64,000 bases of DNA from Agromyces protaetiae (lineage in GTDB: Bacteria > Actinomycetota > Actinomycetes > Actinomycetales > Microbacteriaceae): assembly GCF_004135405.1 (NCBI RefSeq), contig NZ_CP035491.1, forward strand, positions 124,001 through 188,000, in the 5' to 3' direction. Below are positions 1-64,000 of this stretch, one piece after another (within the stretch, counting starts at the first letter, position 1; every line of letters begins with the position of its first letter). The translations under genes and the position numbers were made by a program. A model generated the notes under the pieces. The model was not told where the DNA came from and did not search any database. It was given only the letters and a program-made list of their open reading frames with translations.

Positions 1-133
1 CGTCGCGGGCACCGTGTACGAGAACACCTACGCGTGGTTCCTCACGATCGCCGACGGGAGGATCGTCGACGGCGTCGCCTTCTACGACAGCATCGCATTC
101 GACGAGCTCTGGAACGGGGTCGACCCCGTCTGA
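1..133 (+). CDS. SnoaL-like/NTF2-fold protein, C-terminal fragment
   Basis: The window opens inside a gene; the frame beginning at base 2 runs 43 codons to a TGA at 131-133. The visible tail contains YAWFLTIADGRIVDGVAFYD followed by an FDELWNGVDP end. The pattern 'F.I.DGRI.....FYDS..FDELW' is typical of the last strands of SnoaL-like nuclear-transport-factor-2 fold proteins, small alpha+beta barrels used as cyclases, isomerases or orphan ligand-binding proteins. Only the final third is present, so catalytic residues cannot be judged. No partner gene is visible upstream. Family assignment is moderately sure; function is unknown. Confidence 0.6.
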   Translation, partial: VAGTVYENTYAWFLTIADGRIVDGVAFYDSIAFDELWNGVDPV

Positions 134-176
134 AGGCAGCGGCCCGGGGCATCCGTCAAGAAAAAACTTCCCAACT

Positions 177-193
177 GACCGTTCGTTCGGTTA
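177..193. promoter_or_regulatory. possible TetR-type operator upstream of MFS gene
   Basis: The sequence GACCGTTCGTTCGGTTA contains ACCG and CGGT half-sites around a TTCGTT centre, the look of many actinobacterial TetR-family operators. A TATTGT hexamer that could be a -10 box starts inside it, about 50 bases before the MFS start codon. No TetR gene is adjacent on the left within the window, so the regulator is unknown. Confidence 0.3.
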
Positions 194-245
194 TTGTGGG
201 GCATCCTCACCTGCGGCCACCGCACGAACAACGGAGTTCAACGAC

Positions 246-1568
246 ATGACCACGACCGCTGCCGAAGAAACCGGTACCCCGACACGCATGCCGAGCGAGG
301 AGCGCAAGGTCCTCGCCTCGACGCTCGTCGGCACCTCGATCGAGTGGTACGACTTCTTCATCTACGCACAGGCCGCCGGCCTCGTGCTCGCCCCGCTCTT
401 CCTGGCGCCCGTCGCCGAGTCCTCCCCCGGCCTCGCCCAGGTGCTCTCGTTCGCGACGATCGGCATCTCGTTCCTCTTCCGCCCGCTCGGCGCGATCGTC
501 GCGGGCCACCTCGGCGACAAGCTCGGCCGCAAGAAGATGCTCGTCTTCACGCTCATCATGATGGGCCTCTCGACGGCGCTCATCGGCCTCCTGCCGACGT
601 ATGCCGCGATCGGCATCGCCGCGCCCGTCCTCCTCATCACCCTCCGCATCCTGCAGGGCTTCTCGGCGGGCGGCGAGTGGGGCGGCGCAGCCCTCATGGC
701 CGTCGAGCACGCCCCCACGAAGCGCCGCGGCTACTTCGGCGCGTACCCGCAGATCGGCGTGCCCGTCGGCATGATCCTCGCGACCGCGACCCTCTGGGTC
801 CTCACGTCGTCGATGTCGCCCGAGGCGTTCCTCGAGTGGGGCTGGCGCGTGCCGTTCCTGCTGTCGATCGTGCTCATCTTCGTCGGCTACCTCATCCGCC
901 GCGCGGTCGACGAGAGCCCCGTCTTCAAGGACCTCCAGCAGCGCAAGAAGGAGTCGTCGGCTCCCCTCGGCCAGCTCTTCCGCCACAACACCAAGCAGGT
1001 CGTGCTCACGGCGATCATCTTCATCGGCAATAACGCCGCCGGGTACCTCCTCATCGCGTTCTTCTCGACCTACGCCGTGACCGTCCTCAAGATGGACCGC
1101 CCGACCGTGCTCCTCGCGACGACCCTCGCGTCGTTCGGCTGGCTCGCGTTCACGCTCCTCGGCGGTCGCATCTCCGACACCCTCGGCCGTGTGCGCACCT
1201 TCCAGCTCGGCTACGGCCTCCTCGCGCTCTGGGCGGTGCCGATGTGGTTCCTCATCGACACGGGGAACATCGTCTGGTACTTCGTCGCGCTCTTCGTCAT
1301 GACGATCGGCCTCGGCCTCTCGTACGGCCCGCAGGCGGCGCTCTACGCCGAGATGTTCCCCGCGAAGGTGCGCTACTCGGGCGTCTCGATCGGCTACGCG
1401 CTCGGCGCCATCCTCGGCGGTGCGTTCGCGCCCATGATCGCCGAGGCGCTCATGAACGCGACCGGCAAGTCGTGGACGATCGGCGTGTACATCGCGATCG
1501 CCGCGGTGGTCTCGTTCATCGGCGTCTCGCTCGTCAAGGAGCCGAAGGGCGTCGACCTGCGCGGCTGA
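246..1568 (+). CDS. MFS transporter, metabolite:H+ symporter (MHS) family
   Basis: This 440-residue membrane protein starts at ATG 246 after a GGAG about nine bases upstream. The N-terminus IEWYDFFIYA, the loop GHLGDKLGRKKML (about residues 82-95) and RILQGFSAGGEWGGA (about 134-150) are hallmarks of the MHS branch of the major facilitator superfamily (ProP, ShiA, KgtP relatives), which couple proton entry to uptake of organic acids, betaines or aromatic acids. A second GxxSDxxGR-type loop (GGRISDTLGRVR) follows near residue 305. About twelve hydrophobic segments are visible. The exact substrate cannot be read from sequence. It ends with a hairpin terminator and stands alone. Confidence 0.85.
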   Translation: MTTTAAEETGTPTRMPSEERKVLASTLVGTSIEWYDFFIYAQAAGLVLAPLFLAPVAESSPGLAQVLSFATIGISFLFRPLGAIVAGHLGDKLGRKKMLVFTLIMMGLSTALIGLLPTYAAIGIAAPVLLITLRILQGFSAGGEWGGAALMAVEHAPTKRRGYFGAYPQIGVPVGMILATATLWVLTSSMSPEAFLEWGWRVPFLLSIVLIFVGYLIRRAVDESPVFKDLQQRKKESSAPLGQLFRHNTKQVVLTAIIFIGNNAAGYLLIAFFSTYAVTVLKMDRPTVLLATTLASFGWLAFTLLGGRISDTLGRVRTFQLGYGLLALWAVPMWFLIDTGNIVWYFVALFVMTIGLGLSYGPQAALYAEMFPAKVRYSGVSIGYALGAILGGAFAPMIAEALMNATGKSWTIGVYIAIAAVVSFIGVSLVKEPKGVDLRG

Positions 1569-1597
1569 CGCGCGGCTGACGCGCGGCACGACGCAGA

Positions 1598-1630
1598 AGA
1601 GCGGCGGATGTCTCGGACATCCGCCGCTCT
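1598..1630. terminator. hairpin terminator between convergent genes, built on the GGATGTCTCG word
   Basis: A perfect 15-base inverted repeat (left arm AGAGCGGCGGATGTC, loop TCG, right arm its exact complement) lies 30 bases after the MFS stop and 33 bases beyond the convergent gene's stop. It has no clear U tract, as is common in GC-rich actinobacteria, and could serve both directions. The left arm and loop contain one full copy of the window's dispersed 10-mer. Confidence 0.75.
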
Positions 1631-1663
1631 GCCGTGTCTGCCTGCGCGCTCCTTAACCGGTGC

Positions 1664-2110
1664 CTACTTCACCGGCGCGTCGACGAGGTGCCGCGCCCCG
1701 TGGCTCAGCACCTTGACGACGAGGTTGTGGCGGCGGAGCGTTTGGATCGTGCGCGTGACCTCGTCGGCCGTGCGGCCGAGGGCGCGCTCGGTCGAGACCA
1801 CGAGCACGTCGCCCGCGCGCAGGGTGCCGAAGAGTCGGCCGAGCCGCTGCTCCCACGTCTCGAGGGTCTCGGGCGCGGGGAACTTGAAGTCGAGGATCTG
1901 CACGCCGAAGGCGGAGAGGTCTTCGCGCTGCTGGAGGATCGAGGGCATGTCGTCGCGCGCGACCACGAGCCCGACGAGGCGCGACCCCTCGGGCTTCGCC
2001 TTCCACCAGTCGCCGTTGCGCTGGAGCTCCTCAAAGCACACCGGGCACTCGATGGCGGTGTGGCCGTGCGGATGCGTGTGGCCGCCGTCGTACTGGATCG
2101 CGTCGCTCAT
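1664..2110 (-). CDS. small resolvase-like (serine recombinase N-terminal domain-like) protein
   Basis: I chose ATG 2110, preceded by GAGGAG nine bases upstream, giving 148 residues; an upstream ATG exists but lacks this signal. Residues 1-25 are His-rich with an ECPVCFEEL motif that could hold a metal. The C-terminal half (GDVLVVSTERALGRTADEVTRTI then LRRHNLVVKVL) resembles the second half of the serine recombinase catalytic fold (normally 'GDTLVVWRLDRLGRS...L...GV.F..L'). There is no DNA-binding tail and no clear catalytic serine motif at the N-terminus, so it is probably not an active recombinase. Comparable small proteins occur widely in Microbacteriaceae; function is unknown. Confidence 0.6.
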   Translation of the reverse strand: MSDAIQYDGGHTHPHGHTAIECPVCFEELQRNGDWWKAKPEGSRLVGLVVARDDMPSILQQREDLSAFGVQILDFKFPAPETLETWEQRLGRLFGTLRAGDVLVVSTERALGRTADEVTRTIQTLRRHNLVVKVLSHGARHLVDAPVK

Positions 2111-2177
2111 GGTCTCGGCTCCTCGGAAGTCTGCCTCCATTCTCCCCGATGTCGTGGGGGCGTGGCATCCTGACCGC

Positions 2178-2750
2178 ATGCCGATCGAGGTACGAGCGGC
2201 GTCGGTCTTCGACGACGTCGCGACGATGGTGGGGCCGAAGCGCCCCGACGCGAACGTGTGCTGGTGCCTGAGCTACCGGGTGGGGTCGAAAGAGAACCTG
2301 TCGCTGCGCGGCACCGCCCGCGGCGAGCGCGTGCGCGAACTCGTCGCCGAACCGCTCGCGCCCGGGGTCATCGCGTACGAGGGCGACGAGCCCGTGGGGT
2401 GGGCTGCGGTGCATCCGCGTGCCGCTACGAGTTTCGCGACGAACCGGCGCATCCCGCACGTCGACGACCTCGACGTGTGGAGCGTGTGGTGCCTGCGCAT
2501 CCGGCCGGGGTATCGCAAGCGCGGGCTGTCGCATCCGCTCCTCGCGGGCGCCGTCGAGTTCGCGCGTGCGAACGGGGCGCCCGCGATCGAGGGCTACCCC
2601 GTCGACAACGCGGGTGCGAAGGTCGACCTCACGATGGCGTACGTCGGCACGCGGGCGCTCTTCGAGCGGGCCGGGTTCGAGAAGGCGGCCGACACCGACT
2701 CGGTCGTCGGCGGGTTCCCGCGCGTGGTCATGCGGCTCGACCTGCGGTAG
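2178..2750 (+). CDS. GNAT family N-acetyltransferase
   Basis: This 190-residue protein starts at ATG 2178, divergent from the resolvase-like gene with only 67 bases between. It has the GNAT layout: an N-terminal strand-helix with a C-W-C-L cluster (VCWCLSY), beta4 'VWSVWCLRIRPGYRKRGLSHPLL' carrying the acetyl-CoA pyrophosphate loop (R-K-R-G-L-S, a variant of QxxGxG/A), and a C-terminal 'YVGTRALFERAGFEKAA' segment typical of motif B. It probably acetylates a small amine or toxin, but the substrate is not predictable. A short acidic protein gene follows 26 bases downstream. Confidence 0.8.
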   Translation: MPIEVRAASVFDDVATMVGPKRPDANVCWCLSYRVGSKENLSLRGTARGERVRELVAEPLAPGVIAYEGDEPVGWAAVHPRAATSFATNRRIPHVDDLDVWSVWCLRIRPGYRKRGLSHPLLAGAVEFARANGAPAIEGYPVDNAGAKVDLTMAYVGTRALFERAGFEKAADTDSVVGGFPRVVMRLDLR

Positions 2751-2776
2751 CTTCGACCACGAGGGGGCTGATTCGC

Positions 2777-2971
2777 ATGACCGATTTCGTCGACCCGTTG
2801 GAAGAGCCGTTCGCCTACGACCGCGACCCGCGCGCCGCGCGCGACTTCGCAGAGCAAGACGCCGAAGCGGCGCTCATCGACCGCGAGCACCGCGCCGAAG
2901 AGGCCGCGTCGGGCGTCGACGAACTCACGCTCGAGGAGCAGGACGAAGAAGACCTCCTGCCCGACGAGTGA
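2777..2971 (+). CDS. small acidic protein of unknown function
   Basis: A 64-residue protein encoded 26 bases after the GNAT gene, in a different frame from it. It begins MTDFVDPLEEPF and ends LEEQDEEDLLPDE; roughly a third of residues are Asp or Glu, with Ala and Arg between. GAGGGGG a few bases upstream of the ATG is a good ribosome site. Low complexity and acidity suggest a disordered, soluble protein. I do not recognise the family; similar short acidic proteins are common in Microbacteriaceae. Possibly co-transcribed with the acetyltransferase. Confidence 0.6.
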   Translation: MTDFVDPLEEPFAYDRDPRAARDFAEQDAEAALIDREHRAEEAASGVDELTLEEQDEEDLLPDE

Positions 2972-2992
2972 GCTGCAGGTCGCCGTCGCCCG

Positions 2993-3508
2993 TCAGAGGA
3001 AGAGTTTGAACCCCGTGTGCGACGGCTCGAAGCCGAGGCGTGCGTAGAAGCGGTGCGCGTCGATGCGGCGCGCATCCGACGTGAGCTGCACGAGCGAGGC
3101 GCCCTGCTCGCGACCGCGGTCGACCGCCCACCGGATCATCGCCGAGCCGATGCCGCCGCTGCGGAGACGTTCGTCGATCCGCACCGCCTCGATCTGCAGG
3201 CGTGTCGACCCGCCGCGCGCGAGGCCCGGAATGAGGGTGAGCTGCATGGTGCCGACGACCTGCTCCGCATCGGGGCCGGCGACCGGCTCGACGACGACGA
3301 GCAGGTTCGCAGGGTCTGCGTCGATGGCGTCGAACGCCCGCTCGTAGCCCGCCCGGGCCTCTGGCGAGGTCGAGTCCTCGCCGCCGCGGAAGGCGTCGGT
3401 CGCGAGGAGCGCGATGAGTGCGGGCAGGTCGTCGCGACGCGCACGACGGAGGGCGTAGTCGGCATCGCGCGCGTGCAGGGTGGCGAGGTCGGTCGAGTCG
3501 GGTGCCAT
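2993..3508 (-). CDS. GNAT family N-acetyltransferase
   Basis: A 171-residue GNAT enzyme. Strand beta4 and the acetyl-CoA loop are clear at about residues 105-125: RLQIEAVRIDERLRSGGIGS followed by AMIRWAVDRGREQG. RSGGIGSAMI is a classical R/Q-x-x-G-x-G/A motif. Motif B is LVQLTSDARRIDAHRFYARLGFEPSHTGFKLFL at the C-terminus, where Y in 'RFYARLGF' is the usual general acid. The architecture with 'QLTSDARR..AHRFYARLGF' is the phosphinothricin/aminoglycoside-type small GNAT arrangement, but the acceptor is unknown. It is convergent with the preceding small acidic protein gene. Confidence 0.82.
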   Translation of the reverse strand: MAPDSTDLATLHARDADYALRRARRDDLPALIALLATDAFRGGEDSTSPEARAGYERAFDAIDADPANLLVVVEPVAGPDAEQVVGTMQLTLIPGLARGGSTRLQIEAVRIDERLRSGGIGSAMIRWAVDRGREQGASLVQLTSDARRIDAHRFYARLGFEPSHTGFKLFL

Positions 3509-3601
3509 GGCTTCGAGCCTCTCATGGATGGTTCATGAGGATTTCTCTGTTGGATGTCGCTCCGCAGCAGTAGGTTGGGCGGCGGGTCGAAAGGGGTCTC
3601 G

Positions 3602-4966
3602 ATGCCTGCATCCGATGGTCTCGCCGCGTTGGAGCGGCTCCGCGCCGAGCTCACGGGCACGCTCGTGCTCCCGGGAGACGCCGAGTACGACACGGCTCGC
3701 CTGCCGTGGAACCGCGCGATCGACCAGCGTCCGGCGGCGATCGCGACACCGGCGGACACGGCGGATGTCTCGCGCATCGTGCGTGCCGCCGCCGACGCCG
3801 GGCTAGCGGTGACCGTGCAGCCGAACGGCCACGGCGCAGCGGGCGACCTTCAGGGGGTCGTCCTCGTGCGTCCGACCCGGTTCGACACGATCGCCGTCGA
3901 CGAGCAGGCGCGCATCCTGCGCGTCGGCGCGGGCGTCAACTGGGGCGCCGCGCTCGCGAAGCTCGAGGGCACGGGGCTCATCGCCCTCGCCGGCTCCAAC
4001 CCCATGGTCAACGCCGCAGCCCTCTCGATCAACGGCGGGCAGTCGATGTTCAGCCGTCGGTACGGCCTCGCGGCGCGCGCGATCGTGTCGGCCGAGGTCG
4101 TGGATGCCTCGGGCACGGCCCGCCGGATCACCGACGCCGACGACCCCGAAGTCATCTGGGCGCTGCGGGGCGGCGGCGGGCACTTCGCGATCGTCACCGA
4201 ACTCGAACTCGCGCTCTATCCCGGCGAACGGCTCTTCGGCGGCAGCCTCCTCTTCCCCGAGACCTGGGCCGAGCCCGTCATCGCCGCGGCGTTCGCGCTC
4301 GCGCGGGACGTGCCCGACCTCGGGGTCGACGCGGGCATGATGTCCCTGCCCGACCACGAGATGGTGCCCCCTCCTCTGCGCGGGCAGACCGTGGCATCCG
4401 TCGCCCTCGTCCACGTCGGCGACCCGGCCGAGGGGCAGTCGTACGCCGACCGGCTCCTCGCGGTCGCGCAGCCGATCGCGAACACGCTGCAGCCGTTCAC
4501 GATCGGGCAGCTCGCGGCCGTCGCGGGCGAACCGACCGACCCGATGCCGACCGTCGACTTCGGAGGCAGCGTCGATGCGGCCGACGACGCCTTCGCGGCG
4601 GAGTTCGTCGCGGCGTTCACGACGGGTGCGCGGTCGGGGCTCGGCCGTGCGAGCTTCCGCGCACTCGGCGGCGCGATCGCCGACGAGCTCGGCGCCGACC
4701 GGGCCGCGATCGGTGCACCGCAGGCGCCCGCGCTCCTCAACTCGGGCGTCGTGCCGTTCGGGCCTCACGTCGACCCGGCCGCGGCCCTCGCACCGCTCCG
4801 CGAGCTCGTCGCCCGGCACCGCGGCGACCGAGGCATCCCGAGCTTCCTCGGCGCCGGCACGACGTTCGCCGACGCCTACCCCGCCGAGACGATCGACCGG
4901 CTCGGCGGCGTCAAGCTGCGCGTCGACCCCGGGAACGTGATCCGCGCGAACCGTCCGCTGCGCTGA
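3602..4966 (+). CDS. FAD-binding oxidoreductase (PCMH/VAO fold, BBE-like)
   Basis: I chose ATG 3602, which has AAAGGGG seven bases upstream, giving 454 residues. Residues about 40-210 form the PCMH FAD-binding domain: RPAAIATPADTADVSRIVRAA, then VQPNGHGAAGDL, whose His is at the position of the 8-alpha-histidyl FAD attachment in the berberine-bridge/GGHS family, and later GGGGHFAIVTELELALYP, equivalent to the conserved 'GGGGNFGVVT'. The C-terminal half is the substrate-binding cap, ending VDPGNVIRANRPL, the BBE-type 'YDPxNxFRxNQ' terminus. Such enzymes oxidise sugars, alkaloid-like or aromatic alcohols with oxygen. It stands alone and converges with aspS. Confidence 0.8.
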   Translation: MPASDGLAALERLRAELTGTLVLPGDAEYDTARLPWNRAIDQRPAAIATPADTADVSRIVRAAADAGLAVTVQPNGHGAAGDLQGVVLVRPTRFDTIAVDEQARILRVGAGVNWGAALAKLEGTGLIALAGSNPMVNAAALSINGGQSMFSRRYGLAARAIVSAEVVDASGTARRITDADDPEVIWALRGGGGHFAIVTELELALYPGERLFGGSLLFPETWAEPVIAAAFALARDVPDLGVDAGMMSLPDHEMVPPPLRGQTVASVALVHVGDPAEGQSYADRLLAVAQPIANTLQPFTIGQLAAVAGEPTDPMPTVDFGGSVDAADDAFAAEFVAAFTTGARSGLGRASFRALGGAIADELGADRAAIGAPQAPALLNSGVVPFGPHVDPAAALAPLRELVARHRGDRGIPSFLGAGTTFADAYPAETIDRLGGVKLRVDPGNVIRANRPLR

Positions 4967-4988
4967 CCCGGGGGCCGCGCGCTGCGCG

Positions 4989-6764
4989 CTACTCGACCTC
5001 CGCAGGCTCGGGCTTCGCGTCGACCCCGGCCTCTTTGCGCTGCTCGGCCGTGATGGGCGCGGGCGCGTTCGTGAGAGGGTCGTGGCCGCCGCCCGACTTC
5101 GGGAACGCGATGACGTCGCGGATCGACGCCGACCCCGTGAGGAGCGTCATGATGCGGTCCCAGCCGAACGCGATGCCGCCGTGCGGCGGGGCGCCGAAGG
5201 CGAACGCGTCGAGGAGGAAGCCGAACTTCTCCTGCGCCTCCTCGGGGCCGATGCCCATGACGTCGAAGACGCGCTCCTGCACGTCGCGGCGGTGGATGCG
5301 GATCGAGCCGCCGCCGATCTCGTTGCCGTTGCAGACGATGTCGTAGGCGTAGGCGAGCGCGTTGCCCGGGTCGGACTCGAACGTGTCGATCCACTCGGGG
5401 GTCGGCGACGTGAACGCGTGGTGTACGGCCGTCCAGGCGGAGTGGCCGAGGTCGACGTCGTCGTCTTCGCCCGTGGGCTTGAAGAGCGGCGCGTCGACGA
5501 CCCACACGAACGCCCACGCGTCCTCGTCGATCTGGCCCGTGCGGCGCGCGATCTCTTGACGCGCGGCGCCGAGGAGGGCGCGCGACTCGTTCGTCGCGCC
5601 GGCCGCGAAGAACACGGCGTCGCCGGGGTTCGCGCCGGTGGCGGCCGCGAGGCCGTCGCGCTCTGCGTCGGTGAGGTTCTTCGCGACGGGGCCGCCGAGG
5701 GTGCCGTCTTCGCCGAAGGTCACGTAGGCGAGGCCGCGGGCGCCGCGCTGCTTCGCCCACTCCTGCCAGGCGTCGAACTGGCGGCGCGGCTGGTCGGCGC
5801 CGCCCGCCATGACGACGGCCCCCACGTACTCCGACTGGAACACGCGGAACGTCGTGTCGGCGAAGTACTCGGTGAGCTCGACGATGGGGTTGCCGAACCG
5901 CAGGTCGGGCTTGTCGGAGCCGTAGAGACGCATGGCCTCGTGGTAGGTCATCCGCGGGATCGGGGTCTCGACCTTGACGCCGATGAGGTCCCACAGCGCG
6001 ACGAGGATCTTCTCGCCGAGCGCGATCACATCCTCCTGGTCGACGAAGCTCATCTCGACGTCGAGCTGCGTGAACTCGGGCTGGCGGTCGGCGCGGAAGT
6101 CTTCGTCGCGGTAGCAGCGGGCGATCTGGTAGTACCGCTCCATGCCGCCGACCATGAGGAGCTGCTTGAACAGCTGCGGCGACTGCGGCAGGGCGTACCA
6201 CGACCCGGGCGCGAGGCGCGCGGGCACGAGGAAGTCGCGCGCACCCTCGGGCGTCGAGCGCGTGAGGGTCGGGGTCTCGATCTCGACGAAGTCTTCAGCG
6301 TCGAGCACGCGGCGGGCGGCCTGGTTCGCCTTCGCGCGCAGGCGCAGGGCGCCGGCCGTCGCCGGGCGGCGCATGTCGAGGTAGCGGTACTTGAGGCGGG
6401 CCTCTTCGCCCACGACCTCGGAGTCGGCGAGCGCCGTCGACACCTGGAACGGCAGCGGCGCCGACTCGTTGAGCGTCACCACGTCGTGCGCGATGACCTC
6501 GATGTCGCCCGTCGCGAGGTTGGCGTTGGCGTTGCCCGCGGGGCGCGCCGACACCTCGCCCGTGATCTGGAGCACGAACTCGCTGCGCAGCGGGTGCGCC
6601 ACGGCCTCGTCGCGGATGACGACCTGGGCGATGCCCGAGGCATCCCGAAGATCGATGAAGGCGACCCCGCCGTGATCGCGGCGGCGGTCGACCCAACCGG
6701 TGAGGGTGACGGTCTGACCGATGTGCTCGGCTCGGAGCGAGCCGACCTTGTGGGTGCGCAGCAC
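4989..6764 (-). CDS. aspS: aspartate--tRNA ligase (class II, bacterial type)
   Basis: The start is the GTG at 6764: AGGAAGGA lies eight bases upstream and the protein then begins (M)[18 protein letters not shown], the normal AspRS N-terminus; 591 residues match the family length. An OB-fold anticodon-binding domain (about 1-110) precedes the class II catalytic core with [13 protein letters not shown], the motif 2 region [21 protein letters not shown], and motif 3 GWDRIMTLL near the C-terminus. The bacterial GAD insertion lies between (about 290-420). It charges tRNA-Asp in the cytosol; many actinobacteria use a relaxed-specificity form that also charges tRNA-Asn for the amidotransferase route, but that cannot be decided here. 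Confidence 0.95.
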
Positions 6765-6819
6765 GGAGCTGGTCCTTCCTGAAGACGGGATCGCGCGCGG
6801 TGCGCGCATCCGTGCGATT

Positions 6820-8039
6820 CTACCCAGCCCGCCCGGGAGGGCCCTGCGCAGGCGCGACGCGGTCGAGCCAGGGCAGCATCGTCTTGAGCGCGCGCAGCGC
6901 GACGAGTCCGTGCCCGGTCTTCGGGATGAGCTCGCTCGTGACGTCGGTGCCGAGGGCGCGTTGGCGGGCGACGAACGCCTCGGTGAGGTCGGGCCGCACG
7001 AGGGTGTCGGTCTCGCCCTGGGCGACGAAGAGCGGGATGTCGTAGCGGGCGGTGCCCGGGGTGTTCTCGGCGAGGAGGCTCGCCCACGGCTCGACCTCGC
7101 CGGGGTCGCCCGTCAGGAACCCGTCGATGAGGGGTGTCGCGATCTCGTGAAGCTCTGTGTTCTGCCCGAAGAGACAGAGATCGTTCATCTTCGGCAGGGC
7201 TGCGATCGCCGCTGGCGTCAGGATCGTGTCGAGGTCGGCGCCGGGGGTGTCGGCGTAGACCGACGCGTAGGCGTCGAACGCGTACGCCCCGATCGTGACG
7301 CCCGAGACATCCCCGATGTCGGCGTTCAAGAGCTCGGTGAGCTCGACCGCGGGCGCCGCGACGGCGACCGCCTGCACGTCGAGGTCGGGCGCGTAGGAGT
7401 CGGCGAGCTCGGCGGCGAAGAGCACCGCCTGGCCGCCTTGCGAATGCCCCCACAGGGCGACGCGATCGGATGCCCCGGTGTCGAGGCCGCGCGCGGCGCG
7501 CGCGATGTCGAGCACGTTCCGCCCCTCGGTCGAACCGATGAGGTACGAGTCGGGGCCGGCCGCGCCCATCCCCGCGAAGTCCGTGTACACGACGACGTAG
7601 TCGCGGGCGATGAGCTCGTCGAAGCCCTCGACGAGGTCGAACGGGTCGATGCCCCACGAGGGGCGCAGCGCCCGACGGCACCCGTCGTCGGATGCCCCCA
7701 CGACACCATCGTGCGCCCGCCCTGGGGCGCGGGCTTCTCGGGCGCCGCGACGACGCCCGACACGAGGATGTCTGCACCGTTCAGATCGGTCGAGTGGTAG
7801 AGCACCTTCCACGCCTTGACGCCGTGGGGCGCGCTCTCGATGGGCTGCGTCCGCACGATCTCGCCGGGCTTCCCGGCCGGCATCGGGGTCGGCAGGGCGT
7901 AGAACGTCGGGTCGGTGCGTTCCTGCTCGGCCCCTTCGATCAACCGGCGTGGCCAGTCGCACGCGGCGAGTGCGGACACGACGACGGCCGCGGCGATGAT
8001 CGCCGCGGCCGCGCGGCCGGCACGTGTCAGGGTACGCAC
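6820..8039 (-). pseudogene. secreted lipase/alpha-beta hydrolase (LIP family), split by one-base frameshift
   Basis: The N-terminal part starts at GTG 8039 (AGGAAGA upstream) with a lipoprotein-type signal ending SALAAC, then runs ...TMVSWGHPTTGAVGRCAP. The rest of the enzyme is in another frame: RPSWGIDPFDLVEGFDELIA, the nucleophile elbow ALWGHSQGGQAV, and the late 'GETDTLVRP' and '[10 protein letters not shown]' Asp and His motifs. The two halves join if one C is added to the four-C run at about 7660-7663 (restoring CAPSWGID). The family is the secretory triacylglycerol lipase LIP family. As written the gene is broken; an assembly indel in a homopolymer is as likely as true decay, because both halves are otherwise intact. 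Confidence 0.8.
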
Positions 8040-8069
8040 CGGCGGGTCTTCCTACTGCCTACTTCGCGG

Positions 8070-8609
8070 TCACACCGCGTCAGCGCGCTTGGGCAGCTTC
8101 CAGCCCGCGCGCGGGAAGTGGCAGGTGTACCCGTTGGGGTAGCGCTCCAGGTAGTCCTGGTGCTCGGGCTCGGCCTCCCAGAACGGGCCCGCGGGCTCGA
8201 TCGTCGTCGTCGCGGGCCCAGGCCAGAGGCCCGAGGCATCCACGTCTTCGATCGTGTCGATCGCGACCTTCTCCTGCTCCTCCGAGAGGGGGAAGATCGC
8301 CGAGCGGTAGCTCGTGCCGATGTCGTTGCCCTGACGGTTCAGGGTCGACGGGTCGTGGATCTGGAAGAAGAACTCGAGCAGGTCGCGGTAGCTCGTCTTC
8401 TGCGGGTCGAAGACGACCTCGAGCGCCTCGGCGTGGCCGGGGTGGTTGCGGTAGGTGGCGTGGTCGTTCTGCCCGCCCGTGTAGCCGACGCGCGTCTGGA
8501 GGACGCCCGGCTGCTTGCGGACGAGGTCTTCCATGCCCCAGAAACAGCCGCCCGCGAGGACGGCGGTCTCGGTACCCGGGATGCTCGTGACGGTTCCGTT
8601 GTCGGTCAT
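8070..8609 (-). CDS. msrA: peptide-methionine (S)-S-oxide reductase
   Basis: A 179-residue protein starting at ATG 8609, whose start overlaps the msrB stop by four bases (ATGA), implying translational coupling. The catalytic [10 protein letters not shown] motif is at about residues 20-29 (the Cys is the sulfenic-acid-forming residue), followed by [17 protein letters not shown] and [23 protein letters not shown], all diagnostic of MsrA. It reduces the S-epimer of methionine sulfoxide in oxidised proteins using thioredoxin. Only a few C-terminal residues ([10 protein letters not shown]) offer a resolving Cys. Paired with msrB, the two cover both sulfoxide epimers. Confidence 0.95.
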
Positions 8610-9076
8610 GCGTGGTGCTCCTCGTCGGTGGTTCCCTCGAACAGGGCACGGTACGCACCGTACCCCTCGGCCTCGAGGTCCGCGAGCGGTACGAACCGCA
8701 GCGACGCCGAGTTGATGCAATAGCGAAGCCCGCCCTGGTCGGCGGGGCCGTCGTCGAAGACGTGTCCGAGGTGGCTGTCGGCTCCTGCCGAGCGCACCTC
8801 GACGCGCTTCATCCACAGCGAGCGGTCGACCTTCTCCACGATCGACGACTCGTCGATCGGTCGGGTGAAGCTCGGCCAGCCCGAACGGCTGTCGTACTTG
8901 TCGGTCGACGCGAAGAGCGGCTGTCCCGACACGACGTCGACGTAGATGCCGTCGTCGTGGCTGTTCCAGTACTCATTGCGGAACGCGGGCTCGGTCGCGT
9001 CGTCCTGGGTGACCTTGCGCTGGAGGGGCGTCAGCTTCGCGAGCGCCTCCTCGGTCCTCCGGTACTCGGTTGCCAT
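8606..9076 (-). CDS. msrB: peptide-methionine (R)-S-oxide reductase
   Basis: A 156-residue protein; ATG 9076 follows AGGGGAA at a normal distance, whereas the longer open frame upstream has no such signal. MsrB signatures are [30 protein letters not shown], the [10 protein letters not shown] loop and the catalytic Cys in [13 protein letters not shown]. The two CxxC zinc pairs found in many MsrB proteins are absent, so this is the zinc-free form. It reduces the R-epimer of methionine sulfoxide. First gene of an msrB-msrA operon, with the next start overlapping its stop. Confidence 0.95.
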
Positions 9077-9232
9077 CTGTGTTTCCCCTTCCTCGACATC
9101 GCTGGCTGCGACGCCGAGATATAGAACACCGTATGATCCGGTTTCGTTCCCGTCCGCACCTCCGTGCCGGAGCACTCAGCCGCGACCTCTAGGCTCGTAG
9201 CACCGCCACCGAAGAAGAGGAGCACTCCCGCC

Positions 9233-10506
9233 ATGAGCGACGCCGTTTCCCTGGACGTCTTCGACCGTCGAGAGTCCGAAGTCCGCGGGTACGTCCGCGC
9301 CTTCCCCACCGTGTTCGACGAGGCCCGCGGGGCCACCCTCGTCGACGCCGACGGCCGGGAGTACCTCGACTTCTTCGCGGGCGCGGGCGTGCTGAACTAC
9401 GGCCACAACAACCCCGTCTTCACGAAGGCGCTCATCGCGTACCTCGAGCACGGCGGCATCATCCACGGCCTCGACATGGCGACGAGCGCCAAGAAGGCGT
9501 TCATCGAAGCGTTCGAGCGGTACGTGCTCGAACCGCGCGGGTGGGACTACAAGATCCAGTTCACCGGCCCGACCGGCACGAACGCCGTCGAGGCGGCCTT
9601 GAAGCTCGCCCGCCAGGCGACCGGCCGCCAGACCGTCGTCGCGTTCACCAACGCGTTCCACGGCCTGAGCCTCGGCGCGCTCGCCGCGACGGGCAACAGC
9701 CACTACCGCACGGCCGCGGGCATCGGCCTCGGCGGCGTCGCACGCTTCCCCTACGACGGCTACCTCGGCGCGGGCATCGACACGCTCGACCTGCTCGAGA
9801 AGGCGCTCGACGACCCCGGCTCGGGGCTCGACACCCCGCGGCGGTCATCGTCGAGGCCGTGCAGGGCGAGGGCGGCATCAACGTCGCGAGCCTGCCGTGG
9901 CTGAAGCGCCTCCGCGAGATCACGGCGGTCCGAGGCATCCTGCTCATCCTCGACGAGATCCAAGCCGGCATCGGTCGCACCGGGAAGTTCTTCGCGTTCG
10001 AGCACGCCGACATCGTGCCCGACCTCGTGACCGTGTCGAAGTCGATCTCGGGCTCGGGCCTGCCGATGTCGCTCGTGCTCATCCGCCCCGACGTCGACGT
10101 GTGGAAGCCCGGCGCCCACACCGGCACCTTCCGCGGCAACAACCTCGCGTTCGTCTCCGCGCGCGCAGCCCTCGAGACCTACTGGGCCGACGACGCCTTC
10201 ATGAAGGGCGTCGCCGCGAAGTCCGAACTGCTCCGCGCCGAGCTCGAGGCGATCGCCGCCGAGCACCCCGAGCTCGCGTTCGACGTGCGCGGCCGCGGCC
10301 TCTTCTACGGCATCGCGACCGACGTCGACCGGGGCCTCGCGGGCCGCATCTCGAAGCAGGCGTTCGCGCGCGGGCTCGTCATCGAGACGTCGGGCGCGTA
10401 CGACGAGGTGCTGAAGTTCCTCCCGTCGCTCACGATCACCGAAGACGAGCTGCGCGCCGGCCTCGCGATCGTGCGCGAGAGCCTCGCGGCGGCGCTCGCG
10501 GGCTGA
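9233..10506 (+). pseudogene. ectB: diaminobutyrate--2-oxoglutarate aminotransferase-like (EctB), split by one-base frameshift
   Basis: The start ATG 9233 has AGAGGAG ten bases upstream. The N-terminal part reads AVSLDVFDRRESEVRGYVR then EYLDFFAGAGVLNYGHNNP, strongly EctB-like. After ...DDPGSGLDTP the frame breaks at the four-C run 9834-9837; adding one C restores TPAAVIVEAVQGEGG. The second part has LILDEIQAGIGRTGKFFAFEH, the PLP lysine in TVSKSISGSGLPMS and GTFRGNNLAF. EctB transfers an amino group to aspartate semialdehyde for ectoine (or some siderophores). No ectA or ectC is adjacent, so this may be an orphan diaminobutyrate enzyme. The break may be an assembly error. Confidence 0.82.
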
Positions 10507-10525
10507 GCGCTCCCGGGCTGAGCGC

Positions 10526-11323
10526 TCACGCCCCCGTCAGGAACCGGATCCCCGCCTCGCGGAACGCCCGCGCACCGGGCGCGTTGAAGTGGTGCCGGCC
10601 GGGGATCTCGAGGAACGACCCGTTCGGCGTCGCCTCGGCGAGCGCCTTCGACTGCGCGAAGATCGCGTCGTCGGTGCCCGTCGCGAAGAGGATCGGCTGC
10701 AGGGGCGGGTGCGTGACATCCGGGTCGGCGTCGCCGTGGCGCATGCCCTCGGCGAGCGCGACGAGCGACAGCAGGTCGTTGCCCGCGACGCGCGACGCGA
10801 GGGTGACGTAGTTGCGTGTGACGGCGTCTTCGACGGGCGTGCCGTGCTCGGCGAGCGCGCGCACCTCGTCGATCTGCAGGCGCGCGAGCGGCCGCCCGTC
10901 GGGGATGCCGCCGAGCACCGCGCGTTCGATGCGCTCGGGCGCGTTGACGGCGACCTGCCAGCCGACGCGCGCGCCGAGCGAGTAGCCGAGGTAGCGCACG
11001 GTGTCGAGCAGGTAGGTGTCGAGCACGATGACGAGGTCGTCGACGAGGTGCACCATGTCGTATTCGGATGACTCGTGGGGCTTGTCGCTCGCACCGTGGC
11101 CGAGCTGGTCGACGCCGAGCACGCGGTAGCCCGCCCGCGTCAGGTCGCGCACCCAGCCCGTGTTGACCCAGTTGTCGCGCGTGCTCGACGCGAAGCCGTG
11201 CACGGCGAGCACGGTCGGCGCCTCTTCGTCGCCCCACGAGTAGGTCGCGATGCGGCGGCCCTCGGCCGTCATGATGTACTGCGGCGAGGGCATCTCGGTG
11301 AGGGCGGGGAGCGCGTCGGGCAT
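10526..11323 (-). CDS. alpha/beta hydrolase
   Basis: The most plausible start is ATG 11323 (MPDALPALTEMPSPQYIMT), giving 265 residues. The fold is clear: strand and oxyanion region PTVLAVHGFASSTRDNWVN (about 38-56), GVDQLGHGASDKP, the nucleophile elbow YLGYSLGARVG (Ser in G-Y-S-L-G at about 116), and FLEIPGRHHFNAPG with the catalytic His near the C-terminus; the acid is probably in ATGTDDAIF. It belongs to the broad epoxide hydrolase/esterase/haloalkane-dehalogenase-like class; substrate unknown. It converges with the ectB-like gene, and its stop lies within a 14-base duplicated sequence. Confidence 0.8.
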   Translation of the reverse strand: MPDALPALTEMPSPQYIMTAEGRRIATYSWGDEEAPTVLAVHGFASSTRDNWVNTGWVRDLTRAGYRVLGVDQLGHGASDKPHESSEYDMVHLVDDLVIVLDTYLLDTVRYLGYSLGARVGWQVAVNAPERIERAVLGGIPDGRPLARLQIDEVRALAEHGTPVEDAVTRNYVTLASRVAGNDLLSLVALAEGMRHGDADPDVTHPPLQPILFATGTDDAIFAQSKALAEATPNGSFLEIPGRHHFNAPGARAFREAGIRFLTGA

Positions 11324-11348
11324 ACGCTGATTCTGCCGTAGCGAGGGC

Positions 11349-11885
11349 TCAGCCTCGGAAGTCGTCGGGGTCGACGTCGTCGAGGAACTTCTGGAACTCC
11401 TCGAGCCGCTCCTCGTCGGTCTCGTCCTGCCGCGCGCCGCCGGCCGGCACCTCGTCGTCGTCTTCCACTTCGACGAGCTCGGCGGGGATGCCGGCCTCGT
11501 CGAGGACGTCGTCGGCGACGAAGATGGGGGCGCCCGCGCGCACGGCGAGCGCGATCGAGTCGGATGGGCGGGCATCGAGCGTGCGCTGCCCGTCGACCGT
11601 CTGCAGCACGAGGTCGGCGTAGAAGGTGCCCTCGTCGAGGCGCGTGATGTCGACGCGCTGGAGCCTCGCGCCGAACGTGTCGAGGAGCGTCTTCATGAGG
11701 TCGTGGCCGAGCGGGCGCGGCGCGTCTTCGCCGTTGATGCCGATGAGCGTCGAGGTCGCCTCCTGCCCGCCGATCCAGATCGGGAGCACGACGCCCTCAC
11801 CCACGACCTCGTCGACGGGCTTCAGGAGCACGATGTGCTGCCCGAGCGAGTCGAGCGCGATGCCGAGCACCGTAATCCTGATCAT
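11349..11885 (-). CDS. bifunctional nuclease family protein (DUF151)
   Basis: A 178-residue protein beginning MIRITVLGIALDSLGQHIVLLKPVDEV. The conserved DUF151 pattern is visible: LPIWIGGQEATSTLIGINGEDAPRPLGHDLMKTLLDTFGA (about 35-72), then RLDEGTFYADLVLQ and the signature DARPSDSIALAVRAGAPIFVADDVLDEAG (about 105-134). The C-terminus is acidic (EVEDDDEVPAG...FLDDVDPDDF). Related proteins show DNase/RNase activity in plants and Thermotoga; the bacterial role is unclear, and in actinobacteria it often sits near glycine cleavage/MerR genes, which are not seen here. A TAACAT hexamer five bases before the ATG suggests a leaderless mRNA. Confidence 0.9.
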   Translation of the reverse strand: MIRITVLGIALDSLGQHIVLLKPVDEVVGEGVVLPIWIGGQEATSTLIGINGEDAPRPLGHDLMKTLLDTFGARLQRVDITRLDEGTFYADLVLQTVDGQRTLDARPSDSIALAVRAGAPIFVADDVLDEAGIPAELVEVEDDDEVPAGGARQDETDEERLEEFQKFLDDVDPDDFRG

Positions 11886-11917
11886 GTCTCATGTTATGCC
11901 CCTCGGGGCGCACGCCG

Positions 11918-12559
11918 TCAGGGGCGGCGGAGGCCGCGGACGAGGAGCCAGATGCCCGTGACGGGCGGGATCACGAACATGAGCAGGATGGCGGCGTGCC
12001 AGCCCGAGAATGCCGACACGACGAGCGGCGAGTCGCTCACCCCCGGCGTCGGGGCACCGGCGCGCTCGACCGCGCCCGCGATCGCCGAGGCCGCGAACGT
12101 GACTGCGAGCACCGCGAACGGCAGGAGCGTCGCCGTCCACTTCTCCCAGCGCGCCCAGCTCCGGGACATCCACATCATCGTGATGCCCGCGATCCATCCG
12201 ATCACCGGGATCACGAATCCGCCGAACGCGACGACGAGCGAGGTCACGACGACGTACCAGCGCGGGCTCACGGGCGGGGCGGGCGGTGCGACCTGGGCAG
12301 GCGGCGCGGCGAGCGCGGTCGCGGATGCCCCGGGCTCCCCGCCGCTCGCGGCAGGCACGCCGCCCGAGACATCCGCCGCGATCTCGTTCGGATCGCCCAG
12401 TTGCTCGATCCGCTCGGCAGCCGCAGCGGGATCGAGCCCTGCGAGGTCGCTCGCGATGCCGTCGAGGATGTCTCGGCGAAGGGCCTGCGGCACGCCCGCG
12501 AGCGCCGCGTCGAGTTCGCGCAAGTACACGCGCGCCGCCCGGGAGAGCTGGTCGGTCAT
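11918..12559 (-). CDS. HAAS-domain (DUF1700-like) membrane protein
   Basis: A 213-residue protein whose start overlaps the PadR gene stop (ATGA at 12556-12559). Residues 1-55 (RAARVYLRELDAALAGVPQALRRDILDGIASDL...IEQLGDPNEIAADV) match the HAAS helical domain found beside PadR regulators. A Pro/Ala-rich linker follows, then about four transmembrane segments (YVVVTSLVVAFGGFVIPVIGW, LLPFAVLAVTFAASAIAGAV, AAILLMFVIPPVTGIWLLV). HAAS proteins are thought to act with their PadR partner as membrane signalling pairs, sometimes controlling transporters. The adjacent divergent drug-type MFS gene is a natural target. Confidence 0.8.
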   Translation of the reverse strand: MTDQLSRAARVYLRELDAALAGVPQALRRDILDGIASDLAGLDPAAAAERIEQLGDPNEIAADVSGGVPAASGGEPGASATALAAPPAQVAPPAPPVSPRWYVVVTSLVVAFGGFVIPVIGWIAGITMMWMSRSWARWEKWTATLLPFAVLAVTFAASAIAGAVERAGAPTPGVSDSPLVVSAFSGWHAAILLMFVIPPVTGIWLLVRGLRRP

Positions 12560-12891
12560 ACGTGTGATCCCCTTCCGATGAGGTCGTCGACGGTTCGGCT
12601 GAAGCCGCGCCACTGCTCGCGGAACGCCGCGAGCTCCCGCGTGCCCGCGGCGGTGAGCCGGTAGTACTTGCGGGTCGGGCCTGCGTCGCTGTCTTGCGTG
12701 TACGTCTCGACGGCGCCCCGCGAGCGGAGGCGCGCGAGGAGCGGGTAGAGGGTGCCGGCGCTCGCGACGAGGCCGTGCGCGCCGAGCGTCTCGGCGAGCT
12801 CCCACCCGTAGTGCGGCCGCTCGGCGAGGAGTCCGAGCACGCATTGCTCGGCGACCCCCTTGCGCAGTTGCACGGTCGAATCGGCACTCAT
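12556..12891 (-). CDS. PadR family transcriptional regulator
   Basis: Two in-frame ATGs exist (12900 and 12891). A TACTAT -10 box ends seven bases before 12891 and overlaps 12900, so the leaderless start at 12891 (MSADSTVQLRKGV) is preferred: 111 residues. The PadR winged helix is plain: EQCVLGLLAERPHYGWELAETLG, SAGTLYPLLARLRSRGAVET (recognition helix) and PTRKYYRLTAAGTRELAAFREQW. It is co-translated with the HAAS protein and divergent from an MFS exporter; a near-perfect palindrome lies between them. It most likely represses both units until a small toxic or phenolic ligand binds. Confidence 0.88.
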   Translation of the reverse strand: MSADSTVQLRKGVAEQCVLGLLAERPHYGWELAETLGAHGLVASAGTLYPLLARLRSRGAVETYTQDSDAGPTRKYYRLTAAGTRELAAFREQWRGFSRTVDDLIGRGSHV

Positions 12892-12904
12892 GCGTCGCAT
12901 AGTA

Positions 12905-12919
12905 TCTTGCGACGCAAGA
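12905..12919. promoter_or_regulatory. PadR operator palindrome in divergent promoter
   Basis: TCTTGCGACGCAAGA is a perfect 7-1-7 inverted repeat located between the PadR start and the -10 box of the MFS gene (TAGCGT at 12933-12938, six bases before ATG 12945). Occupancy would block both promoters. Actinobacterial PadR proteins commonly use CTTGCG...CGCAAG-type sites; the assignment is from position and symmetry. Confidence 0.65.
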
Positions 12920-12944
12920 CAGCACCAGGGGCTAGCGTGGAGCC

Positions 12945-14309
12945 ATGGCCGAAGCCAGGTCGCGCGACCAGCGACTCGTGCTCGCGATCGCCGTGCTCGC
13001 GTCGTTCGTCTCGTTCCTCGACAGCACCGTGGTCACGGTCGCGCTGCCCGCGATCCTGCGCGAGCTCGGCGGCGGGCTCGCGACCCAGCAGTGGGCCGTC
13101 GACGCCTACCTCATCACGCTCTCCGCGCTCATCCTCGTCGCGGGGTCGCTCTCCGACGTCTACGGGCGCATCCGCGTGCTGCGAGTCGGGCTCATCGGCT
13201 TCGGGCTCGCCTCCATCGCGATCGCCGCCGCCCCCTCCCCCGACTTCCTCATCGTCGCGCGCGCCCTCCAAGGCATCGCGGGAGCCCTGCTCGTGCCGAG
13301 TTCGCTCGCGCTCATCACCTCGAACTTCCGCGACGAGGCGCAAGCGCGCGCGATCGGCGTGTGGACCTCGCTCACGACCGCCGCGATGCTCGCCGGCCCC
13401 GTCATCGGGGGCCTCTTCGTGGACTTCTCGTCGTGGCGGTTCGCGTTCCTCATCAATGTCGTGCCGATCGCCGTGACGCTCTGGCTCCTCGTGCGGCTCG
13501 GGCACCGGGACATCCGCGAACCCGGCGCCCGCATCGACTGGCTCGGCGCCGCCCTCTGCACCGCGGGGCTCGGCGGCACGGTGTTCGCGCTCATCGAGCA
13601 GCCGAACCTCGGCTGGTCGCCGCTCATCGTGACGGCACTCGTCGGCGGCGTGGCATCCTTCCTCGCGTTCCTCGTGCGCGAGCGCTTCGCCGCGCAGCCG
13701 ATGCTCCCGCTCGCCCTCTTCCGCGTGCGGAACTTCTGGTCGGGCAACATCGCGACCTTCTTCGTCTACGCCGCCCTCTCACTCAACGGGTTCGTGCTCG
13801 GCGTCTACCTGCAGCAGGGCGCCGGCCTTCCCGCCACGCTCGCGGGCCTCGCGACCCTGCCGTCGACGCTCATCATGATCGGCTTGAGCTCGAAGGTCGG
13901 CGCGCTCTCGGGCAAGCTCGGGCCGCGCCTGTTCATGACGATCGGGCCGCTCATCATGGCCACGGGGGCGCTGCTGCTCCTCACGGTGCGCACCGACTTC
14001 GACTACTGGACCCAGGTCCTGCCCGCGATCGTCGTCTTCGGCATCGGGCTCACGCTCACGGTCGCGCCGCTCACCTCGGCGATCCTCGGCTCGATCGACC
14101 CCGTGCGCGCGGGCGTCGCCTCGGCGGTCAACAACGCCGTCGCGCGCGTCGCGGGCCTCCTCGTGATCGCGATGCTCTCGGCGATCGTCGGCGGCAGCCT
14201 CGACCTCGACGGCTTCCACCGCGGCGCGATCGCGACGGCGGTCCTCATGGTCGCGGGCGGCATCGTGTCGTGGATCTGGATTCGGAAGCCGGCGCCGGTT
14301 CGCGGATGA
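12945..14309 (+). CDS. MFS drug exporter, DHA2 (EmrB/QacA-like) family
   Basis: A 454-residue protein with motif A GSLSDVYGRIRVLRVG (about 66-81), ALQGIAGALLVPSSLALI and motif C WTSLTTAAMLAGPVIGGLFV (about 140-160), the antiporter signature of DHA2 14-helix pumps. The opening DSTVVTVALPAI (about residues 26-37) is the standard D1 motif of this family. It exports hydrophobic or cationic compounds against protons at the cytoplasmic membrane. The leaderless-type promoter (TAGCGT, six bases to ATG) sits beside the PadR operator, so PadR very likely controls it. Confidence 0.9.
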   Translation: MAEARSRDQRLVLAIAVLASFVSFLDSTVVTVALPAILRELGGGLATQQWAVDAYLITLSALILVAGSLSDVYGRIRVLRVGLIGFGLASIAIAAAPSPDFLIVARALQGIAGALLVPSSLALITSNFRDEAQARAIGVWTSLTTAAMLAGPVIGGLFVDFSSWRFAFLINVVPIAVTLWLLVRLGHRDIREPGARIDWLGAALCTAGLGGTVFALIEQPNLGWSPLIVTALVGGVASFLAFLVRERFAAQPMLPLALFRVRNFWSGNIATFFVYAALSLNGFVLGVYLQQGAGLPATLAGLATLPSTLIMIGLSSKVGALSGKLGPRLFMTIGPLIMATGALLLLTVRTDFDYWTQVLPAIVVFGIGLTLTVAPLTSAILGSIDPVRAGVASAVNNAVARVAGLLVIAMLSAIVGGSLDLDGFHRGAIATAVLMVAGGIVSWIWIRKPAPVRG

Positions 14310-14312
14310 ACC

Positions 14313-14340
14313 TGCAGAGGTGTATATTTGCACCTCTGCA
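14313..14340. promoter_or_regulatory. 28-bp operator/promoter for the DHA2 MFS-TetR operon
   Basis: Two ten-base arms, TGCAGAGGTG and CACCTCTGCA, are perfect complements separated by TATATTTG; 12 of 14 bases match in each half of the 28-base site. The TATATT core is also a good -10 box. It lies immediately after the previous MFS stop and 68 bases before the start of the next MFS gene, whose operon ends in a TetR regulator. I infer autoregulation by that TetR protein; it is less likely to be a terminator because the spacer is AT-rich and the arms are symmetric. Confidence 0.65.
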
Positions 14341-14408
14341 CGAATCTGGACAGCGTCGTACCCGGATCCGCACCATCTCTCTCCGCCACGCGACCTCGAA
14401 GGACACGC

Positions 14409-16484
14409 ATGTCGACCACCACCGCCACGGGCTCGGCTCCCGTCGTCGCGCCCGCCGCGACGACCGAGCACGACCCGATCATGACGCCTCGCCAGATCCA
14501 GCTCGTGATCTACGGCCTCATGGCCGGCATGTTCCTCTCGTCGCTCGGCCAGACGGTCTTCGGCACCGCCATCCGCACGATCGGCGACGACCTGCACGGC
14601 CTCGACCAGCAGGCGTGGGTGACGACGGCGTTCCTCATCACGTCGACCGTGTCGGTGCCGATCTACGGCAAGCTCTCCGACATCTTCGGCCGCCGCCCGC
14701 TCTTCATCATCGGCATCAGCATCTTCCTCGTGGGGTCGCTGCTGTCGGCGACCGCCGACACGATGTTCATGCTCGCGGCCTGGCGCGCCCTCCAGGGCAT
14801 CGGTGCGGGCGCGCTCATGTCGCTGCCGCTCGCGATCATGGGAGACATCCTCGCCCCGCGCGAACGCGCGAAGTACCAGGGCTACTTCTTCGCCGTCTTC
14901 GGCATCTCGACCGTCATCGGCCCCCTGATCGGCGGGCTCTTCGCCGGCGCGAACGAGATCCTCTGGATCGACGGCTGGCGTTGGGTCATGCTCATCAACA
15001 TCCCCATCGGCATCATCGCGCTCATCATGGTGATCGCGTTCCTCCACCTGCCGAAGTTCGCCCACGACAAGAAGCCCCGCATCGACTGGTGGGGCGCCTC
15101 GGCCGTCATCCTCGCGCTCGTGCCGCTCCTCCTCGTCGCCCAGCAGGGCCGCGAATGGGGCTGGACCTCGACGCCCGCGATCATCAGCTACGTCCTCGGC
15201 GGCGTCGGCATCCTCGCCTTCGTCCTCATCGAGCACTTCATGAAGGACGACGCGATCATCCCGCTCGGCCTGTTCCGCTCGGGCACCTTCTCGATGGCGA
15301 CCATCCTCAACGTGCTCATCGGCTTCGGCATGTTCGGCGCGATGCTGACCATCCCGCTGTACCTCCAGATCGTCATCGGCCTGAACCCGACCGAGTCGGG
15401 CCTCGCGATGATCCCCATGGTCGTCGGCCTCATGATCTCGGCGATCGGCGCGGGCCAGTACACGGCCCGCACGGGCAAGTACCGCATCTTCCCGATCACG
15501 GGCACCGCGGTCACGGCGCTCGGCTTCTTCCTCCTCACCTTCGAGCACTACGACACCCCGTTCTGGGTGCTCATGGTCGAGATGTTCGTCGTCGGCCTCG
15601 GCCTCGGCCAGCTCATGCAGACCCTCACGCTCGCGAGCCAGAACGCGGTCGAGCCGCACGAGATGGGCGTCGCGACGAGCGTCGCGACCTTCTTCCGCCA
15701 GATGGGCGGCACGCTCGGCGTCGCGATCCTGCTGTCGGTGCTGTTCTCGAGCCTGCCGGGCAACATCGTGAAGTCGATCTCCGATGAGGAGACCCTCTCG
15801 ACGGCCCTCTCGGCGGCGCTCGACCCCGAGATCGCGGGCGCGCCCGAGAACCAGGCCGTCATGGCCCAGCTCTGGACCCCCATCGTCGACCCCATCCAGG
15901 AGACGATCCAGACCCAGCTCGACGACGGCGTCACCAAGGCCCTCGCCGCGGCGGACCAGGCCGTGACCGAGAAGGTCACCGCAGCCGTGCAGGCGCAGGT
16001 CGACGCGGGCGCACTCTCGGCCGCCATGGCCGATCAGGTCATCGCGACGCAGGTGGCGGCCGCGACTCCCGCCGCGCACGAGGCCGCCCTCGCCGCGGTC
16101 GCCGAGCAGGCGAACGCGACCGTCACGGGCGACACCGTCTCGGTCGACTGGTCGAACGCCGATCAGCGCGAGGCGTGGGTCGACCAGCTCGTCCCCGAGC
16201 TCGAGCAGAAGCTCGCCGACGGCAACGCCGCGAGCACGACGAGCGGTGCGACGAGCGACACCTCGTTCCTGAACGGCGCCGACCCGGCCCTCACGAAGCC
16301 CTTCCTCGTCGGGTTCACGACGTCGGCAGTGCTCGTCTTCTGGGTCGCGCTCGGAGTCATCCTGCTCGCGTTCGTGCTGTCGCTGTTCTTCAAGGCGCCG
16401 CCGCTGCGCAACGTCTCGGCCCTTCAGGCCCGCGCGAACGCGGCCGCGAGCCTCGACGAGACGCTGGAAGAATCGACGGTATGA
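14409..16484 (+). CDS. DHA2-type MFS exporter with large extracytoplasmic C-terminal loop
   Basis: ATG 14409 has AAGGA at a proper distance; an upstream ATG overlaps the operator and is rejected. The 691 residues include motif A GKLSDIFGRRPLFIIG, ALQGIGAGALMSLPLAIMGDI and FFAVFGISTVIGPLIGGLF, typical of 14-helix DHA2 pumps such as EmrB/LfrA. Between the last two membrane helices (about residues 450-640) lies an unusually long Ala/Gln/Val-rich hydrophilic region (AVTEKVTAAVQAQVDAGALS and similar heptad-like stretches) that is probably helical and outside the membrane. The next gene, a TetR regulator, overlaps its stop (ATGA), so pump and repressor form one operon. Confidence 0.88.
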   Translation: MSTTTATGSAPVVAPAATTEHDPIMTPRQIQLVIYGLMAGMFLSSLGQTVFGTAIRTIGDDLHGLDQQAWVTTAFLITSTVSVPIYGKLSDIFGRRPLFIIGISIFLVGSLLSATADTMFMLAAWRALQGIGAGALMSLPLAIMGDILAPRERAKYQGYFFAVFGISTVIGPLIGGLFAGANEILWIDGWRWVMLINIPIGIIALIMVIAFLHLPKFAHDKKPRIDWWGASAVILALVPLLLVAQQGREWGWTSTPAIISYVLGGVGILAFVLIEHFMKDDAIIPLGLFRSGTFSMATILNVLIGFGMFGAMLTIPLYLQIVIGLNPTESGLAMIPMVVGLMISAIGAGQYTARTGKYRIFPITGTAVTALGFFLLTFEHYDTPFWVLMVEMFVVGLGLGQLMQTLTLASQNAVEPHEMGVATSVATFFRQMGGTLGVAILLSVLFSSLPGNIVKSISDEETLSTALSAALDPEIAGAPENQAVMAQLWTPIVDPIQETIQTQLDDGVTKALAAADQAVTEKVTAAVQAQVDAGALSAAMADQVIATQVAAATPAAHEAALAAVAEQANATVTGDTVSVDWSNADQREAWVDQLVPELEQKLADGNAASTTSGATSDTSFLNGADPALTKPFLVGFTTSAVLVFWVALGVILLAFVLSLFFKAPPLRNVSALQARANAAASLDETLEESTV

Positions 16485-17110
16485 CCTCCGTCGAGCCGGT
16501 CGCCGCCGCTTCCGCTCCCGCGACCCTGCGGGAGCGGAAGAAGGCGGCGACCAGGCTCGCGCTCCACGAGGCGGCGTTCGCGCTCGTCGAGGCGCACGGT
16601 CTCGAGGCGACGACCGTCGATCAGATCTGCGAAGCGGCGGATGTCTCGCAGCGCACCTTCTTCAACTACTTCCCCTCGAAGTCCGCGGCCGTCCTGGGGC
16701 TCCCCCAGGTCGTGCTGACCGACGACGCCCTCGCCCGCTTCCGCGCCGCGCGTGGCGAACTCGTGCCCGCGCTGTGCGAGCTCGTCGGCCACCTCGCCGA
16801 CGAGAGCCGCAACACCCGCCGCATCAAGCAGCTCGTCGCCGAACGCCCCGAACTCGGGCCCGCGTTCACGCAGTGGACGAGCTCGCTCCGCGAGACGTTC
16901 TTCGAGCTCGCGCGCGAGCGCGCCGTGTCCGACGAGTCGGCCCGCACCGCGGTCGCCCTCGTCGTGTCGGCGTTCGCGCTCACGGTGCACACGCCCGTCG
17001 AGGACGACGTGGATGCCTCGGAGCCCGCCGCCGTGCGCTTGCTGCGCTCGGTCGACCGCATCGTGGGCGCGCGCACGGCGCCCATGGCGGAGCCGCGCGG
17101 GGAGCGCTGA
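16481..17110 (+). CDS. TetR family transcriptional regulator
   Basis: A 209-residue protein translationally coupled to the MFS pump by an ATGA overlap. The N-terminal helix-turn-helix is clear at about residues 18-65: RERKKAATRLALHEAAFALVEAHGLEATTVDQICEAADVSQRTFFNYFPSKSAAVLG. The 'SQRTFFNYFPSK' recognition region is typical of MFS-linked TetR repressors. The C-terminal half is a variable helical ligand domain. It probably binds the 28-base palindrome upstream of the pump and is released by pump substrates. The gene ends close to, and converges with, the RNA helicase gene. Confidence 0.9.
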   Translation: MTSVEPVAAASAPATLRERKKAATRLALHEAAFALVEAHGLEATTVDQICEAADVSQRTFFNYFPSKSAAVLGLPQVVLTDDALARFRAARGELVPALCELVGHLADESRNTRRIKQLVAERPELGPAFTQWTSSLRETFFELARERAVSDESARTAVALVVSAFALTVHTPVEDDVDASEPAAVRLLRSVDRIVGARTAPMAEPRGER

Positions 17111-17149
17111 GCTCGGGGCGCGGCTCTTGCGTCAGTCGTTCGGCCCGCG

Positions 17150-19111
17150 TCAGTGCCGAGGCTTGCGGAACGGTCGGTCGCCCCGGTCTTCGCGCGGTGC
17201 ACGGTCGCGGTCGTATCCGCCTTCACGACGCGGGCGGTCGTAGCCGCCGCGGTCGTAGCCGCCGCCGTCGCGGTCGCGGCGCTGCGGGCGACCCGTGTCG
17301 GGACGCAACTCGATGAGCTTGCCGCTGATGCGGGTGCCCGAGAGCCGGTCGAGCACATCGTTCGAGAGGTCGGCGGGCAGCTCGACGAGCGAGAAGTCGG
17401 GGCGGATGTCGATGTGCCCGAAGTCTTCGCGGCGGAGGCCGCCCTCGTTGGCGAGCGCGCCGACGATCTGGCGCGGGTCGACCTTCTGGCGACGCCCGAC
17501 GGCGATGCGGTACGACGCGAACGGACCCGAGCGCGGGCGCGAGCGCCGGCCGTCGCGGTCTTCCCGGTCGGAGCGGGCGCGGTCGTCGCGGAACCGGTCG
17601 GAGCCGCGGTCGCCGCGGTCGCCGCGGTCTCCTCGGTCGTCGCGGAACCGGCGTTCGCCGCGGTCGTCGCGGTCACGGGCCTCACGCGAGCGGGTGTCGC
17701 GGAACGGCCGGTCGTCCTCGGGCGAGAGGAGCAGCGGCGTGTCGCCTTGGGCGAGCACGGCGAGGGCCGCCGCGACATCGGCCTCGGGCACGTCGTGGTG
17801 CGAGACGTAGTGGGCGATGACGTCGCGGAAGCCCTCGATGCGAGCCGTCTCGGCGAGCGCCGCCGTGATGCCCTCGTCGAAGCGCGTGAGGCGCGTGGCG
17901 TTCACGTCTTCGACGGTCGGGAGCTGCATCTGGGTGAGCGGCTGACGCGTCGCGCGCTCGATCGAAGAGAGCAGACGCCGCTCGCGCGGGGTCACGAAGC
18001 TGATCGCGTCGCCCGTGCGGCCCGCGCGGCCCGTGCGGCCGATGCGGTGCACGTACGACTCGGTGTCGGTCGGGATGTCGAAGTTCACCACGTGGCTGAT
18101 GCGGTCGACGTCGAGGCCGCGCGCCGCGACATCCGTCGCGACCAGGATGTCGAGCTTGCCGGCCTTCAACTGGTTGACGGTGCGCTCGCGCTGGGCCTGC
18201 GCGATGTCGCCGTTGATCGCGGCCGCCGAGAACCCGCGCGCGCGGAGCTTCTCGGCGAGCGTCTCGGTCTCGTTCTTCGTGCGCACGAAGACGATGACGC
18301 CCTCGAACGCCTCGACCTCGAGGATGCGCGTGAGGGCGTCGACCTTCTGCGCGTACGAGACGACGAGGTAGCGCTGCGTGATGTTCGCGCCCGTCGTGGT
18401 CTTCGTCTTGACGTTGATCTCGTCGGGATCCTTGAGGTACTGCGCCGAGATGCGGCGGATCGCCGCGGGCATCGTCGCCGAGAACAGCGCGACCTGCTTG
18501 TCGTCGGGGGTGTCGGCGAGGATCGTCTCGACGTCTTCTGCGAAGCCCATCTTGAGCATCTCGTCGGCTTCGTCGAGCACGAGGTACTTGAGCTCGGAGA
18601 GGTCGAGGGTGCCCTTCTCGAGGTGGTCCATGATGCGGCCGGGGGTGCCGACGACGACGTGGACGCCGCGGCGGAGCGCCGAGAGCTGCACGCCGTAGCC
18701 CTGGCCGCCGTAGACGGGCAGCACGTGCACGCCGCGCAGGTGCGACGCGTACCGCTCGAACGCCTCGCACACCTGGAGGGCGAGCTCGCGCGTCGGGGCG
18801 AGCACGAGCGCCTGCGGCGCGTGCTGCGAGACATCCAGCCTCGAGAGAATGGGGAGCGCGAACGCGGCGGTCTTGCCCGTACCGGTCTGCGCCGTGCCGA
18901 GCACGTCGCGGCCCTCGAGGAGCGGCGGGATGGTCGCGGCCTGGATCGCCGACGGGGTCTCGTAGCCGACGTCTTTCAGGGCCTTCAAGACGAGGTCGTC
19001 GAGGCCGAGGTCGGCGAAGGTCGGGCCGGCCGGCTCGGCCGGCTCGGTCGTGGCAGCCGTGTCAGGCGTCTGCGGCGCCTCGGGCTCGTTCTGGGCATCC
19101 GTTGCGCTCAT
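17150..19111 (-). CDS. DEAD-box ATP-dependent RNA helicase (DeaD/CsdA type)
   Basis: A 653-residue cytosolic helicase. Core motifs in order: Q motif region (FADLGLDDLVLKAL...PSAIQAATIP), AQTGTGKTAAF (motif I), PTRELALQV (Ia), VLDEADEMLKMGF (II), FSATMP (III), then VATDVAARGLDVDRIS and HRIGRTGRAGRTG (V and VI). Past residue 450 there are two low-complexity RGG/DRGDR stretches flanking a small DbpA/CsdA-like RNA-binding fold (YRIAVGRRQKVDPRQIVGAL...FSLVELPADLS). Such helicases remodel rRNA and mRNA, often in the cold. A TACCGT box seven bases before ATG 19111 indicates a leaderless transcript. Confidence 0.93.
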   Translation of the reverse strand: MSATDAQNEPEAPQTPDTAATTEPAEPAGPTFADLGLDDLVLKALKDVGYETPSAIQAATIPPLLEGRDVLGTAQTGTGKTAAFALPILSRLDVSQHAPQALVLAPTRELALQVCEAFERYASHLRGVHVLPVYGGQGYGVQLSALRRGVHVVVGTPGRIMDHLEKGTLDLSELKYLVLDEADEMLKMGFAEDVETILADTPDDKQVALFSATMPAAIRRISAQYLKDPDEINVKTKTTTGANITQRYLVVSYAQKVDALTRILEVEAFEGVIVFVRTKNETETLAEKLRARGFSAAAINGDIAQAQRERTVNQLKAGKLDILVATDVAARGLDVDRISHVVNFDIPTDTESYVHRIGRTGRAGRTGDAISFVTPRERRLLSSIERATRQPLTQMQLPTVEDVNATRLTRFDEGITAALAETARIEGFRDVIAHYVSHHDVPEADVAAALAVLAQGDTPLLLSPEDDRPFRDTRSREARDRDDRGERRFRDDRGDRGDRGDRGSDRFRDDRARSDREDRDGRRSRPRSGPFASYRIAVGRRQKVDPRQIVGALANEGGLRREDFGHIDIRPDFSLVELPADLSNDVLDRLSGTRISGKLIELRPDTGRPQRRDRDGGGYDRGGYDRPRREGGYDRDRAPREDRGDRPFRKPRH

Positions 19112-19118
19112 AGGCTCA

Positions 19119-19124
19119 ACGGTA
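19119..19124 (-). promoter_or_regulatory. leaderless-type -10 box of the RNA helicase gene
   Basis: On the minus strand TACCGT is followed by seven bases and then the helicase ATG, so transcription should start at or next to the start codon. No Shine-Dalgarno sequence is present in between. The same TANNNT-N6/7-start arrangement recurs before many genes in this window. Confidence 0.5.
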
Positions 19125-19150
19125 GTGCGTGGGCATGTGCGATGGCTGAT

Positions 19151-19181
19151 GGATGCCTCGGGCGGTGAGCCCGAGGCATCC
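19151..19181. terminator. hairpin terminator made of two inverted GGATGCCTCG copies
   Basis: GGATGCCTCGGGC, a five-base loop GGTGA, and the exact complement form a 13-base-pair stem five bases after the SDR stop codon on the minus strand. Each arm contains a complete copy of the dispersed 10-mer, in inverted orientation. No U tract follows. It probably ends the SDR transcript before the helicase promoter. Confidence 0.7.
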
Positions 19182-19186
19182 GCGAC

Positions 19187-20026
19187 TCAGCCCTGGGGCA
19201 GCTTGATCGCGCCCGAGCGGACGCCCGCGACGGTGCCGCCGTCGACGAGGAGATCGGTGCCCGTGATGAACGACGCGTCGGCGCTGAGCAGGAACGCGGC
19301 GGCGTTCGCGATGTCGGCGGGCGTCCCGATGCGGCCGGTGCCCGAGCCGGAGATCATGGCACGCATGCCTTCTCCCGACTCGCCCGCGAGCTCCTGCTGG
19401 CCCATGGGCGTCGAGATCACGCCGGGGCTGATCGTGTTCACACGGGCGCCGCGGGCGCCCCACGCGAGGCTCGCGGCCTGCACGCGCACCTGATTGCCGC
19501 GCTTGGCGATGCTGTACGCCGCACCCGCGTTGGGGAGCGCGCCTTCGGCGAGGAACGGCAGGCCGAGGAGGTCGTCGGTCGGCGTGAGGGCGAGAGCGGC
19601 TTCGAGTTCGGCGGGGAACTGCCCGATGCCGAACGTGCCCGCCATGCTCGCGATGACGACGCCTGCGCCGCCGTCGGCGATGACGCGGCCGAACTCGTCG
19701 AGGCTGTAGGCGACGCCCGCGAGGTCGACGTGGAGGATCGCGGCGGTCGGCGCCTGCACGGGCGAGAGCCCGGCGGTGTGGACCACCTTGACGACGGGCC
19801 CCAGTGCAGCGGCGGCATCGGCGAGCGCCGCGACCGACTCGCGCGACGAGACATCCACCTTCTGGGCGGTGACGTCGAACCCGTCGCCGCGCAGCGCCGT
19901 CGCGACGCGCTCGAGCAGCGCTTCGTTGAAGTCGCCGAGCACCACCTTGTGCCCCGCTCCCACGCGCCGGGCGATGGCTTCGCCCATCCCGCCGACGCCG
20001 ATGACGACCAGCACTCCGTTCGACAT
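19187..20026 (-). CDS. SDR family oxidoreductase
   Basis: ATG 20026 follows AAGGAG, giving 279 residues. Residues 1-20 (GVLVVIGVGGMGEAIARRVG) are a Rossmann NAD(P)-binding motif with G-x-G-G-M-G instead of the classical TGxxxGxG. DVSSRE, VVHTAGLSP and IASMAGTFG follow, then the catalytic Tyr-Lys in AAYSIAKRGNQVRV (Y-x-x-x-K). ARVNTISPGVISTPMGQ and the C-terminal FITGTDLLVDGGTVAG are standard classical SDR elements. It reduces or oxidises a carbonyl/alcohol; the substrate is unknown. It is divergent from a TetR regulator, which probably controls it. Confidence 0.9.
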   Translation of the reverse strand: MSNGVLVVIGVGGMGEAIARRVGAGHKVVLGDFNEALLERVATALRGDGFDVTAQKVDVSSRESVAALADAAAALGPVVKVVHTAGLSPVQAPTAAILHVDLAGVAYSLDEFGRVIADGGAGVVIASMAGTFGIGQFPAELEAALALTPTDDLLGLPFLAEGALPNAGAAYSIAKRGNQVRVQAASLAWGARGARVNTISPGVISTPMGQQELAGESGEGMRAMISGSGTGRIGTPADIANAAAFLLSADASFITGTDLLVDGGTVAGVRSGAIKLPQG

Positions 20027-20040
20027 GATGCTCCTTCGCA

Positions 20041-20071
20041 ACATTTACAAGACACTTTGTCTCGTTATACG
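20041..20071. promoter_or_regulatory. shared SDR/TetR regulatory region with AGACA-CTT-TGTCT repeat
   Basis: In the 77-base divergent spacer, AGACA and TGTCT are inverted around CTT at 20050-20062, the AT-richest part of the region. It lies between the two start codons, where a TetR dimer could silence the SDR gene and itself. The TetR -10 box (TACCGT, 20092-20097) is just downstream. Confidence 0.4.
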
Positions 20072-20103
20072 GAATGCTACTCCTCCCCGGCTACCGTGGA
20101 CGC

Positions 20104-20679
20104 ATGAGCGAGCCCGCGAGAGGACGACCGCGCAGCGAGCGATCGCGCCGCGCGGTGCTCGACGCGACGTCGACGCTCCTCAGTGAGTCCGGCTACGAAC
20201 GCCTCACGATCGACGGGATCGCGACCGCCGCGGGCGTCAGCCGCCAGACCGTCTACCGGTGGTGGCCCGCCAAATCGGCGATCGTCGCCGAGGCGGTCGT
20301 CGAGGGGGTCATCGCACTGCCCTCGACACCGCCCGCGCCGACGGGGCATCCGCTCGACGACCTGCGCTCGTTCCTGCGCACGCTCGTCGCGACGAGCGCC
20401 GACCCCGCGAACGCGACGCTCGTGCGGGCACTCGCCGCGGCAGCGGCCGACGACGCACCCGGCGCCTCGACGATCACCTCGACCGTGACCGCCCCGACGC
20501 GAGACGAGCTCGCGAGCCGAATCGCCGCGGCGACCGCGGCCGGCGATGTACGCGCGAGCCTCGATCCGCGGATCGCCGCGGATGCGCTCCTCGGTGCCGT
20601 GCTCTTCCGCACGCTCGCGCACATCGAACTCACGCCCGAGTACGCCGACGCGCTCTTCGACGGGCTGCTCGCCCGCTGA
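20104..20679 (+). CDS. TetR family transcriptional regulator
   Basis: A 191-residue regulator. The DNA-binding domain reads GRPRSERSRRAVLDATSTLLSESGYERLTIDGIATAAGVSRQTVYRWWPAKSAIVAEAVVEG, with 'VSRQTVYRWWPAK' as recognition helix and turn, typical of the TetR_C_11/AcrR-like group. The rest is an Ala-rich ligand domain with ALLGAVLFRTLAHIELTPEYADALFDGLL at the end. The start is fixed by a TACCGT box with six bases to ATG 20104 (leaderless). It is divergent from the SDR gene and converges with an MFS gene. Confidence 0.9.
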   Translation: MSEPARGRPRSERSRRAVLDATSTLLSESGYERLTIDGIATAAGVSRQTVYRWWPAKSAIVAEAVVEGVIALPSTPPAPTGHPLDDLRSFLRTLVATSADPANATLVRALAAAAADDAPGASTITSTVTAPTRDELASRIAAATAAGDVRASLDPRIAADALLGAVLFRTLAHIELTPEYADALFDGLLAR

Positions 20680-20710
20680 CGATGCCGTCGGCAGGGCCTC
20701 AGCACAACGC

Positions 20711-21916
20711 CTACGCGCGAGCCCGCACCCGCAGCAGCGCCGCCGCCGCGGCGAACACGATGACCGCGACGCCGTACCCGTAGGCCGTGACGCCGAGCGT
20801 CAGCACCGGCACGAGAACGCCCGCGAGCACGGCGGGCACGCCGAAGGCGAGATACGCCACGGTGTAGATCGACGCGAACACCTCGGCGCGCTGGCCCGGC
20901 TCAACGGCGGGAGCGATCGACCGCAGCACGCCCATGAACGCCGTGCCGAAGCCCGTGCCCGCGACGATCACGGCGACGAGATACGCCGGCAGCGAGTGCA
21001 GCGCGAGAGCGGCGAGGGTCAACGCCGTGCCCACGGCGAGCGCGCTCGTGCCGTAGATCGTGATCTGCCGGGCGCTCCGCTTGCGGATGAGGAACGCCGC
21101 GACACCGCCCGATCCCGCGAGGAGCGAGATCGCGAGGCCCTGCCAGAGGTGGTCGGCGACGCCGAACTGGGTGCGGACGATCGAGGCGCCGAGCGAGAGG
21201 AAGAGTCCGCCGGTCGCCCAGCCCGCGAGCACGGCGGGCGCGCTCACGAGGAAGAGCCTCCGCACGGGGGCGGGGATCGCGACGCGCGGGCGGAGCGAGG
21301 CCGCCCACCCCTCGTGCCGCGGCCAGGTCTCGGGGGCGAGCCATGCCGCGCCCGCGAGGGCGACGAAGGCGACCACGAGCGGGGCGAAGACGACGAGGAG
21401 CGGGTCGGCCGCGACATCCAGCACCGCACCGGCCGCGATCGCGCCGATCGCGAGCCCGGCCATGGGGGCGACCGAGTTCCAGACGGCCGCCGATCCCGGC
21501 CGGTTCGCGGGCTCGAGGTCGGCGATCGCGGCCGACAGCGCAGACAGCAGGATGCCGCTCGCGAGCCCCTGCAGCGCGCGGGCGCCGTAGAGGAGACCGA
21601 CGGAGTCGGCGTGCCAGAAGAGGAGCACGCTCAGCGCGAGGACGGCGAAGCCCGCGCTGATGACGGGCCGGCGCCCCAGGTGGTCGGAGAGCGAGCCCAT
21701 CGTGAGGAGGGCCGCGAGGAGCACGACGGCGTAGACGGCGAAGATGCCCGTGATGGTTCCGGGGTCGAGACCGAGACGCTGCTGCAGCACGGGGTAGAAG
21801 GGCGACGGCGCGCTCGCTGCGGCCATCATGACGGTGATGCCGGTGATCGCGAGCGCGAAGCCCGTGCGTGTGCGGCTCGTCTTCTGCTCCGGTACCGCGG
21901 TGAGCGTGTCGGTCAT
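20711..21916 (-). CDS. MFS transporter
   Basis: A 401-residue, twelve-helix-type transporter starting at ATG 21916. N-terminal helices carry ASAPSPFYPVLQQRLGLDPGTITGIFAVYAVVLLAALLTMG and motif A GSLSDHLGRRPVISAGF (about 67-83); ARALQGLASGILLSALSAAI follows. The C-terminal half begins near PAPVRRLFLVSAPAVLAGW. The layout matches the drug/sugar-exporter MFS class common in actinobacteria. It is divergent from an ArsR-type regulator gene, whose product is likely its repressor. Confidence 0.85.
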   Translation of the reverse strand: MTDTLTAVPEQKTSRTRTGFALAITGITVMMAAASAPSPFYPVLQQRLGLDPGTITGIFAVYAVVLLAALLTMGSLSDHLGRRPVISAGFAVLALSVLLFWHADSVGLLYGARALQGLASGILLSALSAAIADLEPANRPGSAAVWNSVAPMAGLAIGAIAAGAVLDVAADPLLVVFAPLVVAFVALAGAAWLAPETWPRHEGWAASLRPRVAIPAPVRRLFLVSAPAVLAGWATGGLFLSLGASIVRTQFGVADHLWQGLAISLLAGSGGVAAFLIRKRSARQITIYGTSALAVGTALTLAALALHSLPAYLVAVIVAGTGFGTAFMGVLRSIAPAVEPGQRAEVFASIYTVAYLAFGVPAVLAGVLVPVLTLGVTAYGYGVAVIVFAAAAALLRVRARA

Positions 21917-21995
21917 TCGCGACTCCAATCGTTCTAGAAGATTCGAACAATCGGATGTCCCAGACATTCCCAGATTCTTCAAATAATCTCGAACC
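21917..21995. promoter_or_regulatory. divergent MFS/ArsR promoter with repeated TTCGAAC-like elements
   Basis: The 79-base spacer is AT-rich for this genome. GTTC and GAAC bracket a 10-base centre (GTTCTAGAAGATTCGAAC), and a related TCTCGAAC follows later, suggesting operator half-sites. TAATCT at 21984-21989 is followed by six bases and the GTG start of the ArsR gene, a leaderless -10 arrangement. Confidence 0.5.
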
Positions 21996-22316
21996 GTGGC
22001 TTCCGCCGTCGACCTTCCGCACCCCGCCGCGAGCGACATCACGCTCGGCGGCATCCTCTTCGCGCTCAGCGATCCCGAACGGCTCGCGATCGCACGACAG
22101 GTCTCGGGCGGACCGACAGACATGGCGGCCTGCGCGGCGACCGACCCCGACATGCCGAAGTCGACCCGCTCCCACCTCTTCAAGGTGCTGCGCGAGAACG
22201 GCGTCATCCGCAACGAGCCGAACGGCCGCCGCCGCACGATCTCGCTCCGCCGCGACGAGATCGACGAGCGCTTCCCGGGCCTCCTCGACGCGATCCTCGG
22301 CGCGTCGGCCGAGTAG
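21996..22316 (+). CDS. ArsR-like winged-helix transcriptional regulator
   Basis: A 106-residue protein starting at GTG 21996, set by a leaderless -10 box six bases before it. The winged helix is GGILFALSDPERLAIARQV, then PKSTRSHLFKVLRENGVIRNEPNGRRRTISLRRDEIDERFPGLLDAIL. 'STRSHLFKVLRENGVI' is the recognition helix. It lacks the CxC metal motif of ArsR/SmtB sensors, so it is more likely a drug or redox-type regulator of the divergent MFS gene. Confidence 0.85.
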   Translation: MASAVDLPHPAASDITLGGILFALSDPERLAIARQVSGGPTDMAACAATDPDMPKSTRSHLFKVLRENGVIRNEPNGRRRTISLRRDEIDERFPGLLDAILGASAE

Positions 22317-22336
22317 GCAGAAACCGCGAACCGGCG

Positions 22337-22780
22337 CTACTCCGAGATCGCCCGCAGGATCGCGCGCATCCCCTGCGCGAGCGCCGCGAGGTCGTCGACG
22401 GGCACCCGCTCGAGCACCTCGCGCCCGAGCTGTTCGCGGCTCGACGAGAGCCTGAGCACGATCTCGCGCCCGTCTGCCGTCGCGTGGACGAGCCGCACGC
22501 GGTGGTCGCGCTCGTCGAGCACGCGCGCGACGAGTCCCTGGGTCTCGAGCCGGTCGACGATGCCCGAGATCGTCGCCATCGAGACGCCGAGCTCCTGCGC
22601 GAGCCGTTGCCCGCTCATGCCGTCGGAGACGACGAGCATCGTGAGGAGCTTGAGCTGCTGGATCGTGAGGTCGATCTCGAGGAGCGAGCGGACGAGCGAA
22701 GACAGCGAGGAGTTCTCCATCGCCTGCCCGATCGCCTCGATCTCGCCGAGGAGTTCGGCGCGCTTCGCGTCGTCGGTCAC
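22337..22780 (-). CDS. MarR family transcriptional regulator
   Basis: A 147-residue MarR protein starting at GTG 22780: a TACGGT box ends six bases earlier, again leaderless. The winged helix-turn-helix is LTIQQLKLLTMLVVSDGMSGQRLAQELGVSMATISGIVDRLETQGLVARVLDERDHRVRLVHATADG, with the wing 'DERDHR' conserved across MarR proteins. It is divergent from a large RND exporter gene, a classical repressor-pump pair, and probably responds to a lipophilic or phenolic substrate. Confidence 0.9.
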   Translation of the reverse strand: MTDDAKRAELLGEIEAIGQAMENSSLSSLVRSLLEIDLTIQQLKLLTMLVVSDGMSGQRLAQELGVSMATISGIVDRLETQGLVARVLDERDHRVRLVHATADGREIVLRLSSSREQLGREVLERVPVDDLAALAQGMRAILRAISE

Positions 22781-22890
22781 AGGTTCACCGTAGCGCCGTC
22801 ATTCCCAGTCGGGACACAGCGAGACTTGGTTAGCCTCGACCTAAGCTTCGCGCGAAGCGAAGCATCCTGTCTGCCGGAGGCCACCCACCC
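22781..22890. promoter_or_regulatory. divergent MarR/RND promoter with 14-bp palindrome
   Basis: GCTTCGCGCGAAGC (22845-22858) is a perfect 14-base palindrome 32 bases before the RND start and is the best MarR operator candidate. Just left of it GGTTAGCCTCGACCTAAGC contains TTAG/CTAA halves resembling a DtxR/IdeR iron box but with altered spacing, so iron control is only a weak possibility. GGAGG precedes the RND ATG by ten bases. Confidence 0.5.
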
Positions 22891-25800
22891 ATGTTCCGCT
22901 TGGCGAGATTCAGTCTCGCGAACCGCGCGCTCGTCGCCCTCGTGACCCTCGTGATCACGGGCTTCGGGCTCTTCTCGATGACCCAGCTGAAGCAAGAGCT
23001 CATCCCGTCGATCGAGTTCCCGCAGTCCCAGATCGTCACCGTCGTGCCGGGCGCGAGCCCCGAAGTGATCGACGAGCAGATCGGCCTGCCGCTCTCGAAG
23101 GCGCTCGAGGCGATCCCCGAGGTCGAGTCGGTCGTCGCGACATCGTCGTCGAGCGTCTCGACCATCTCGGTCGCCTACGCGTACGGCACCGACGCGAAGG
23201 AGTTCCAGGCGTCGGTGCAGGACGCCATCGACGGTCTCGAGGGCGTCCTGCCGTCGGATGCCTCGCCGCAGGTCCTCGCGGGATCGAGCTCGGCGCTGCC
23301 GATCATGTTCCTCACGGCGTCCTCGGCAGACCGCACTCCGGCCGAACTCACGGCCGACCTCCGCGATGTCGTCGTGCCGAAGCTCGAGGGCATCGAGGGC
23401 GTCCGCGCCGCGACCGTCTCGGGCGCGCAGACCGAGCGCGTCGTCATCACGCCCGACCTCCAAGAGCTCGGCGCCCTCGGCATCTCCCCCACGGCGATCT
23501 CCGACGCCCTGAAGGCCAACGGCATGACCCTGCCGATGGGGTCCATCGCCGAAGACGGGAGCCTCCGGCCCGTGCAGGGCGGCAGCGCCATCGTCTCCCT
23601 CGACGACCTGCGTGCACTGCCCCTCGCGTCGACGACGCAACCCGGCACCGTCGCAGAGCTCGGCGACGTGGCATCCGTCGACGTCGTCGCAGAGACGCCC
23701 ACCTCGATCACGCGCACGAACGGCGACGAAGCGCTCTCGGTCATGGTGACCGCGACGCAGGACGCCGACATCGTCGCCGTCTCGCACGCAGTGAACACGG
23801 CGCTCGACGACCTCCGCGACGAGCTCTCCGACGTCGACCTCACGGTCATGTTCGACCAGGCGCCGTTCATCGAGGAGTCGATCCAGCACCTCGCGATCGA
23901 GGGCCTGCTCGGCCTCGTCTTCGCGGTCGTCGTGATCCTCATCTTCCTGCGCTCGGTGCGGCCGACCCTCGTGACGGCCATCTCGATCCCGCTCTCGGTG
24001 CTCGTGACCTTCATCGGGCTGAACCTCGGCGGCCACTCGCTCAACATGCTGACGCTCGGCGCGCTCACGATCGCGATCGGCCGCGTCGTCGACGACTCGA
24101 TCGTCGTCATCGAGAACATCAAGCGGCACCTCTCGTACGGCGAGCGGAAGCAGCACGCGATCCTCGCGGGCGTGCGCGAAGTGGCCGGCGCCATCACGTC
24201 GTCGACCCTCACGACCGTCGCCGTGTTCCTCCCGATCGCCGTCGTCGGCGGACTCGTCGGCGAGCTCTTCGCGCCGTTCGCGCTGACCGTCACGATCGCG
24301 ATGCTCTCCTCGCTCCTCGTGTCGCTCACGATCGTGCCCGTGCTGTCGTACTGGTTCCTGAAGCAGCCCGGCGGTGCCGGTGACACAGCGGCGGATGTCT
24401 CGGCCGACGCCGACGCCAAGGTCGCCGCCGTCCGTGCCGAGGCAGAAGCGAAGGAGCGCAAGTCCTGGCTCCAGCGCGTGTACACGCCCGTGCTGCGCGG
24501 CACGCAGAAGCATCCGGTCATCACGCTCGTCGCGTCGGTGCTCCTGCTCGTCGTGACCCTCGGATCGGCGTCGTTCCTCAAGGTCGACTTCCTCGGCTCG
24601 ACGGGGCAGAACTCGCTCACCGTGACGCAGGAGTTCCCGGCCGGCACCGACCTCGACACGATCTCGTCCGGGGCATCCGAGGTCGAGGACGCGCTCCTCG
24701 CGGTCGACGGCGTCGAGGACGTCATGCTGACCGCGGGAAGCGGCGGCGGCGCGATGGCGATGCTCGGCGGCGGGTCGACGTCGGCGACGTTCATCGTCAA
24801 CACCGACAAGGGCGCCGACCAGGTCGCCCTCAAGCAGGACGTGCGCGACGCGCTCGACGCGATCGACGGCGCGGGCGAGATCGCGCTGGCGGATGCCTCC
24901 GCCGCGGGCGGCTTCGGCGGCACGGTCGACGTCCAGGTCAGCGCGCGCGGCGAAGACGAGCTCGCGACCGCCGCGAGCGCGGTATACGACGCCCTCGCCG
25001 ACACCCCGAAGGCCGCCGCGGTCGCCTCGAACCTCGCGCCTGCGCAGCCCATCGTGCAGGTGACGGTCGACCGTGCCGAGGCGCTCCGCCAGGGGCTCAC
25101 CGAGATGCAGGTGCTCGGCATCGCCGCGAACGCGCTCTCGCCGCAGTCGGTCGGCAAGATCACGCTCGACGGGGAAGAGCTCTCGATCTTCGTGAACACG
25201 ACGACCCCGCCTGCGACCGTCGAGGAGCTCCGCGACGTGCTGCTCCCGACCGCGGCGGGCTTCGCCCCGCTCACGTCGGTCGCATCCGTCGAGGAGGTCA
25301 CCGTGCCGACCTCGATCACGCGCGACGGCGGCGACCTCACCGCGACGATCTCGATCACGCCCGACGAGGGCGAGCTCGGCGCCGTGACCGCCTCGGTCAC
25401 CGAGTCGCTCGCAGACCTCGACCTGCCCGAGGGTGCGACCGCCGAGATCGGCGGGCTCGCTGCGACGCAGGCGGAGTCCTTCGGCCAGCTCGGACTCGCG
25501 ATGCTCGTCGCGATCGCGCTCGTGTTCATGCTCCTCGTGGCGACGTTCCGGTCGCTCGTGCAGCCGCTCATCCTGCTCGTGTCGATCCCGTTCGCGGCGA
25601 CCGGCGCGATCGGGCTGCTGCTCGCGACGGGCACGCCGCTCGGCATCTCGGCGCTCATCGGCATGCTCATGCTGATCGGCATCGTCGTGACGAACGCGAT
25701 CGTGCTCATCGACCTCGTGAACCAGTACCGCGAACAGGGCCAATCGGTCGCCGACGCCGTCTTCAACGGCGCGCGTCAGCGGCTCCGGCCCATCCTCATG

Positions 25801-26079
25801 ACGGCGCTCGCGACGATCTTCGCGCTCACGCCCATGGCGCTCGGCGTCACGGGATCGAGCGGGTTCATCTCGCAGGACCTCGCGATCGTCGTCATCGGCG
25901 GCCTCGTGTCGTCGACGCTCCTCACGCTCATCCTCGTGCCGGTGCTCTACCGGCTCATCGAGGGTCGGCGCGAGCGCAGGGCCGCCAAGCGCGCGGCGCG
26001 CGCGGGCGAGGCGGGCGTCGCGGCGGCGGCGGCTTCGCCTGAGACGGCACCGGACGACACTCCGGTTCCGGCCGTGTAG
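22891..26079 (+). CDS. RND superfamily efflux permease (AcrB/HAE1-like)
   Basis: A 1062-residue polytopic protein with the two-fold RND plan: TM1 near residue 15-30, a large loop, TM2-6 (GLLGLVFAVVVILIFLRSVRP...), a second loop from about 545, and TM8-12 (LGLAMLVAIALVFMLLVATFRS...). Early loop text GASPEVIDEQIGLPLSKALEAIPEVESV matches HAE-1 porter domains, and GRVVDDSIVVIENI in TM4 carries the acidic proton-relay residues; QRLRPILMTALATIFALTPMALG is the matching late motif. Gram-positive relatives (SwrC/YerP) export surfactants or fatty acids. No adaptor or outer-membrane factor is present. A divergent MarR gene probably represses it. Confidence 0.92.
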   Translation: MFRLARFSLANRALVALVTLVITGFGLFSMTQLKQELIPSIEFPQSQIVTVVPGASPEVIDEQIGLPLSKALEAIPEVESVVATSSSSVSTISVAYAYGTDAKEFQASVQDAIDGLEGVLPSDASPQVLAGSSSALPIMFLTASSADRTPAELTADLRDVVVPKLEGIEGVRAATVSGAQTERVVITPDLQELGALGISPTAISDALKANGMTLPMGSIAEDGSLRPVQGGSAIVSLDDLRALPLASTTQPGTVAELGDVASVDVVAETPTSITRTNGDEALSVMVTATQDADIVAVSHAVNTALDDLRDELSDVDLTVMFDQAPFIEESIQHLAIEGLLGLVFAVVVILIFLRSVRPTLVTAISIPLSVLVTFIGLNLGGHSLNMLTLGALTIAIGRVVDDSIVVIENIKRHLSYGERKQHAILAGVREVAGAITSSTLTTVAVFLPIAVVGGLVGELFAPFALTVTIAMLSSLLVSLTIVPVLSYWFLKQPGGAGDTAADVSADADAKVAAVRAEAEAKERKSWLQRVYTPVLRGTQKHPVITLVASVLLLVVTLGSASFLKVDFLGSTGQNSLTVTQEFPAGTDLDTISSGASEVEDALLAVDGVEDVMLTAGSGGGAMAMLGGGSTSATFIVNTDKGADQVALKQDVRDALDAIDGAGEIALADASAAGGFGGTVDVQVSARGEDELATAASAVYDALADTPKAAAVASNLAPAQPIVQVTVDRAEALRQGLTEMQVLGIAANALSPQSVGKITLDGEELSIFVNTTTPPATVEELRDVLLPTAAGFAPLTSVASVEEVTVPTSITRDGGDLTATISITPDEGELGAVTASVTESLADLDLPEGATAEIGGLAATQAESFGQLGLAMLVAIALVFMLLVATFRSLVQPLILLVSIPFAATGAIGLLLATGTPLGISALIGMLMLIGIVVTNAIVLIDLVNQYREQGQSVADAVFNGARQRLRPILMTALATIFALTPMALGVTGSSGFISQDLAIVVIGGLVSSTLLTLILVPVLYRLIEGRRERRAAKRAARAGEAGVAAAAASPETAPDDTPVPAV

Positions 26080-26102
26080 CTCCGCACGCACGGCGTACGC
26101 GG

Positions 26103-26133
26103 CGGGCGCCCGGTCCTCGGATTCGGGCGCCCG
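26103..26133. terminator. bidirectional GC hairpin between RND gene and DUF2165 gene
   Basis: Two copies of the self-complementary CGGGCGCCCG are separated by 11 bases, giving a ten-base-pair stem. It sits 23 bases after the RND stop and 8 bases beyond the convergent gene's stop, the position of a shared terminator. Confidence 0.6.
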
Positions 26134-26141
26134 TCGGCGTC

Positions 26142-26702
26142 TCAGCTCTCGCGCGCGGCCCACGCCGGGTTCGGGATGTGCACGAGCACGAGCGCGAAGA
26201 GCGCGAGCACGCTGTTCTGGAACGCCGGCGCGAGCCCGTTCCACGCGGTCGACATCCACATGTCGAACCACTCGCCGCCGACGTCGATGAACCCGCCCAT
26301 GAACAGCAGGATGAGCATGAGGAGCCCGATCGTCGACAGCGCCCGCGCCCGCCGGTAGCCCTTCCCGCGTTCGACGATCCAGAACACGAACGCCGTCACG
26401 AGCACGATCGTCGTGAGCGTCTCCCAGACGATGAGCACGACGTAGGCGGCGTTCTGGATGCCGGGGTCGGTGATCGCGCGCCACATGATGCGCGGGTCGA
26501 GGTGGGTGCCCTCGGGCTGCCCGAAGTTCGTCGTGTCCATCGAGAGCACGTGCTGCACGAACTGCTGGTTCGTGCCGAAATCGGTGATGTTCCCGAACGC
26601 GACGAGGAGCAGGTAGAACCCGTTGAGGCCGACGAGCACGGCGGCCGCGACGGGGAGGGTGCCGAGTGCGAGCACGCCGCGAGGTCGGGGTTCGTCTGCC
26701 AT
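26142..26702 (-). CDS. DUF2165 family membrane protein
   Basis: ATG 26702 (MADEPRPRGVLALGTLP) gives 186 residues. About four transmembrane helices are visible: LPVAAAVLVGLNGFYLLLVAFG, AAYVVLIVWETLTTIVLVTAF, ALSTIGLLMLILLFMGGFIDVG and FQNSVLALFALVLVHIP. The loop NITDFGTNQQFVQHVLSMDTTF-like text (NQQFVQHVLSMDTT) and GGEWFDMW are DUF2165 hallmarks. Function is unknown. It lies 55 bases downstream of, and in the same direction as, the caspase-lipase gene, so it could be the last gene of that transcript or simply a neighbour. Confidence 0.82.
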   Translation of the reverse strand: MADEPRPRGVLALGTLPVAAAVLVGLNGFYLLLVAFGNITDFGTNQQFVQHVLSMDTTNFGQPEGTHLDPRIMWRAITDPGIQNAAYVVLIVWETLTTIVLVTAFVFWIVERGKGYRRARALSTIGLLMLILLFMGGFIDVGGEWFDMWMSTAWNGLAPAFQNSVLALFALVLVHIPNPAWAARES

Positions 26703-26757
26703 GTGCTCATGCTGGCACGGCTCCCGCGCGGGCGGAACAGCCCGAACGACCTGCCGA

Positions 26758-29700
26758 TCACGCATCGGGCGGTACGTCGCCGATCGCCTGCGCGAGTTTG
26801 CGCAGCGTCGCAGGTGTCCGGAAGTAGCTCAGGTGATCGCTCGGGAGGATGTCGGAGACAGGCGGGCGGATCGCCCACGCCGGGAAGCTCTTCGCGCTCA
26901 CGACCGACACCGCGATGTCGTTCGGCTGGCCGAAGAACGGAAGGTCGGTCGCGACCCTCATGAGCTTCGCGACCAGCCGCTTCACCGTACCCGGGTCGGC
27001 CGTTTCGACCAGCGAGCGGTCTCCGACGATGACGTGGTACTGCACTCCGGGGTCCTGGCCGTGCTTCTTCAGCTCCCGATAGAAATCGGAATCCGGCGCG
27101 AGGTCGTCGAGTCCGGCGTCGACCCGCTCCAGAGCGCCCACGAGCCATCCGACAACCGCCACCGGCCACGCCGTGAAGGCGAACGCATTCGCCGCCAGGC
27201 CGAGCCCCGTCGTCGCCCAGTCTTGAACCGTCGGCCACGGCGAGCCGGCGTTCGGGGTGCCGAACGTGACGAGGGTCGACACGTCGACGCTTCGCTCGAC
27301 TTCGATTGCGTACCGCGAGACGAGACCGCCCATCGAGTGCGCAACGATGTCGAGCCGCTTCCCGTGTCCCGTGCCGAGTCCTGCCGCCACGAGTCGCTTC
27401 GCGAGCGCCTTGCCGGTGTCGGCGATCCCGGTTCCGATGCTCTCGTAGTCGAACGTCAGGATGACGTCGAACCCCGCGCCGACCGGAGTCTCTCCCGCGG
27501 CGAACCGCGAACTCCTCGCCATCTCCTTGGTGTCCCCGATGATGCCGTGCACGTAGAGCAGCACCGACCGGGCGGCGGCCACGCGCCGTCGGACCTCATC
27601 GGGATCCCGCTCATACTCGACCTCGCCGTCATCGGCGACCGTCGCGACCTGGAGCAGGGGGTAGTCGTCGCCGATGCCCAGAGTCTCCCGGATGAGTCGG
27701 CGGAACAGGATCCGGATGGATCCGAAGAGGCTGCGAGTGGTCGAGACCGGCTCGGGGAGCCGCTGGATAACGATCTCGGATCCAGCTGCGGTCGCCCGCC
27801 CGAACCCCAGCGGGATGTAGAACTCGCCGTCCCACGCGAACGGAAGCACCCGCTCGTCGTCGCCGAGGCTGCGGTCGAGTTCGAGCACGAGGGGTGATGC
27901 AGGCGTGACCGCGTCGAGCCCGGATGCCCCTCCGCCGAACTCGACGACGACGGAATCGAGCTCGGCTTCGCCGCCGCGCGTCGCGACCAGGCCGAAGGGT
28001 TCGATTCCGTCGATCTGCAGCGCCGCCGGCACGGGGGCCGCCCCCAGGTCACGCGTGGCGTCCGACGCGTGGGTGAGCCGCAACGTCGCCTGCAATCCGG
28101 GGTGCGGTCGCACGCGGACGCCGTCCGCGATCTCAACGGTGCGCACGGGGTCGACTTCAACGCCGTCTCGGGGACGCACCGCGGTCACCTCGACGTCGAT
28201 CGTGAACCAATCCGCGATCTCGGACCCGCCCGCAGGCTCTGCGCGTCGCGTGCCGACCCTCCGCATGAGGCGGTCGAGCGTGGACTTCGGGGACTCGCCG
28301 CCGCCGCGCGTCGCGACTTCGCGCTCGGGGAGTGCGGTCGGGTCGAGGTCGTCCTGCACGACCGTGCGCGGATCGAACTCCGAAGTGCTGACGACGAGCT
28401 TGAGGAGGTCGGTCACCTCGGTCCTGCCTCGTTCGAAGAGCCGCTGCGGCACAGTCGCCTTGAGCTCGATCGCCTTCTCCTCACCGCCCTGGAGTTCGAA
28501 GTAGCCGATCGGGTCATCGCAATAGACGCCGAAGGTGTCCGTCAGGTCGAGCAGCCCGATGAACAGCGACCGCTCGGCGGTATTGGCCACGGTCACCGTG
28601 TACTCGGCCGGGCGGGGACGGCCGTCGTCACCCGCGACGTACTCGAAGCGGTACCGCCCGTCGACCTCGGTCTGCAGCCGGCCGGAGCCGTCTGGGAGCG
28701 GCTTCGACTCGCCTGACACGGTCACGGCGACGACGTCATCCGGTAGTCGCGTGGCCCCGTTCCGCAACGCCGCGACCCGCGACCACCGGGCGAGGTGCTC
28801 GAGCATCCCGATCGTCTCCTCCGGCCCCAGGGCCGATGGGCACAGGTCCCGCTCGCCTACGGACCGCCGCACGCGGTACCGGTCTGGGAGCGCGTCGACT
28901 CGAAGCTCGGCCGCCGAGAAATCCGTCGTCTCAGCGACGAGCAGCGGACCGTCCGTGTCTCGGGCACGGAGCGCGTCCCGAAGCGCGGCGACCCGCGCGA
29001 CATCCCCGTCGATCGCGACGCGGATCGGCGACACCGGACTCGCGATCACGATCGCATGCAGACCGTCCACGTCCTCGAGCGCTGTCCCCGCATCGAGTTC
29101 GATCGTTGAGTCCCCGACCCGGACCTCCGTCACCCGTGCCGTCGCGACGCGTTCTCCACTCACTGCGAGCACGCCGACGACGGTGAACTCGCCCCCGACG
29201 GGAGCGACGATGCCGTGCACCTGCCCTCCGTCGATGACGAGTTTCGCACCGGCCCGCGTCACCACGAAGTGACCGGGCAGGGGCGCGATCGCACCGTCGA
29301 GGAAAGTACGGTCAAGGTCTTCGGCCGCCGACGTCTCGAGCTGGGGGTTCTGCTCGCGTACCGAGGCGCGCACGCCGGCGCTCACGCGTCGGTGGATGTC
29401 TCGATAGCTCGACCCTCCGCCGGAGGTGCTGAGCGCCTGGTGAAGCGCGACTGACATCGCGCCGCGCGCCTTCCCTTCGTGGGTGACCTCCTTCGACGTC
29501 TCGTTCGACCGGCACCCCGAGAGCAGGACGTGGCGCGGCGAGCGGATCGCCCACCCGCTGTCGCCCAGTACCGCCGGCTTCGAGACCGCTGCTCCGCCTT
29601 CGGCGACCCGCGCCGCGCCGGGCAGGAACGCCTCGATGGGCCGCGCCCTGCGATCCAGGGGCGCCCGACGAATCGCCGTACCGTCCTCGAGGGGCCCGCG

Positions 29701-30159
29701 TGTGCCGCTGCCCGAATGGCAGCAATCGAGCACGACGAGCACGTGCGGCGAGCTCGCCTCCGTCTCGCTCAGCAGCACCGCGAGTTCCTTGTCGGCGAGA
29801 TCCCACTTGCCGGGCGACCGACTGTCGAACAGCACGAGCGTCTCGTCGAGGTGGTCGGGCTCGATCGACCAGAATTCCTGGGGAGCCGACTCCTGCGATC
29901 CATGGCCGCTGTAGTAGAAGAGCGCGACATCCCCTTCGCCCGCCTGCCCGAGATGGCTGCGGAACGCGTCGATCACCTCGTCCCGGGTCGCCTGCTCATC
30001 GACGAGACGCAATGGGTGGAAGGTGTCGCCTGCAGACGCGACCCGAGCGCTGAGCAGCGATTCGATCGCGTCGACGTCGTTCTTGCACCCCGCAAGGCGC
30101 GGCACCGGATCCGGGTACTCGTCGATTCCCACCAACAGCGCGAACACCCGTTTGCCCAT
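26758..30159 (-). CDS. metacaspase-like protease fused to alpha/beta lipase-like hydrolase
   Basis: A 1133-residue protein. Residues 1-290 are a clan CD caspase (peptidase C14) domain: VFALLVGIDEYPD, FYYSGHGSQ with catalytic His86, and VVLDCCHSGSG with catalytic Cys147. The middle (about 300-830) is beta-rich, including caspase-associated and regulatory-looking segments without a family I can name. Residues about 870-1133 are a lipase-like hydrolase: YVHGIIGDTKE oxyanion region, AHSMGG nucleophile Ser942, QPND Asp1081 and SDHLSYF His1109. A 26-residue hydrophobic stretch at about 985-1010 could touch membrane. No signal peptide. It is third in a three-gene operon, 30 bases after the CHAT gene; cleavage by a partner or itself may free the lipase. 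Confidence 0.88.
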   Translation of the reverse strand: MGKRVFALLVGIDEYPDPVPRLAGCKNDVDAIESLLSARVASAGDTFHPLRLVDEQATRDEVIDAFRSHLGQAGEGDVALFYYSGHGSQESAPQEFWSIEPDHLDETLVLFDSRSPGKWDLADKELAVLLSETEASSPHVLVVLDCCHSGSGTRGPLEDGTAIRRAPLDRRARPIEAFLPGAARVAEGGAAVSKPAVLGDSGWAIRSPRHVLLSGCRSNETSKEVTHEGKARGAMSVALHQALSTSGGGSSYRDIHRRVSAGVRASVREQNPQLETSAAEDLDRTFLDGAIAPLPGHFVVTRAGAKLVIDGGQVHGIVAPVGGEFTVVGVLAVSGERVATARVTEVRVGDSTIELDAGTALEDVDGLHAIVIASPVSPIRVAIDGDVARVAALRDALRARDTDGPLLVAETTDFSAAELRVDALPDRYRVRRSVGERDLCPSALGPEETIGMLEHLARWSRVAALRNGATRLPDDVVAVTVSGESKPLPDGSGRLQTEVDGRYRFEYVAGDDGRPRPAEYTVTVANTAERSLFIGLLDLTDTFGVYCDDPIGYFELQGGEEKAIELKATVPQRLFERGRTEVTDLLKLVVSTSEFDPRTVVQDDLDPTALPEREVATRGGGESPKSTLDRLMRRVGTRRAEPAGGSEIADWFTIDVEVTAVRPRDGVEVDPVRTVEIADGVRVRPHPGLQATLRLTHASDATRDLGAAPVPAALQIDGIEPFGLVATRGGEAELDSVVVEFGGGASGLDAVTPASPLVLELDRSLGDDERVLPFAWDGEFYIPLGFGRATAAGSEIVIQRLPEPVSTTRSLFGSIRILFRRLIRETLGIGDDYPLLQVATVADDGEVEYERDPDEVRRRVAAARSVLLYVHGIIGDTKEMARSSRFAAGETPVGAGFDVILTFDYESIGTGIADTGKALAKRLVAAGLGTGHGKRLDIVAHSMGGLVSRYAIEVERSVDVSTLVTFGTPNAGSPWPTVQDWATTGLGLAANAFAFTAWPVAVVGWLVGALERVDAGLDDLAPDSDFYRELKKHGQDPGVQYHVIVGDRSLVETADPGTVKRLVAKLMRVATDLPFFGQPNDIAVSVVSAKSFPAWAIRPPVSDILPSDHLSYFRTPATLRKLAQAIGDVPPDA

Positions 30160-30189
30160 CGTGATACCTCCGATTCGGTCGTGCGGATG

Positions 30190-32097
30190 TCAGGTCGTGG
30201 TCGTGATCGACGGACCGATGCCGCCCTTCAACTTGAACGCGGGGTCGCCGTAGAGGGCGTACGACGCCCAGGTGATGCGATCGGATTGGGCCTCTTTCGA
30301 CTTCAGCCGGGCGCTTCGCAACGCCTCGCCGACCCTCCGCCCCTCTCCGATCAGGCTCCGGTAGAACTCGCTCGCGAACATCCGCGCGGTGTCGTCGAAC
30401 ACCGGCCAGAGCGACCCGACGCATGCCCGGGCGCCGCCGTACACGAAGGCCGACGCAAGCCCCTGGGCCAATGCGACGGTGCCGCTCGTCCCCACGTCGC
30501 CTTGCGAGGGCGCCCGACTCGACTCGCACGCGTTGAGGAACACGATCGGGTTGCCCTCGAGGAGGCGTCGCACCCGTTCGGCGTAGAACTTGTCGCCGCC
30601 CGGCAACAGCAGATAGCTCGGATCGAGGTTGTTGCGGTCGTACCCGGCGTGGCCGGCGTAGTGGATGATGTCGTAGCCGCCCGGCATGCCGAACTCGTTG
30701 GTGAGCCGCTCCGCCGTGATCTCCTCGCCACGGACGACCGTGATCTGGGCGATCGATGCGCGCAAGACGGCGAACAGTTGTTCGATCTCGGCGATCTCCT
30801 CCCGCGCCTGCGGCAGCTCATCGTCGGGAGCGGAGTCGATGAGCAGGACTCGCAGCGATGTCGTCGACTCGCGCTGGGTGTCTCTGCTCCGGCGGGGGAA
30901 GGTCTGGCCCGCCGGAAGCCTCGAGAACATCCGATCGAGGCAGAGGTACTCCTCCCCGTCGTGGAGGAGTTCCCAGGGGAGCTCGGGGTTGTTCGACGTG
31001 ATGGTGAGCGGGAACCCGTCGGTCTCCGCGATGAGCCGCTGCATCGCATCGGGGATGAGCAGCGCGTACATGCGCCTGCCGACCAGTTCGAGGCGTCGGT
31101 CGGGCGGCAGCTTCGCGATGTCCTCCAACGGGATGCCGGCGATGTCTTCCGGTCCGTCCACTGCCGCGGCGGGTCCGAGCACGGGCTCCGCCCGACGCGT
31201 CGGCGGGTCGGCCGCGGACCTGATGTTCCGCACGGCACCGGCGGCGATGTCGTCGATCGTCTGACGGAACAGCGCCTGATCGCTCGCGTAGATCTTCACG
31301 TGCTGGTGGAGGTTCGTCTCCTGGACGCGCGCGTAGCGCGGGCGACGCACGAGAACCGCGTACGAGACATCCTTCTCGACCTGCGCTTCCGAAATGAGGA
31401 TCAACTCGACCCGTCGGTCCTGCCGCTCGTCGATCATGGCGGCCTCGTCAGCCCGCCCCTCGATCGCCTTCGTCCGGTCCTCGAACGACTTGGGGTTGTC
31501 GAGCCCGACCCCTTGGAGCAGAGTCGTGAGGCGGCCGAGCGCGACGGCGACGGTGTCCCATCGTCCGGAGAGCACGTCAGCGTCGCTCGCGAGCATCATC
31601 CTGACGCCTTCGGTCGCGATGCGGATCTCCGCCTCGTCGATCTGAAGCCCGAACTCCGTGGCGCGCGCGACCGCGGCCCGGAACCGGTTGAGCGGGAGTC
31701 GACGGGTCGCTCGCTCCTGGTCGAGCTGGGTGATGTAGTCGTTCGCGGCTGCACGTTTCGCCTCGAGGTCGACGAGGGACTGCCTGGCCGCTTCCCACCG
31801 CGGCGCCGCCAGCTCGAGCTCCAACGCGTCGACGAGCTGAGCGCGATCCGCAGACGGGCTCGCGATCTGCTCGACGAGCAGGTCAGCGCGAGCGAGGATC
31901 GCCGTCAGGCTGTCGACGAGACCCTGTTCGGCCCCGACCGAGACCAGGCGGGTCCGCCCCAAGTCCTCGATGACTGCGCGGAGGTTCGCGACGAGCAGGT
32001 GATCCTTGTTCAGGCGATCCGTGGCCCGGGCGATACGCTCGACCGAGACCCGCCTCCGCACGGCGGACGGCGTCCGGGTCCCGACCGACGCACTCAT
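30190..32097 (-). CDS. CHAT domain protease with long helical N-terminus
   Basis: A 635-residue protein overlapping the preceding gene by ATGA. Residues 1-330 are mostly predicted helix, rich in Ala, Glu, Arg and Leu, with coiled-coil-like parts (ARQSLVDLEAKRAAANDYITQL). The C-terminal CHAT (caspase HetF-associated with TPR) domain begins near residue 370 with LPWELLHD, then YDIIHYAGHAGYD (catalytic His483) and NPIVFLNACESSRAPS (catalytic Cys524), LAQGLASAFVYGGARACVGSLWPV, and WASYALYGDPAFKL. Both dyad residues are present, so it should be an active cysteine protease, preferring a basic P1 residue as in separase-like relatives. It is the likely proteolytic switch of the module. Confidence 0.9.
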   Translation of the reverse strand: MSASVGTRTPSAVRRRVSVERIARATDRLNKDHLLVANLRAVIEDLGRTRLVSVGAEQGLVDSLTAILARADLLVEQIASPSADRAQLVDALELELAAPRWEAARQSLVDLEAKRAAANDYITQLDQERATRRLPLNRFRAAVARATEFGLQIDEAEIRIATEGVRMMLASDADVLSGRWDTVAVALGRLTTLLQGVGLDNPKSFEDRTKAIEGRADEAAMIDERQDRRVELILISEAQVEKDVSYAVLVRRPRYARVQETNLHQHVKIYASDQALFRQTIDDIAAGAVRNIRSAADPPTRRAEPVLGPAAAVDGPEDIAGIPLEDIAKLPPDRRLELVGRRMYALLIPDAMQRLIAETDGFPLTITSNNPELPWELLHDGEEYLCLDRMFSRLPAGQTFPRRSRDTQRESTTSLRVLLIDSAPDDELPQAREEIAEIEQLFAVLRASIAQITVVRGEEITAERLTNEFGMPGGYDIIHYAGHAGYDRNNLDPSYLLLPGGDKFYAERVRRLLEGNPIVFLNACESSRAPSQGDVGTSGTVALAQGLASAFVYGGARACVGSLWPVFDDTARMFASEFYRSLIGEGRRVGEALRSARLKSKEAQSDRITWASYALYGDPAFKLKGGIGPSITTTT

Positions 32098-33386
32098 CGT
32101 CTCGTTCCGTTTCCGAGGCGGTCGACCTCGTCGTCGAGGACCGCGATCTGGTCACGGATGAAGCTCGGGAGCGCCTCATCTTCGACTGAACTCCACTGTT
32201 CTTTGAGCGCTTGAAGGTTCGAGACCTTCATGTCGAGGATGATCTGATCGGCGCTGCTCTCGGGCTCGGTGAGCGCGAGCACTCCGCGCTCGACCGCGTC
32301 GGTCGCCGGTGCGGATGCGCTCGGCGACGGCACCACGAGCGGCGAGGGGTCGCCGATGAAGGCGACGGGCAACGCCCACTCGTCGGCGAGCGAGCGCGAG
32401 AAGCCCACCTGCTGGGCGCGCCCCGACGCGACCGCTTGGTCGATGGTCGCTCCCGCGGCCAGCGCCTGGTAGAGGCCGCGGAGGAAGTCCGCGCACCCGC
32501 TGTCGGTGATCTTGCCCCGCATGCCGATGACGTTCGGCATGACCGTTGCGATCCCCGCCGCGACGAGATCGGTGTCGCATCCCGCGAGCACGAGGAGGCG
32601 CGCGCGGACCGGCGACTCCTCGATGGCGTCGCGAAGCTCGGCGGCGGTGATCTCCTCGGGTGCCGTGTTGCCGCGGACCACGAGATGCTGCGTCCCACGA
32701 CGCACCGTGAGGCCGCTCGCGAGGATGTGGACGATCGACGCATCCGGCCGGCTGAGCCGGCCGAGGAGTTGCCGCTTGTCGATGTCGGCGACGACGTCGA
32801 TGTGCGTGGGCGAGAACCGCTCCCGCAGGATGAGCGGATCCTGTTGCTGATCGACTCCGACGTCGGTGGTCAGAGCGAGCGCTCGCAGGTCTGCGGGCGC
32901 GACTCCGGCGGGCGCGATCGTCGCGTCGCCGTACTTGCGGGGCGTCTCGCGCTCTATCGCCCACCCGTCCGCGAGCGCGAACGGCCGCGGAGACGACGGA
33001 GAGTCCCGCATGAGTTCCCACGGCAGCGCCTGGATGTTGGGGTCGGGGCTGCTGATGACGAGGCGCAACCCGCGTCCTCCTCGCGCGAGACTCACCGCTT
33101 GCGCCCACGCACTGCTCAACGGCCCGGCGAAGAGCGCGCCGAAAAGCGTCGAGCCGAGCCGCTCCGAACCGGTATCGCCGCTCGTGTACGCGTTCGCGGT
33201 CTGCGGCGCGTCCTCGATGCTTCCTAGGCGGGTGTCGATCTCGACGGCGGCCGCCAGTGTCACCCCGTCGACGGTGGCGCGTGCTTCGCGTTTCGAATCG
33301 GACATCCGATCGATCTCGACGACGAGTCGGACCCCCTCGGTTTGGGGTGCGAGGTACTCGGAGACGTCGTCGGCAGAGATGATCAT
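32094..33386 (-). CDS. degenerate CHAT domain protein (catalytic His replaced by Ser)
   Basis: ATG 33386 follows GGGGGAG closely, giving 430 residues; the much longer open frame upstream runs antisense over the signal peptidase gene and is rejected. A beta-rich N-terminus (VRLVVEIDRMSDSKREARATVDGVTLAAAVEID) precedes the CHAT core: LRLVISSPDPNIQALPWELMRD (about 107-128), SIVHILASGL, where the H-x-x-x-H-G pattern has Ser224 at the catalytic His, and LLVLAGCDTD with Cys270 kept. The fold continues with FLRGLYQALAAGATIDQAV and LPVAFIGDPSPLVV; a 75-residue tail follows. Probably a non-proteolytic sensor, scaffold or decoy partner for the CHAT protein encoded next, whose start overlaps its stop. 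Confidence 0.82.
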   Translation of the reverse strand: MIISADDVSEYLAPQTEGVRLVVEIDRMSDSKREARATVDGVTLAAAVEIDTRLGSIEDAPQTANAYTSGDTGSERLGSTLFGALFAGPLSSAWAQAVSLARGGRGLRLVISSPDPNIQALPWELMRDSPSSPRPFALADGWAIERETPRKYGDATIAPAGVAPADLRALALTTDVGVDQQQDPLILRERFSPTHIDVVADIDKRQLLGRLSRPDASIVHILASGLTVRRGTQHLVVRGNTAPEEITAAELRDAIEESPVRARLLVLAGCDTDLVAAGIATVMPNVIGMRGKITDSGCADFLRGLYQALAAGATIDQAVASGRAQQVGFSRSLADEWALPVAFIGDPSPLVVPSPSASAPATDAVERGVLALTEPESSADQIILDMKVSNLQALKEQWSSVEDEALPSFIRDQIAVLDDEVDRLGNGTRR

Positions 33387-33472
33387 CGCTCCCCCAAGCT
33401 CTGAAACCACCTGTACGACCAGTGTCGCCCCTCCGTCGAATGCCGCGCAATAGCGGCGATTCGTGCGCACGC

Positions 33473-34183
33473 TCAGCGTTCGTCGGCGGGCACGTCCTCG
33501 AACGACTCGGGATAGTTGTCGAGCCACGCCCAGTGCGACGTCGGCCAGCTGACGACGAACGCCCGCCCGACGACGTCCTCGACCGGCACGTATCCCTTCG
33601 AGGGTGTGTCGTCCTGGTAGCGCGAGTCGAGCGAGTGGTACCGATTGTCGCCCATGACCCACAGCGCGTCGTCGGGCACGGTGACGTCGAAGTCGGTGCC
33701 CGATGCCCGCGGATCGTCGGGTTCGTGCACGACGTACGGCTCGTCGACGGGCATGCCGTTGACGCTCAATCGGCCGGATGCGTCGCAGCACACGACATGG
33801 TCGCCCGGAAGCCCGATCACCCGCTTGACGAGATGCTCCCCCGAGTCGGTCGGAATGACGCCGATGAGCCCGAGGAACACGTCGATGACGGCCTCCGCAG
33901 GCGCCTTCTCGACGCGCGGCGGCGGCGGGAGCCATCCGCCCGGATCTCTGAAGACGACCACGTCGCCGCGCTCGAGCGCGACCGTCTCGGGCACGAGCAC
34001 GTTCACGAGGATGCGGTCGTCGACCTCGAGCGTGTGCGACATCGACTGCGACGGGATGAAGAACGAGCGCAAGAAGAAGGTCTTGACGAGGAACGACACC
34101 GCGACCGCGACGAGCGCGATGATCAGGATGTCTCGGAGGAATCGCAGCGCGCCGCGTCGCCCCGAAGCCCCCATCGCCCCCAT
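33473..34183 (-). CDS. lepB: signal peptidase I
   Basis: A 236-residue type I leader peptidase. After a short Arg-rich N-terminus one membrane helix (ILIIALVAVAVSFLVKTFFL) is followed by box B IPSQSMSHTLEVDDRILV with the catalytic Ser, box C RGDVVVFRDPGG, box D KRVIGLPGDHVV with the catalytic Lys, and box E MGDNRYHSLDSR. It cleaves signal peptides at the outer membrane face. It begins leaderless: TAGGGT, six bases, ATG. It lies 86 bases upstream of the CHAT operon in the same direction; shared transcription is possible but unproven. No rplS or rnhB neighbour, so it may be an additional paralogue. Confidence 0.93.
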   Translation of the reverse strand: MGAMGASGRRGALRFLRDILIIALVAVAVSFLVKTFFLRSFFIPSQSMSHTLEVDDRILVNVLVPETVALERGDVVVFRDPGGWLPPPPRVEKAPAEAVIDVFLGLIGVIPTDSGEHLVKRVIGLPGDHVVCCDASGRLSVNGMPVDEPYVVHEPDDPRASGTDFDVTVPDDALWVMGDNRYHSLDSRYQDDTPSKGYVPVEDVVGRAFVVSWPTSHWAWLDNYPESFEDVPADER

Positions 34184-34189
34184 GTTGCG

Positions 34190-34195
34190 ACCCTA
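34190..34195 (-). promoter_or_regulatory. leaderless-type -10 box of lepB
   Basis: On the minus strand TAGGGT lies six bases before the lepB ATG at 34183, with no ribosome-binding sequence between them. The divergent VOC gene has the same arrangement at 34258-34263. Confidence 0.5.
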
Positions 34196-34269
34196 GGGCA
34201 CGTGGGCGGCCGGCCGGCTGTGATTGCGCTGCGAGCGATCGTGTCGGCGGCTCGCCCTACGATGGCCGG

Positions 34270-34674
34270 ATGCCGCTCTTCGATCACCTCGGCCTCAGCG
34301 TCGAAGACCTCCCCCGTTCGATCGCCCAGTTCGACCCCGTCATGCGGGCCCTCGGCTGCGAACGCGCCGACGGCGACGACTCGGTCGCGTGGTCGCTCGG
34401 CGAGGAGGAGCTCATCCTCTTCCCCGCCCGCGAACCCGGCACCGGCCCGCACCGGCACGGACGCGTCGGATGGCAGCACCTCGCGTTCCCCGTCGACTCG
34501 CGCGAAACGGTCGACCGGCTGCACGCCATCGCGCTCGACGCCGGGTGGACGGCCGTCCGCGACCCGAAGGTCTACCACCGGTTCAGCGACCGCTACTACG
34601 CGTCGTTCGTCGAGGACGACAACGGCATCCGCTTCGAGTTCATGTTCAACCCGCCGCGCGAAGCCGGCCTCTGA
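34270..34674 (+). CDS. VOC (glyoxalase/bleomycin-resistance fold) family protein
   Basis: A 134-residue protein made of two beta-alpha-beta-beta-beta modules: MPLFDHLGLSVEDLPRSIAQFDPVMRALGCE and GWQHLAFPVDSRETVDRLHAIALDAGWT...YYASFVEDDNGIRFEFMF. Candidate metal ligands of the fold are His6 (FDHLG), His77-region (WQHLAF) and the final Glu (RFEFMF), the normal vicinal-oxygen-chelate set. Activity could be isomerase, dioxygenase or resistance binding. TACGAT (34258-34263) is six bases before the ATG, so the transcript is leaderless. It is divergent from lepB. Confidence 0.85.
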   Translation: MPLFDHLGLSVEDLPRSIAQFDPVMRALGCERADGDDSVAWSLGEEELILFPAREPGTGPHRHGRVGWQHLAFPVDSRETVDRLHAIALDAGWTAVRDPKVYHRFSDRYYASFVEDDNGIRFEFMFNPPREAGL

Positions 34675-34699
34675 GCGAGCAGCGCCCGGCTCGACCATC

Positions 34700-35629
34700 T
34701 CACCCGGCCGCCGGCCTCATCGTGGCGCCGGCGCGATGGGCGAACGCGACCGCCGTGGCGGCGATCGTTCGGCGCATGACCTCGATCGCGGGCGACGACG
34801 AGACATCCGATGGCCGCGCGAGGCTGATGGTCCGCCGGAGCGAGCTCTCCTCAAGGCGCACGGCTCGCAGTCCCGGGCGGTCGACGAGCACGAGCGCGGG
34901 CACGACCGCGACCCCGAGTCCGCGTTCGACGAACCGCAGCACGGCGTCCATCTCGGCGCCCTCGAGCACGACACGAGGCGTGAGCCCGGCGGCCTCGAAC
35001 GCGGCGTCCGTCGCGCTCCTGAGGTCGTAGCTGGGGCTGAAGACGATCTGCGGAAGGCCGGCGACCTCTGCGAGCGCGATCGTCTCGCCCGCCGTGATCG
35101 GCGGGTTCGACGCCGACGAGATGACGACGACGTCTTCGACGAGGAGCGGTGTGACCGCGAATCGGTCGGATGTCTCGGGGTGGGAGGTCGTGATGAGCGC
35201 GAGGTCGAGCTCGCCCGCGGCGAGCTGGTCGAGCAGCGCGTTGGAGCCCTGCTCGGAGAGATGGAGCTCGACCCCGGGGTGGGCGCCGTGGAACGCGCTC
35301 AGCACCTCGGCGACGAGGCTGATGCAGAGCGTCGGTGTGGCACCGAGGCGCACGCGGCCGTGTTCGAGGCCGGCGAGCCGGGCGAGCTCGCGCCGCACGG
35401 AGTCGGCGTCGGCGAGCATGCGGCGCGCGAGCGGCAGCAGGGCTTCACCCGCGACGGTGAGCGTCGCGCCACCGCGGCCGCGGTGGAAGAGCGGCGCACC
35501 GAGTTCGCGTTCGAGCGTCGCGATCTGGCGACTGAGCGAGGGCTGCGCGAGGTGCAGCTCGTCGGCAGCCTCGGTGAAGGTGCCGAGGCGGGCGATGTCG
35601 ACAAAGCCCCGCAGCTGGTCGAGATTCAT
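34700..35629 (-). CDS. LysR family transcriptional regulator
   Basis: Two ATGs lie two codons apart. The TAGGCT -10 box at 35636-35641 abuts the first ATG, so the leaderless start is the second, at 35629 (MNLDQLRGFVDIARLGTF), giving 309 residues. The helix-turn-helix FTEAADELHLAQPSLSRQIATLERELGAPLFHRGRGGATLTVAGEALL is canonical, and the C-terminal two-lobed effector domain starts near residue 90 (VRLGATPTLCISLVAEVL). It is divergent from a flavoprotein gene and most likely activates it in response to a small-molecule ligand, while controlling itself. Confidence 0.92.
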   Translation of the reverse strand: MNLDQLRGFVDIARLGTFTEAADELHLAQPSLSRQIATLERELGAPLFHRGRGGATLTVAGEALLPLARRMLADADSVRRELARLAGLEHGRVRLGATPTLCISLVAEVLSAFHGAHPGVELHLSEQGSNALLDQLAAGELDLALITTSHPETSDRFAVTPLLVEDVVVISSASNPPITAGETIALAEVAGLPQIVFSPSYDLRSATDAAFEAAGLTPRVVLEGAEMDAVLRFVERGLGVAVVPALVLVDRPGLRAVRLEESSLRRTISLARPSDVSSSPAIEVMRRTIAATAVAFAHRAGATMRPAAG

Positions 35630-35641
35630 ATCCATAGCCTA

Positions 35642-35699
35642 TTCGCATGGAATATGCATGAAAGATGCATTGGAGGAATCGAACGGCGGCGCTTAGCGT
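35642..35699. promoter_or_regulatory. LysR binding region with paired ATGCAT sites and flavoprotein promoter
   Basis: ATGCATGAAAGATGCAT (35654-35670) holds two ATGCAT palindromes separated by GAAAG, a T-N11-A type LysR box between the divergent genes; a related GCATGGAATATGC overlaps its left side. TAGCGT at 35694-35699 lies seven bases before the flavoprotein ATG and is its leaderless -10. Confidence 0.55.
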
Positions 35700-35706
35700 C
35701 ATCCGC

Positions 35707-37434
35707 ATGACCGAACGCCAGATCTCCACGACCGTCCTCGTCATCGGCACGGGCGGCTCCGGCCTCCGGGCCGCGATCGAACTCGCCGAGGCAGGCGTCG
35801 ACGTGCTCGCCCTCGGCAAGCGCCCCAAGTCCGACGCCCACACCGCCCTCGCCGCGGGCGGCATCAACGCGGCGCTCGCGACGATGGACGCCGAGGACAC
35901 CTGGCAGCAACACGCCGCCGACACCATCGAGGAGAGCTACCTGCTCGCCGACCCGCGCACGGTCGAGATCGTCACATCGGGCGCCGCACAGGGCATCGAC
36001 GACCTCGAACGCTACGGCATGCCGTTCGCCCGCGAGGCCGACGGCCGCATCTCGCAACGCTTCTTCGGCGCGCACACCTACCGGCGCACCGCGTTCGCGG
36101 GCGACTACACGGGCCTCGAGATCCAGCGAACCCTCGTCAACCGTGCCGCACTCCTCGGCATCCCCGTGCTCGACACCGTCTACGTCACGCGCATCCTCGT
36201 CAACGACGACGGCGCCGTGTTCGGCGCCTACGGCTTCGATGTCGAGACCGGCACGCGCTCCCTCATCCACGCCGACGCCGTCATCCTCGCCGCAGGCGGC
36301 CACAACCGAATCTGGCGGCGCACGTCGTCGCGGCGCGACGAGAACACGGGCGACTCGTGGCGCCTCGCGGTCGAGGCGGGCGGACGCGTGCGCGACCCCG
36401 AGCTCGTGCAGTTCCACCCGTCGGGCATCATCGAGCCCGAGAACGCGGCCGGCACGCTCATCAGCGAGGCGGCCCGCGGCGAGGGGGGCATCCTCACCAA
36501 CGCGCTCGGCGAGCGCTTCATGGCGAAGTACGACCCCGAGCGCATGGAGCTTTCGACGCGCGACCGCGTCGCGCTCGCCTGCTACACCGAGATCAAGGAG
36601 GGCCGCGGGACCCCGAACGGCGGCGTGTGGCTCGACGTCTCGCACCTGCCCCGCGAGACGATCATGCAGCGCCTCCCGCGGGTGTACCAGACGATGCTCG
36701 AACTGCAGATGCTCGACATCACGAAGCAGCCGATCGAGATCGCGCCGACCGCGCACTACTCGATGGGCGGCGTGTGGGTGCGCCCCGAGGACCACTCGAC
36801 GGATGTCCCGGGCCTGTACGCGATCGGCGAGGCATCCTCCGGCCTGCACGGCGCGAACCGGCTGGGAGGCAACTCGCTCATCGAGCTGCTCGTCTACGGA
36901 CGCATCACGGGGCGGGCGGCCGCTGCGTACTCGGCCTCCCTCGACGCCCAGAAGCGGTCCGCGGCGGCCGTGCAGACCGCGCGCGACGAGATCGACGCGC
37001 TTCTCGCGTCCGATGGATCCGAGAACGTGCGCGCGCTCCAGCGAGCCATCCGCAACACGATGACCGAACGCGCGGGCGTCGTGCGCGACGAGCAGGGTCT
37101 CATCGCCGGCATCGCCGAGCTCGACGAGATCGAGGCGCGCATCGCCGACATCGGTGTGCACCCCGACATCGCCGGCTACCAGGATCTCGCGCACGCCTTC
37201 GACTTGAAGTCGGCGGCACTCGCCGCGCGCGCGACCCTCGAAGCGGCGCTCGCGCGCCGCGAGACGCGCGGATGCCACAACCGGAGCGACTACCCCGCGA
37301 CGGATGCCTCGCTGCAGGTCAACCTCGTGTGGTCGCCCGAGCGCGGCGTCGAGCACGAGCCCATCGCGCCCGTCCCCGACGAGATCGCCGCCCTCATGCG
37401 CGAGGTGTCGACGGTCGGCAAGCTCGTCGAGTAA
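35707..37434 (+). CDS. FAD-dependent fumarate reductase/succinate dehydrogenase-type flavoprotein (L-aspartate oxidase-like)
   Basis: A 575-residue soluble flavoprotein starting at ATG 35707. The Rossmann motif VLVIGTGGSGLRAAIELAEAG opens the protein; HTALAAGGINAAL is the FAD loop of the FRD/SDH/NadB family; DAVILAAGGHNRIW and VQFHPSG with RGEGGILTNALGERFM form the capping/active region; and IGEASSGLHGANRLGGNSLIELLVYGRITG is the second FAD motif. A helical C-terminal domain ends it (YPATDASLQVNLVWSPERG). No iron-sulfur or membrane subunit is adjacent and nadA/nadC are absent, so it is either an L-aspartate oxidase-like enzyme or a soluble dicarboxylate oxidoreductase. Control by the divergent LysR is likely. 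Confidence 0.85.
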   Translation: MTERQISTTVLVIGTGGSGLRAAIELAEAGVDVLALGKRPKSDAHTALAAGGINAALATMDAEDTWQQHAADTIEESYLLADPRTVEIVTSGAAQGIDDLERYGMPFAREADGRISQRFFGAHTYRRTAFAGDYTGLEIQRTLVNRAALLGIPVLDTVYVTRILVNDDGAVFGAYGFDVETGTRSLIHADAVILAAGGHNRIWRRTSSRRDENTGDSWRLAVEAGGRVRDPELVQFHPSGIIEPENAAGTLISEAARGEGGILTNALGERFMAKYDPERMELSTRDRVALACYTEIKEGRGTPNGGVWLDVSHLPRETIMQRLPRVYQTMLELQMLDITKQPIEIAPTAHYSMGGVWVRPEDHSTDVPGLYAIGEASSGLHGANRLGGNSLIELLVYGRITGRAAAAYSASLDAQKRSAAAVQTARDEIDALLASDGSENVRALQRAIRNTMTERAGVVRDEQGLIAGIAELDEIEARIADIGVHPDIAGYQDLAHAFDLKSAALAARATLEAALARRETRGCHNRSDYPATDASLQVNLVWSPERGVEHEPIAPVPDEIAALMREVSTVGKLVE

Positions 37435-37491
37435 CGGGCGGTTCGAGGCCGATAGCCTGGACGGCGCCCCCACCACGCAAGAGGAGTCCTC

Positions 37492-37833
37492 GTGAGCATC
37501 ACCCGCATCCAGCCCGGCGCCCGCATGAGCCAGGCCGTCGTCCACGGCGGCATCGCCTACCTCGCCGGCCAGGTCGCGGCAGGCGCCGACGTCGTCGAGC
37601 AGAGCCGCGCCGCGCTCGCGCAGGTCGACGCGCTGCTCGAAGCCGCGGGCACCGACAAGTCGAAGCTTCTGACGGCGACGATCTACCTCGCCGACATCGC
37701 GACGTTCGGCGACATGAACTCCGTGTGGGACGAGTGGGTCGACGGCGAGAACCCGCCCGCCCGCGCGACCGTCGAGGCGAAGCTCGCGACGCCCGAGTTC
37801 TTCGTCGAGTTCCAGGTCACCGCGGCGATCTGA
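37492..37833 (+). CDS. RidA family enamine/imine deaminase
   Basis: A 113-residue trimer-type RidA (YjgF/YER057c) protein starting at GTG 37492 after AAGAGGAG. Family markers: VVHGGIAYLAGQVAAG, LLTATIYLADIATFGDMNSVWDEWV and ENPPARATVEAKLATPEFFVEFQV, where the Arg of 'PPARATVEA' binds the substrate carboxylate. It hydrolyses reactive 2-aminoacrylate-type enamines made by PLP and amine-oxidising enzymes. Its position 57 bases after an amino-acid-oxidase-like flavoprotein, which makes imines, is a sensible functional pairing. A TAGCCT -10-like box occurs near 37453. A hairpin terminator follows. Confidence 0.92.
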   Translation: MSITRIQPGARMSQAVVHGGIAYLAGQVAAGADVVEQSRAALAQVDALLEAAGTDKSKLLTATIYLADIATFGDMNSVWDEWVDGENPPARATVEAKLATPEFFVEFQVTAAI

Positions 37834-37846
37834 CGCGCATCCTCGT

Positions 37847-37866
37847 GCGCCTCTTGCGCGAGGCGC
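37847..37866 (+). terminator. short hairpin terminator after RidA gene
   Basis: GCGCCTC, loop TTGCGC, GAGGCGC form a seven-base-pair stem 13 bases after the RidA stop, followed by GTTCT. It is a plausible though weak intrinsic terminator. Confidence 0.45.
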
Positions 37867-37888
37867 GTTCTCGCTGAACCCTGGGCAC

Positions 37889-38548
37889 ATGCGCTCAGCC
37901 GAACCGATGCCCGGCAACCCGTGGCCGCACGACATGGTCATCACCGTCGACGACGACTCGCAGGCGGTCCTCGACCTGCTGTGGGTGCGCGAGGCGTGGG
38001 AGCTCGAGCCCGTCGGCGACGACCTGCCACCGCGGCTCGCGCACGGCCCCGCGCGTGTGAGCGAAACGGTGAGGGCGGATGCCTCGGCCGACCCCGTCTC
38101 TTGGCAGCAGGCCTGGCCGGGGCTCTGGCAGGCGACCCTCGCGCACGCCGCGCGGCCGCATGACCCGTGCGTCTTCGAGGCGCTCGGGCGAACCGACGAC
38201 GGATCTCCCGAACGGCGAGAACTGCTCGGGCGACTCATCGGTCCGCGAGCCCGCGAGGACTTCGGCGAACCGGCCTTCGCCGATCCCGCCTATCTCGAGT
38301 GGACGCACGCTCGATTCCAGGAGCACATGCTCCGCCGGCCGCTCAACGCCGAGGACCAGCCCGAGCGGCGCTCGCTCGACGCGCTCATCCGCGCGTGGCG
38401 CGCCGGACTCGAGAAGGTGGTCGCGATCCCGTGCGTCGGCACGTTCACGCGCATGCTCGGACCGCACACGCTCCTCGTGACGGGCGAGACGCGGCGCGAT
38501 CCCGCGAGGTATGCCGAGGCGCTCGCGTGGTTCGCCGAGTCGCGCTGA
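37889..38548 (+). CDS. conserved-looking protein of unknown function
   Basis: A 219-residue soluble protein (MRSAEPMPGNPWPHDMVITVDDDSQAVLDLLWVREAW...). It has no signal peptide or membrane helix and no motif I recognise. Noticeable features are an acidic N-terminal third, Trp-rich parts (VSWQQAWPGLWQATL) and a C-terminal section with KVVAIPCVGTFTRMLGPHTLLVTGETRRDPARYAEALAWF. Codon use follows the genome's GC3 pattern over the whole frame, which supports a real gene. It stands alone after the RidA terminator and converges with a small membrane protein gene. One possible Cys is in IPCVGTF. Confidence 0.65.
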   Translation: MRSAEPMPGNPWPHDMVITVDDDSQAVLDLLWVREAWELEPVGDDLPPRLAHGPARVSETVRADASADPVSWQQAWPGLWQATLAHAARPHDPCVFEALGRTDDGSPERRELLGRLIGPRAREDFGEPAFADPAYLEWTHARFQEHMLRRPLNAEDQPERRSLDALIRAWRAGLEKVVAIPCVGTFTRMLGPHTLLVTGETRRDPARYAEALAWFAESR

Positions 38549-38556
38549 GCCGGCGC

Positions 38557-38910
38557 CTATCCCAGGATGAAGGGCCGCAGCGCCCACACTGCGTAGTACC
38601 CGGCCCCTCCGACGACCGCCGTGATGACGATGCCCGCGAGGGCGCCCAACCATCCGCGCCGCCCGAGCAAGAACGCCGCACCCGCCGCGATCAGGACGAG
38701 CGCGCTCCACACGATCGCGGGCAGGATGCGCGCATCGCCCGCGCACCCCGCCGTCGGCGGGAAGATCGCGGCGCACACCACGCCCGGCGCCGTCACCGGC
38801 AGCGCGAGGTTCCAGATCCCGATGAGCGCGACCGCTGCGATCGCGAGGGCGACGACGGAGGCGAACCATGCGGATGCCTTCGCCGCGACCCGAACTTCGG
38901 TGTTCGTCAT
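38557..38910 (-). CDS. small membrane protein of unknown function
   Basis: A 117-residue protein with about three to four hydrophobic helices: WFASVVALAIAAVALIGIWNLALPV, PAIVWSALVLIAAGAAFLLG, LGALAGIVITAVVGGAGYYAVWAL. Between the first two is a loop with two Cys (VVCAAIFPPTAGCAGDARI), probably outside and disulfide-linked. The N-terminus MTNTEVRVAAKASA is cytosolic. No family recognised. It begins nine bases after the 47-residue basic protein gene and is probably in the same transcript. Confidence 0.65.
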   Translation of the reverse strand: MTNTEVRVAAKASAWFASVVALAIAAVALIGIWNLALPVTAPGVVCAAIFPPTAGCAGDARILPAIVWSALVLIAAGAAFLLGRRGWLGALAGIVITAVVGGAGYYAVWALRPFILG

Positions 38911-38919
38911 GGGTGCAGC

Positions 38920-39063
38920 CTACCCAGCAGGCCGAATGGCACTCGCCCACTCGGCGGCCGCCAGGTCGTTGTCGACGCGGGCGAGCCGGTTCTTCCGCCG
39001 CTTCGCATAGCGGGCGTTCGTCGCCGCCGAGCGCTTGGCGGGGAACCTGCGACGGGTGGGCAC
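38920..39063 (-). CDS. 47-residue basic protein, probable nucleic-acid-associated
   Basis: A frame of 48 codons starting at GTG 39063 and ending TAG encodes MPTRRRFPAKRSAATNARYAKRRKNRLARVDNDLAAAEWASAIRPAG in two halves: an Arg/Lys-rich first half (PTRRRFPAKRSAATNARYAK) and an Ala/Asp second half (ARVDNDLAAAEWASAIRPAG). Third-base GC use follows genes here, and it fits neatly between neighbouring genes on the same strand with 9 bases on each side. The charge distribution resembles ribosome- or RNA-binding small proteins. Function unknown. Confidence 0.6.
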   Translation of the reverse strand: MPTRRRFPAKRSAATNARYAKRRKNRLARVDNDLAAAEWASAIRPAG

Positions 39064-39072
39064 GGGTTCACG

Positions 39073-39282
39073 CTACTGCGGTGCCGCAGGCGGGTCGGGG
39101 AAGAACACGTGCTCGATCGGCACCCCGAACGTCGCCGCGATCCGGAACGCGAGATCGAGGCTCGGGTCGAACCGGCCTCGCTCGATCGAGATGACGGTCT
39201 GACGTGAAACACCGAGAAGTTCGGCCAACCGCTCCTGAGACAGCCCCGCCGCAGCGCGGCGCTCGCGCAGATCGTTGCGCAT
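39073..39282 (-). CDS. XRE-type helix-turn-helix regulator (YozG/YvaO-like)
   Basis: A 69-residue single-domain Cro/CI-type regulator: MRNDLRERRAAAGLSQERLAELLGVSRQTVISIERGRFDPSLDLAFRIAATFGVPIEHVFFPDP. The motif 'LSQERLAELLGVSRQTVISIERG' and the end 'FRIA..FGVPIEHVF' are typical of the short XRE partners of membrane proteins. Its start overlaps the stop of the membrane protein gene upstream (ATGA), so the two are co-translated. It probably binds the GTAAAGC half-sites upstream of that gene. Confidence 0.88.
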   Translation of the reverse strand: MRNDLRERRAAAGLSQERLAELLGVSRQTVISIERGRFDPSLDLAFRIAATFGVPIEHVFFPDPPAAPQ

Positions 39283-39758
39283 CAGGACTCGCGGCCCTGC
39301 AGCACCCAGTACCGCACCGAGAAGTCGAGCAGTCCGACCGCCAGCACGAGGGAAAGCGCGAGCGGTGCCGACGCCTCCACACGAAGCAGGCTCACCAGGA
39401 TCAATGCACCGGCCGCAACGAGGATGACATCGGTGAACGCACCCGACCGCGCGCGCTCGGACTGGCTGCGCTCGATCGAGTCCCTCGAGTTCGTCAGCCG
39501 CGTCTTCGGCGAATGACGCCCGATCAGGAAGATCCACGACAGCGCGGCCCCGAGGGCGCCGCCCATCAGAGCCGGCCACACCACGGCGAACACCGCGACC
39601 GCTAGGCCGACGGTCGACGCGTCGTGGTCGCGGACGCCGATCAACCAGGCGGTCACGCCGAAGACGGCGGCACCCACGAGCGCGGCAGCGATCACGAGCA
39701 GGACGCGCGACGCCGTCGCCGCACGAACGGTGGTCGGGGGCTCGATCGGGTCGGACAT
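39282..39758 (-). CDS. membrane protein partnered with XRE regulator
   Basis: A 158-residue protein starting at ATG 39758 with GAGGAGA upstream. About four membrane helices: VLLVIAAALVGAAVFGVTAWLIG, STVGLAVAVFAVVWPALMGGALGAALSWIFLIG, AFTDVILVAAGALILVSLLRV and LALSLVLAVGLLDFSVRYWVLQG. The middle cytosolic loop is charged (RHSPKTRLTNSRDSIERSQSERAR). Such membrane protein plus short XRE regulator pairs are widespread in actinobacteria and firmicutes; their role is unclear. The stop overlaps the regulator start. Confidence 0.78.
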   Translation of the reverse strand: MSDPIEPPTTVRAATASRVLLVIAAALVGAAVFGVTAWLIGVRDHDASTVGLAVAVFAVVWPALMGGALGAALSWIFLIGRHSPKTRLTNSRDSIERSQSERARSGAFTDVILVAAGALILVSLLRVEASAPLALSLVLAVGLLDFSVRYWVLQGRES

Positions 39759-39804
39759 GGTTCTCCTCTGCTCGGCCGCGGGAATCGGCTCGAGAACCAA
39801 GATA

Positions 39805-39839
39805 TGTAAAGCACGCTTTACTGTCAAGTTGGCTTTACA
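39805..39839. promoter_or_regulatory. XRE operator: three GTAAAGC/GCTTTAC half-sites
   Basis: TGTAAAGC (39805-39812) and GCTTTAC (39815-39821) form a near-perfect palindrome with a two-base centre; a third half-site GCTTTACA is at 39832-39839. The TGTAAAGC block is AT-rich and lies 47 bases before the membrane protein start. The arrangement fits cooperative binding by the XRE protein of this operon, an autoregulatory loop. Confidence 0.6.
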
Positions 39840-39864
39840 TGCGGTGCCAAGCGCCCGCGAAGCG

Positions 39865-40260
39865 TCACGCCAACCAGACTCCACCGACCGGCCGGACGAG
39901 CAACCAACTGAACGGGAGCGTGACGAGCACCATCAGGATGACACCCCCGAGCGTTGCGACCAGCACGTTCCGGCGCGCCCGCAGCGCGATGCCGCCGGCG
40001 ACGATCGCGCACCCGATGAGCACGAGTACTCCGAGCGACCCTGCGAGTGCGGCTTGGAGGATCGCTTCGTCGACGTGTCCCCGTGAAGTCGGGTCGGGGT
40101 TGCCGGCGTAGGTGTTCGCGATCCCGATTCCCTCGATCGTGAGCCCGAGCGGCAGGAACAACAGCACCGCGCCGACGCCGTACGTGAGCACGAGCGCGAC
40201 GAGTTGACGACTGACGGCCGTCGGGCGACGGCTCTCTTCCGACGCGGCGTCTCTCCTCAT
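39865..40260 (-). CDS. small membrane protein of unknown function
   Basis: A 131-residue protein starting at ATG 40260 with GGAGGAG upstream. Membrane segments: LVALVLTYGVGAVLLFLPLGLTIEGIGI, AILQAALAGSLGVLVLIGCAIVAGGIAL and VLVATLGGVILMVLVTLPFSWLLVRPVGG, with a short outer loop NTYAGNPDPTSRGHVDE. The N-terminus MRRDAASEESRRPTAVSR is charged and cytosolic. Family unknown. It lies upstream of, and in the same direction as, the XRE operon; the XRE operator sits between them. Confidence 0.65.
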   Translation of the reverse strand: MRRDAASEESRRPTAVSRQLVALVLTYGVGAVLLFLPLGLTIEGIGIANTYAGNPDPTSRGHVDEAILQAALAGSLGVLVLIGCAIVAGGIALRARRNVLVATLGGVILMVLVTLPFSWLLVRPVGGVWLA

Positions 40261-40489
40261 CGCTCCTCCAACGTCGAGCAGATCATGGCGGACCTGACGT
40301 CGACGACAGCTCCACCGCGAGACTACGGCCCGATCGCCCGCCGAACCGTCACTCCACAGGATGAGAAGCGCTCCGCGAACGACGAAGGGGCGGACGCCGC
40401 GGTACGTTTGGCGCTTCCTTCGCGGCTTGGACGTTTCGGAACCGAACGGACATGTACAGGGTGAGAGCATCTTTGACGGAAGGGGCGAT

Positions 40490-41113
40490 ATGGACGAGGA
40501 CGAGTTCGACCGCCGGCTGAAATCCTCCGCCCCGGCGGCAGCGCCGAGAACGCCCGCCCTCCTTCACGCACTCGACGATCTCATCGCCGAAAGCCGATCG
40601 ACCCGACGGCGTCGGAATCGAGCAGTCGTTGCCGGGATGTCGCTTTCTCTCATGCTGCTGGGCGGCACGAGCGCGGCGTTCGCGGCCGAGCCTCTGCTCG
40701 CATGGCTGGGGTTCGAACCCGACCATGTGATCCAGCATGTGAACAGCGACGGCGTCGACTGCGCCGCGGGCATGATCATCCGCCCGGAGGGTGTCGAACT
40801 CGACGACCCGTCATTCCTGGCGGCGCAAGAGATCTTCCGCGGCATCGACTTCGCGAAGCTCGAGATCCCCGAGCACATCCGCAACGACGAACGCTACTCC
40901 GACGCCGCGCGCACGGAGAAGTCCAAGGCGATCGACGAGTGGAATGCCGCGCACCCTGACGCCCCCATGGAACCGGCTGGGTGGGATCCGCAGGCAGGCA
41001 TGCTGCAGGCAGCCGCATTCGAGCTGGTCACCGAAGAAGTCCGGGCGCGTGGTCTCGATGAAACGCACTTCTCGATCGAAGCCGGCGGCGAGTGCGGCGA
41101 GGTCGAGCAGTGA
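40490..41113 (+). CDS. single-span membrane protein, probable partner (anti-sigma-like) of ECF sigma factor
   Basis: A 207-residue protein starting at ATG 40490 with GGAAGGGG upstream. A cytosolic N-terminus of about 45 residues (MDEDEFDRRLKSSAPAAAPR...) precedes one membrane helix (AVVAGMSLSLMLLGGTSAAFA), and the rest is extracytoplasmic with two Cys (VDCAAGM, GGECGEVEQ). It overlaps the following sigma factor gene by GTGA, so both are made together. The topology matches membrane-tethered anti-sigma or sensor proteins, though no zinc-binding HxxxCxxC motif is present, so the name is an inference from position. Confidence 0.6.
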   Translation: MDEDEFDRRLKSSAPAAAPRTPALLHALDDLIAESRSTRRRRNRAVVAGMSLSLMLLGGTSAAFAAEPLLAWLGFEPDHVIQHVNSDGVDCAAGMIIRPEGVELDDPSFLAAQEIFRGIDFAKLEIPEHIRNDERYSDAARTEKSKAIDEWNAAHPDAPMEPAGWDPQAGMLQAAAFELVTEEVRARGLDETHFSIEAGGECGEVEQ

Positions 41114-41637
41114 AGCGCGCCGACCGCGACATCCGATTGGAAGCCCTCGTTCGCGCCAACGCCTCCGACGTGCTCGCTTACCTGGAGCGACGGATCACCC
41201 CGCGCGCCGATGCCGCAGACATCTTGAGCGATTCGCTCATCACGGCGTGGACGAAGTCGGGTTCGATGCCGACCGTTGACGCCGAGGCACGCATGTGGCT
41301 GTTCGCGATCGCCCGCAATACCCTGCTCAACAGCCGTCGAGCGACGAACCGCCGACTCGCGGCGACGGCACGCCTCCGAAACGAACTCGCCGTGAGTGAC
41401 GTCGCCGCAGACCCCGACGAATCGCTCGCGGTCAGGGCTGCCGTCGTCAGTCTTCAACCCGACCTTCGTGAGCTGGTCGAGCTCGTCCACTGGGACGGAT
41501 TCAGCGTTGTCGAGGCTGCAGGCATCCTGTCGTTGTCATCATCGACCGCCCGCTCACGCTACTCGGTGGCCAAGGAACGGCTCCGCGCGGCACTCGCCAC
41601 TGCGGACTCGCCTGCTGCGGTCCGGCCACTCACATGA
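41110..41637 (+). CDS. ECF-type RNA polymerase sigma factor
   Basis: A 175-residue sigma-70 family protein starting at GTG 41110, overlapping the previous stop. Region 2: LEALVRANASDVLAYLERRI, AADILSDSLITAWTKSGSMP and ARMWLFAIARNTLLNSRRATNRR. Region 4: LVELVHWDGFSVVEAAGILSLSSSTARSRYSVAKERLRAAL, the -35-recognising helix-turn-helix. Region 2 is canonical. The regulator is encoded just upstream by the membrane protein gene, an order often seen in ECF pairs where the membrane protein holds the sigma factor. Target promoters are not evident; GGAACC at about 40438 upstream of the pair could be an ECF -35 for autoregulation. Confidence 0.85.
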   Translation: MKRADRDIRLEALVRANASDVLAYLERRITPRADAADILSDSLITAWTKSGSMPTVDAEARMWLFAIARNTLLNSRRATNRRLAATARLRNELAVSDVAADPDESLAVRAAVVSLQPDLRELVELVHWDGFSVVEAAGILSLSSSTARSRYSVAKERLRAALATADSPAAVRPLT

Positions 41638-41805
41638 CCCCGACAACCAGCGGCGATCACACTGCATCGAACGCAACGCGGATCGACCCCGCCGACGTCG
41701 CGTTGCCGCCCACGATAGCCGTGATATCACGGCGCTCGTCGGATTCGGATGCTCGAGAGCACAGTTGAACGAGTACGCCACAGTTGAACGAGTACGCCCA
41801 ATGCA
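41638..41805. repeat. convergent spacer with 16-bp palindrome and 19-bp tandem repeat
   Basis: This part of the 222-base spacer between the sigma gene and nrdF has no gene. It holds GCCGTGATATCACGGC (41718-41733), a perfect 16-base palindrome, and two adjacent copies of ACAGTTGAACGAGTACGCC (41761-41779 and 41780-41798). AT content is higher than in the flanking genes. Confidence 0.7.
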
Positions 41806-41845
41806 CGACGAAGGGGCGGATGCCGAAGCATCCGCCCCTTCGTCG
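41806..41845 (-). terminator. strong terminator of the nrd operon
   Basis: CGACGAAGGGGCGGATGC, loop CGAA, and the exact 18-base complement form a perfect stem beginning 14 bases after the nrdF stop on the minus strand. The tetraloop CGAA-type closes it well. It may also block transcription from the convergent sigma gene. Confidence 0.8.
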
Positions 41846-41859
41846 CGAGGGATGAACCC

Positions 41860-43676
<1,817 letters not shown>

Positions 43677-43699
43677 AGTCAGAGTTGGTCAGAACGCCA

Positions 43700-45862
43700 C
43701 TACAACGTGCAAGAGACGCAGAGATCCAGCTCCGTGCCTTCGAGCGCCATCTGCCGTAGGCGGATGTAGTAGATCGTCTTGATCCCCTTCTTCCACGCGT
43801 AGATCTGCGCCTTGTTGATGTCGCGCGTCGTCGCGGTGTCTTTGAAGAAGAGCGTGAGCGAGAGGCCCTGGTCGACGTGCTGCGTCGCCGCCGCGTAGGT
43901 GTCGATGACCTTCTCATAGCCGATCTCGTACGCGTCCTGGTAGTACTCGAGGTTGTCGTTCGTCATGAACGCCGCCGGGTAGTACACGCGGCCGAGCTTG
44001 CCTTCCTTGCGGATCTCGATCTTCGACGCGATCGGGTGGATCGAGGCCGTCGAGTTGTTGATGTACGAGATCGAGCCGGTCGGCGGCACCGCCTGCAGGT
44101 TCTGGTTGTAGATGCCGTGCTCCTGCACCGATGCCTTGAGGGCGCGCCAGTCGTCTTGCGTCGGGATGTGCACACCGGATGTCTCGAACAGCTCGGCCAC
44201 TCGGGCCGTCGCCGGCAGCCATTCGCGGTCGGTGTACTTGTCGAAGAACTCGCCGCTCGCGTACTTCGAGTCGGCGAACCCGTCGAAGACCTCGCCGCGC
44301 TCGATCGCGATGCGGTTCGACGCGCGGAGCGCGTGGAAGAGCACCGTGTAGAAGTAGATGTTCGTGAAGTCGACACCCTCTTCGCTGCCGTAGAAGATGC
44401 GCTCGCGGGCGAGGTAGCCGTGCAGGTTCATCTGGCCGAGGCCGATCGCGTGCGACTTGTCGTTGCCGTCTTCGATCGAGCGGACCGACGTGATGTGCGA
44501 CTGGTTCGACACCGACGTGAGGCCGCGGATCGCCGTCTCGACGGTCTTGCCGAAGTCAGGGGCATCCATCGTGAGCGCGATGTTGAGCGAACCGAGGTTG
44601 CAGCTGATGTCCTTGCCGATCGCGGCATAGGACAGGTCTTCGTTGTACGTCGTCGGCGTGTTCACCTGCAGGATCTCGCTGCACAGGTTCGACATGTTGA
44701 TGCGGCCCTTGATCGGGTTCGCTTCGTTGACCGTGTCTTCGAACACGATGTACGGGTAGCCCGACTCGAACTGGATCTCGGCGAGGGTCTGGAAGAACTC
44801 GCGCGCGTTGATCTTCGTCTTCTTGATCCGTGCGTCGTTCACCATCTCGCGGTAGTGCTCGGTGATGGGCACGTCGCCGAACGGCTTGCCGTAGACGCGC
44901 TCGACGTCGTACGGCGAGAAGAGGTACATGTCCTCGTTGTTCTTCGCGAGCTCGAACGTGATGTCGGGCACGACGACGCCGAGGGAGAGCGTCTTGATGC
45001 GGATCTTCTCGTCGGCGTTCTCGCGCTTGGTGTCGAGGAACCGCATGATGTCGGGGTGATGCGCCGACAGGTACACGGCCCCGGCGCCCTGACGCGCACC
45101 GAGCTGGTTGGCGTAGCTGAAGCTGTCTTCGAGGAGCTTCATGACGGGGATGATGCCCGACGACTGGTTCTCGATCTGCTTGATGGGCGCACCCGACTCG
45201 CGGATGTTCGACAGCAGGAGCGCGACGCCGCCGCCGCGCTTGGAGAGCTGCAGCGACGAGTTGATGCCGCGCGAGATCGACTCCATGTTGTCTTCGATGC
45301 GGAGCAGGAAGCACGAGACGAGCTCGCCGCGCTGGGCCTTGCCCGTGTTGAGGAACGTCGGCGTCGCCGGCTGGAACCGACCCCCGATGATCTCCTCGAC
45401 GAGGTCGATCGCGAGCTGCTCGTCGCCCTGCGCGAGCCCGAGCGCGGTCATGACGACACGGTCTTCGAAGCGCTCGAGGTAGCGCTTGCCGTCGAACGTC
45501 TTGAGCGTGTAGCTCGTGTAGTACTTGAACGCGCCGAGGAAGGTCTCGAACCGGAACTTCTTCGAGTACGCGAGGTCGTTGAGCTTCTGGATGAACTCGA
45601 ACGAGTACTGCGCGAGCACCTCGGGCTCGTAGTACTCCTTCTCGACGAGGTAGTCGAGACGCTCCTTGAGCGAGTGGAAGAAGACCGTGTTCTGGTTGAC
45701 GTGCTGGAGGAAGTACTCGCGCGCCGCCTCGCGGTCTTTGTCGAACTGGATGCGCCCGTGCTCGTCGTACAGGTTCAGCATCGCGTTGAGCGAGTGGTAG
45801 TCCATCGTCTGACGGGGAGCCTCGATGAGCGTCACGCCGTCAACTGCTGCGTTGCTTGCCAA
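43700..45862 (-). CDS. nrdE: class Ib ribonucleotide reductase alpha subunit
   Basis: A 720-residue catalytic subunit. Signatures: YELL-like N-terminus [57 protein letters not shown] with an active-site Cys, [30 protein letters not shown] with the radical-site Cys, [10 protein letters not shown], and the C-terminal [10 protein letters not shown], whose Cys pair is reduced by NrdH. It converts NDPs to dNDPs. ATG 45862 lies within the end of nrdI (about 31 bases overlap), consistent with coupled translation. No in-frame interruption is seen, so the neighbouring endonuclease gene has not split it. Confidence 0.97.
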
Positions 45863-46248
45863 AATGCGTCCAATCCTTCGTCGACGGCGCGGACGTCGTC
45901 GGGTGTTCCGAATACTTCGAAGCGATAGAGGGTGGGCACCCCGGTCTTCGCGGCGATGATGTCGCCTGCGAGGCCGTAGCCGGTGCCGAAGTTCGTGTTG
46001 CCGGCGGCGATGACGCCGCGGAGGAGCGATCGGTTGTGCGGATCGTTGAGGAACCGGATGACCTGCTTCGGGACGGCGCCATTGCCGTCGCCACCGCCGT
46101 AGGTCGGCACGACGAGCACGTACGGCTCGTCGGCCCGGAGCGGCTCCTCACGGGGAAACAGCGGAATCCGGAGCGCCGGGCGACCCAGCTTCTCGATGAA
46201 CCGATGGGTGTTCCCCGAGACGCTCGAGAAGTAGACCAGGTTCGTCAT
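45832..46248 (-). CDS. nrdI: NrdI flavodoxin-like activator of ribonucleotide reductase
   Basis: A 138-residue flavoprotein: [19 protein letters not shown] is the FMN phosphate loop, [25 protein letters not shown] and [48 protein letters not shown] complete the NrdI fold. It delivers oxidant to the NrdF manganese centre. It lies 33 bases after nrdH and overlaps the nrdE start. Class Ib operons in actinobacteria normally have this H-I-E-F order, which is preserved here except for the insertion before nrdF. Confidence 0.95.
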
Positions 46249-46281
46249 GATGCGCTCACGGTCTCTGCCGACCGTCGCGGG

Positions 46282-46515
46282 TTACGCGAGACGCGAGGCC
46301 AGCTCGTCGATCTTGTCGGGGCGGAAGCCCGACCAGTGGTCTTCGTCGGTGATGACGACGGGAGCCTGGAGGTACCCCAGTTCCTTCACCTGCGCGAGGG
46401 CTGCCTCGTCGACAGAGAGGTCGAGCACTTCGTACTCGATGCCCTTGCTGTCGAGGGCGCGGTAGGTGGCGTTGCACTGCACGCAGGAAGGCTTGGTGTA
46501 GACCGTGACCGTCAT
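46282..46515 (-). CDS. nrdH: NrdH glutaredoxin-like redoxin
   Basis: A 77-residue thioredoxin-fold protein: TVYTKPSCVQCNATYRALD contains the C-V-Q-C active site, IEYEVLDLSVDE and LGYLQAPVVITDEDHWSGFRPDKIDEL with the cis-Pro (APVVI) complete it. ATG 46515 is preceded by AGGGGAA. It reduces NrdE via its C-terminal Cys pair, receiving electrons from thioredoxin reductase. First gene of the nrd operon; a 390-base regulatory region lies upstream. Confidence 0.96.
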   Translation of the reverse strand: MTVTVYTKPSCVQCNATYRALDSKGIEYEVLDLSVDEAALAQVKELGYLQAPVVITDEDHWSGFRPDKIDELASRLA

Positions 46516-46905
46516 GAGTTCCCCTCGTCGTTTCTGACTCCTGGAGGAGTCGTTTTCCCCCGAAAATGCTGGTGTGTGGTGAAGCTCTTCAATACTACAT
46601 CTTGTGTTCGCCGCCGGGTACGACCCCAAGATGATGTAGTTACATTCGTGTAGTTTTCCACCGAGTCATCCACAGTCCATCCCCAGCCGGATCCCCCCGT
46701 GACCCGCGGATTCTCGGGCTCTCGCCCGAGATTCTCCACAGCCCATCACGTCGCGAAAATCTCGACCTGTGAATGGATGCCGGGCGTGTCGCGATTCCGA
46801 CCGATTGGGCCTTTCACACACGCCGACCACTACATCTGGTGTTGCACCCACAACGATGCCACTCCCCACCGACATCGTCGGCGGGAGACATCCGCCCGTC
46901 GCCGC
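46516..46905 (-). promoter_or_regulatory. nrd operon regulatory region: NrdR-like boxes, DnaA-like boxes and hairpin
   Basis: This 390-base stretch has no gene. ACTACATCTTGTGT (46594-46607) and ACTACATCTGGTGT (46829-46842) are nearly identical and resemble actinobacterial NrdR boxes; AGTTACATTCGTGT (46638-46651) is a further, weaker match. TCATCCACA (46666-46674) and TTCTCCACA (46732-46740) are each one base from the DnaA box TTATCCACA. A hairpin CTCGGGC-TCTC-GCCCGAG lies at 46713-46730. AT-rich text at 46590-46660 is probably the core promoter. I infer joint NrdR and DnaA control of dNTP supply, as known for other nrd operons. Confidence 0.6.
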
Positions 46906-47487
46906 TCAGCCCTTCGCGGACTTCGCGGCCGCCTTCGCGGCCTGCTTCGTCGCCCGCACCTTCGCGAGCGACTCGGGGCTCACGATGTCGGCGACCGAGC
47001 GGAACGAGCCGTCCTCGCCGTACGCGCCGGCCGCCTCGCGCCAGCCCGGAGCGGCGAGCCCGCACTGCTTGCCGAGGAGCGCGAGGAAGATGCGCGCCTT
47101 CTGGTCGCCGAAGCCGGGCAAGGCCTTCAGTCGCTTGAGCACCTCGGCGCCCGACGGGTCGCCGTGCGTCCAGATGGCGGATGCCTCGTCGCCCCACTCG
47201 TCGCGCACGGCGACCGCGAGCGCCTGCACGCGACCGGCCATCGACCCCGGGTAACGGTGCACCGCGGGCGTCTGCTTGAACACGTCGACGAGCTTCTCGG
47301 GGTCGGTCGCCGCGATCTCGCGCGGGTCGATCGAGCCGAGCCGCTCACGGATCTTCTCAGGCCCGGCGAACGCCGTCTCCATCGCGACCTGCTGGTCGAG
47401 GAGCATGCCGACGAGGAGCGCGAACGCATCGCCCGACAACAGTTCGTCGGCGGCGGCGTCGCCCGTGATGTGGAGTGCGTGTGCCAT
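46906..47487 (-). CDS. HhH-GPD-type base excision repair family protein
   Basis: A 193-residue protein starting at ATG 47487 after AAGGAT. Its fold follows the HhH-GPD glycosylase plan: AFALLVGMLLDQQVAMETAF (helix before the hairpin, with the characteristic 'LLDQQV'), and LKRLKALPGFGDQKARIFLALLGKQCG, a helix-hairpin-helix DNA-binding element (LPGFGDQKA). No FeS-cluster cysteines are visible. The C-terminal tail is Lys/Ala-rich (KVRATKQAAKAAAKSAKG), histone-like, likely aiding DNA contact. Known in actinobacteria as a Fe-S-free HhH-GPD protein; the exact base removed is unknown. Confidence 0.82.
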   Translation of the reverse strand: MAHALHITGDAAADELLSGDAFALLVGMLLDQQVAMETAFAGPEKIRERLGSIDPREIAATDPEKLVDVFKQTPAVHRYPGSMAGRVQALAVAVRDEWGDEASAIWTHGDPSGAEVLKRLKALPGFGDQKARIFLALLGKQCGLAAPGWREAAGAYGEDGSFRSVADIVSPESLAKVRATKQAAKAAAKSAKG

Positions 47488-47633
47488 GCGAACTATCCTT
47501 CCACCCCGAGACATCCGTCTCTCTTGCAGAGTGCGGGACCTACCCTGATCCACCGGACCCCGGACATCCGCGCGCCCTCGGATCATGCATGGTCCCTCGC
47601 GGCGCCCGATCGAGTCGCACCAGCCCGACCGCC

Positions 47634-48578
47634 TCAGCGCCTCGGCACGCCGAACTCGCTCAGCAGCGCGAACAGCTCACGAGGAGTGTTCGCGACCGTC
47701 CAGTCCCACCGCGCAACCCGCTCCCCCAGCCGGCGCAGCGCGTCTTCGCGGCGCTTCTCGTCGAAGAGCACGGCCGCCGTATCCCGGCCGCTCAAGTCGA
47801 GGCTGCGTGAGTACTTGATGCGGCCGTCGAACTCGCCGATGAGCCGGAGCGCCCGCCAGTAGAAGTCGACGAGCGCGTACGAGCCGAGAATGCCGTCGAA
47901 CCGCACCTGGAGTTCGGGAGCCACGAATCCCAGCAGGTGGATCTGTGCACGGCTCAGCGACTCGCCGGCGCTACCCGACCGGCCGTCGCCGAACTCGATG
48001 GCCGCCTGCGCCATGCGATGCCCGCGCGCGGGCGCGATGAGGTCGAGTTCGGCGAGGAGCGACTCGACCGTGATCCCCCGGGCGAGCGCCGCATCGATCA
48101 TCGCCACCGCGCGTGCGAACGGTTCGGTCGCGGCGACGTCGACGAGGGTCCGCACGAGCGACGTGCACCGCACGCCGTCGATCACCACGGGTTCGGGCTC
48201 GGGGCCCGCGCGGTGCACGACGACTTGCGGAGTGCGCCGCCCTCCCGAGCGGTCGGTGTCGACGAGGTGCACGGCGTCGGGCCTGCGTCCGATGATCGGG
48301 AGCCCATGCCAGGCCGCGGCCGACACATGAGACAGTGTGACGGGATGCCGCGCGGCGAGCACAGCACCCCCGATACGCAGTCGATATCGCTCGTCGGGGC
48401 CAGCCGCGTCCCACAGTGCACGGCGCACGTACGCACCGCTGCGCACGCGCACGAGGTCGCCGCGCTGGACGCGTTTCGCGAGCTCGCGCGGGTGCACCCC
48501 GAGCTCTCGGAGCACGGCCGCTCGCATGATGCCGCGACCCTGGGTCTCGGCGAGGTCGTAGGGGTCCATGCGGGCCAT
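47634..48578 (-). CDS. AbiEi-type winged-helix protein with Vsr/DUF559-like nuclease C-terminus
   Basis: Start ATG 48578 or 48569; 314 residues from the former. The N-terminal part (GIMRAAVLRELGVHPRELAKRVQRGDLVRVRSGAYVRRAL...ALSHVSAAAWHGLP) matches the AbiEi-type antitoxin winged helix. The C-terminal 110 residues (ESLSRAQIHLLGF...VDFYWRALRLIGEFDGRIKYSR...KRREDALRRLGERVARW) look like a Vsr/DUF559 PD-(D/E)xK fold: Glu in 'GESLSR', Asp in 'VDFYW', Glu in 'IGEFDG' and a Lys/Arg run. No AbiEii toxin gene is adjacent, so it is an orphan; such fusions are frequent in actinobacteria with unknown role, possibly defence. Confidence 0.75.
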   Translation of the reverse strand: MARMDPYDLAETQGRGIMRAAVLRELGVHPRELAKRVQRGDLVRVRSGAYVRRALWDAAGPDERYRLRIGGAVLAARHPVTLSHVSAAAWHGLPIIGRRPDAVHLVDTDRSGGRRTPQVVVHRAGPEPEPVVIDGVRCTSLVRTLVDVAATEPFARAVAMIDAALARGITVESLLAELDLIAPARGHRMAQAAIEFGDGRSGSAGESLSRAQIHLLGFVAPELQVRFDGILGSYALVDFYWRALRLIGEFDGRIKYSRSLDLSGRDTAAVLFDEKRREDALRRLGERVARWDWTVANTPRELFALLSEFGVPRR

Positions 48579-48879
48579 CGTCGCGCCGCGCGATCGTCGG
48601 ATGCCTCGGAGCCCCCGCTCCTCGAACACCCCGCGTGCTCCTCGCGCTGTGGAGGAGCAGACCTCCATCGCGCCGAGGGACCGCTCGTGATCCGAGGGCG
48701 CGAGGAGAAGCCTGTGCCGTCGGATCAGACGGGGTCGGTCGCGCGAAGAGGGCGGATGCCACGGCACGCGCCGAACGAGCGGCGCGCACCCCGAGGCATC
48801 CGAACACGCGAAGCGGCCCCCGCCCCGGGAACCGGGACGGGGGCCGCGCTTCGCAAAGCGGAGCAGAGGCGAACGCTGC
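48579..48879. other. gene-free spacer between AbiEi-like gene and sugar transporter operon
   Basis: About 300 bases with no supported gene; frames across it lack normal codon bias. It contains the upstream region of the AbiEi-like gene, two copies of the dispersed 10-mer (48599-48608 and 48791-48800) and the terminator of the ABC transporter operon near its right end. I see no RNA gene in it. Confidence 0.6.
48808..48853 (-). terminator. terminator of the sugar ABC transporter operon
   Basis: A GC-rich hairpin with arms CGAAGCGGCCCCCG-CCCGG and complementary CCGGG-CGGGGGCCGC-CTTCG around a GAA loop, with a small bulge and one mismatch, lies 26 bases after the sugar-binding protein stop on the minus strand. 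Confidence 0.75.
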
Positions 48880-50001
48880 TTAGGAAGCGGCCTTCACGAT
48901 CTCGAGGAGCGACGGCACGTTCGCGTACGCCTCGAGCGCGTTCTCCTTGGTGACGATGACCGGAGCGAGGAGGTACGCCGGAACGACCTTCACACCGTTG
49001 TCGTACTGCTCGGTGTCGTTGACGTCGACCTCTTCGCCGCGCTGGAGCTGGCCGATCATCTTGATCGTCTGCTCGACGAGGAGCGTGGTGTCCTTGTTGA
49101 TCGTCGAGAACTGCTCACCCGCCATGATCGACTTGACCGACTCGACCTCGGAGTCCTGACCGGTCACCGTGATCTTCGTGATGTCCTTGCCGGCCTGGTT
49201 GATCGAGGTGATGATCGCGCGGGCGAGCGTGTCGTTGGGCGAGAGGACGCCGTCGATGGCGGCCGTGCCGTAGTTCGCAGCGAGGAGCGAGTCCATGCGG
49301 CTCTGGGCGTTCTCGGCCTCCCAGCCCTGGGTCGCGGTCTGCTGGATGTCGGTCTGGCCCGACACGACGACGAGCGTGCCGTCGTCGATCTTCGGCTGGA
49401 GGACGTCCATCGCGCCGTTGAAGAAGACACCCGAGTTCGCGTCGTCGGGCGAGCCCGAGAACAGCTCGATGTTCCACGGAGCGGCGTGGCCCGAGCGCTG
49501 CTCGAGGCCGTCGAGGAGCGCCTGGCCCTGGAGCTGGCCGACCTTGAAGTTGTCGAACGCGACGTAGAAGTCGACGTTCGGCGTGTTCTCGATGAGCCGG
49601 TCGTAGGCGATGATCTTGACGCCCGCGTCGGCCGCCTGCTGGAGCTGCGTACCGAGCTGCTTGCCGTCCTTGGCGCCGATGACGATGACCTTCGCGCCGT
49701 TGGTGACCATGGCCGAGATCTGGTTCTGCTGCTCCGCGACGGTGTTCGAGGCGGGGGCGTACTGCACGTCGGGGTTGAAGCCGGCGTCCTTGAGGCCCTG
49801 CGTGAACAGGTCGCCCGCGAGCACCCAGTTCTCCGAGGTCTTGTCGGGCAGTGCGACGCCGATGGTGGCGTCGGCCGCGAAGCCGCCGGCAGCGGCGGTC
49901 TCGTCACCGGCCGAGGTGCCGCCGCGTTCCGACGAGCATCCGGTGAGGGCGAGTGCAGTCGCCGCCGCGAGGGCGGTCGCCGCCAAAGCGAGTCTCTTCA
50001 T
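48880..50001 (-). CDS. sugar ABC transporter substrate-binding lipoprotein (ChvE/XylF-like)
   Basis: A 373-residue periplasmic-binding-protein-type lipoprotein: signal MKRLALAATALAAATALALTGC with lipobox ALTGC. The mature part is a type I sugar-binding fold: ATIGVALPDKTSENWVLAGDLFTQGLKDAGF, ISAMVTNGAKVIVIGAKDGKQLG and VKIIAYDRLIENTPNVDFYVAFDN, DGVLSPNDTLARAIITSINQAG. The GVALPDKTSENWV and YDRLI motifs are typical of ChvE/xylose/arabinose-type proteins. With the ATPase and permease it forms a CUT2-type importer of a monosaccharide. It is third in a four-gene control unit with a LacI regulator upstream. Confidence 0.92.
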   Translation of the reverse strand: MKRLALAATALAAATALALTGCSSERGGTSAGDETAAAGGFAADATIGVALPDKTSENWVLAGDLFTQGLKDAGFNPDVQYAPASNTVAEQQNQISAMVTNGAKVIVIGAKDGKQLGTQLQQAADAGVKIIAYDRLIENTPNVDFYVAFDNFKVGQLQGQALLDGLEQRSGHAAPWNIELFSGSPDDANSGVFFNGAMDVLQPKIDDGTLVVVSGQTDIQQTATQGWEAENAQSRMDSLLAANYGTAAIDGVLSPNDTLARAIITSINQAGKDITKITVTGQDSEVESVKSIMAGEQFSTINKDTTLLVEQTIKMIGQLQRGEEVDVNDTEQYDNGVKVVPAYLLAPVIVTKENALEAYANVPSLLEIVKAAS

Positions 50002-50060
50002 TGATGTGTCACTTTCTTCTCTTGGTTGGGTGAGGCGAATCCGGATGTCCCGGCCACGTG

Positions 50061-51419
50061 CTACTTCTGCACGAGGTCGGCCGGAATGCTCGTCTCATTG
50101 GTCCCGGCCGACGGCACGACGGCGGGAGGTTCGGGGGACTCGACTCGGGCGGCGCGTCGGCGCGACCAGATGCCGAGGATGGATGCTCCGCCGCCGCGGC
50201 GGCTGAGGACGTCGACCGCGACCGCGAGCAGGAGCACGAGGCCCTTGATGATCTGCACGAGGTCGGCGCCGACGCCGAGGAGCTGGAGGCCGTTGTTCAG
50301 GAACGCCATCACGAGACCACCGATGATCGAGCCGATCACGGTGCCGATGCCGCCCGAGACGGCCGCGCCGCCGATGAACACGGCCGCGATGGCGTCGAGC
50401 TCCCAGCCGTTGCCGTCCTGCGGGCCGGAGGCCGTCGAACGGGCGACGAAGATCATGCCCGCGAGCGAGGCCAGCACCGACATGTTCATCATGACGAAGA
50501 AGTCGACGCGGCGGTCCTTGACGCCCGAGAGGCTCGCCGCGAGGCGGTTGCCGCCGACGGCGTAGATGTGGCGGCCGAAGACCGTGTTGTTCGTGACGAA
50601 CGAGTAGATGATGACGAGCACGACGAGGATGACGCCCGAGACCGGGAAGCTCGTGCCGGGGCGGCCCGTCGCGAACAGGTAGGCGGCCCAGAGGATGACA
50701 CCCGAGAGGACGACGACCTTGACGATGCTGACCCATGCCGGCGCCATGTCCGAACCCGTGCGCTTCTGCTGCGCCCGGAGGCGGAACTCGTGCCAGATGA
50801 TCCACGCGACGCCGAGGAGGCCGAGGAGCATCGTGAGCACGTTGAAGTTCAGCGGGATCGGCAGTTCGGGCAGGTAGCCGGCGCCGATGTAGGTGAAGTC
50901 CTGCGGCACGGGGGTCGTGGTCGACTGGCCGATCCACTGGTTGCCGCCGCGGAAGATGAGCATGCCGGCCAATGTCACGATGAACGCGGGCACCCCGACG
51001 TACGCCACCCAGAAACCCTGCCAAGCGCCGATGAGCGCGCCGACGACGAGGCCGAGGACGATCGCGAGCGGCCAGGGGAGGTTCCAGTCCGCCATCGCCT
51101 TCGCGACGACGATGCCCGTGAACGCCGCGACCGAACCGACCGACAGGTCGATGTGGCCCATGATGATGACCATCACCATGCCGATCGCGAGGATCAGGAT
51201 GTAGGAGTACTGGTTGACGACGTTGATGAGGTTCGTCGACGAGAGGGTGAGGCCCTGGCCCTTGTAGATGAAGGTCAGCAGCTGGAACAGCGCGATGATG
51301 ACGATCAGGCTGCCGAGGATGCCGAACTGGTGCGCGCTCGACTGGCCGCTGCCGAACACCTTCTTGATGTCGGAGAGGCCGCCGCGCTTCTTCTCGGTGG
51401 AGACGCTCTGGGTGCTCAT
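50061..51419 (-). CDS. sugar ABC transporter permease (GguB/XylH-like)
   Basis: A 452-residue permease with about ten hydrophobic helices: [55 protein letters not shown] and [28 protein letters not shown] is the EAA-like CUT2 loop. [32 protein letters not shown] near residue 300 is the conserved segment of XylH/RbsC/GguB. A long cytosolic tail ends the protein ([26 protein letters not shown]). The start overlaps the ATPase stop (ATGA). It forms the transmembrane pore of the importer. Confidence 0.92.
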
Positions 51420-52975
51420 GCGTTCGCCTTCTTCTTTGCGGAGGTCATGCTGCGCATGAGGTTCTCCGGGGTCGCTTCGGATGCGGGGATGTCGTCGGTG
51501 ATCTGGCCCTCGAAGACCGTGTAGATGCGGTCGGCGATGCCGAGGAGTTCGGGCAGCTCGCTCGAGATGAGGATGACGCCCTTCCCCTGCGCGGCGAGGT
51601 CCTGGATGATCGTGTAGATCTCGTACTTCGCGCCGACGTCGATGCCGCGAGTGGGCTCGTCGAGGATCAGCAGGTCGGGGTCGGTGAACATCCACTTCGC
51701 GAGGACGACCTTCTGCTGGTTGCCGCCCGAGAGCTTGGAGACGCCGACCTCGACGTCGGGGGTCTTGATGCGCAGGCGCTTGCGGTAGTCCTCGGCGATG
51801 CCGTGCTCCTGCGAGCCGTCGATGACGCCGCGCTTGGAGATCTTCGAGAGCTTGGCCGAGACGATCGAGCGCTTGATCGTGTCGAGGAGGTTGAGGCCGA
51901 GCACCTTGCGGTCTTCGCTCACGTAGGCGAGGCCGTGGTCGATCGCCGCCTCGACGTTCTTGAGCTCGATCTCCTGGCCGTCCTTGACGATCGTGCCCGA
52001 GATGTAGTTGCCGTAGGAGCGGCCGAAGATGCTCATCGCGAGCTCGGTGCGGCCTGCGCCCATGAGTCCCGCGAGGCCGACGATCTCACCGCGGCGCACT
52101 TCGATGTTCGAGCCCTTGGCGACGAGGCGTTCGGGGATCTGCGGGTGCTGGATCGTCCAGTCCTTGACCTGGAAGAACACGTCGCCGATCTTGGGCGTGC
52201 GGTCGGGGAAGCGGCTCTCGAGCGAGCGGCCGACCATGCCGCGGATGATGCGGTCCTCGTCGACGCCGCCGCCCGCGACGTCGAGCGTCTCGATCGAGCG
52301 GCCGTCGCGGATGATCGTGATCTCGTCGGCGATCTGCTCGATCTCGTTGAGCTTGTGGCTGATGATGATCGATGCGATGCCCTTGGCCTTGAGGCCGAGG
52401 ATGAGGTCGAGCAGGTGCTGCGAGTCGTCCTCGTTGAGGGCCGCCGTGGGCTCGTCGAGGATGAGCAGCTTGACGTTCTTCGCGAGCGCCTTGGCGATCT
52501 CGACGAGCTGCTGCTTGCCGACGCCGAGGTGCTTGACCTGCGTGTCGGGGTTCTCGTCGAGGCCGACGCGGGCGAGCAGGTCGACGGCGTCCTGCTTGGC
52601 CTTGATCCAGTCGATGCGGACGCCGCGGGTCATCTCGTTGCCGAGGAAGATGTTCTCGGTGATCGAGAGCTCGGGGATGAGCGCGAGCTCCTGGTGGATG
52701 ATCGCGATGCCCGCCTTCTCGGAGGCCCGAATGTCCTTGAACTCGACGAGTTCGCCGCGGAACCAGATCTCACCCGTGTAGGTGCCCGCGGGGTAGACGC
52801 CCGAGAGGACCTTCATGAGCGTCGACTTGCCGGCGCCGTTCTCCCCACAGATCGCGTGGATCTCGGCGGCCCGAACCGTGATGGAGACGTCCGAGAGCGC
52901 CTTGACGCCCGGGAACTCCTTCGTGATCGACCGCATCTCGAGGATGGGCGGCTGCATACGCGCCTCGTCGTTCAC
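51416..52975 (-). CDS. sugar ABC transporter ATP-binding protein (tandem cassettes, GguA/XylG-like)
   Basis: A 519-residue double ATPase. First cassette: Walker [14 protein letters not shown], signature [17 protein letters not shown], Walker [12 protein letters not shown]. Second cassette: [34 protein letters not shown] and [21 protein letters not shown]. This two-fold arrangement is standard for CUT2 sugar transporters. I place the start at GTG 52975 (GAGGT upstream) with ATG 52957 as an alternative. It drives uptake by ATP hydrolysis with the permease and ChvE-like protein. An operator for the upstream LacI regulator lies in its promoter. Confidence 0.92.
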
Positions 52976-53023
52976 GCTGACCTCGCTGTCGTCAATCGGG
53001 TTGGAGCAGGGGTTTTCCGGTCG

Positions 53024-53037
53024 TGTGACCGTTCACA
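53024..53037. promoter_or_regulatory. LacI-type operator of the sugar transporter operon
   Basis: TGTGACCGTTCACA is one base from a perfect 14-base palindrome (TGTGAACGTTCACA). It lies 49 bases before the ATPase start and matches a second site (54188-54201) upstream of the LacI gene. A TTGACA-like -35 element is nearby on the minus strand. Confidence 0.7.
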
Positions 53038-53131
53038 TCGCAGATAATCGTGCATCTCGTCCCTCCTTGTGTCAAATCCCTCGTATTACAGCTCGGCAAC
53101 GATCGAGTGTGCGGCCCGTTACGGCGCAAAA

Positions 53132-54169
53132 CTACCGCGGTCTCGCGACGAGTGGGGCAGCCGTCGAATCCCGGGCGACGAGCGCGGGCTCGACGACCGG
53201 CCCCAGCTCGAGGTCTTCGCCGCGCATGCGGCGGAGGAGCAGTTCCACCGCACGGATGCCGAGTTCGCGGAAGTCCTGATGCACAGTCGTGAGCGGCGGC
53301 CACACGTGCGGCGCGACCGGGATGTCGTCGAACCCGACGACGCTCACCGCCCGCGGCACGTCGAGCCCCGCGTCGCGGAACCCGTGCATCAGGCCGATCG
53401 CCATGAGGTCGTTGGCCGCGAACACCGCCGTGAAGTCACGCCGCCGGGCGAGCTCGCGCCCGGCGAAATAGCCGAACTCCGCCGTCCAGTCGCCGAGGAT
53501 CGGCGGGAACGTCGGCAGATCGGCGTCGGAGATCGCATCGAGGAACCCGCGCATGCGGCTCTCGGCCTCGATCCAGTCCTGCGGACCCGCAAGGTGCAGG
53601 ATCTCGTGGTGCCCGAGCGCGATGAGGTGCTCGGTCGCGATGCGCGCCCCGCGCACCTGGTCTGCCGCGAGACCCGTGCGCTCGGCTCCCGACGCCGTTT
53701 GCAGGCTCACGCACGGCAGGCTGATCGCCATCTCCGTGAGCACGTCGAAGACCCGCACCTGGGGCGCGATCACGATGATGCCCTCGACGGCCTGCTCCAT
53801 GAGGTGCTCGACCGCTTCCGTGATCGCGTCGGGCGTGCTCCCGGCGAGGTTCGCGGTGTGCACCCAGTAGCCCTGCTCGCGGGCGACGTTCTCGATCGCG
53901 GCGACCGACGACGTCGGCCCGTACTCGCCGTCGGTCTTGAGGAGCACGCCGATCGTGCGCGATCGGCTCGTGACGAGCGCCCGCGCGGCCCGGTTCGGCC
54001 GGTACTGGAGCTGCTCCATCGCCTCGAGCACGCGTTGCTTGGTCTCGGGCCGGATGCTCGGGTGGTTGTTGAGCACCCGGGAGACGGTCTGATGGGACAC
54101 CTCGGCGACGCGCGCGACATCGCGGATGCTCGGCGTGCGTCCCGGGTCGGACACGGTTGGTTCAGCCAT
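53132..54169 (-). CDS. LacI family transcriptional regulator
   Basis: A 345-residue regulator. N-terminal helix-turn-helix and hinge: SIRDVARVAEVSHQTVSRVLNNHPSIRPETKQRVLEAMEQLQYRPNRAARALVTSRS. The ligand domain follows the type I periplasmic fold: IGVLLKTDGEYGP, VEGIIVIAPQVR, VFAANDLMAIGLMHGF and VVGFDDIPVAPHVWPPLTTVHQDFRELG. It sits 156 bases upstream of the ABC operon, same strand, with matching operators before both its own gene and the ATPase gene. It is probably a sugar-released repressor. Confidence 0.92.
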   Translation of the reverse strand: MAEPTVSDPGRTPSIRDVARVAEVSHQTVSRVLNNHPSIRPETKQRVLEAMEQLQYRPNRAARALVTSRSRTIGVLLKTDGEYGPTSSVAAIENVAREQGYWVHTANLAGSTPDAITEAVEHLMEQAVEGIIVIAPQVRVFDVLTEMAISLPCVSLQTASGAERTGLAADQVRGARIATEHLIALGHHEILHLAGPQDWIEAESRMRGFLDAISDADLPTFPPILGDWTAEFGYFAGRELARRRDFTAVFAANDLMAIGLMHGFRDAGLDVPRAVSVVGFDDIPVAPHVWPPLTTVHQDFRELGIRAVELLLRRMRGEDLELGPVVEPALVARDSTAAPLVARPR

Positions 54170-54187
54170 CGGATTTCGTCTCTGCGA

Positions 54188-54201
54188 TGTGCACGTTCAC
54201 A
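54188..54201. promoter_or_regulatory. LacI-type operator upstream of the LacI gene
   Basis: TGTGCACGTTCACA is one base from the same palindrome found before the ABC transporter operon. It is 19 bases upstream of the LacI start codon and implies autoregulation. Confidence 0.65.
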
Positions 54202-54348
54202 TCGGCGACATCCATTATGCATCTCCTCCGGCCGCGCGAAACCCTCCCGGCCGCGCGGCCGAGATCGCCCGTGTGACAGTCACATGGCGGGTATCGAGGC
54301 TGTGTCAGCTATGTGCCGCGTGCGGCATACGACGAACGGATGCCTCGC

Positions 54349-55719
54349 TCAGTCGCTCGCGACGGGCCGCACGCGCGGAGCGAGCACGACCGCGACGACC
54401 GCGAGGACGACCGTCACGGCGAACTCGGGCGTGAACGCCCGGGCCGAGACGGCGCTCGCGGCGAGCGCCGTGCCCGCGATCGCGGCGGATGCCCCGAGCG
54501 ACTCGCCGATCGTCAGCGCCGACGTGTTGAACCCCTGCGCCGCCTTCGGCGAGAGCTCGAGCACGGCCACCGAGAATCGCGGATACATGAGACCCATCCC
54601 GAACCCGGCGACCGACCACGCGACGAACGCGACGGCCGGATGCCACGCGAAGAACGCGACCGTGAACACGATGACGAGCGCGACCGCAAGCGTCGCCGAC
54701 CCGATGCGGACGATGCTCGCGTTCGACACGTGCGGCAGTCTGCCCTGCAGCCACGACGCGATCGCCCAGCTCACGCCGGCCCCCGTGAGCACCGCCCCCG
54801 CGAGCGCGGGCGCCATGCCGTACTCCTGGCGGAAGAGCGCCGGCAGATAGACCTCGGTCGCGAAGAACGCCGCCGCGACGATCGTGCGGACGAGGACGAC
54901 CGCGGGCATGCCGCGCCGCGCGACGAGCGTGCCTGCGGGCACGAGCGCCCGCACCGACACGGCGACGACGACAAGGGCTGCGATCGCCGTGATCGCCGCC
55001 CACGGCGTCGGCAGCTCCTTCGCGAGCCCGAACCCGAGCGCCGCGACCGCCGTCAGCACCGACCACGCGATGCGGCTGGCGCTCCACGCGACGGACGGGT
55101 CGCCGCCGAGGTGCGCGCGCTCGCGTCGCAGCGGCCTCAGCACGAGCGGAGCGACCGGCACGATGAGCAGGAGCACGCCGAGGAAGACCCAGTGCCAGCT
55201 CGTCGCCTCGGCGATCACGCCGGCGAGCGCGGGCCCCACGATCGACGGGATGACCCACGCCGCCGCGAACCCCGCGAACACCTTCGCGCGCAAGCGCTCG
55301 GGATACACGCGTGCGACGATGACGTAGAGCGGCACGATGACCGCCGCGCCCCCGATGCCGTGCACGAAGCGGCCTGCGACGAGGGTCTCCATGGTCGTCG
55401 CGGTGCCCGCGATGAGCACGCCCACGAGCCACACGATCGACGCCGCGACGAGGGGTCGGACCGGTCCTGAGCGATCGGACCAGTTGCCCGCGACGACCAT
55501 CCCGACGATGCCCGCCGCGAGCGGCATCGCGAACGCGACCGCGTAGAGCGACCACCCGTCGAGCTCGTCGGCGACGAGCGGCATGACGGTCGTGACGGCG
55601 AGCGTCTCGAACGCGGCGAGGAAGATGAGCGCGAACATCCCGAGACTGAGCCAGCGGTAGGGCTGCTGGAGGATGCCGGGCGCCTCACCTGCGCCGATCG
55701 TGCCCGGCGCGTCGGTCAC
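54349..55719 (-). CDS. MFS transporter
   Basis: A 456-residue transporter starting at GTG 55719, overlapping the aldo/keto reductase stop (GTGA). Helices begin RWLSLGMFALIFLAAFETLAVTTVMPLVADELDG, with motif A-like NWSDRSGPVRPLVAA and AGRFVHGIGGAAVIVPLYVIVARVYPERLRAKVFAGFAAAWVIPSIVGPALAG, characteristic of DHA2-like drug exporters with 14 helices in many actinobacteria. The second half starts near SAWS and includes GFGMGLMYPRFSVAVLELSPKAAQGFNTSALTI. Substrate unknown; coupling to an aldo/keto reductase suggests export or import of an aldehyde- or sugar-like compound. Confidence 0.88.
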   Translation of the reverse strand: MTDAPGTIGAGEAPGILQQPYRWLSLGMFALIFLAAFETLAVTTVMPLVADELDGWSLYAVAFAMPLAAGIVGMVVAGNWSDRSGPVRPLVAASIVWLVGVLIAGTATTMETLVAGRFVHGIGGAAVIVPLYVIVARVYPERLRAKVFAGFAAAWVIPSIVGPALAGVIAEATSWHWVFLGVLLLIVPVAPLVLRPLRRERAHLGGDPSVAWSASRIAWSVLTAVAALGFGLAKELPTPWAAITAIAALVVVAVSVRALVPAGTLVARRGMPAVVLVRTIVAAAFFATEVYLPALFRQEYGMAPALAGAVLTGAGVSWAIASWLQGRLPHVSNASIVRIGSATLAVALVIVFTVAFFAWHPAVAFVAWSVAGFGMGLMYPRFSVAVLELSPKAAQGFNTSALTIGESLGASAAIAGTALAASAVSARAFTPEFAVTVVLAVVAVVLAPRVRPVASD

Positions 55720-56546
55720 TGCTCCTCGTGCGTGTTCGGGTCGGCGCCCCAGATGCGCCCGCGTTCGAGCGCGGAGATCGCCTCGACGTGCTCGGGCGCG
55801 AGCTCGAACCCGAAGACGTCGAAGTTGGCCCTGCGGCGTTCGGCGCTCGACGACTTCGGAATGGGGATCGACCCGAGCTCGATGTGCCAGCGCAGCACGA
55901 GCTGCGCGACCGAGACGCCGTAGGCGTCGGCGAGTTCGACGATGACGGGTTCGTCGAGCAGGTCGGACTTGCGGCCGAGGGGGCTCCAGCTCTGCGTGCG
56001 GATCCCGTGCTCCTCGTGGAACGCGCGGAGCGCGCCTTGCGGGAAGTACGGGTGCATCTCGACCTGGTTCACGACGGGCAGGAGCCCGGTCTCCTCGCCG
56101 AGGCGCGTGAGCATCGCTTCGGTGAAGTTCGAGACGCCGATCGAGCGGACGAGGCCCTTCTCGCGGAGCGTGATCATCGCACGCCACGACTCGACGTACT
56201 TGTCGACGCTCGGGTTGGGCCAGTGGATGAGGTAGAGGTCGACCCATTCGAGGCCGAGCGCGCGGCGCGACTCCTCGAAGCTCGCGAGCGTCGCATCGAA
56301 TCCGTGGTGGCGGCCGGGGAGCTTGGTCTGCACGTAGAGGTCGCTGCGGTCGACGGTCGTGCGGCTGATCGCCTCGCCGACGGCCGCCTCGTTGCCGTAG
56401 TTGTAGGCCGTGTCGAGCAGGCGGTAGCCGTCGTCGATCGCCGAGACGATGCCCTCCACGCCCGACCCGTCGTCGAGCTTGTACGTGCCGAGGCCGATGG
56501 CCGGGATGCGGTTGCCGTCACGGAGGGCGTAGGTGGGGGCGGTCAT
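55716..56546 (-). CDS. aldo/keto reductase
   Basis: A 276-residue (alpha/beta)8-barrel AKR. Tetrad: LLDTAYNYGNEAAVG (Asp and Tyr), YVQTKLPGRHHG (Lys) and LIHWPNP (His). SIGVSNFTEAML and VNQVEMHPYFPQ are family signatures, and IPIPKSSSAERRRANFDVFGF binds the NADPH phosphate. It reduces aldehydes or keto-acids such as 2,5-diketo-D-gluconate. ATG 56546 gives a normal family length. It forms an operon with the MFS gene and lies 53 bases after the cyclase gene. Confidence 0.93.
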   Translation of the reverse strand: MTAPTYALRDGNRIPAIGLGTYKLDDGSGVEGIVSAIDDGYRLLDTAYNYGNEAAVGEAISRTTVDRSDLYVQTKLPGRHHGFDATLASFEESRRALGLEWVDLYLIHWPNPSVDKYVESWRAMITLREKGLVRSIGVSNFTEAMLTRLGEETGLLPVVNQVEMHPYFPQGALRAFHEEHGIRTQSWSPLGRKSDLLDEPVIVELADAYGVSVAQLVLRWHIELGSIPIPKSSSAERRRANFDVFGFELAPEHVEAISALERGRIWGADPNTHEEQ

Positions 56547-56599
56547 CTGTCCAGTCTCACGCACTCGGATGTCTCGCGCCAACCGAGCCGGCCTGCACG

Positions 56600-57541
56600 T
56601 CACTCCCCCGCGGGCAGCTCCGCGAACGCGCGAACGGGGAATGTGCCGAACCCTTCGACTCGCGGTGGCACGGCCGTGAACCGCGCGCCGCGCGCGGGCA
56701 GGCGGTCGAGGGCGGTGAGATGCTCGACGACGTGGATGCCCGCTTCGAGGAGGAGCGTGTGCGCCGGCCGCGTGCCGCCCGACTCGGTGTCGTCGATGTT
56801 GAGGGCATCGATGCCGACGAGCGCGACGCCCGCGTCGACGAGGAACCGCGTGCCCTCCTCGGTGAGGAACGGCGAGCCCGTCGCGTACGCGGGCGTGCCG
56901 AAGCGCCTGCTCCAGCCCGTGTGGAGGAGCACGGCGGCGCCCGCGAGCGCCTCGCGCGGGCGTTCGAAGAAGACGGCCGCCGGGATGCCCCGCTCCGAGG
57001 CATCCTGCAGATGGAACACCTCGGCACGCAGCCCGACGAGCGTCTCGAGCGGCAGCGTCGAGAGGTCGCCGCCGTCTTCGTAGCGGTGGAACGGACTGTC
57101 GAGGTAGGTGCCCGTGTTGCCCGGCAGATCGATGACGTCGATCTCGAACTCGGTGCCCGGAGCGTACGTCTTGCGCGATGCCTCGCGCGTCAGGTGCGGG
57201 CGGATCGTCGGCGCGGGGATGCCCGGGTAGGTCACGAGCCCGGCGCGGATCGTGTGGCTGAGATCGACGAGCGGGCCGCGCCCCGAGGCATCCGTCGGCT
57301 TCGAGACATCCTGATGGCGATCAACACCCCGCGACCCCTTGTGCGCCTCTTCGACGACCTCGAACCCCGCGAACTCGACGCCGCCGACGAGCGCGAGCCC
57401 GAGGTGACGCACGAGGAGTTCGGCGACCTCCCCCTCGGAGACGTCGGCGCGCGGCACGTCCAGACGGAAGCCCTGCGCGCTGAGCCCTCCGCCGTTGACG
57501 AACGACACCTCGGCGTCGAACACGGCGCGATACTCGGTCAT
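56600..57541 (-). CDS. fusion of a small DUF-like domain and a cyclase-family (kynurenine formamidase-like) hydrolase
   Basis: A 313-residue protein. Residues 1-70 (EYRAVFDAEVSFVNGGGLSAQGFRLDVPRADVSEGEVAELLVRHLG...EEAHKGSRG) look like a compact domain that is often a separate small protein beside cyclase genes. A linker (VDRHQDVSKPTDASGRG) follows, then the cyclase domain: LVDLSHTIRAGLVTYPG with the metal-binding H-x-x-x-D motif region (HTI/TYLDSPFH), LPGNTGTYLDSPFHRYEDG and LVGIDALNIDDT. Cyclase-family enzymes hydrolyse N-formylkynurenine or similar amides. The start overlaps the APC permease stop (ATGA). Two copies of the dispersed 10-mer encode most of the linker. Confidence 0.8.
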   Translation of the reverse strand: MTEYRAVFDAEVSFVNGGGLSAQGFRLDVPRADVSEGEVAELLVRHLGLALVGGVEFAGFEVVEEAHKGSRGVDRHQDVSKPTDASGRGPLVDLSHTIRAGLVTYPGIPAPTIRPHLTREASRKTYAPGTEFEIDVIDLPGNTGTYLDSPFHRYEDGGDLSTLPLETLVGLRAEVFHLQDASERGIPAAVFFERPREALAGAAVLLHTGWSRRFGTPAYATGSPFLTEEGTRFLVDAGVALVGIDALNIDDTESGGTRPAHTLLLEAGIHVVEHLTALDRLPARGARFTAVPPRVEGFGTFPVRAFAELPAGE

Positions 57542-58902
57542 GGAGTCTCCTCGGGGACGGGGCGGCGGAGCCGGCGGACGATCGTGACGACGACGGATGC
57601 CGCGGCGAGCACGAGCGGCACGGCGAGGTTCTGCCACGCGAGCACGAGAAGCCCCGCGGTGAGCACAGTCGCGACGACGGCGAGCCACCACCCGATGCTC
57701 CAGCGCTTCAGGAGCAGCGTCGCCGCGAGCATGCCGGCCGCGTAGATCGCGACCATGTTCGACGTGTGGATGAGGATGAAGCTCGCGAGGTCGAGGCCGT
57801 TCAGCAGCATGAGCGCGAAGTAGACGACCGTGAGCGCGCCCGTCACGACGAGCGCGCGGCGCGGGATCTCGCCGTCTTCTGCGCCCTTCGCGAGAAAGCG
57901 CGGCAGATCGCCGTCGCGGCCGAGGGCGGCGCCGAGCTTGCCGAACGCCGCGAGGTAGGCGTTCAGCACACCCGTCGTGACGATCGCCGCGACGACCGCG
58001 ACGAAGACCGGGCCGACCCCGGGGGCGGTGCCCTCGACCAGGTCGAGGAGCGGCACGACGCCCGCGCCGGCGTCTTCGCCGAGGACGCCGACCGTCACGA
58101 TCTGGAGGGCGAGGTAGCCGACGCCCACGACGACGATCGCGATGGCGGTGGCGATCGGGATGACCCGACGCGGGTTCTTGAACTCGCCCGCGATGTGGGT
58201 GCCGACCTCCCACCCCGCGAAGGCCCACACGAAGAGACTCACGGCCGTGCCGACGCCCGCCCAGCCGTTCGGCAGGAACGGCTCGAAGTGTCGCGCGTCG
58301 ACGGCCGGGAACGTCACGGCGACGACGCCCACGACGACCGCGAGCAGGAGCCCCGTGAGCACGAACTGCACCCAGCCCGCGACCCGCACGCCGAACCAGT
58401 TGACGATGTACGGCAGCACGAGGATGACCGCGCCGACGAACGGCACCGCCGCCCGCTCGACGCCGAGCACGGCGACCACGTACTCGCCGCCGAGCACCGC
58501 GACGACGGGCGCTCCCACGCACACGCCGAAGTAGAACCAGTAGCCCGTCATGCGAGCGGCCGTGCCGCCGAGCGCCGTGCGCACGTAGCTCGCGACGCCG
58601 CCCGGGTCGGGGTAGCGCGCGGCGAGCGCGGCGAACGTGCCCGCGAGCGGGATCGACAGCACGAGAACGGCCGCGACGGCGAGGATCGACGCGGGGCCCG
58701 CGGCGGCAGCCGCGAGACCCGGCAGCGCGAGGATGCCGGTGCCCAGCACACTCGCGATGTAGAGCGCCGTGCCCTGGCCGAGACCGAGGGTGCCGCGGTG
58801 GGCGGGCGCTCCGTATGTCTCGGACGAGCCGGATGTCTCGGCCGCACGCGTGGGGCTCGAGGCATCCGTTCGCTCTTGGGTCACCCGTTCAGTCTGGGAC
58901 AT
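57538..58902 (-). CDS. APC family amino acid permease
   Basis: A 454-residue APC superfamily transporter. TM1 carries ALYIASVLGTGILALPGLAAAAAGPAS, with the unwound GTGI substrate-binding turn; later FVWAFAGWEVGTHIAGEFKNPRRVIPIATAIAI matches the TM6 region with the conserved 'E..NPR..IP'. About twelve helices. YjeH/ArcD-like relatives export or import neutral or aromatic amino acids. Its stop overlaps the fused cyclase start, so transport and hydrolysis of an aromatic amino-acid derivative (kynurenine type) are plausible joint roles. Confidence 0.88.
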   Translation of the reverse strand: MSQTERVTQERTDASSPTRAAETSGSSETYGAPAHRGTLGLGQGTALYIASVLGTGILALPGLAAAAAGPASILAVAAVLVLSIPLAGTFAALAARYPDPGGVASYVRTALGGTAARMTGYWFYFGVCVGAPVVAVLGGEYVVAVLGVERAAVPFVGAVILVLPYIVNWFGVRVAGWVQFVLTGLLLAVVVGVVAVTFPAVDARHFEPFLPNGWAGVGTAVSLFVWAFAGWEVGTHIAGEFKNPRRVIPIATAIAIVVVGVGYLALQIVTVGVLGEDAGAGVVPLLDLVEGTAPGVGPVFVAVVAAIVTTGVLNAYLAAFGKLGAALGRDGDLPRFLAKGAEDGEIPRRALVVTGALTVVYFALMLLNGLDLASFILIHTSNMVAIYAAGMLAATLLLKRWSIGWWLAVVATVLTAGLLVLAWQNLAVPLVLAAASVVVTIVRRLRRPVPEETP

Positions 58903-58921
58903 CCCGCCGACGCGAAGTGCT

Positions 58922-58954
58922 GGCAGTCCTGCCTATGCGAATTGAAATCCTGCC
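58922..58954. promoter_or_regulatory. TCCTGCC repeats upstream of the permease-cyclase operon
   Basis: Two direct TCCTGCC copies (58927-58933 and 58948-58954) are 21 bases apart, about two helical turns; the first also forms GGCAG-TC-CTGCC with its left neighbour. They sit 20-50 bases before the permease start, where a regulator would bind. No regulator gene is adjacent. Confidence 0.35.
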
Positions 58955-58972
58955 AATCTGCCGGTCGACGAC

Positions 58973-60136
58973 TCACAGTCGTGCGAGCGCGCCGTCGATG
59001 TCGGCCAACAGGTCGTTCACGTCCTCGATGCCGACCGAGATGCGCACGATCGACTCGGGCACCTCGGCCTCGGTGCCGCGCACCGACGCGTGCGTCATCG
59101 ACCACGGGTGGTTCACGAGCGACTCGACCCCGCCGAGCGACTCGGCGAGCTGGATGAGCTCGGTCGACTCCGCGAACCGGCGCGCGGCCTCGCCGCCGCC
59201 CGCGAGCTCGATCGAGAGCATTCCGCCGAAGCCCGACATCTGCCGCGCCGCGAGTTCGTGCCCCGGGTGCGACGCGAGCCCCGGGTAGAAGACGCGCGCG
59301 ACGCCCGCGTGCTCGGCGAGCCGCTCGGCGATCGCCTGCGCGTTCGACGAGTGCCGCTCCATGCGGATGCCGAGGGTCTTGATGCCGCGCGAGGTCAGGA
59401 ACGCATCGAACGGACCCGAGACGGCACCCGCCGCGAACTGCGTGAACTGCACCTGGTCGGCCAGCTCCTCCTGGCCGGCCGCGAACACGAGTCCGCCGCC
59501 GACCACGTCGGAGTGGCCGCCGAGGTACTTCGTCGTCGAGTGCACGACCACGTCGGCGCCGAGCGCGATCGGCTGCTGCAGCGCCGGGCTCGCGAACGTG
59601 TTGTCGACGACCGTCACGACGCCCGCCTCGTTCGCGATCTCGGCGAGCGCCGCGATGTCGCTGATTTTCATGAGCGGGTTCGACGGCGTCTCGACCCACA
59701 GCACCTTCGTCGTGCCGAGCTCGATCGCGCCGCGCACGGCGTCGAGGTCGCTCGTGTCGACCGTCGAGTGCGTCACGCCCCACGCGCCGAAGATCCGGCG
59801 CACGAGCCGGTGCGTGCCGCCGTACACGTCGTTGCCGACGACGACGTGGTCGCCCGGCGTCAGCACCGTGCGGAGCAGCGCGTCTTCGGCGGCGAGGCCC
59901 GACGCGAACGACAGGCCGCGGATGCCGCCCTCGAGCGCCGCGAGCTGGGTCTCGAGCGCCGTGCGGGTCGGGTTCGTGCCGCGCGAGTACTCGTACCCGT
60001 TGCGGAGCCCGCCGATGCCGTCTTGCACATAGGTCGAGGTCTGGTAAATGGGCGGGATGACCGCGCCCGTCGTGGGGTCGAAGGCCTGGCCCGCGTGGAT
60101 CGCGCGGGTGTCGAAACGGGCGTCGTCGTGAAGCAT
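58973..60136 (-). CDS. metB: cystathionine gamma-synthase/gamma-lyase family PLP enzyme
   Basis: A 387-residue Cys/Met-metabolism PLP protein: FDTRAIHAGQAFDPTTGAVIPPIYQTSTYVQDG, YEYSRGTNPTRTALETQLAALEGG, VVGNDVYGGTHRLV and the PLP lysine in VVHSTTKYLGGHSDVVGG. SLGGVESLVNHPWSMTHAS is the C-terminal active-site loop with the family's conserved Ser and His. It either joins O-succinylhomoserine and cysteine (MetB) or cleaves cystathionine to cysteine. Directly after the cystathionine beta-synthase gene (25 bases), the gamma-lyase direction of reverse transsulfuration is as likely as the synthase direction. Confidence 0.88.
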   Translation of the reverse strand: MLHDDARFDTRAIHAGQAFDPTTGAVIPPIYQTSTYVQDGIGGLRNGYEYSRGTNPTRTALETQLAALEGGIRGLSFASGLAAEDALLRTVLTPGDHVVVGNDVYGGTHRLVRRIFGAWGVTHSTVDTSDLDAVRGAIELGTTKVLWVETPSNPLMKISDIAALAEIANEAGVVTVVDNTFASPALQQPIALGADVVVHSTTKYLGGHSDVVGGGLVFAAGQEELADQVQFTQFAAGAVSGPFDAFLTSRGIKTLGIRMERHSSNAQAIAERLAEHAGVARVFYPGLASHPGHELAARQMSGFGGMLSIELAGGGEAARRFAESTELIQLAESLGGVESLVNHPWSMTHASVRGTEAEVPESIVRISVGIEDVNDLLADIDGALARL

Positions 60137-60161
60137 GCGGAGGTCGCTTTCGTGCGAGAGG

Positions 60162-61535
60162 TCAGTGGGAGAGGTAGGTGAGCAGGTCGGCGCGCGTCAC
60201 GACGCCGAGCGCCTTGCCGCCGTCGGTCACGAGCATCGCGGGGTGCTCGGCGAACGCCGCACGCGCGGCCGCGACCGGCTCGGTCACGCCGATGAGCGGC
60301 AGCGGCGGGCCGACGACCGTCGCGACGTCGTCGGTCAGCTTCACCCCGCCAGAGAACACGAGCTCGAGGAGGGTCTCTTCGTTCAGCGACCCGCGCACCT
60401 CGCCGATCACGACGGGCGGCTCGGCCGAGAGCACGAGCACCTGCGAGACGCCCGTCTCAGTCATGAGGTCGATCGCCTCGCGCACCGAGTCTTGCGGGTG
60501 CACGTAGACGAGCGGCGCCGTGCGGTCGGACTTCACGGCGAGGAGGTCGGCGACCGTGTGGCCCGAGGGCGCGTTGCCGAAGCCGTACGCGCGCATCCAC
60601 TTGTCGTTGAAGATCTTGTTGAGGTAGCCCCGCCCGCCGTCGGGCAGGAGCACGACGAACACGTCGTCGGCCGTGACATCCGGTCGCGCAGCCGCCTGGA
60701 GCGCCGCGACGACCGCCATGCCGCTCGAGCCGCCGACGAGGAGGCCCTCTTCGCGCGCGAGGCGCCGCGTCATCGCGAACGCGTCGGCGTCGCTGATCGC
60801 GAGCACCTCGTGCGGCACCGCGGGGTCGTACGTGTCGGGCCACATGTCCTCGCCGACGCCCTCGACGAAGTACGGGCGGCCGGTGCCGCCCGAGTACACC
60901 GACCCGTCGGGGTCGGCGCCGACGATGCGCACGCGGTCTTCGGAGACGTCGCGGAGGTAGCGGCCCGTGCCCGTGATGGTGCCGCCGGTGCCGATGCCGG
61001 CGACGAAGTGCGTCACCTTGCCCTCGGTGTCGCGCCAGATCTCGGGGCCGGTCGTCTCGTAGTGCGCGCGGGGGCCGTTGGGGTTCGCGAACTGGTTGGG
61101 CTTGAACGCGCCGGGCGTCTCGCGCACGATGCGGTCGCTCACCGAGTAGTACGACTCGGGGCTGTCGGGCGCGACCGACGTCGGTGTGACGACGACCTCG
61201 GCGCCGTAGGCCGTGAGGACGTTGCGCTTCTCCTCGCCGAACTTGTCGGGCACGACGAAGATGCAGTCGTAGCCGCGCTCCTGCGCGACGAGCGCGAGGC
61301 CGACGCCCGTGTTGCCCGACGTCGGCTCGACGATCGTGCCGCCGGGCTTCAAGAGCCCGTCGCGCTCGGCCGCGTCGATCATGCGCGACGCGATACGGTC
61401 TTTCACCGACCCGCCCGGGTTCAGATACTCGAGCTTCACGAGCACCGTTGCTTCGGTGACGCCCTGAGTGACGCGGTTGAGCTTCACGAGCGGGGTGTTG
61501 CCCACGAGATCGACGATGTTCTCGGCGTACTTCAT
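60162..61535 (-). CDS. cystathionine beta-synthase with C-terminal CBS domains
   Basis: ATG 61535 with GAGGAAAG upstream gives 457 residues. The PLP domain: YAENIVDLVGNTPLVKLNRV, LNPGGSVKDRIASRMIDAAE with the PLP lysine, EPTSGNTGVGLALVAQERGY and AGIGTGGTITGTGRYL. From about residue 335 two CBS domains (TAPLVYVHPQDSVREAIDLM and EPVAAARAAFAEHPAMLVTDGGKALGVVTRADLLTYLSH) may bind a nucleotide or SAM. It condenses serine and homocysteine. A longer in-frame start (MLPCCVAVARRR...) is rejected because a Cys-rich leader peptide in another frame occupies that region. It forms an operon with the downstream PLP gene. Confidence 0.9.
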   Translation of the reverse strand: MKYAENIVDLVGNTPLVKLNRVTQGVTEATVLVKLEYLNPGGSVKDRIASRMIDAAERDGLLKPGGTIVEPTSGNTGVGLALVAQERGYDCIFVVPDKFGEEKRNVLTAYGAEVVVTPTSVAPDSPESYYSVSDRIVRETPGAFKPNQFANPNGPRAHYETTGPEIWRDTEGKVTHFVAGIGTGGTITGTGRYLRDVSEDRVRIVGADPDGSVYSGGTGRPYFVEGVGEDMWPDTYDPAVPHEVLAISDADAFAMTRRLAREEGLLVGGSSGMAVVAALQAAARPDVTADDVFVVLLPDGGRGYLNKIFNDKWMRAYGFGNAPSGHTVADLLAVKSDRTAPLVYVHPQDSVREAIDLMTETGVSQVLVLSAEPPVVIGEVRGSLNEETLLELVFSGGVKLTDDVATVVGPPLPLIGVTEPVAAARAAFAEHPAMLVTDGGKALGVVTRADLLTYLSH

Positions 61536-61611
61536 GCTGTGTTGTTCTTTCCTCAGGTGGAGTGCGGCGAACAGCGATGGGCTGCTGCGCGCGTCGAAAA
61601 GGGGTCGCCTT

Positions 61612-61644
61612 CTAGCGACAGCAACACAGCAGGGAAGCATTCAC
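61612..61644 (-). CDS. ten-codon poly-cysteine leader peptide (MNASLLCCCR)
   Basis: On the minus strand GTG at 61644 opens a ten-codon frame, (M)NASLLCCCR, ending TAG, located 77 bases before the cystathionine beta-synthase start. Three consecutive Cys codons, then Arg and stop, are the arrangement of the cysteine-responsive attenuating uORFs known in mycobacteria. TATGGT lies seven bases before the GTG, so the RNA is probably leaderless and the uORF is translated first. Ribosome stalling at the Cys codons when cysteine is scarce would alter downstream structure and raise expression. Based on sequence pattern and known family behaviour; not tested. Confidence 0.78.
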   Translation of the reverse strand: MNASLLCCCR

Positions 61645-61650
61645 GTTGTC

Positions 61651-61656
61651 CACCAT
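61651..61656 (-). promoter_or_regulatory. probable -10 box of the transsulfuration operon
   Basis: Minus-strand TATGGT is separated by seven bases (GGACAAC) from the GTG of the Cys leader peptide, matching the leaderless TANNNT-N6/7-start arrangement seen repeatedly in this window. The region further upstream contains GGAGGCTCCTCC, a palindrome at 61661-61672. Confidence 0.5.
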
Positions 61657-61748
61657 ATCGGAGGAGCCTCCCTCGGCGTTCTCGCAGGCATCTACGATCG
61701 GATGAACCCTGCATCGCAGTCCCGACCGCCGACCCGGAAGGCCCCCGC

Positions 61749-62414
61749 ATGAGCGCCGGCACGTCCCCGTCCCCCTCGACCAAGCAGCAGCGCGCCGCCG
61801 AGCGCGAGCGAAAGCTCGCCGAGTTCCGCGCGAAAGAGGCTCGTCGCAAGCGCAACGGCGTCATCATCACGATCGCGTCGATCGCGGGCGTCGCGGTGCT
61901 CGTCACCGGGCTCGTGCTCGCGTTCGTGTTCGCGCCGAAGCCGGCGACCTACACGGCGGGCAGTGCGGGCGCCGAGATCGAGGGCGTGCAGACGTTCGAG
62001 AACGAGTCGGCGCACGTCCAGGGCGCGGTCGACTACCCGCAGACGCCGCCGGCCGGCGGCGCGCACAGCCCCGCATGGCTCAACTGCGGCGTGTACACCG
62101 AGCCGGTGCCCGCCGAGAACGCCGTCCACTCGCAAGAGCACGGTGCCGTCTGGGTGACCTACGACCCGTCGCTCTCAGCGGAGGACCTCGCCGCGCTCGA
62201 GCAGAAGCTGCCCAAGACCTACGTCGTCCTCTCCCCCTACGAGGGTCTGCCGTCACCCATCGTGCTCTCGGGCTGGAACGTGCAGCTCGAGGTCGACGAC
62301 GCGAACGACCCGCGCATCGCGCAGTTCCTCGAGGAGTACTGGCAGGGCGGCCAGGTGCCCGAGCCCGGCGCCGCGTGCACGGGCGGCGTCGACGCGCCCG
62401 GCAAGGTCGCGTAG
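61749..62414 (+). CDS. DUF3105 domain membrane-anchored protein
   Basis: A 221-residue protein with GGAAGG before ATG 61749. A basic cytosolic N-terminus (KQQRAAERERKLAEFRAKEARRKRNG) precedes one membrane helix (VIITIASIAGVAVLVTGLVLAFVF). The extracytoplasmic domain is DUF3105: YPQTPPAGGAHSPAWLNCGVYTEPVPAENAVHSQEHGAVWVTYDPSLS...YVVLSPYEGLPSPIVLSGWN...QFLEEYWQGG, with conserved Cys, His-x-x-E-H and Pro residues. Function unknown; often found next to DUF305 proteins, as here, and may handle metal or periplasmic redox. Followed three bases later by the DUF305 gene. Confidence 0.88.
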   Translation: MSAGTSPSPSTKQQRAAERERKLAEFRAKEARRKRNGVIITIASIAGVAVLVTGLVLAFVFAPKPATYTAGSAGAEIEGVQTFENESAHVQGAVDYPQTPPAGGAHSPAWLNCGVYTEPVPAENAVHSQEHGAVWVTYDPSLSAEDLAALEQKLPKTYVVLSPYEGLPSPIVLSGWNVQLEVDDANDPRIAQFLEEYWQGGQVPEPGAACTGGVDAPGKVA

Positions 62415-62416
62415 TC

Positions 62417-63250
62417 GTGCCGGGCGGGGTCTCGACGACGCCGGATGTCTCGGACGAGGCATCCGGCGACCTCGACGCGCTCCCGACCGCCCCCGAGGCA
62501 TCCGAAGACGACGCCGACCTCGACGCCCCGGCCGACGACGCCCGCGAGCCGCGGGGCCGCTCGTCCGCCGCGCGCTTCGCCGCGGGCGTCGCAGCCCTCG
62601 TGCTCCTCGCCGTCGTCGCACTCGTCGCGTTCACGGCGGGCGGCCACGCCGCGACGTCCGCGATCGAGCCGATCCCGACCGACACGAGCGCCGACGCGGG
62701 CTTCGCACGCGACATGCAGGTGCACCACATGCAGGGCGTCGAGCTCGCGATGATCGTGCGCGACCTGACCGACGACGAAGAGGTGCGCCGCCTCGCCTAC
62801 GACATGGCGACGACGCAGGCGCAGCAGGCGGGCCAGATGTACGCGTGGCTCGAGGAGTGGGGGCTCTCGCAACTCGGCACCGAGCCGTCGATGGCGTGGA
62901 CGGCGAAGCCCGCCGAGGGCGCGCCGTCGGGCACGCACGAGCACGAGCATTCGGCGGATGCCTCGGAGGGCGCACCTGCCGACGGCGGCGCCGCACCCGG
63001 CGACCCCACCGCGATGCCGGGCTACGCGACCCCGACGCAGATCGACGCGCTCCGCGCCGCGACGGGCGTCGAGGCCGAGCGGATGTTCCTCGAGCTCATG
63101 ATCGCCCACCACCGGGGCGGGGTCGAGATGGCCGAGGCCGCCGCCGCACGGGCGCAGTCGCGGGTCGTGCTGACCCTCGCCGACGCGATCATCGCGAGCC
63201 AGAACGGAGAGATCGCCCTCATGGAGGAGATGCTCGCGGCGCGGTCGTAG
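62417..63250 (+). CDS. DUF305 family protein, probably metal-binding
   Basis: A 277-residue protein; GTG 62417 lies three bases after the DUF3105 stop, so they form an operon. An acidic N-terminus (DVSDEASGDL... repeated DAS/EAS units encoded by the dispersed 10-mer) precedes one membrane helix (FAAGVAALVLLAVVALVAFTAGG). The extracytoplasmic part has DUF305 motifs MQVHHMQGVELAMIVRDL and LELMIAHHRGGVEMAEAAAARAQ, whose His and Met residues are likely ligands for copper or other metals; a HEHEH stretch (THEHEHSAD) lies between. Ferritin-like four-helix fold is known for this family. Function is not settled. Confidence 0.88.
   Translation: MPGGVSTTPDVSDEASGDLDALPTAPEASEDDADLDAPADDAREPRGRSSAARFAAGVAALVLLAVVALVAFTAGGHAATSAIEPIPTDTSADAGFARDMQVHHMQGVELAMIVRDLTDDEEVRRLAYDMATTQAQQAGQMYAWLEEWGLSQLGTEPSMAWTAKPAEGAPSGTHEHEHSADASEGAPADGGAAPGDPTAMPGYATPTQIDALRAATGVEAERMFLELMIAHHRGGVEMAEAAAARAQSRVVLTLADAIIASQNGEIALMEEMLAARS
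62441..62466. repeat. in-gene inverted pair of the GGATGYCTCG word
   Basis: CCGGATGTCTCG and CGAGGCATCCGG are inverted with two bases between, one G-T wobble apart from exact complementarity, within the first codons of the DUF305 gene. A third copy lies 28 bases further (62494-62503) and a fourth at 62956-62965. Confidence 0.6.
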
Positions 63251-63309
63251 CACCCGCGCGAGCGGCGCGGTCGCAGGGGCGCACCACGAGGCATCCGCCC
63301 TCGCCCTGC

Positions 63310-64000
63310 TCACCCGAGGAGCGTGCCGCGCGCGACGCCCGCCGTCGCGACCGCCGCTTCGGCGAGGCGCCGCTTCTTGTCGACGACGCGCCCGATGCTC
63401 CGCGCGAGCGCGGGGCGCGTGCGCACGAGCCCGTCGAGCGTCGCCTGCGGGATCGACAGCACCGTCGTGACGGTGAGTGCGGTCGCGCCGACGAACGCCG
63501 CCTCGCGAGTGAGCGTCGTGTGGCCGACGTACTCGCCCGTCTCGGCGACGGCGAGCTCGATGCGGGAACCGCCCGCTTCGACCCAGAGCTGCATGCGTCC
63601 GTCGACGACGACACGCATGTGCCGAGGGGCGACGCCCACGCGCTGCACGATTTCGCCGGGCGCGTACCCCTCGAGGCGCGCGTGGGCGAGCACGTCGGCG
63701 CGGGCCTCCTCGTCGAGGTGCAGGATGGGCGCGACCTTCAGGACCGCGGCTTCGAGCTGTGCGGGCGCCGCGAGCGGGTCGACCGCATCGCCCGCGAACG
63801 CGAGCCCGCGTCGCCTCGCGGCATACCAGAGCCACGCGAGGAACAGTCCGCGCGCCTCGGCCTCGACGGCCGGCCCGCGGAGCGGCAGGTCGACGGTGTA
63901 CGAGCCCGATCCGGCATAGCGCGGCGCGGCGCGGCCGCCCGTGGCGAGCATGGGCAGGTCGCCCGCGACCTCCGCGAGGAGGGCGAGCACGTCGAACGGC
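63310..64000 (-). CDS. MscS-like channel with cyclic-nucleotide-binding-type domain, C-terminal part
   Basis: The gene enters from beyond the right edge; 230 codons are visible to the TGA at 63310. The first part (PFDVLALLAEVAGDL...YTVDLPLRGPAVEAEARGLFLAWLWYAARRRGLAF) resembles the end of an MscS beta/alpha domain with its final helix. From about the 90th visible residue there is a cyclic-nucleotide-binding fold: VAPILHLDEEARADVLAHARLEGYAPGEIVQRVGVAPRHMRVVVDGRMQLWV...ETGEYVGHTTLTREAAFVGATALTVTTVLSIPQATLDGLVRTRP. Such MscS-cNMP fusions gate by tension and nucleotide. N-terminal helices lie outside the window, so completeness cannot be checked. Confidence 0.72.
   Translation of the reverse strand, partial: PFDVLALLAEVAGDLPMLATGGRAAPRYAGSGSYTVDLPLRGPAVEAEARGLFLAWLWYAARRRGLAFAGDAVDPLAAPAQLEAAVLKVAPILHLDEEARADVLAHARLEGYAPGEIVQRVGVAPRHMRVVVDGRMQLWVEAGGSRIELAVAETGEYVGHTTLTREAAFVGATALTVTTVLSIPQATLDGLVRTRPALARSIGRVVDKKRRLAEAAVATAGVARGTLLG

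Follow-up and report, generated by a model that had tools for sequence, protein, structure and literature searches.

Conflict systems of the MoxR-vWA/VMAP and GAP1-N1 kinds pair a caspase-superfamily peptidase with an alpha/beta-hydrolase. The caspases of VMAP systems are reported to be always accompanied by a neighboring alpha/beta-hydrolase gene, and a joint action of the two has been proposed (Kaur et al. 2020, PMC7159879). Similar alpha/beta-hydrolases were assigned to membrane lipids in a 2021 paper (PMC8195603). We analyzed a stretch of 64,000 nucleotides from Agromyces protaetiae (hereafter the window) in which the same pairing occurs in the third protein of a three-gene cassette, g1-g2-g3. 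Here, however, both enzymes are fused in one protein (g3), genes for MoxR, vWA, and GTPase proteins are absent from the cassette, and a pair of CHAT proteins (g1 and g2) fills the place of the partners, whereas CHAT goes unmentioned in the text of PMC7159879. Among the flanking genes examined with Pfam there is likewise no MoxR AAA ATPase or vWA gene that would complete the ternary arrangement of VMAP systems.

Steens et al. reportedly described in 2024 a SAVED-CHAT effector of type III CRISPR and CBASS with a caspase-like target. The SAVED-CHAT protein combines a CHAT protease with a proteolysis cascade that provides immunity (PMC11229360), and its activated filament (8tl0) is also the best fold match of the g2 model, which has a mean pLDDT of 57. 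In contrast to that effector, g2 carries a helical bundle in place of SAVED (neither Pfam nor PADLOC matched a SAVED domain in g2), a pseudo-CHAT protein is added, and a hydrolase joined to a caspase serves as the terminal enzyme. The TPR-CHAT protein of Craspase (type III-E) is an externally switched CHAT protease that cuts a partner linked to cell death (PMC9729208), and a CHAT-gasdermin pair is known from fungi (PMC12881547). The cassette resembles both in having a CHAT protease under a presumed external switch and a partner with a presumed link to cell death, but it has no TPRs and no gRAMP, and a metacaspase-hydrolase stands in place of Csx30 or gasdermin. Pfam detected no gasdermin among the cassette proteins and the tested neighbors.

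Two further comparisons are useful. Caspase-NACHT/STAND-WD40 proteins are known from cyanobacteria (PMC3501461), and proteins of this type are frequently encoded next to genes of the g3 family, whereas the window cassette has neither an NTPase nor WD40 repeats. Pfam found no STAND NTPase in g1, g2, or g3, although homologs elsewhere have one next door. Moreover, cFLIP carries an inactive caspase domain (PMC8195603), and the cassette is like cFLIP and caspase-8 in that dead and live caspase-fold members are encoded together, an analogy that extends to the mechanism only and not to the direction of regulation. Parts of these kinds and the cascade idea have been published before but, as far as we have checked, the combination of pseudo-CHAT, CHAT, and caspase-hydrolase without an NTPase is new. 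A literature search with thin coverage of subscription journals returned no paper on the trio or on DUF7379 (PF24096), and an NCBIfam search returned no specific family.

The original prediction had placed three tightly packed genes on one strand of the window, encoding an inactive CHAT protein, an active CHAT protein, and a metacaspase-lipase-like fusion. All three open reading frames are present where predicted, on the minus strand, with the ATGA overlap and a 30-bp gap between g2 and g3 (Table 1). The domains and active-site states agree with Pfam and with our alignments, and each of the residues singled out (H483, C524, H86, C147, and S942) proved correct. The g1 start codon lies at 33386 and is preceded by GGGGGA, and the g3 ATG is preceded by GGAGGT, a strong ribosome-binding site. 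The two CHAT proteins of the cassette are the only ones found in the 3.68-Mb genome.

Table 1. Features of the g1-g2-g3 cassette, with positions counted from the first letter of the window.
Feature	Position	Strand	Remarks
g1, pseudo-CHAT protein, 430 aa	32094..33386	(-)	Pfam CHAT 1.8e-13; fold at about residues 76-322
g1 Ser224, occupying the catalytic His position	32715..32717	(-)	Thr in Humibacillus and Planctomycetota
g1 Cys270, retained catalytic-type Cys	32577..32579	(-)	
ATGA overlap, g1 stop and g2 start	32094..32097	(-)	GTGA at the equivalent Humibacillus junction
g2, CHAT protease, 635 aa	30190..32097	(-)	N-terminal helical bundle 19-228; CHAT domain 340-618
g2 catalytic His483	30649..30651	(-)	aligned with active CHATs
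g2 catalytic Cys524	30526..30528	(-)	aligned with active CHATs
g3, fusion of caspase, beta-rich middle, and alpha/beta-hydrolase, 1133 aa	26758..30159	(-)	
g3 metacaspase-like domain, residues 1-290	29290..30159	(-)	dyad H86/C147; S1-type acids D28, D145
g3 H86 codon	29902-29904	(-)	
g3 C147 codon	29719-29721	(-)	
g3 middle region, residues 291-850	27610..29289	(-)	mainly beta
g3 hydrolase domain, residues 851-1133	26758..27609	(-)	triad S942, D1081, H1109

The g1 protein has the CHAT fold and, C-terminally, a helical tail that is conserved (NLxALxEQW...PxF[IV]R), but by its dyad it is no active CHAT protease: Cys270 is retained, and the catalytic His is replaced by Ser224. In the g1 proteins of the three other trios described below, the Cys is also kept and Thr occupies the His position. 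When 64 CHAT domains were compared across all loci, only the four trio g1 proteins lacked the His, which is kept in every other g1-type relative for which the motif was read. The four form one clade (support 100/91) beside a matching clade of trio g2 proteins (100/99). By contrast with g1, the g2 protein is a CHAT protease by both profile (PF12770, 8e-37) and dyad. The model of g2, built from four sequences, is poor overall, and its helical bundle is confident.

A different loss is seen in two same-genus fusions of caspase and CHAT of about 1930 aa (L040, 3945-9728; L047, 6397-12195), where the catalytic Cys of CHAT is replaced by Phe. This replacement is a second and independent inactivation of a CHAT domain, through the Cys instead of the His. 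The L040 fusion gene follows a gene for a MoxR-like ATPase.

For g3, the Pfam profiles Peptidase_C14 (4.2e-23, residues 6-278) and, in the C-terminal part, DUF7379 (2.5e-10) and PGAP1 (5.7e-6) identify the two enzymes. An AlphaFold2 model based on 51 sequences has a mean pLDDT of 80.5 and a pTM of 0.72. In a fold comparison, the segment 1-290 resembles GSU0716 (Z 27.6) and plant metacaspases (Z about 26), and the segment 832-1130 resembles the lipase BlEst2 (Z 20.6). A profile search of the PDB gave the same two assignments, with metacaspases at about 1e-25 and bacterial triacylglycerol lipases at about 1e-3. The N-terminal domain has the fold, the dyad, and the acidic S1 residues of a C14 metacaspase or orthocaspase, and the C-terminal domain has the fold of a serine lipase or alpha/beta-hydrolase, with S942 in an HSMGG elbow, D1081, and H1109. 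H86, C147, D28, D145, and D1081 are invariant in all 51 full-length homologs, of which 49 have S942 and 50 have H1109. In the model, helices at about residues 978-1011 of the hydrolase are strongly hydrophobic and resemble a lipase lid. The term lipase-like, as first applied to this domain, is therefore borne out by profiles, by the BlEst2 match, and by the conserved triad, that is, at the level of fold and triad only. The beta-rich middle region is conserved together with the caspase even in members that have no hydrolase; it was barely probed by the fold search, whose match list was taken up by caspase-domain matches.

It had also been predicted that the three genes form a unit and that their homologs would co-occur in other genomes. 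Both expectations are supported, in that the trio with a His-lost g1 recurs in Humibacillus and in a Planctomycetota MAG, linkage of CHAT, caspase, and hydrolase genes is wider still, and the picture is not one of homologs scattered with no co-occurrence at all. In two genomes of Humibacillus xanthopallidus, the three genes are ordered as in the window, g1 and g2 overlap by GTGA, and the identities to the window proteins are 40% (g1), 50% (g2), and 53% (g3). The Planctomycetota MAG has an overlapping g1-g2 pair divergent from g3, with identities of 28%, 32%, and about 42%. In the g3 tree, the window and Humibacillus proteins group together (99) and the Planctomycetota protein is placed elsewhere; the set has therefore been partly reassorted, and g3 has probably been exchanged at least once. 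Exact trios are rare: when 396 genomes of the order were searched specifically for g1, a true g1 was recovered in the window's own genome only (666 bits; the next hit scored 127).

The g3 protein has a far broader distribution. A search of genome contigs with the g3 family yielded 80 loci, most encoding the full-length protein, and the full-length family occurs in at least eight phyla. The loci come from Actinomycetota, Cyanobacteriota, Chloroflexota, Deinococcota, Planctomycetota, Pseudomonadota, Verrucomicrobiota, KSB1, and Bacteroidota, and plasmid copies are present in Rhizobium, Deinococcus, Nostoc, and Anabaena. An immediate neighbor with a caspase or CHAT domain is found at 39 of 86 g3 loci (a contig end truncates 14 of the loci), and the 47 same-strand downstream neighbors include 24 that match nSTAND1, 24 with a caspase domain, and 16 with WD40, all of these being raw counts without a background rate in a set where cyanobacteria are rich in caspases. 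The caspase partner in the next gene is often a caspase-nSTAND-WD40 protein. The g3 protein belongs to an old full-length family whose neighbors are often other caspase-fold proteases.

CHAT genes appear in this neighborhood in several arrangements. A TPR-CHAT gene adjoins the g3 homolog of Anabaena 90, and a CHAT gene and a TPR-like gene divergently adjoin that of Rhizobium. Within one genus of the same order, four species have an active g1-type CHAT gene divergent from a gene for a caspase-middle protein closely resembling g3. When the phylum was surveyed with PF24096, a CHAT and/or caspase gene lay within 1.5 kb of five of the six full-length hits above 150 bits and of none of the 22 weaker hydrolase hits (Fisher p = 6e-5, with the split set at a large score gap after the data were seen). 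CHAT-hydrolase neighbors occur among the strongest hits in genomes G329, G178, G193, and G428, and also in G057, which belongs to the window's own genus. The G428 locus encodes CHAT, CHAT, and hydrolase without a caspase, which would be the logic of the window minus its caspase. In G401, hydrolase and CHAT are fused in one protein. At L234 (7614-13073), a chain of 1820 aa contains a DUF7379-type hydrolase and a CHAT domain.

From these parts and their association, we infer a cascade, its trigger, and a lipid substrate. Because distant bacteria share the trio and close variants of it occur widely, the cassette looks like a cell-suicide switch. Our preferred reading, to which we give roughly even credence, is that it encodes a proteolysis-gated hydrolase module acting through a cascade from g1 to g2 to g3, most likely in abortive infection or regulated cell death. 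A trigger would be sensed by g1 or by the helical N-terminus of g2. The g1 protein would be unable to cleave but might bind, and could thereby hold g2 inactive or aid its assembly, a regulatory role suggested by the co-inheritance of the two. Once active, g2 would cut g3, or would bind it and activate its metacaspase. Repeated gene linkage and the published CHAT cascade point to such an action of g2 on g3, and the order of g2 before g3 is the least certain step of the mechanism. The metacaspase, predicted to cut after Arg or Lys because of the S1 acids D28 and D145, might cut exposed loops rich in these residues, such as residues 607-620, and so release or unlock the hydrolase, as the fusion of the two suggests. 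Since nearly all flexible or low-confidence loops contain Arg or Lys, we dropped 607-620 as a specific cleavage site and regard it as a candidate only. The hydrolase, with its hydrophobic lid, would then deacylate membrane lipids and bring about a growth stop or lysis. In its most explicit form, the proposal is of an NTPase-free, three-tier death switch that runs from pseudo-CHAT through CHAT and metacaspase to an uncaged, self-fused lipase, a bacterial counterpart of pyroptosis with a lipase as executioner instead of a pore. In that form it is decidedly tentative.

Other readings deserve consideration. Perhaps g3 is a self-contained effector for which g1 and g2 serve as a sensor only, with g2 binding g3, or acting on another target, without cutting g3. 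Proteins of the g3 type that have no CHAT neighbor do exist, often beside caspase-nSTAND-WD40 sensors, so the partner of g3 appears to be exchangeable. However, all trios strictly conserve the g2 dyad, and SAVED-CHAT, the closest published CHAT effector, immunizes through a cascade of proteolysis (PMC11229360). We therefore consider this reading credible if unlikely.

It is also conceivable that the caspase cuts an outside substrate and that the hydrolase is an accessory or allosteric part, hydrolysis not being the main output. The hydrolase triad is broken in three of the 51 homologs and intact in 48, whereas the caspase dyad is broken in none, and six members (L085, L086, L163, L164, L166, and L167) have no hydrolase. 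These counts imply that hydrolysis is not always the output, and the never-broken dyad suggests that the caspase is the indispensable step. Against this reading, no trio, that of the window included, has a broken triad, and the hydrolase domain also stands alone beside CHAT genes, which makes an accessory role distinctly unlikely.

A third reading takes the hydrolase for an esterase or thioesterase whose targets are proteins or small molecules, and the module for a regulator of stress responses rather than a killer. Weak Pfam matches to DUF676 and palmitoyl-protein thioesterase, besides PGAP1, would fit, and a non-lethal, stress-related role has been proposed for an orthocaspase (PMC7889975). 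The nearest solved folds and profiles are nonetheless those of true lipases, the lid region is strongly hydrophobic, and Kaur et al. place similar alpha/beta-hydrolases with membrane-lipid hydrolysis (PMC8195603), so that we regard this reading as quite improbable. Finally, that the three genes are unrelated and adjacent by accident is scarcely believable, because even though the exact trio is rare and the region varies between species of the genus, the trio is found again in two further lineages, where g1 and g2 overlap in the same way (ATGA, GTGA).

If the cascade leading from g1 to g3 is real, a membrane-attacking hydrolase would join the known ends of bacterial caspase-type cascades, and the cassette would provide a bacterial case of a dead protease regulating a live one. 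A likely role would also emerge for the uncharacterized Pfam family DUF7379, which has stand-alone members beside CHAT genes. With the proposed substrate and the enzyme on one chain, what prokaryotic caspases cut becomes a directly testable question.

An association with defence islands, which had been suggested as a check, is not seen around the window cassette, whose flanks encode AcrB, MarR, a second LepB, and LysR (MarR and LysR assigned by eye). These look like ordinary variable genes, and we have dropped defence-island linkage as an argument. Pfam matches for the tested genes on both sides were to a DUF2165 protein, a signal peptidase, AcrB, and an FAD enzyme, and PADLOC gave only family-level matches on the cassette (caspase, 2.4e-34; BovA, 1.3e-6). 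Species of the genus are not alike in this region, and neither a clean insertion boundary nor an empty site was found in related species: genomes G009 and G017 have the same MarR-AcrB pair as the window, but the other side differs. The signal peptidase I gene (lepB, 33473-34183, minus strand), which lies 86 bp before g1, is one of two copies, with the other located at G000:C1:2377709. It was rejected as a part of the cassette, as no lepB was recognized beside the Humibacillus trios, and the DUF2165 gene was set aside because no such gene was recognized in the Humibacillus loci.

Several loci of the g3 family have other neighbors. Genes for muramidase, peptidoglycan-binding, or VanY proteins lie directly upstream of caspase-hydrolase genes at L131 (7704-9947), L117 (6805-9897), and others, and might represent a possible partner in cell-wall lysis. 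In Herpetosiphon (L144, 8313-9896), the caspase-hydrolase gene is immediately preceded by a gene for an apparently Hsp70-like protein, and CHAT-bearing genes lie upstream of that. A Nostoc plasmid (L083, 3491-12664) encodes a protein of 3057 aa that joins a caspase-hydrolase to a second caspase, nSTAND1, and a periplasmic-binding-protein-like domain. On a Deinococcus plasmid (L082, 3590-12537), a C1 peptidase, an I42-type protease inhibitor, another caspase, and a caspase-hydrolase are encoded in a row. Elsewhere in the window, an open reading frame at 42876-43676 (minus strand) with a NUMOD3 motif and, by eye, a GIY-YIG-like N-terminus sits between nrdF-like (41860-42879) and nrdE-like (43700-45862) genes, both also assigned by eye, and is probably a homing endonuclease gene inserted in a ribonucleotide reductase operon.

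Follow-up and report, generated by a model that had tools for sequence, protein, structure and literature searches.

The uORF and the genes downstream of it

Within the window, as the whole 64,000-nt stretch of DNA analysed here is termed, a very short reading frame with a run of cysteine codons lies just upstream of cbs, the gene for cystathionine beta-synthase (CBS). This arrangement raises the question of whether the upstream open reading frame (uORF) couples expression of cbs to the supply of cysteine and, if so, by what means. Read on the minus strand from 61644 to 61612, the uORF is GTG-AAT-GCT-TCC-CTG-CTG-TGT-TGC-TGT-CGC-TAG, ten codons and a stop that encode MNASLLCCCR. A first-pass annotation of this DNA had given the sequence, coordinates and peptide correctly, and had likewise placed the -10-like TATGGT seven bases 5ʹ of the GTG (Table 1). 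Its statement that the uORF lies 77 bp before the gene start is right about a position just upstream of cbs, and the measured gap from uORF stop to cbs ATG is 76 nt. In relatives, a TAnnnT element stands at near-identical spacing 5ʹ of the uORF, a regularity to be read together with the fact that start codons were picked with preference for that spacing. Judging by the -10 spacing, transcription probably begins at or adjoining the GTG, which would make the uORF leaderless. An in-frame ATG within the -10 element (MVDNVNASLLCCCR) was considered as the main start and rejected because it is absent from most relatives. The intergenic region is common to the cbs leader promoter and to a divergent gene for a DUF3105 protein (PF11303; window positions 61749-62414, plus strand).

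The product of CBS is a cysteine precursor, and the gene behind the uORF belongs to cysteine/sulfur metabolism (TIGR01137). The first-pass annotation had described a reverse transsulfuration operon; cbs does encode a true CBS by its TIGR01137 match, and the family name of the second gene is gamma-synthase, so that its lyase role is putative and the term reverse transsulfuration operon in part presumptive. The permease gene behind these two is possibly the third gene of the operon.

Table 1. Features of the cbs leader and downstream genes, in window coordinates
Feature	Positions	Strand	Basis or remark
TATGGT, -10-like element	61652..61657	-	
uORF GTG...TAG, MNASLLCCCR	61612..61644	-	presumed leaderless
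Three consecutive Cys codons, TGT TGC TGT (putative sensor)	61618..61626	-	read from sequence
Sequestering helix, left arm TGCTGTGTTG (predicted)	61622..61631	-	inside uORF: end of Leu-Leu and first Cys codons
Sequestering helix, right arm CAACACAGCA (predicted)	61535..61544	-	SD-start spacer, cbs -9 to A of ATG
Outer stem, left side (predicted)	61634..61644	-	uORF nt 1-3 and 6-11, pairs with first cbs codons; MFE
Outer stem, right side (predicted)	61525..61533	-	inside cbs; MFE
Shine-Dalgarno-like GAGGA of cbs	61550..61554	-	sequence
cbs, cystathionine beta-synthase, 457 aa	60162..61535	-	TIGR01137 571 bits, cut-off 510; PALP and CBS domains
Cystathionine gamma-synthase/lyase-type gene	58973..60136	-	NF005871 625 bits, cut-off 513; 25 nt after cbs
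Amino-acid permease gene (PF13520)	57538..58902	-	70 nt after gamma-synthase/lyase-type gene

Conservation of the leader

Conservation was assessed in cbs 5ʹ regions from 58 further Agromyces genomes and 80 named genome contigs. Under a fixed definition, namely a leaderless-type uORF with at least two Cys among its last eight codons, within 220 nt before cbs, such a uORF is present in 55 of 59 Agromyces compared with 1 of 5,900 dinucleotide-shuffled controls, and on both strands of the 64-kb window the definition picks out one place alone, the cbs uORF. Nearly all Agromyces share a layout of TAnnnT, a 6-8 nt spacer, GTG (ATG once) and 8-14 codons. The peptides end in CCR, CCRR, CCCR or CRCCRR, with a short tail added in one group, and are otherwise variable (e.g., MNASLLCCCR, MILSLCCR, MSFSPRCCRR and MLLTCCCCRRSDRP); the Cys run and the promoter spacing are kept in relatives while the rest of the uORF diverges. 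The Cys codons are conserved in relatives (55/59), the point on which the first-pass annotation had staked its reading; it had also proposed uORF length as a conserved trait to look for, and both length and Cys spacing vary. The four Agromyces outside the definition comprise two with a single Cys codon and two without a leader.

An equivalent design occurs outside Agromyces in Promicromonospora, Herbiconiux, Humibacter, Cryobacterium, Plantibacter and Georgenia. Additionally, two genomes of another family in the order (L247, L248) carry a uORF with a -10 element that encodes MVLC[IT]RLCCC and stops about 169 nt from cbs.

The association with cbs also emerged from a search in which cbs was not used as reference. 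A pattern of -10 element, spacer, RTG and poly-Cys ending matched in 32 of 299 Microbacteriaceae genomes and in 7 for a reversed control. Inspection of 30 matches yielded 22 short in-frame poly-Cys uORFs, every one of them immediately 5ʹ of cbs and in the same orientation; the other eight were out of frame within long genes or had non-Cys frames. For L190, the longest frame listed in that scan is a shifted reading of cbs. Within this genome, a looser promoter-plus-uORF pattern gave 20 matches compared with 51 for its reversed control and is uninformative alone; after in-frame filtering of the genome matches, the cbs uORF was the sole convincing one, a further short frame at L157, VRGCCRA, having no recognisable gene start close downstream. 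Inspection of its cysH and cysK loci found no Cys uORF, so a multi-operon set is unsupported here.

Cys makes up 0.3% of codons in the high-GC3 ORFs of the window, where TGT accounts for 4 of 37 Cys codons and TGC for 33, compared with TGT at 152 of 166 uORF Cys codons in relatives. This preference may stem from pairing of TGT with ACA in the ribosome-binding site (RBS), and slow decoding is a possible alternative.

Predicted pairing between the uORF and the cbs start

The predicted fold of the window leader has an energy of -47.2 kcal/mol (z = -4.48), and none of 200 shuffled sequences was equally stable. At its core, TGCTGTGTTG and CAACACAGCA form ten perfect pairs with predicted pair probabilities of 0.94-1.0. 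Across 68 leaders, mean predicted RBS-uORF pairing was 0.485 compared with 0.191 when the intergenic part was shuffled, and it was higher in 58 of the 68; in about ten (e.g., L088, L096, L097 and L022), it was not above control. The register of the pairing also shifts between leaders: the Cys tract is predicted to pair 5ʹ of the Shine-Dalgarno sequence in L088 and across the Shine-Dalgarno sequence itself in Promicromonospora. Duplexes between uORF and RBS of one leader are stronger than those with exchanged partners, with 7 of 20,000 permutations as good.

Covariation points to the same helix. In the main Agromyces group, one arm pair occurs as UA, UG, CG and GC; in a tree built from 195 nt, itself weak, the GC state occupies two separate branches. 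Double-change cells numbered 14 compared with 3.4 expected, a value that none of 500 shuffles reached and a signal that vanished when the register was slid; as the arms were aligned by hand-set anchors and the sequences share ancestry, the counts do not represent independent events. When whole unanchored leaders were given to MAFFT/RNAalifold, the gapped RBS was misaligned and the helix was not recovered. An Rfam search returned no family above its gathering score.

Modelling of ribosomes on the leader indicates how the helix might be opened. With a footprint on the first Cys codon, predicted RBS openness in the window leader rose from 0.32 to 0.80, and the same type of footprint raised the mean over leaders from 0.37 to 0.55. 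A ribosome placed at the uORF stop codon opened the RBS to a similar degree (mean 0.53). Because the two positions are nearly equal in effect, a switch must depend on dwell time, that is, on how long the uORF stays occupied.

A putative cysteine-responsive attenuator and its alternatives

The best explanation of this locus, with a probability of roughly 0.8, is that the leader is a cysteine-responsive translational attenuator of cbs. Transcription would start at or beside the GTG. In the free leader, nucleotides of the Leu-Cys codons would pair with the cbs start codon and the spacer 5ʹ of it and so close the RBS of cbs. With ample Cys-tRNA, a ribosome would cross the uORF quickly and depart, and the closed fold would form; with Cys-tRNA scarce, it would stall on the Cys codons, mask the left arm and leave the cbs start open, so that CBS, and probably also the products of the genes behind cbs, could be made. 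Release of a closed RBS is reportedly also among the proposals made for Mycobacterium smegmatis by Canestrari in 2020. The sequences show a conserved uORF and a predicted fold with covariation in it; the leaderless start, the stalling and the dependence on cysteine are inferred. The reading of the first-pass annotation, a leader that responds to cysteine in front of transsulfuration genes, is still the best one, and the finding that it had named as refuting, Cys codons not conserved in relatives, did not arise. What is added here is the likely closure of the RBS by the Cys tract in place of a terminator, the species range and the existence of earlier descriptions of cbs leaders. The design is compact, with the sensor and the sequestering strand being identical nucleotides.

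With the same sensing of cysteine, the output might instead be Rho-dependent termination in the untranslated gap once the ribosome has left the uORF; a ribosome stalled on the uORF, or opening of the cbs start, would prevent it. The gap is C-rich (mean C 0.46, G 0.28 in the cbs leaders), and Rho has been put forward for the mycobacterial cys leaders and the Bifidobacterium longum cbs leader (PMC1262725). Rho acting alone is an unlikely account, as it leaves the covarying pairing between Cys tract and cbs start unexplained; termination by Rho is compatible with RBS closure and may add to it.

Classical transcription attenuation would call for an intrinsic terminator in the gap 5ʹ of cbs, and a GUCGC/GCGAC hairpin does follow the uORF stop in many Agromyces. 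In most species, however, the tail 3ʹ of this hairpin is CCCCTTCC-like and not a T run, and no terminator-like site, with terminator hairpin and U run, was found on the minus strand, which makes such a mechanism very improbable. Since no terminator was found on this strand and the RBS is predicted to be closed, the simplest reading is attenuation at the level of translation. There is a similarly slight chance that the peptide acts in trans, by binding metal or thiols, with its position incidental. The conserved CC(C)R(R) ending would suit such a role, but the remaining residues, the length and even the Cys spacing vary, the uORF is always found immediately ahead of cbs and in its orientation, and the pairing covaries at the nucleotide level. 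That the uORF is a chance frame in a conserved promoter region can be all but dismissed despite its very short length, given its rarity in shuffled controls (1/5,900), its single occurrence in the window, its presence in many genera and a Cys run conserved amid varying residues.

Relation to known leaders

In 2005, Seliverstov et al. predicted Cys leader peptides for cys operons of mycobacteria, Propionibacterium acnes and B. longum cbs; they found no conserved hairpins and suggested Rho (PMC1262725). Ribosome-occupied Cys uORFs were subsequently reported in mycobacteria (Shell 2015; PMC4633059), and cysteine-dependent attenuation is reported to have been demonstrated in M. smegmatis in 2020 (Canestrari 2020, doi 10.1111/mmi.14498, as cited in PMC9031893, PMC9094748 and PMC13236596). 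By sequence criteria, the window leader is a well-supported further example of this known type of switch. It has clustered Cys codons near the uORF stop, a sulfur/cysteine gene downstream and a Cys run that is conserved while the remainder diverges, and it is predicted to form an mRNA structure that closes the downstream RBS and could be opened by a stalled ribosome. Like the polycysteine leaderless short ORFs of mycobacteria, it combines a putatively leaderless start and a Cys cluster near the stop 5ʹ of sulfur/cysteine genes, and how fast a ribosome passes the Cys codons would presumably set expression downstream. Unlike in that set, the putative target here is cbs, and the cysH and cysK loci of the genome are without a Cys uORF. 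The leader would extend attenuation by cysteine codons, for which tests have so far been made in mycobacteria, to a family of environmental actinobacteria.

Other leaders share part of this design. Those of Seliverstov et al. are likewise short ORFs ahead of cbs or cys operons, with Cys codons in a run close to the stop and no terminator (PMC1262725), whereas the present leader comes from a different family and has a predicted, covarying helix that closes the RBS. In the LEU element before leuA in Actinobacteria, a run of regulatory codons is also paired with the downstream Shine-Dalgarno region (PMC1262725); that element, however, uses leucine codons and a pseudoknot and is not described as leaderless. 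The uORFC-8-2 motif before cysS in Rhodobacterales (PMC8632094) has tandem Cys codons in its uORF, but its U run fits an intrinsic terminator, and both phylum and target differ.

Leaderless and reduced forms

Among relatives that lack the uORF, many show a -10-like hexamer immediately 5ʹ of the cbs start codon (L020-L083, L200-L270). Such leaderless-type cbs genes occur in Subtercola, Salinibacterium, Curtobacterium, Arthrobacter and many other actinobacterial families, and the leadered and leaderless forms seem, from their pattern, to be mutually exclusive. A tentative generalisation, at somewhat less than even odds, is that cbs in Micrococcales takes one of two exclusive forms, either leaderless without Cys sensing or leadered with Cys codons that are both sensor and anti-RBS strand, and that regulation was gained, and at times lost, by way of a leader placed between promoter and start.

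Natural variants, including single-Cys, leader-less and shifted-pairing forms, make the mechanism directly testable. Two Agromyces leaders (L105, L126) have a uORF reduced to one Cys codon (MSSSLLC and MSAPMLCRRR) and are otherwise retained. In two others (L110, L117), the whole leader is lost and a -10 element (TAGGCT) lies directly before the cbs Shine-Dalgarno sequence, within the last 40 nt before cbs; that Shine-Dalgarno sequence still bears the right arm GAACACGGC, and the two are candidate natural constitutive variants. In a further leader, near-repeats of TTGTCGCTGACGC 3ʹ of the uORF stop add about 35 nt (L129:191-356), an apparent internal duplication.
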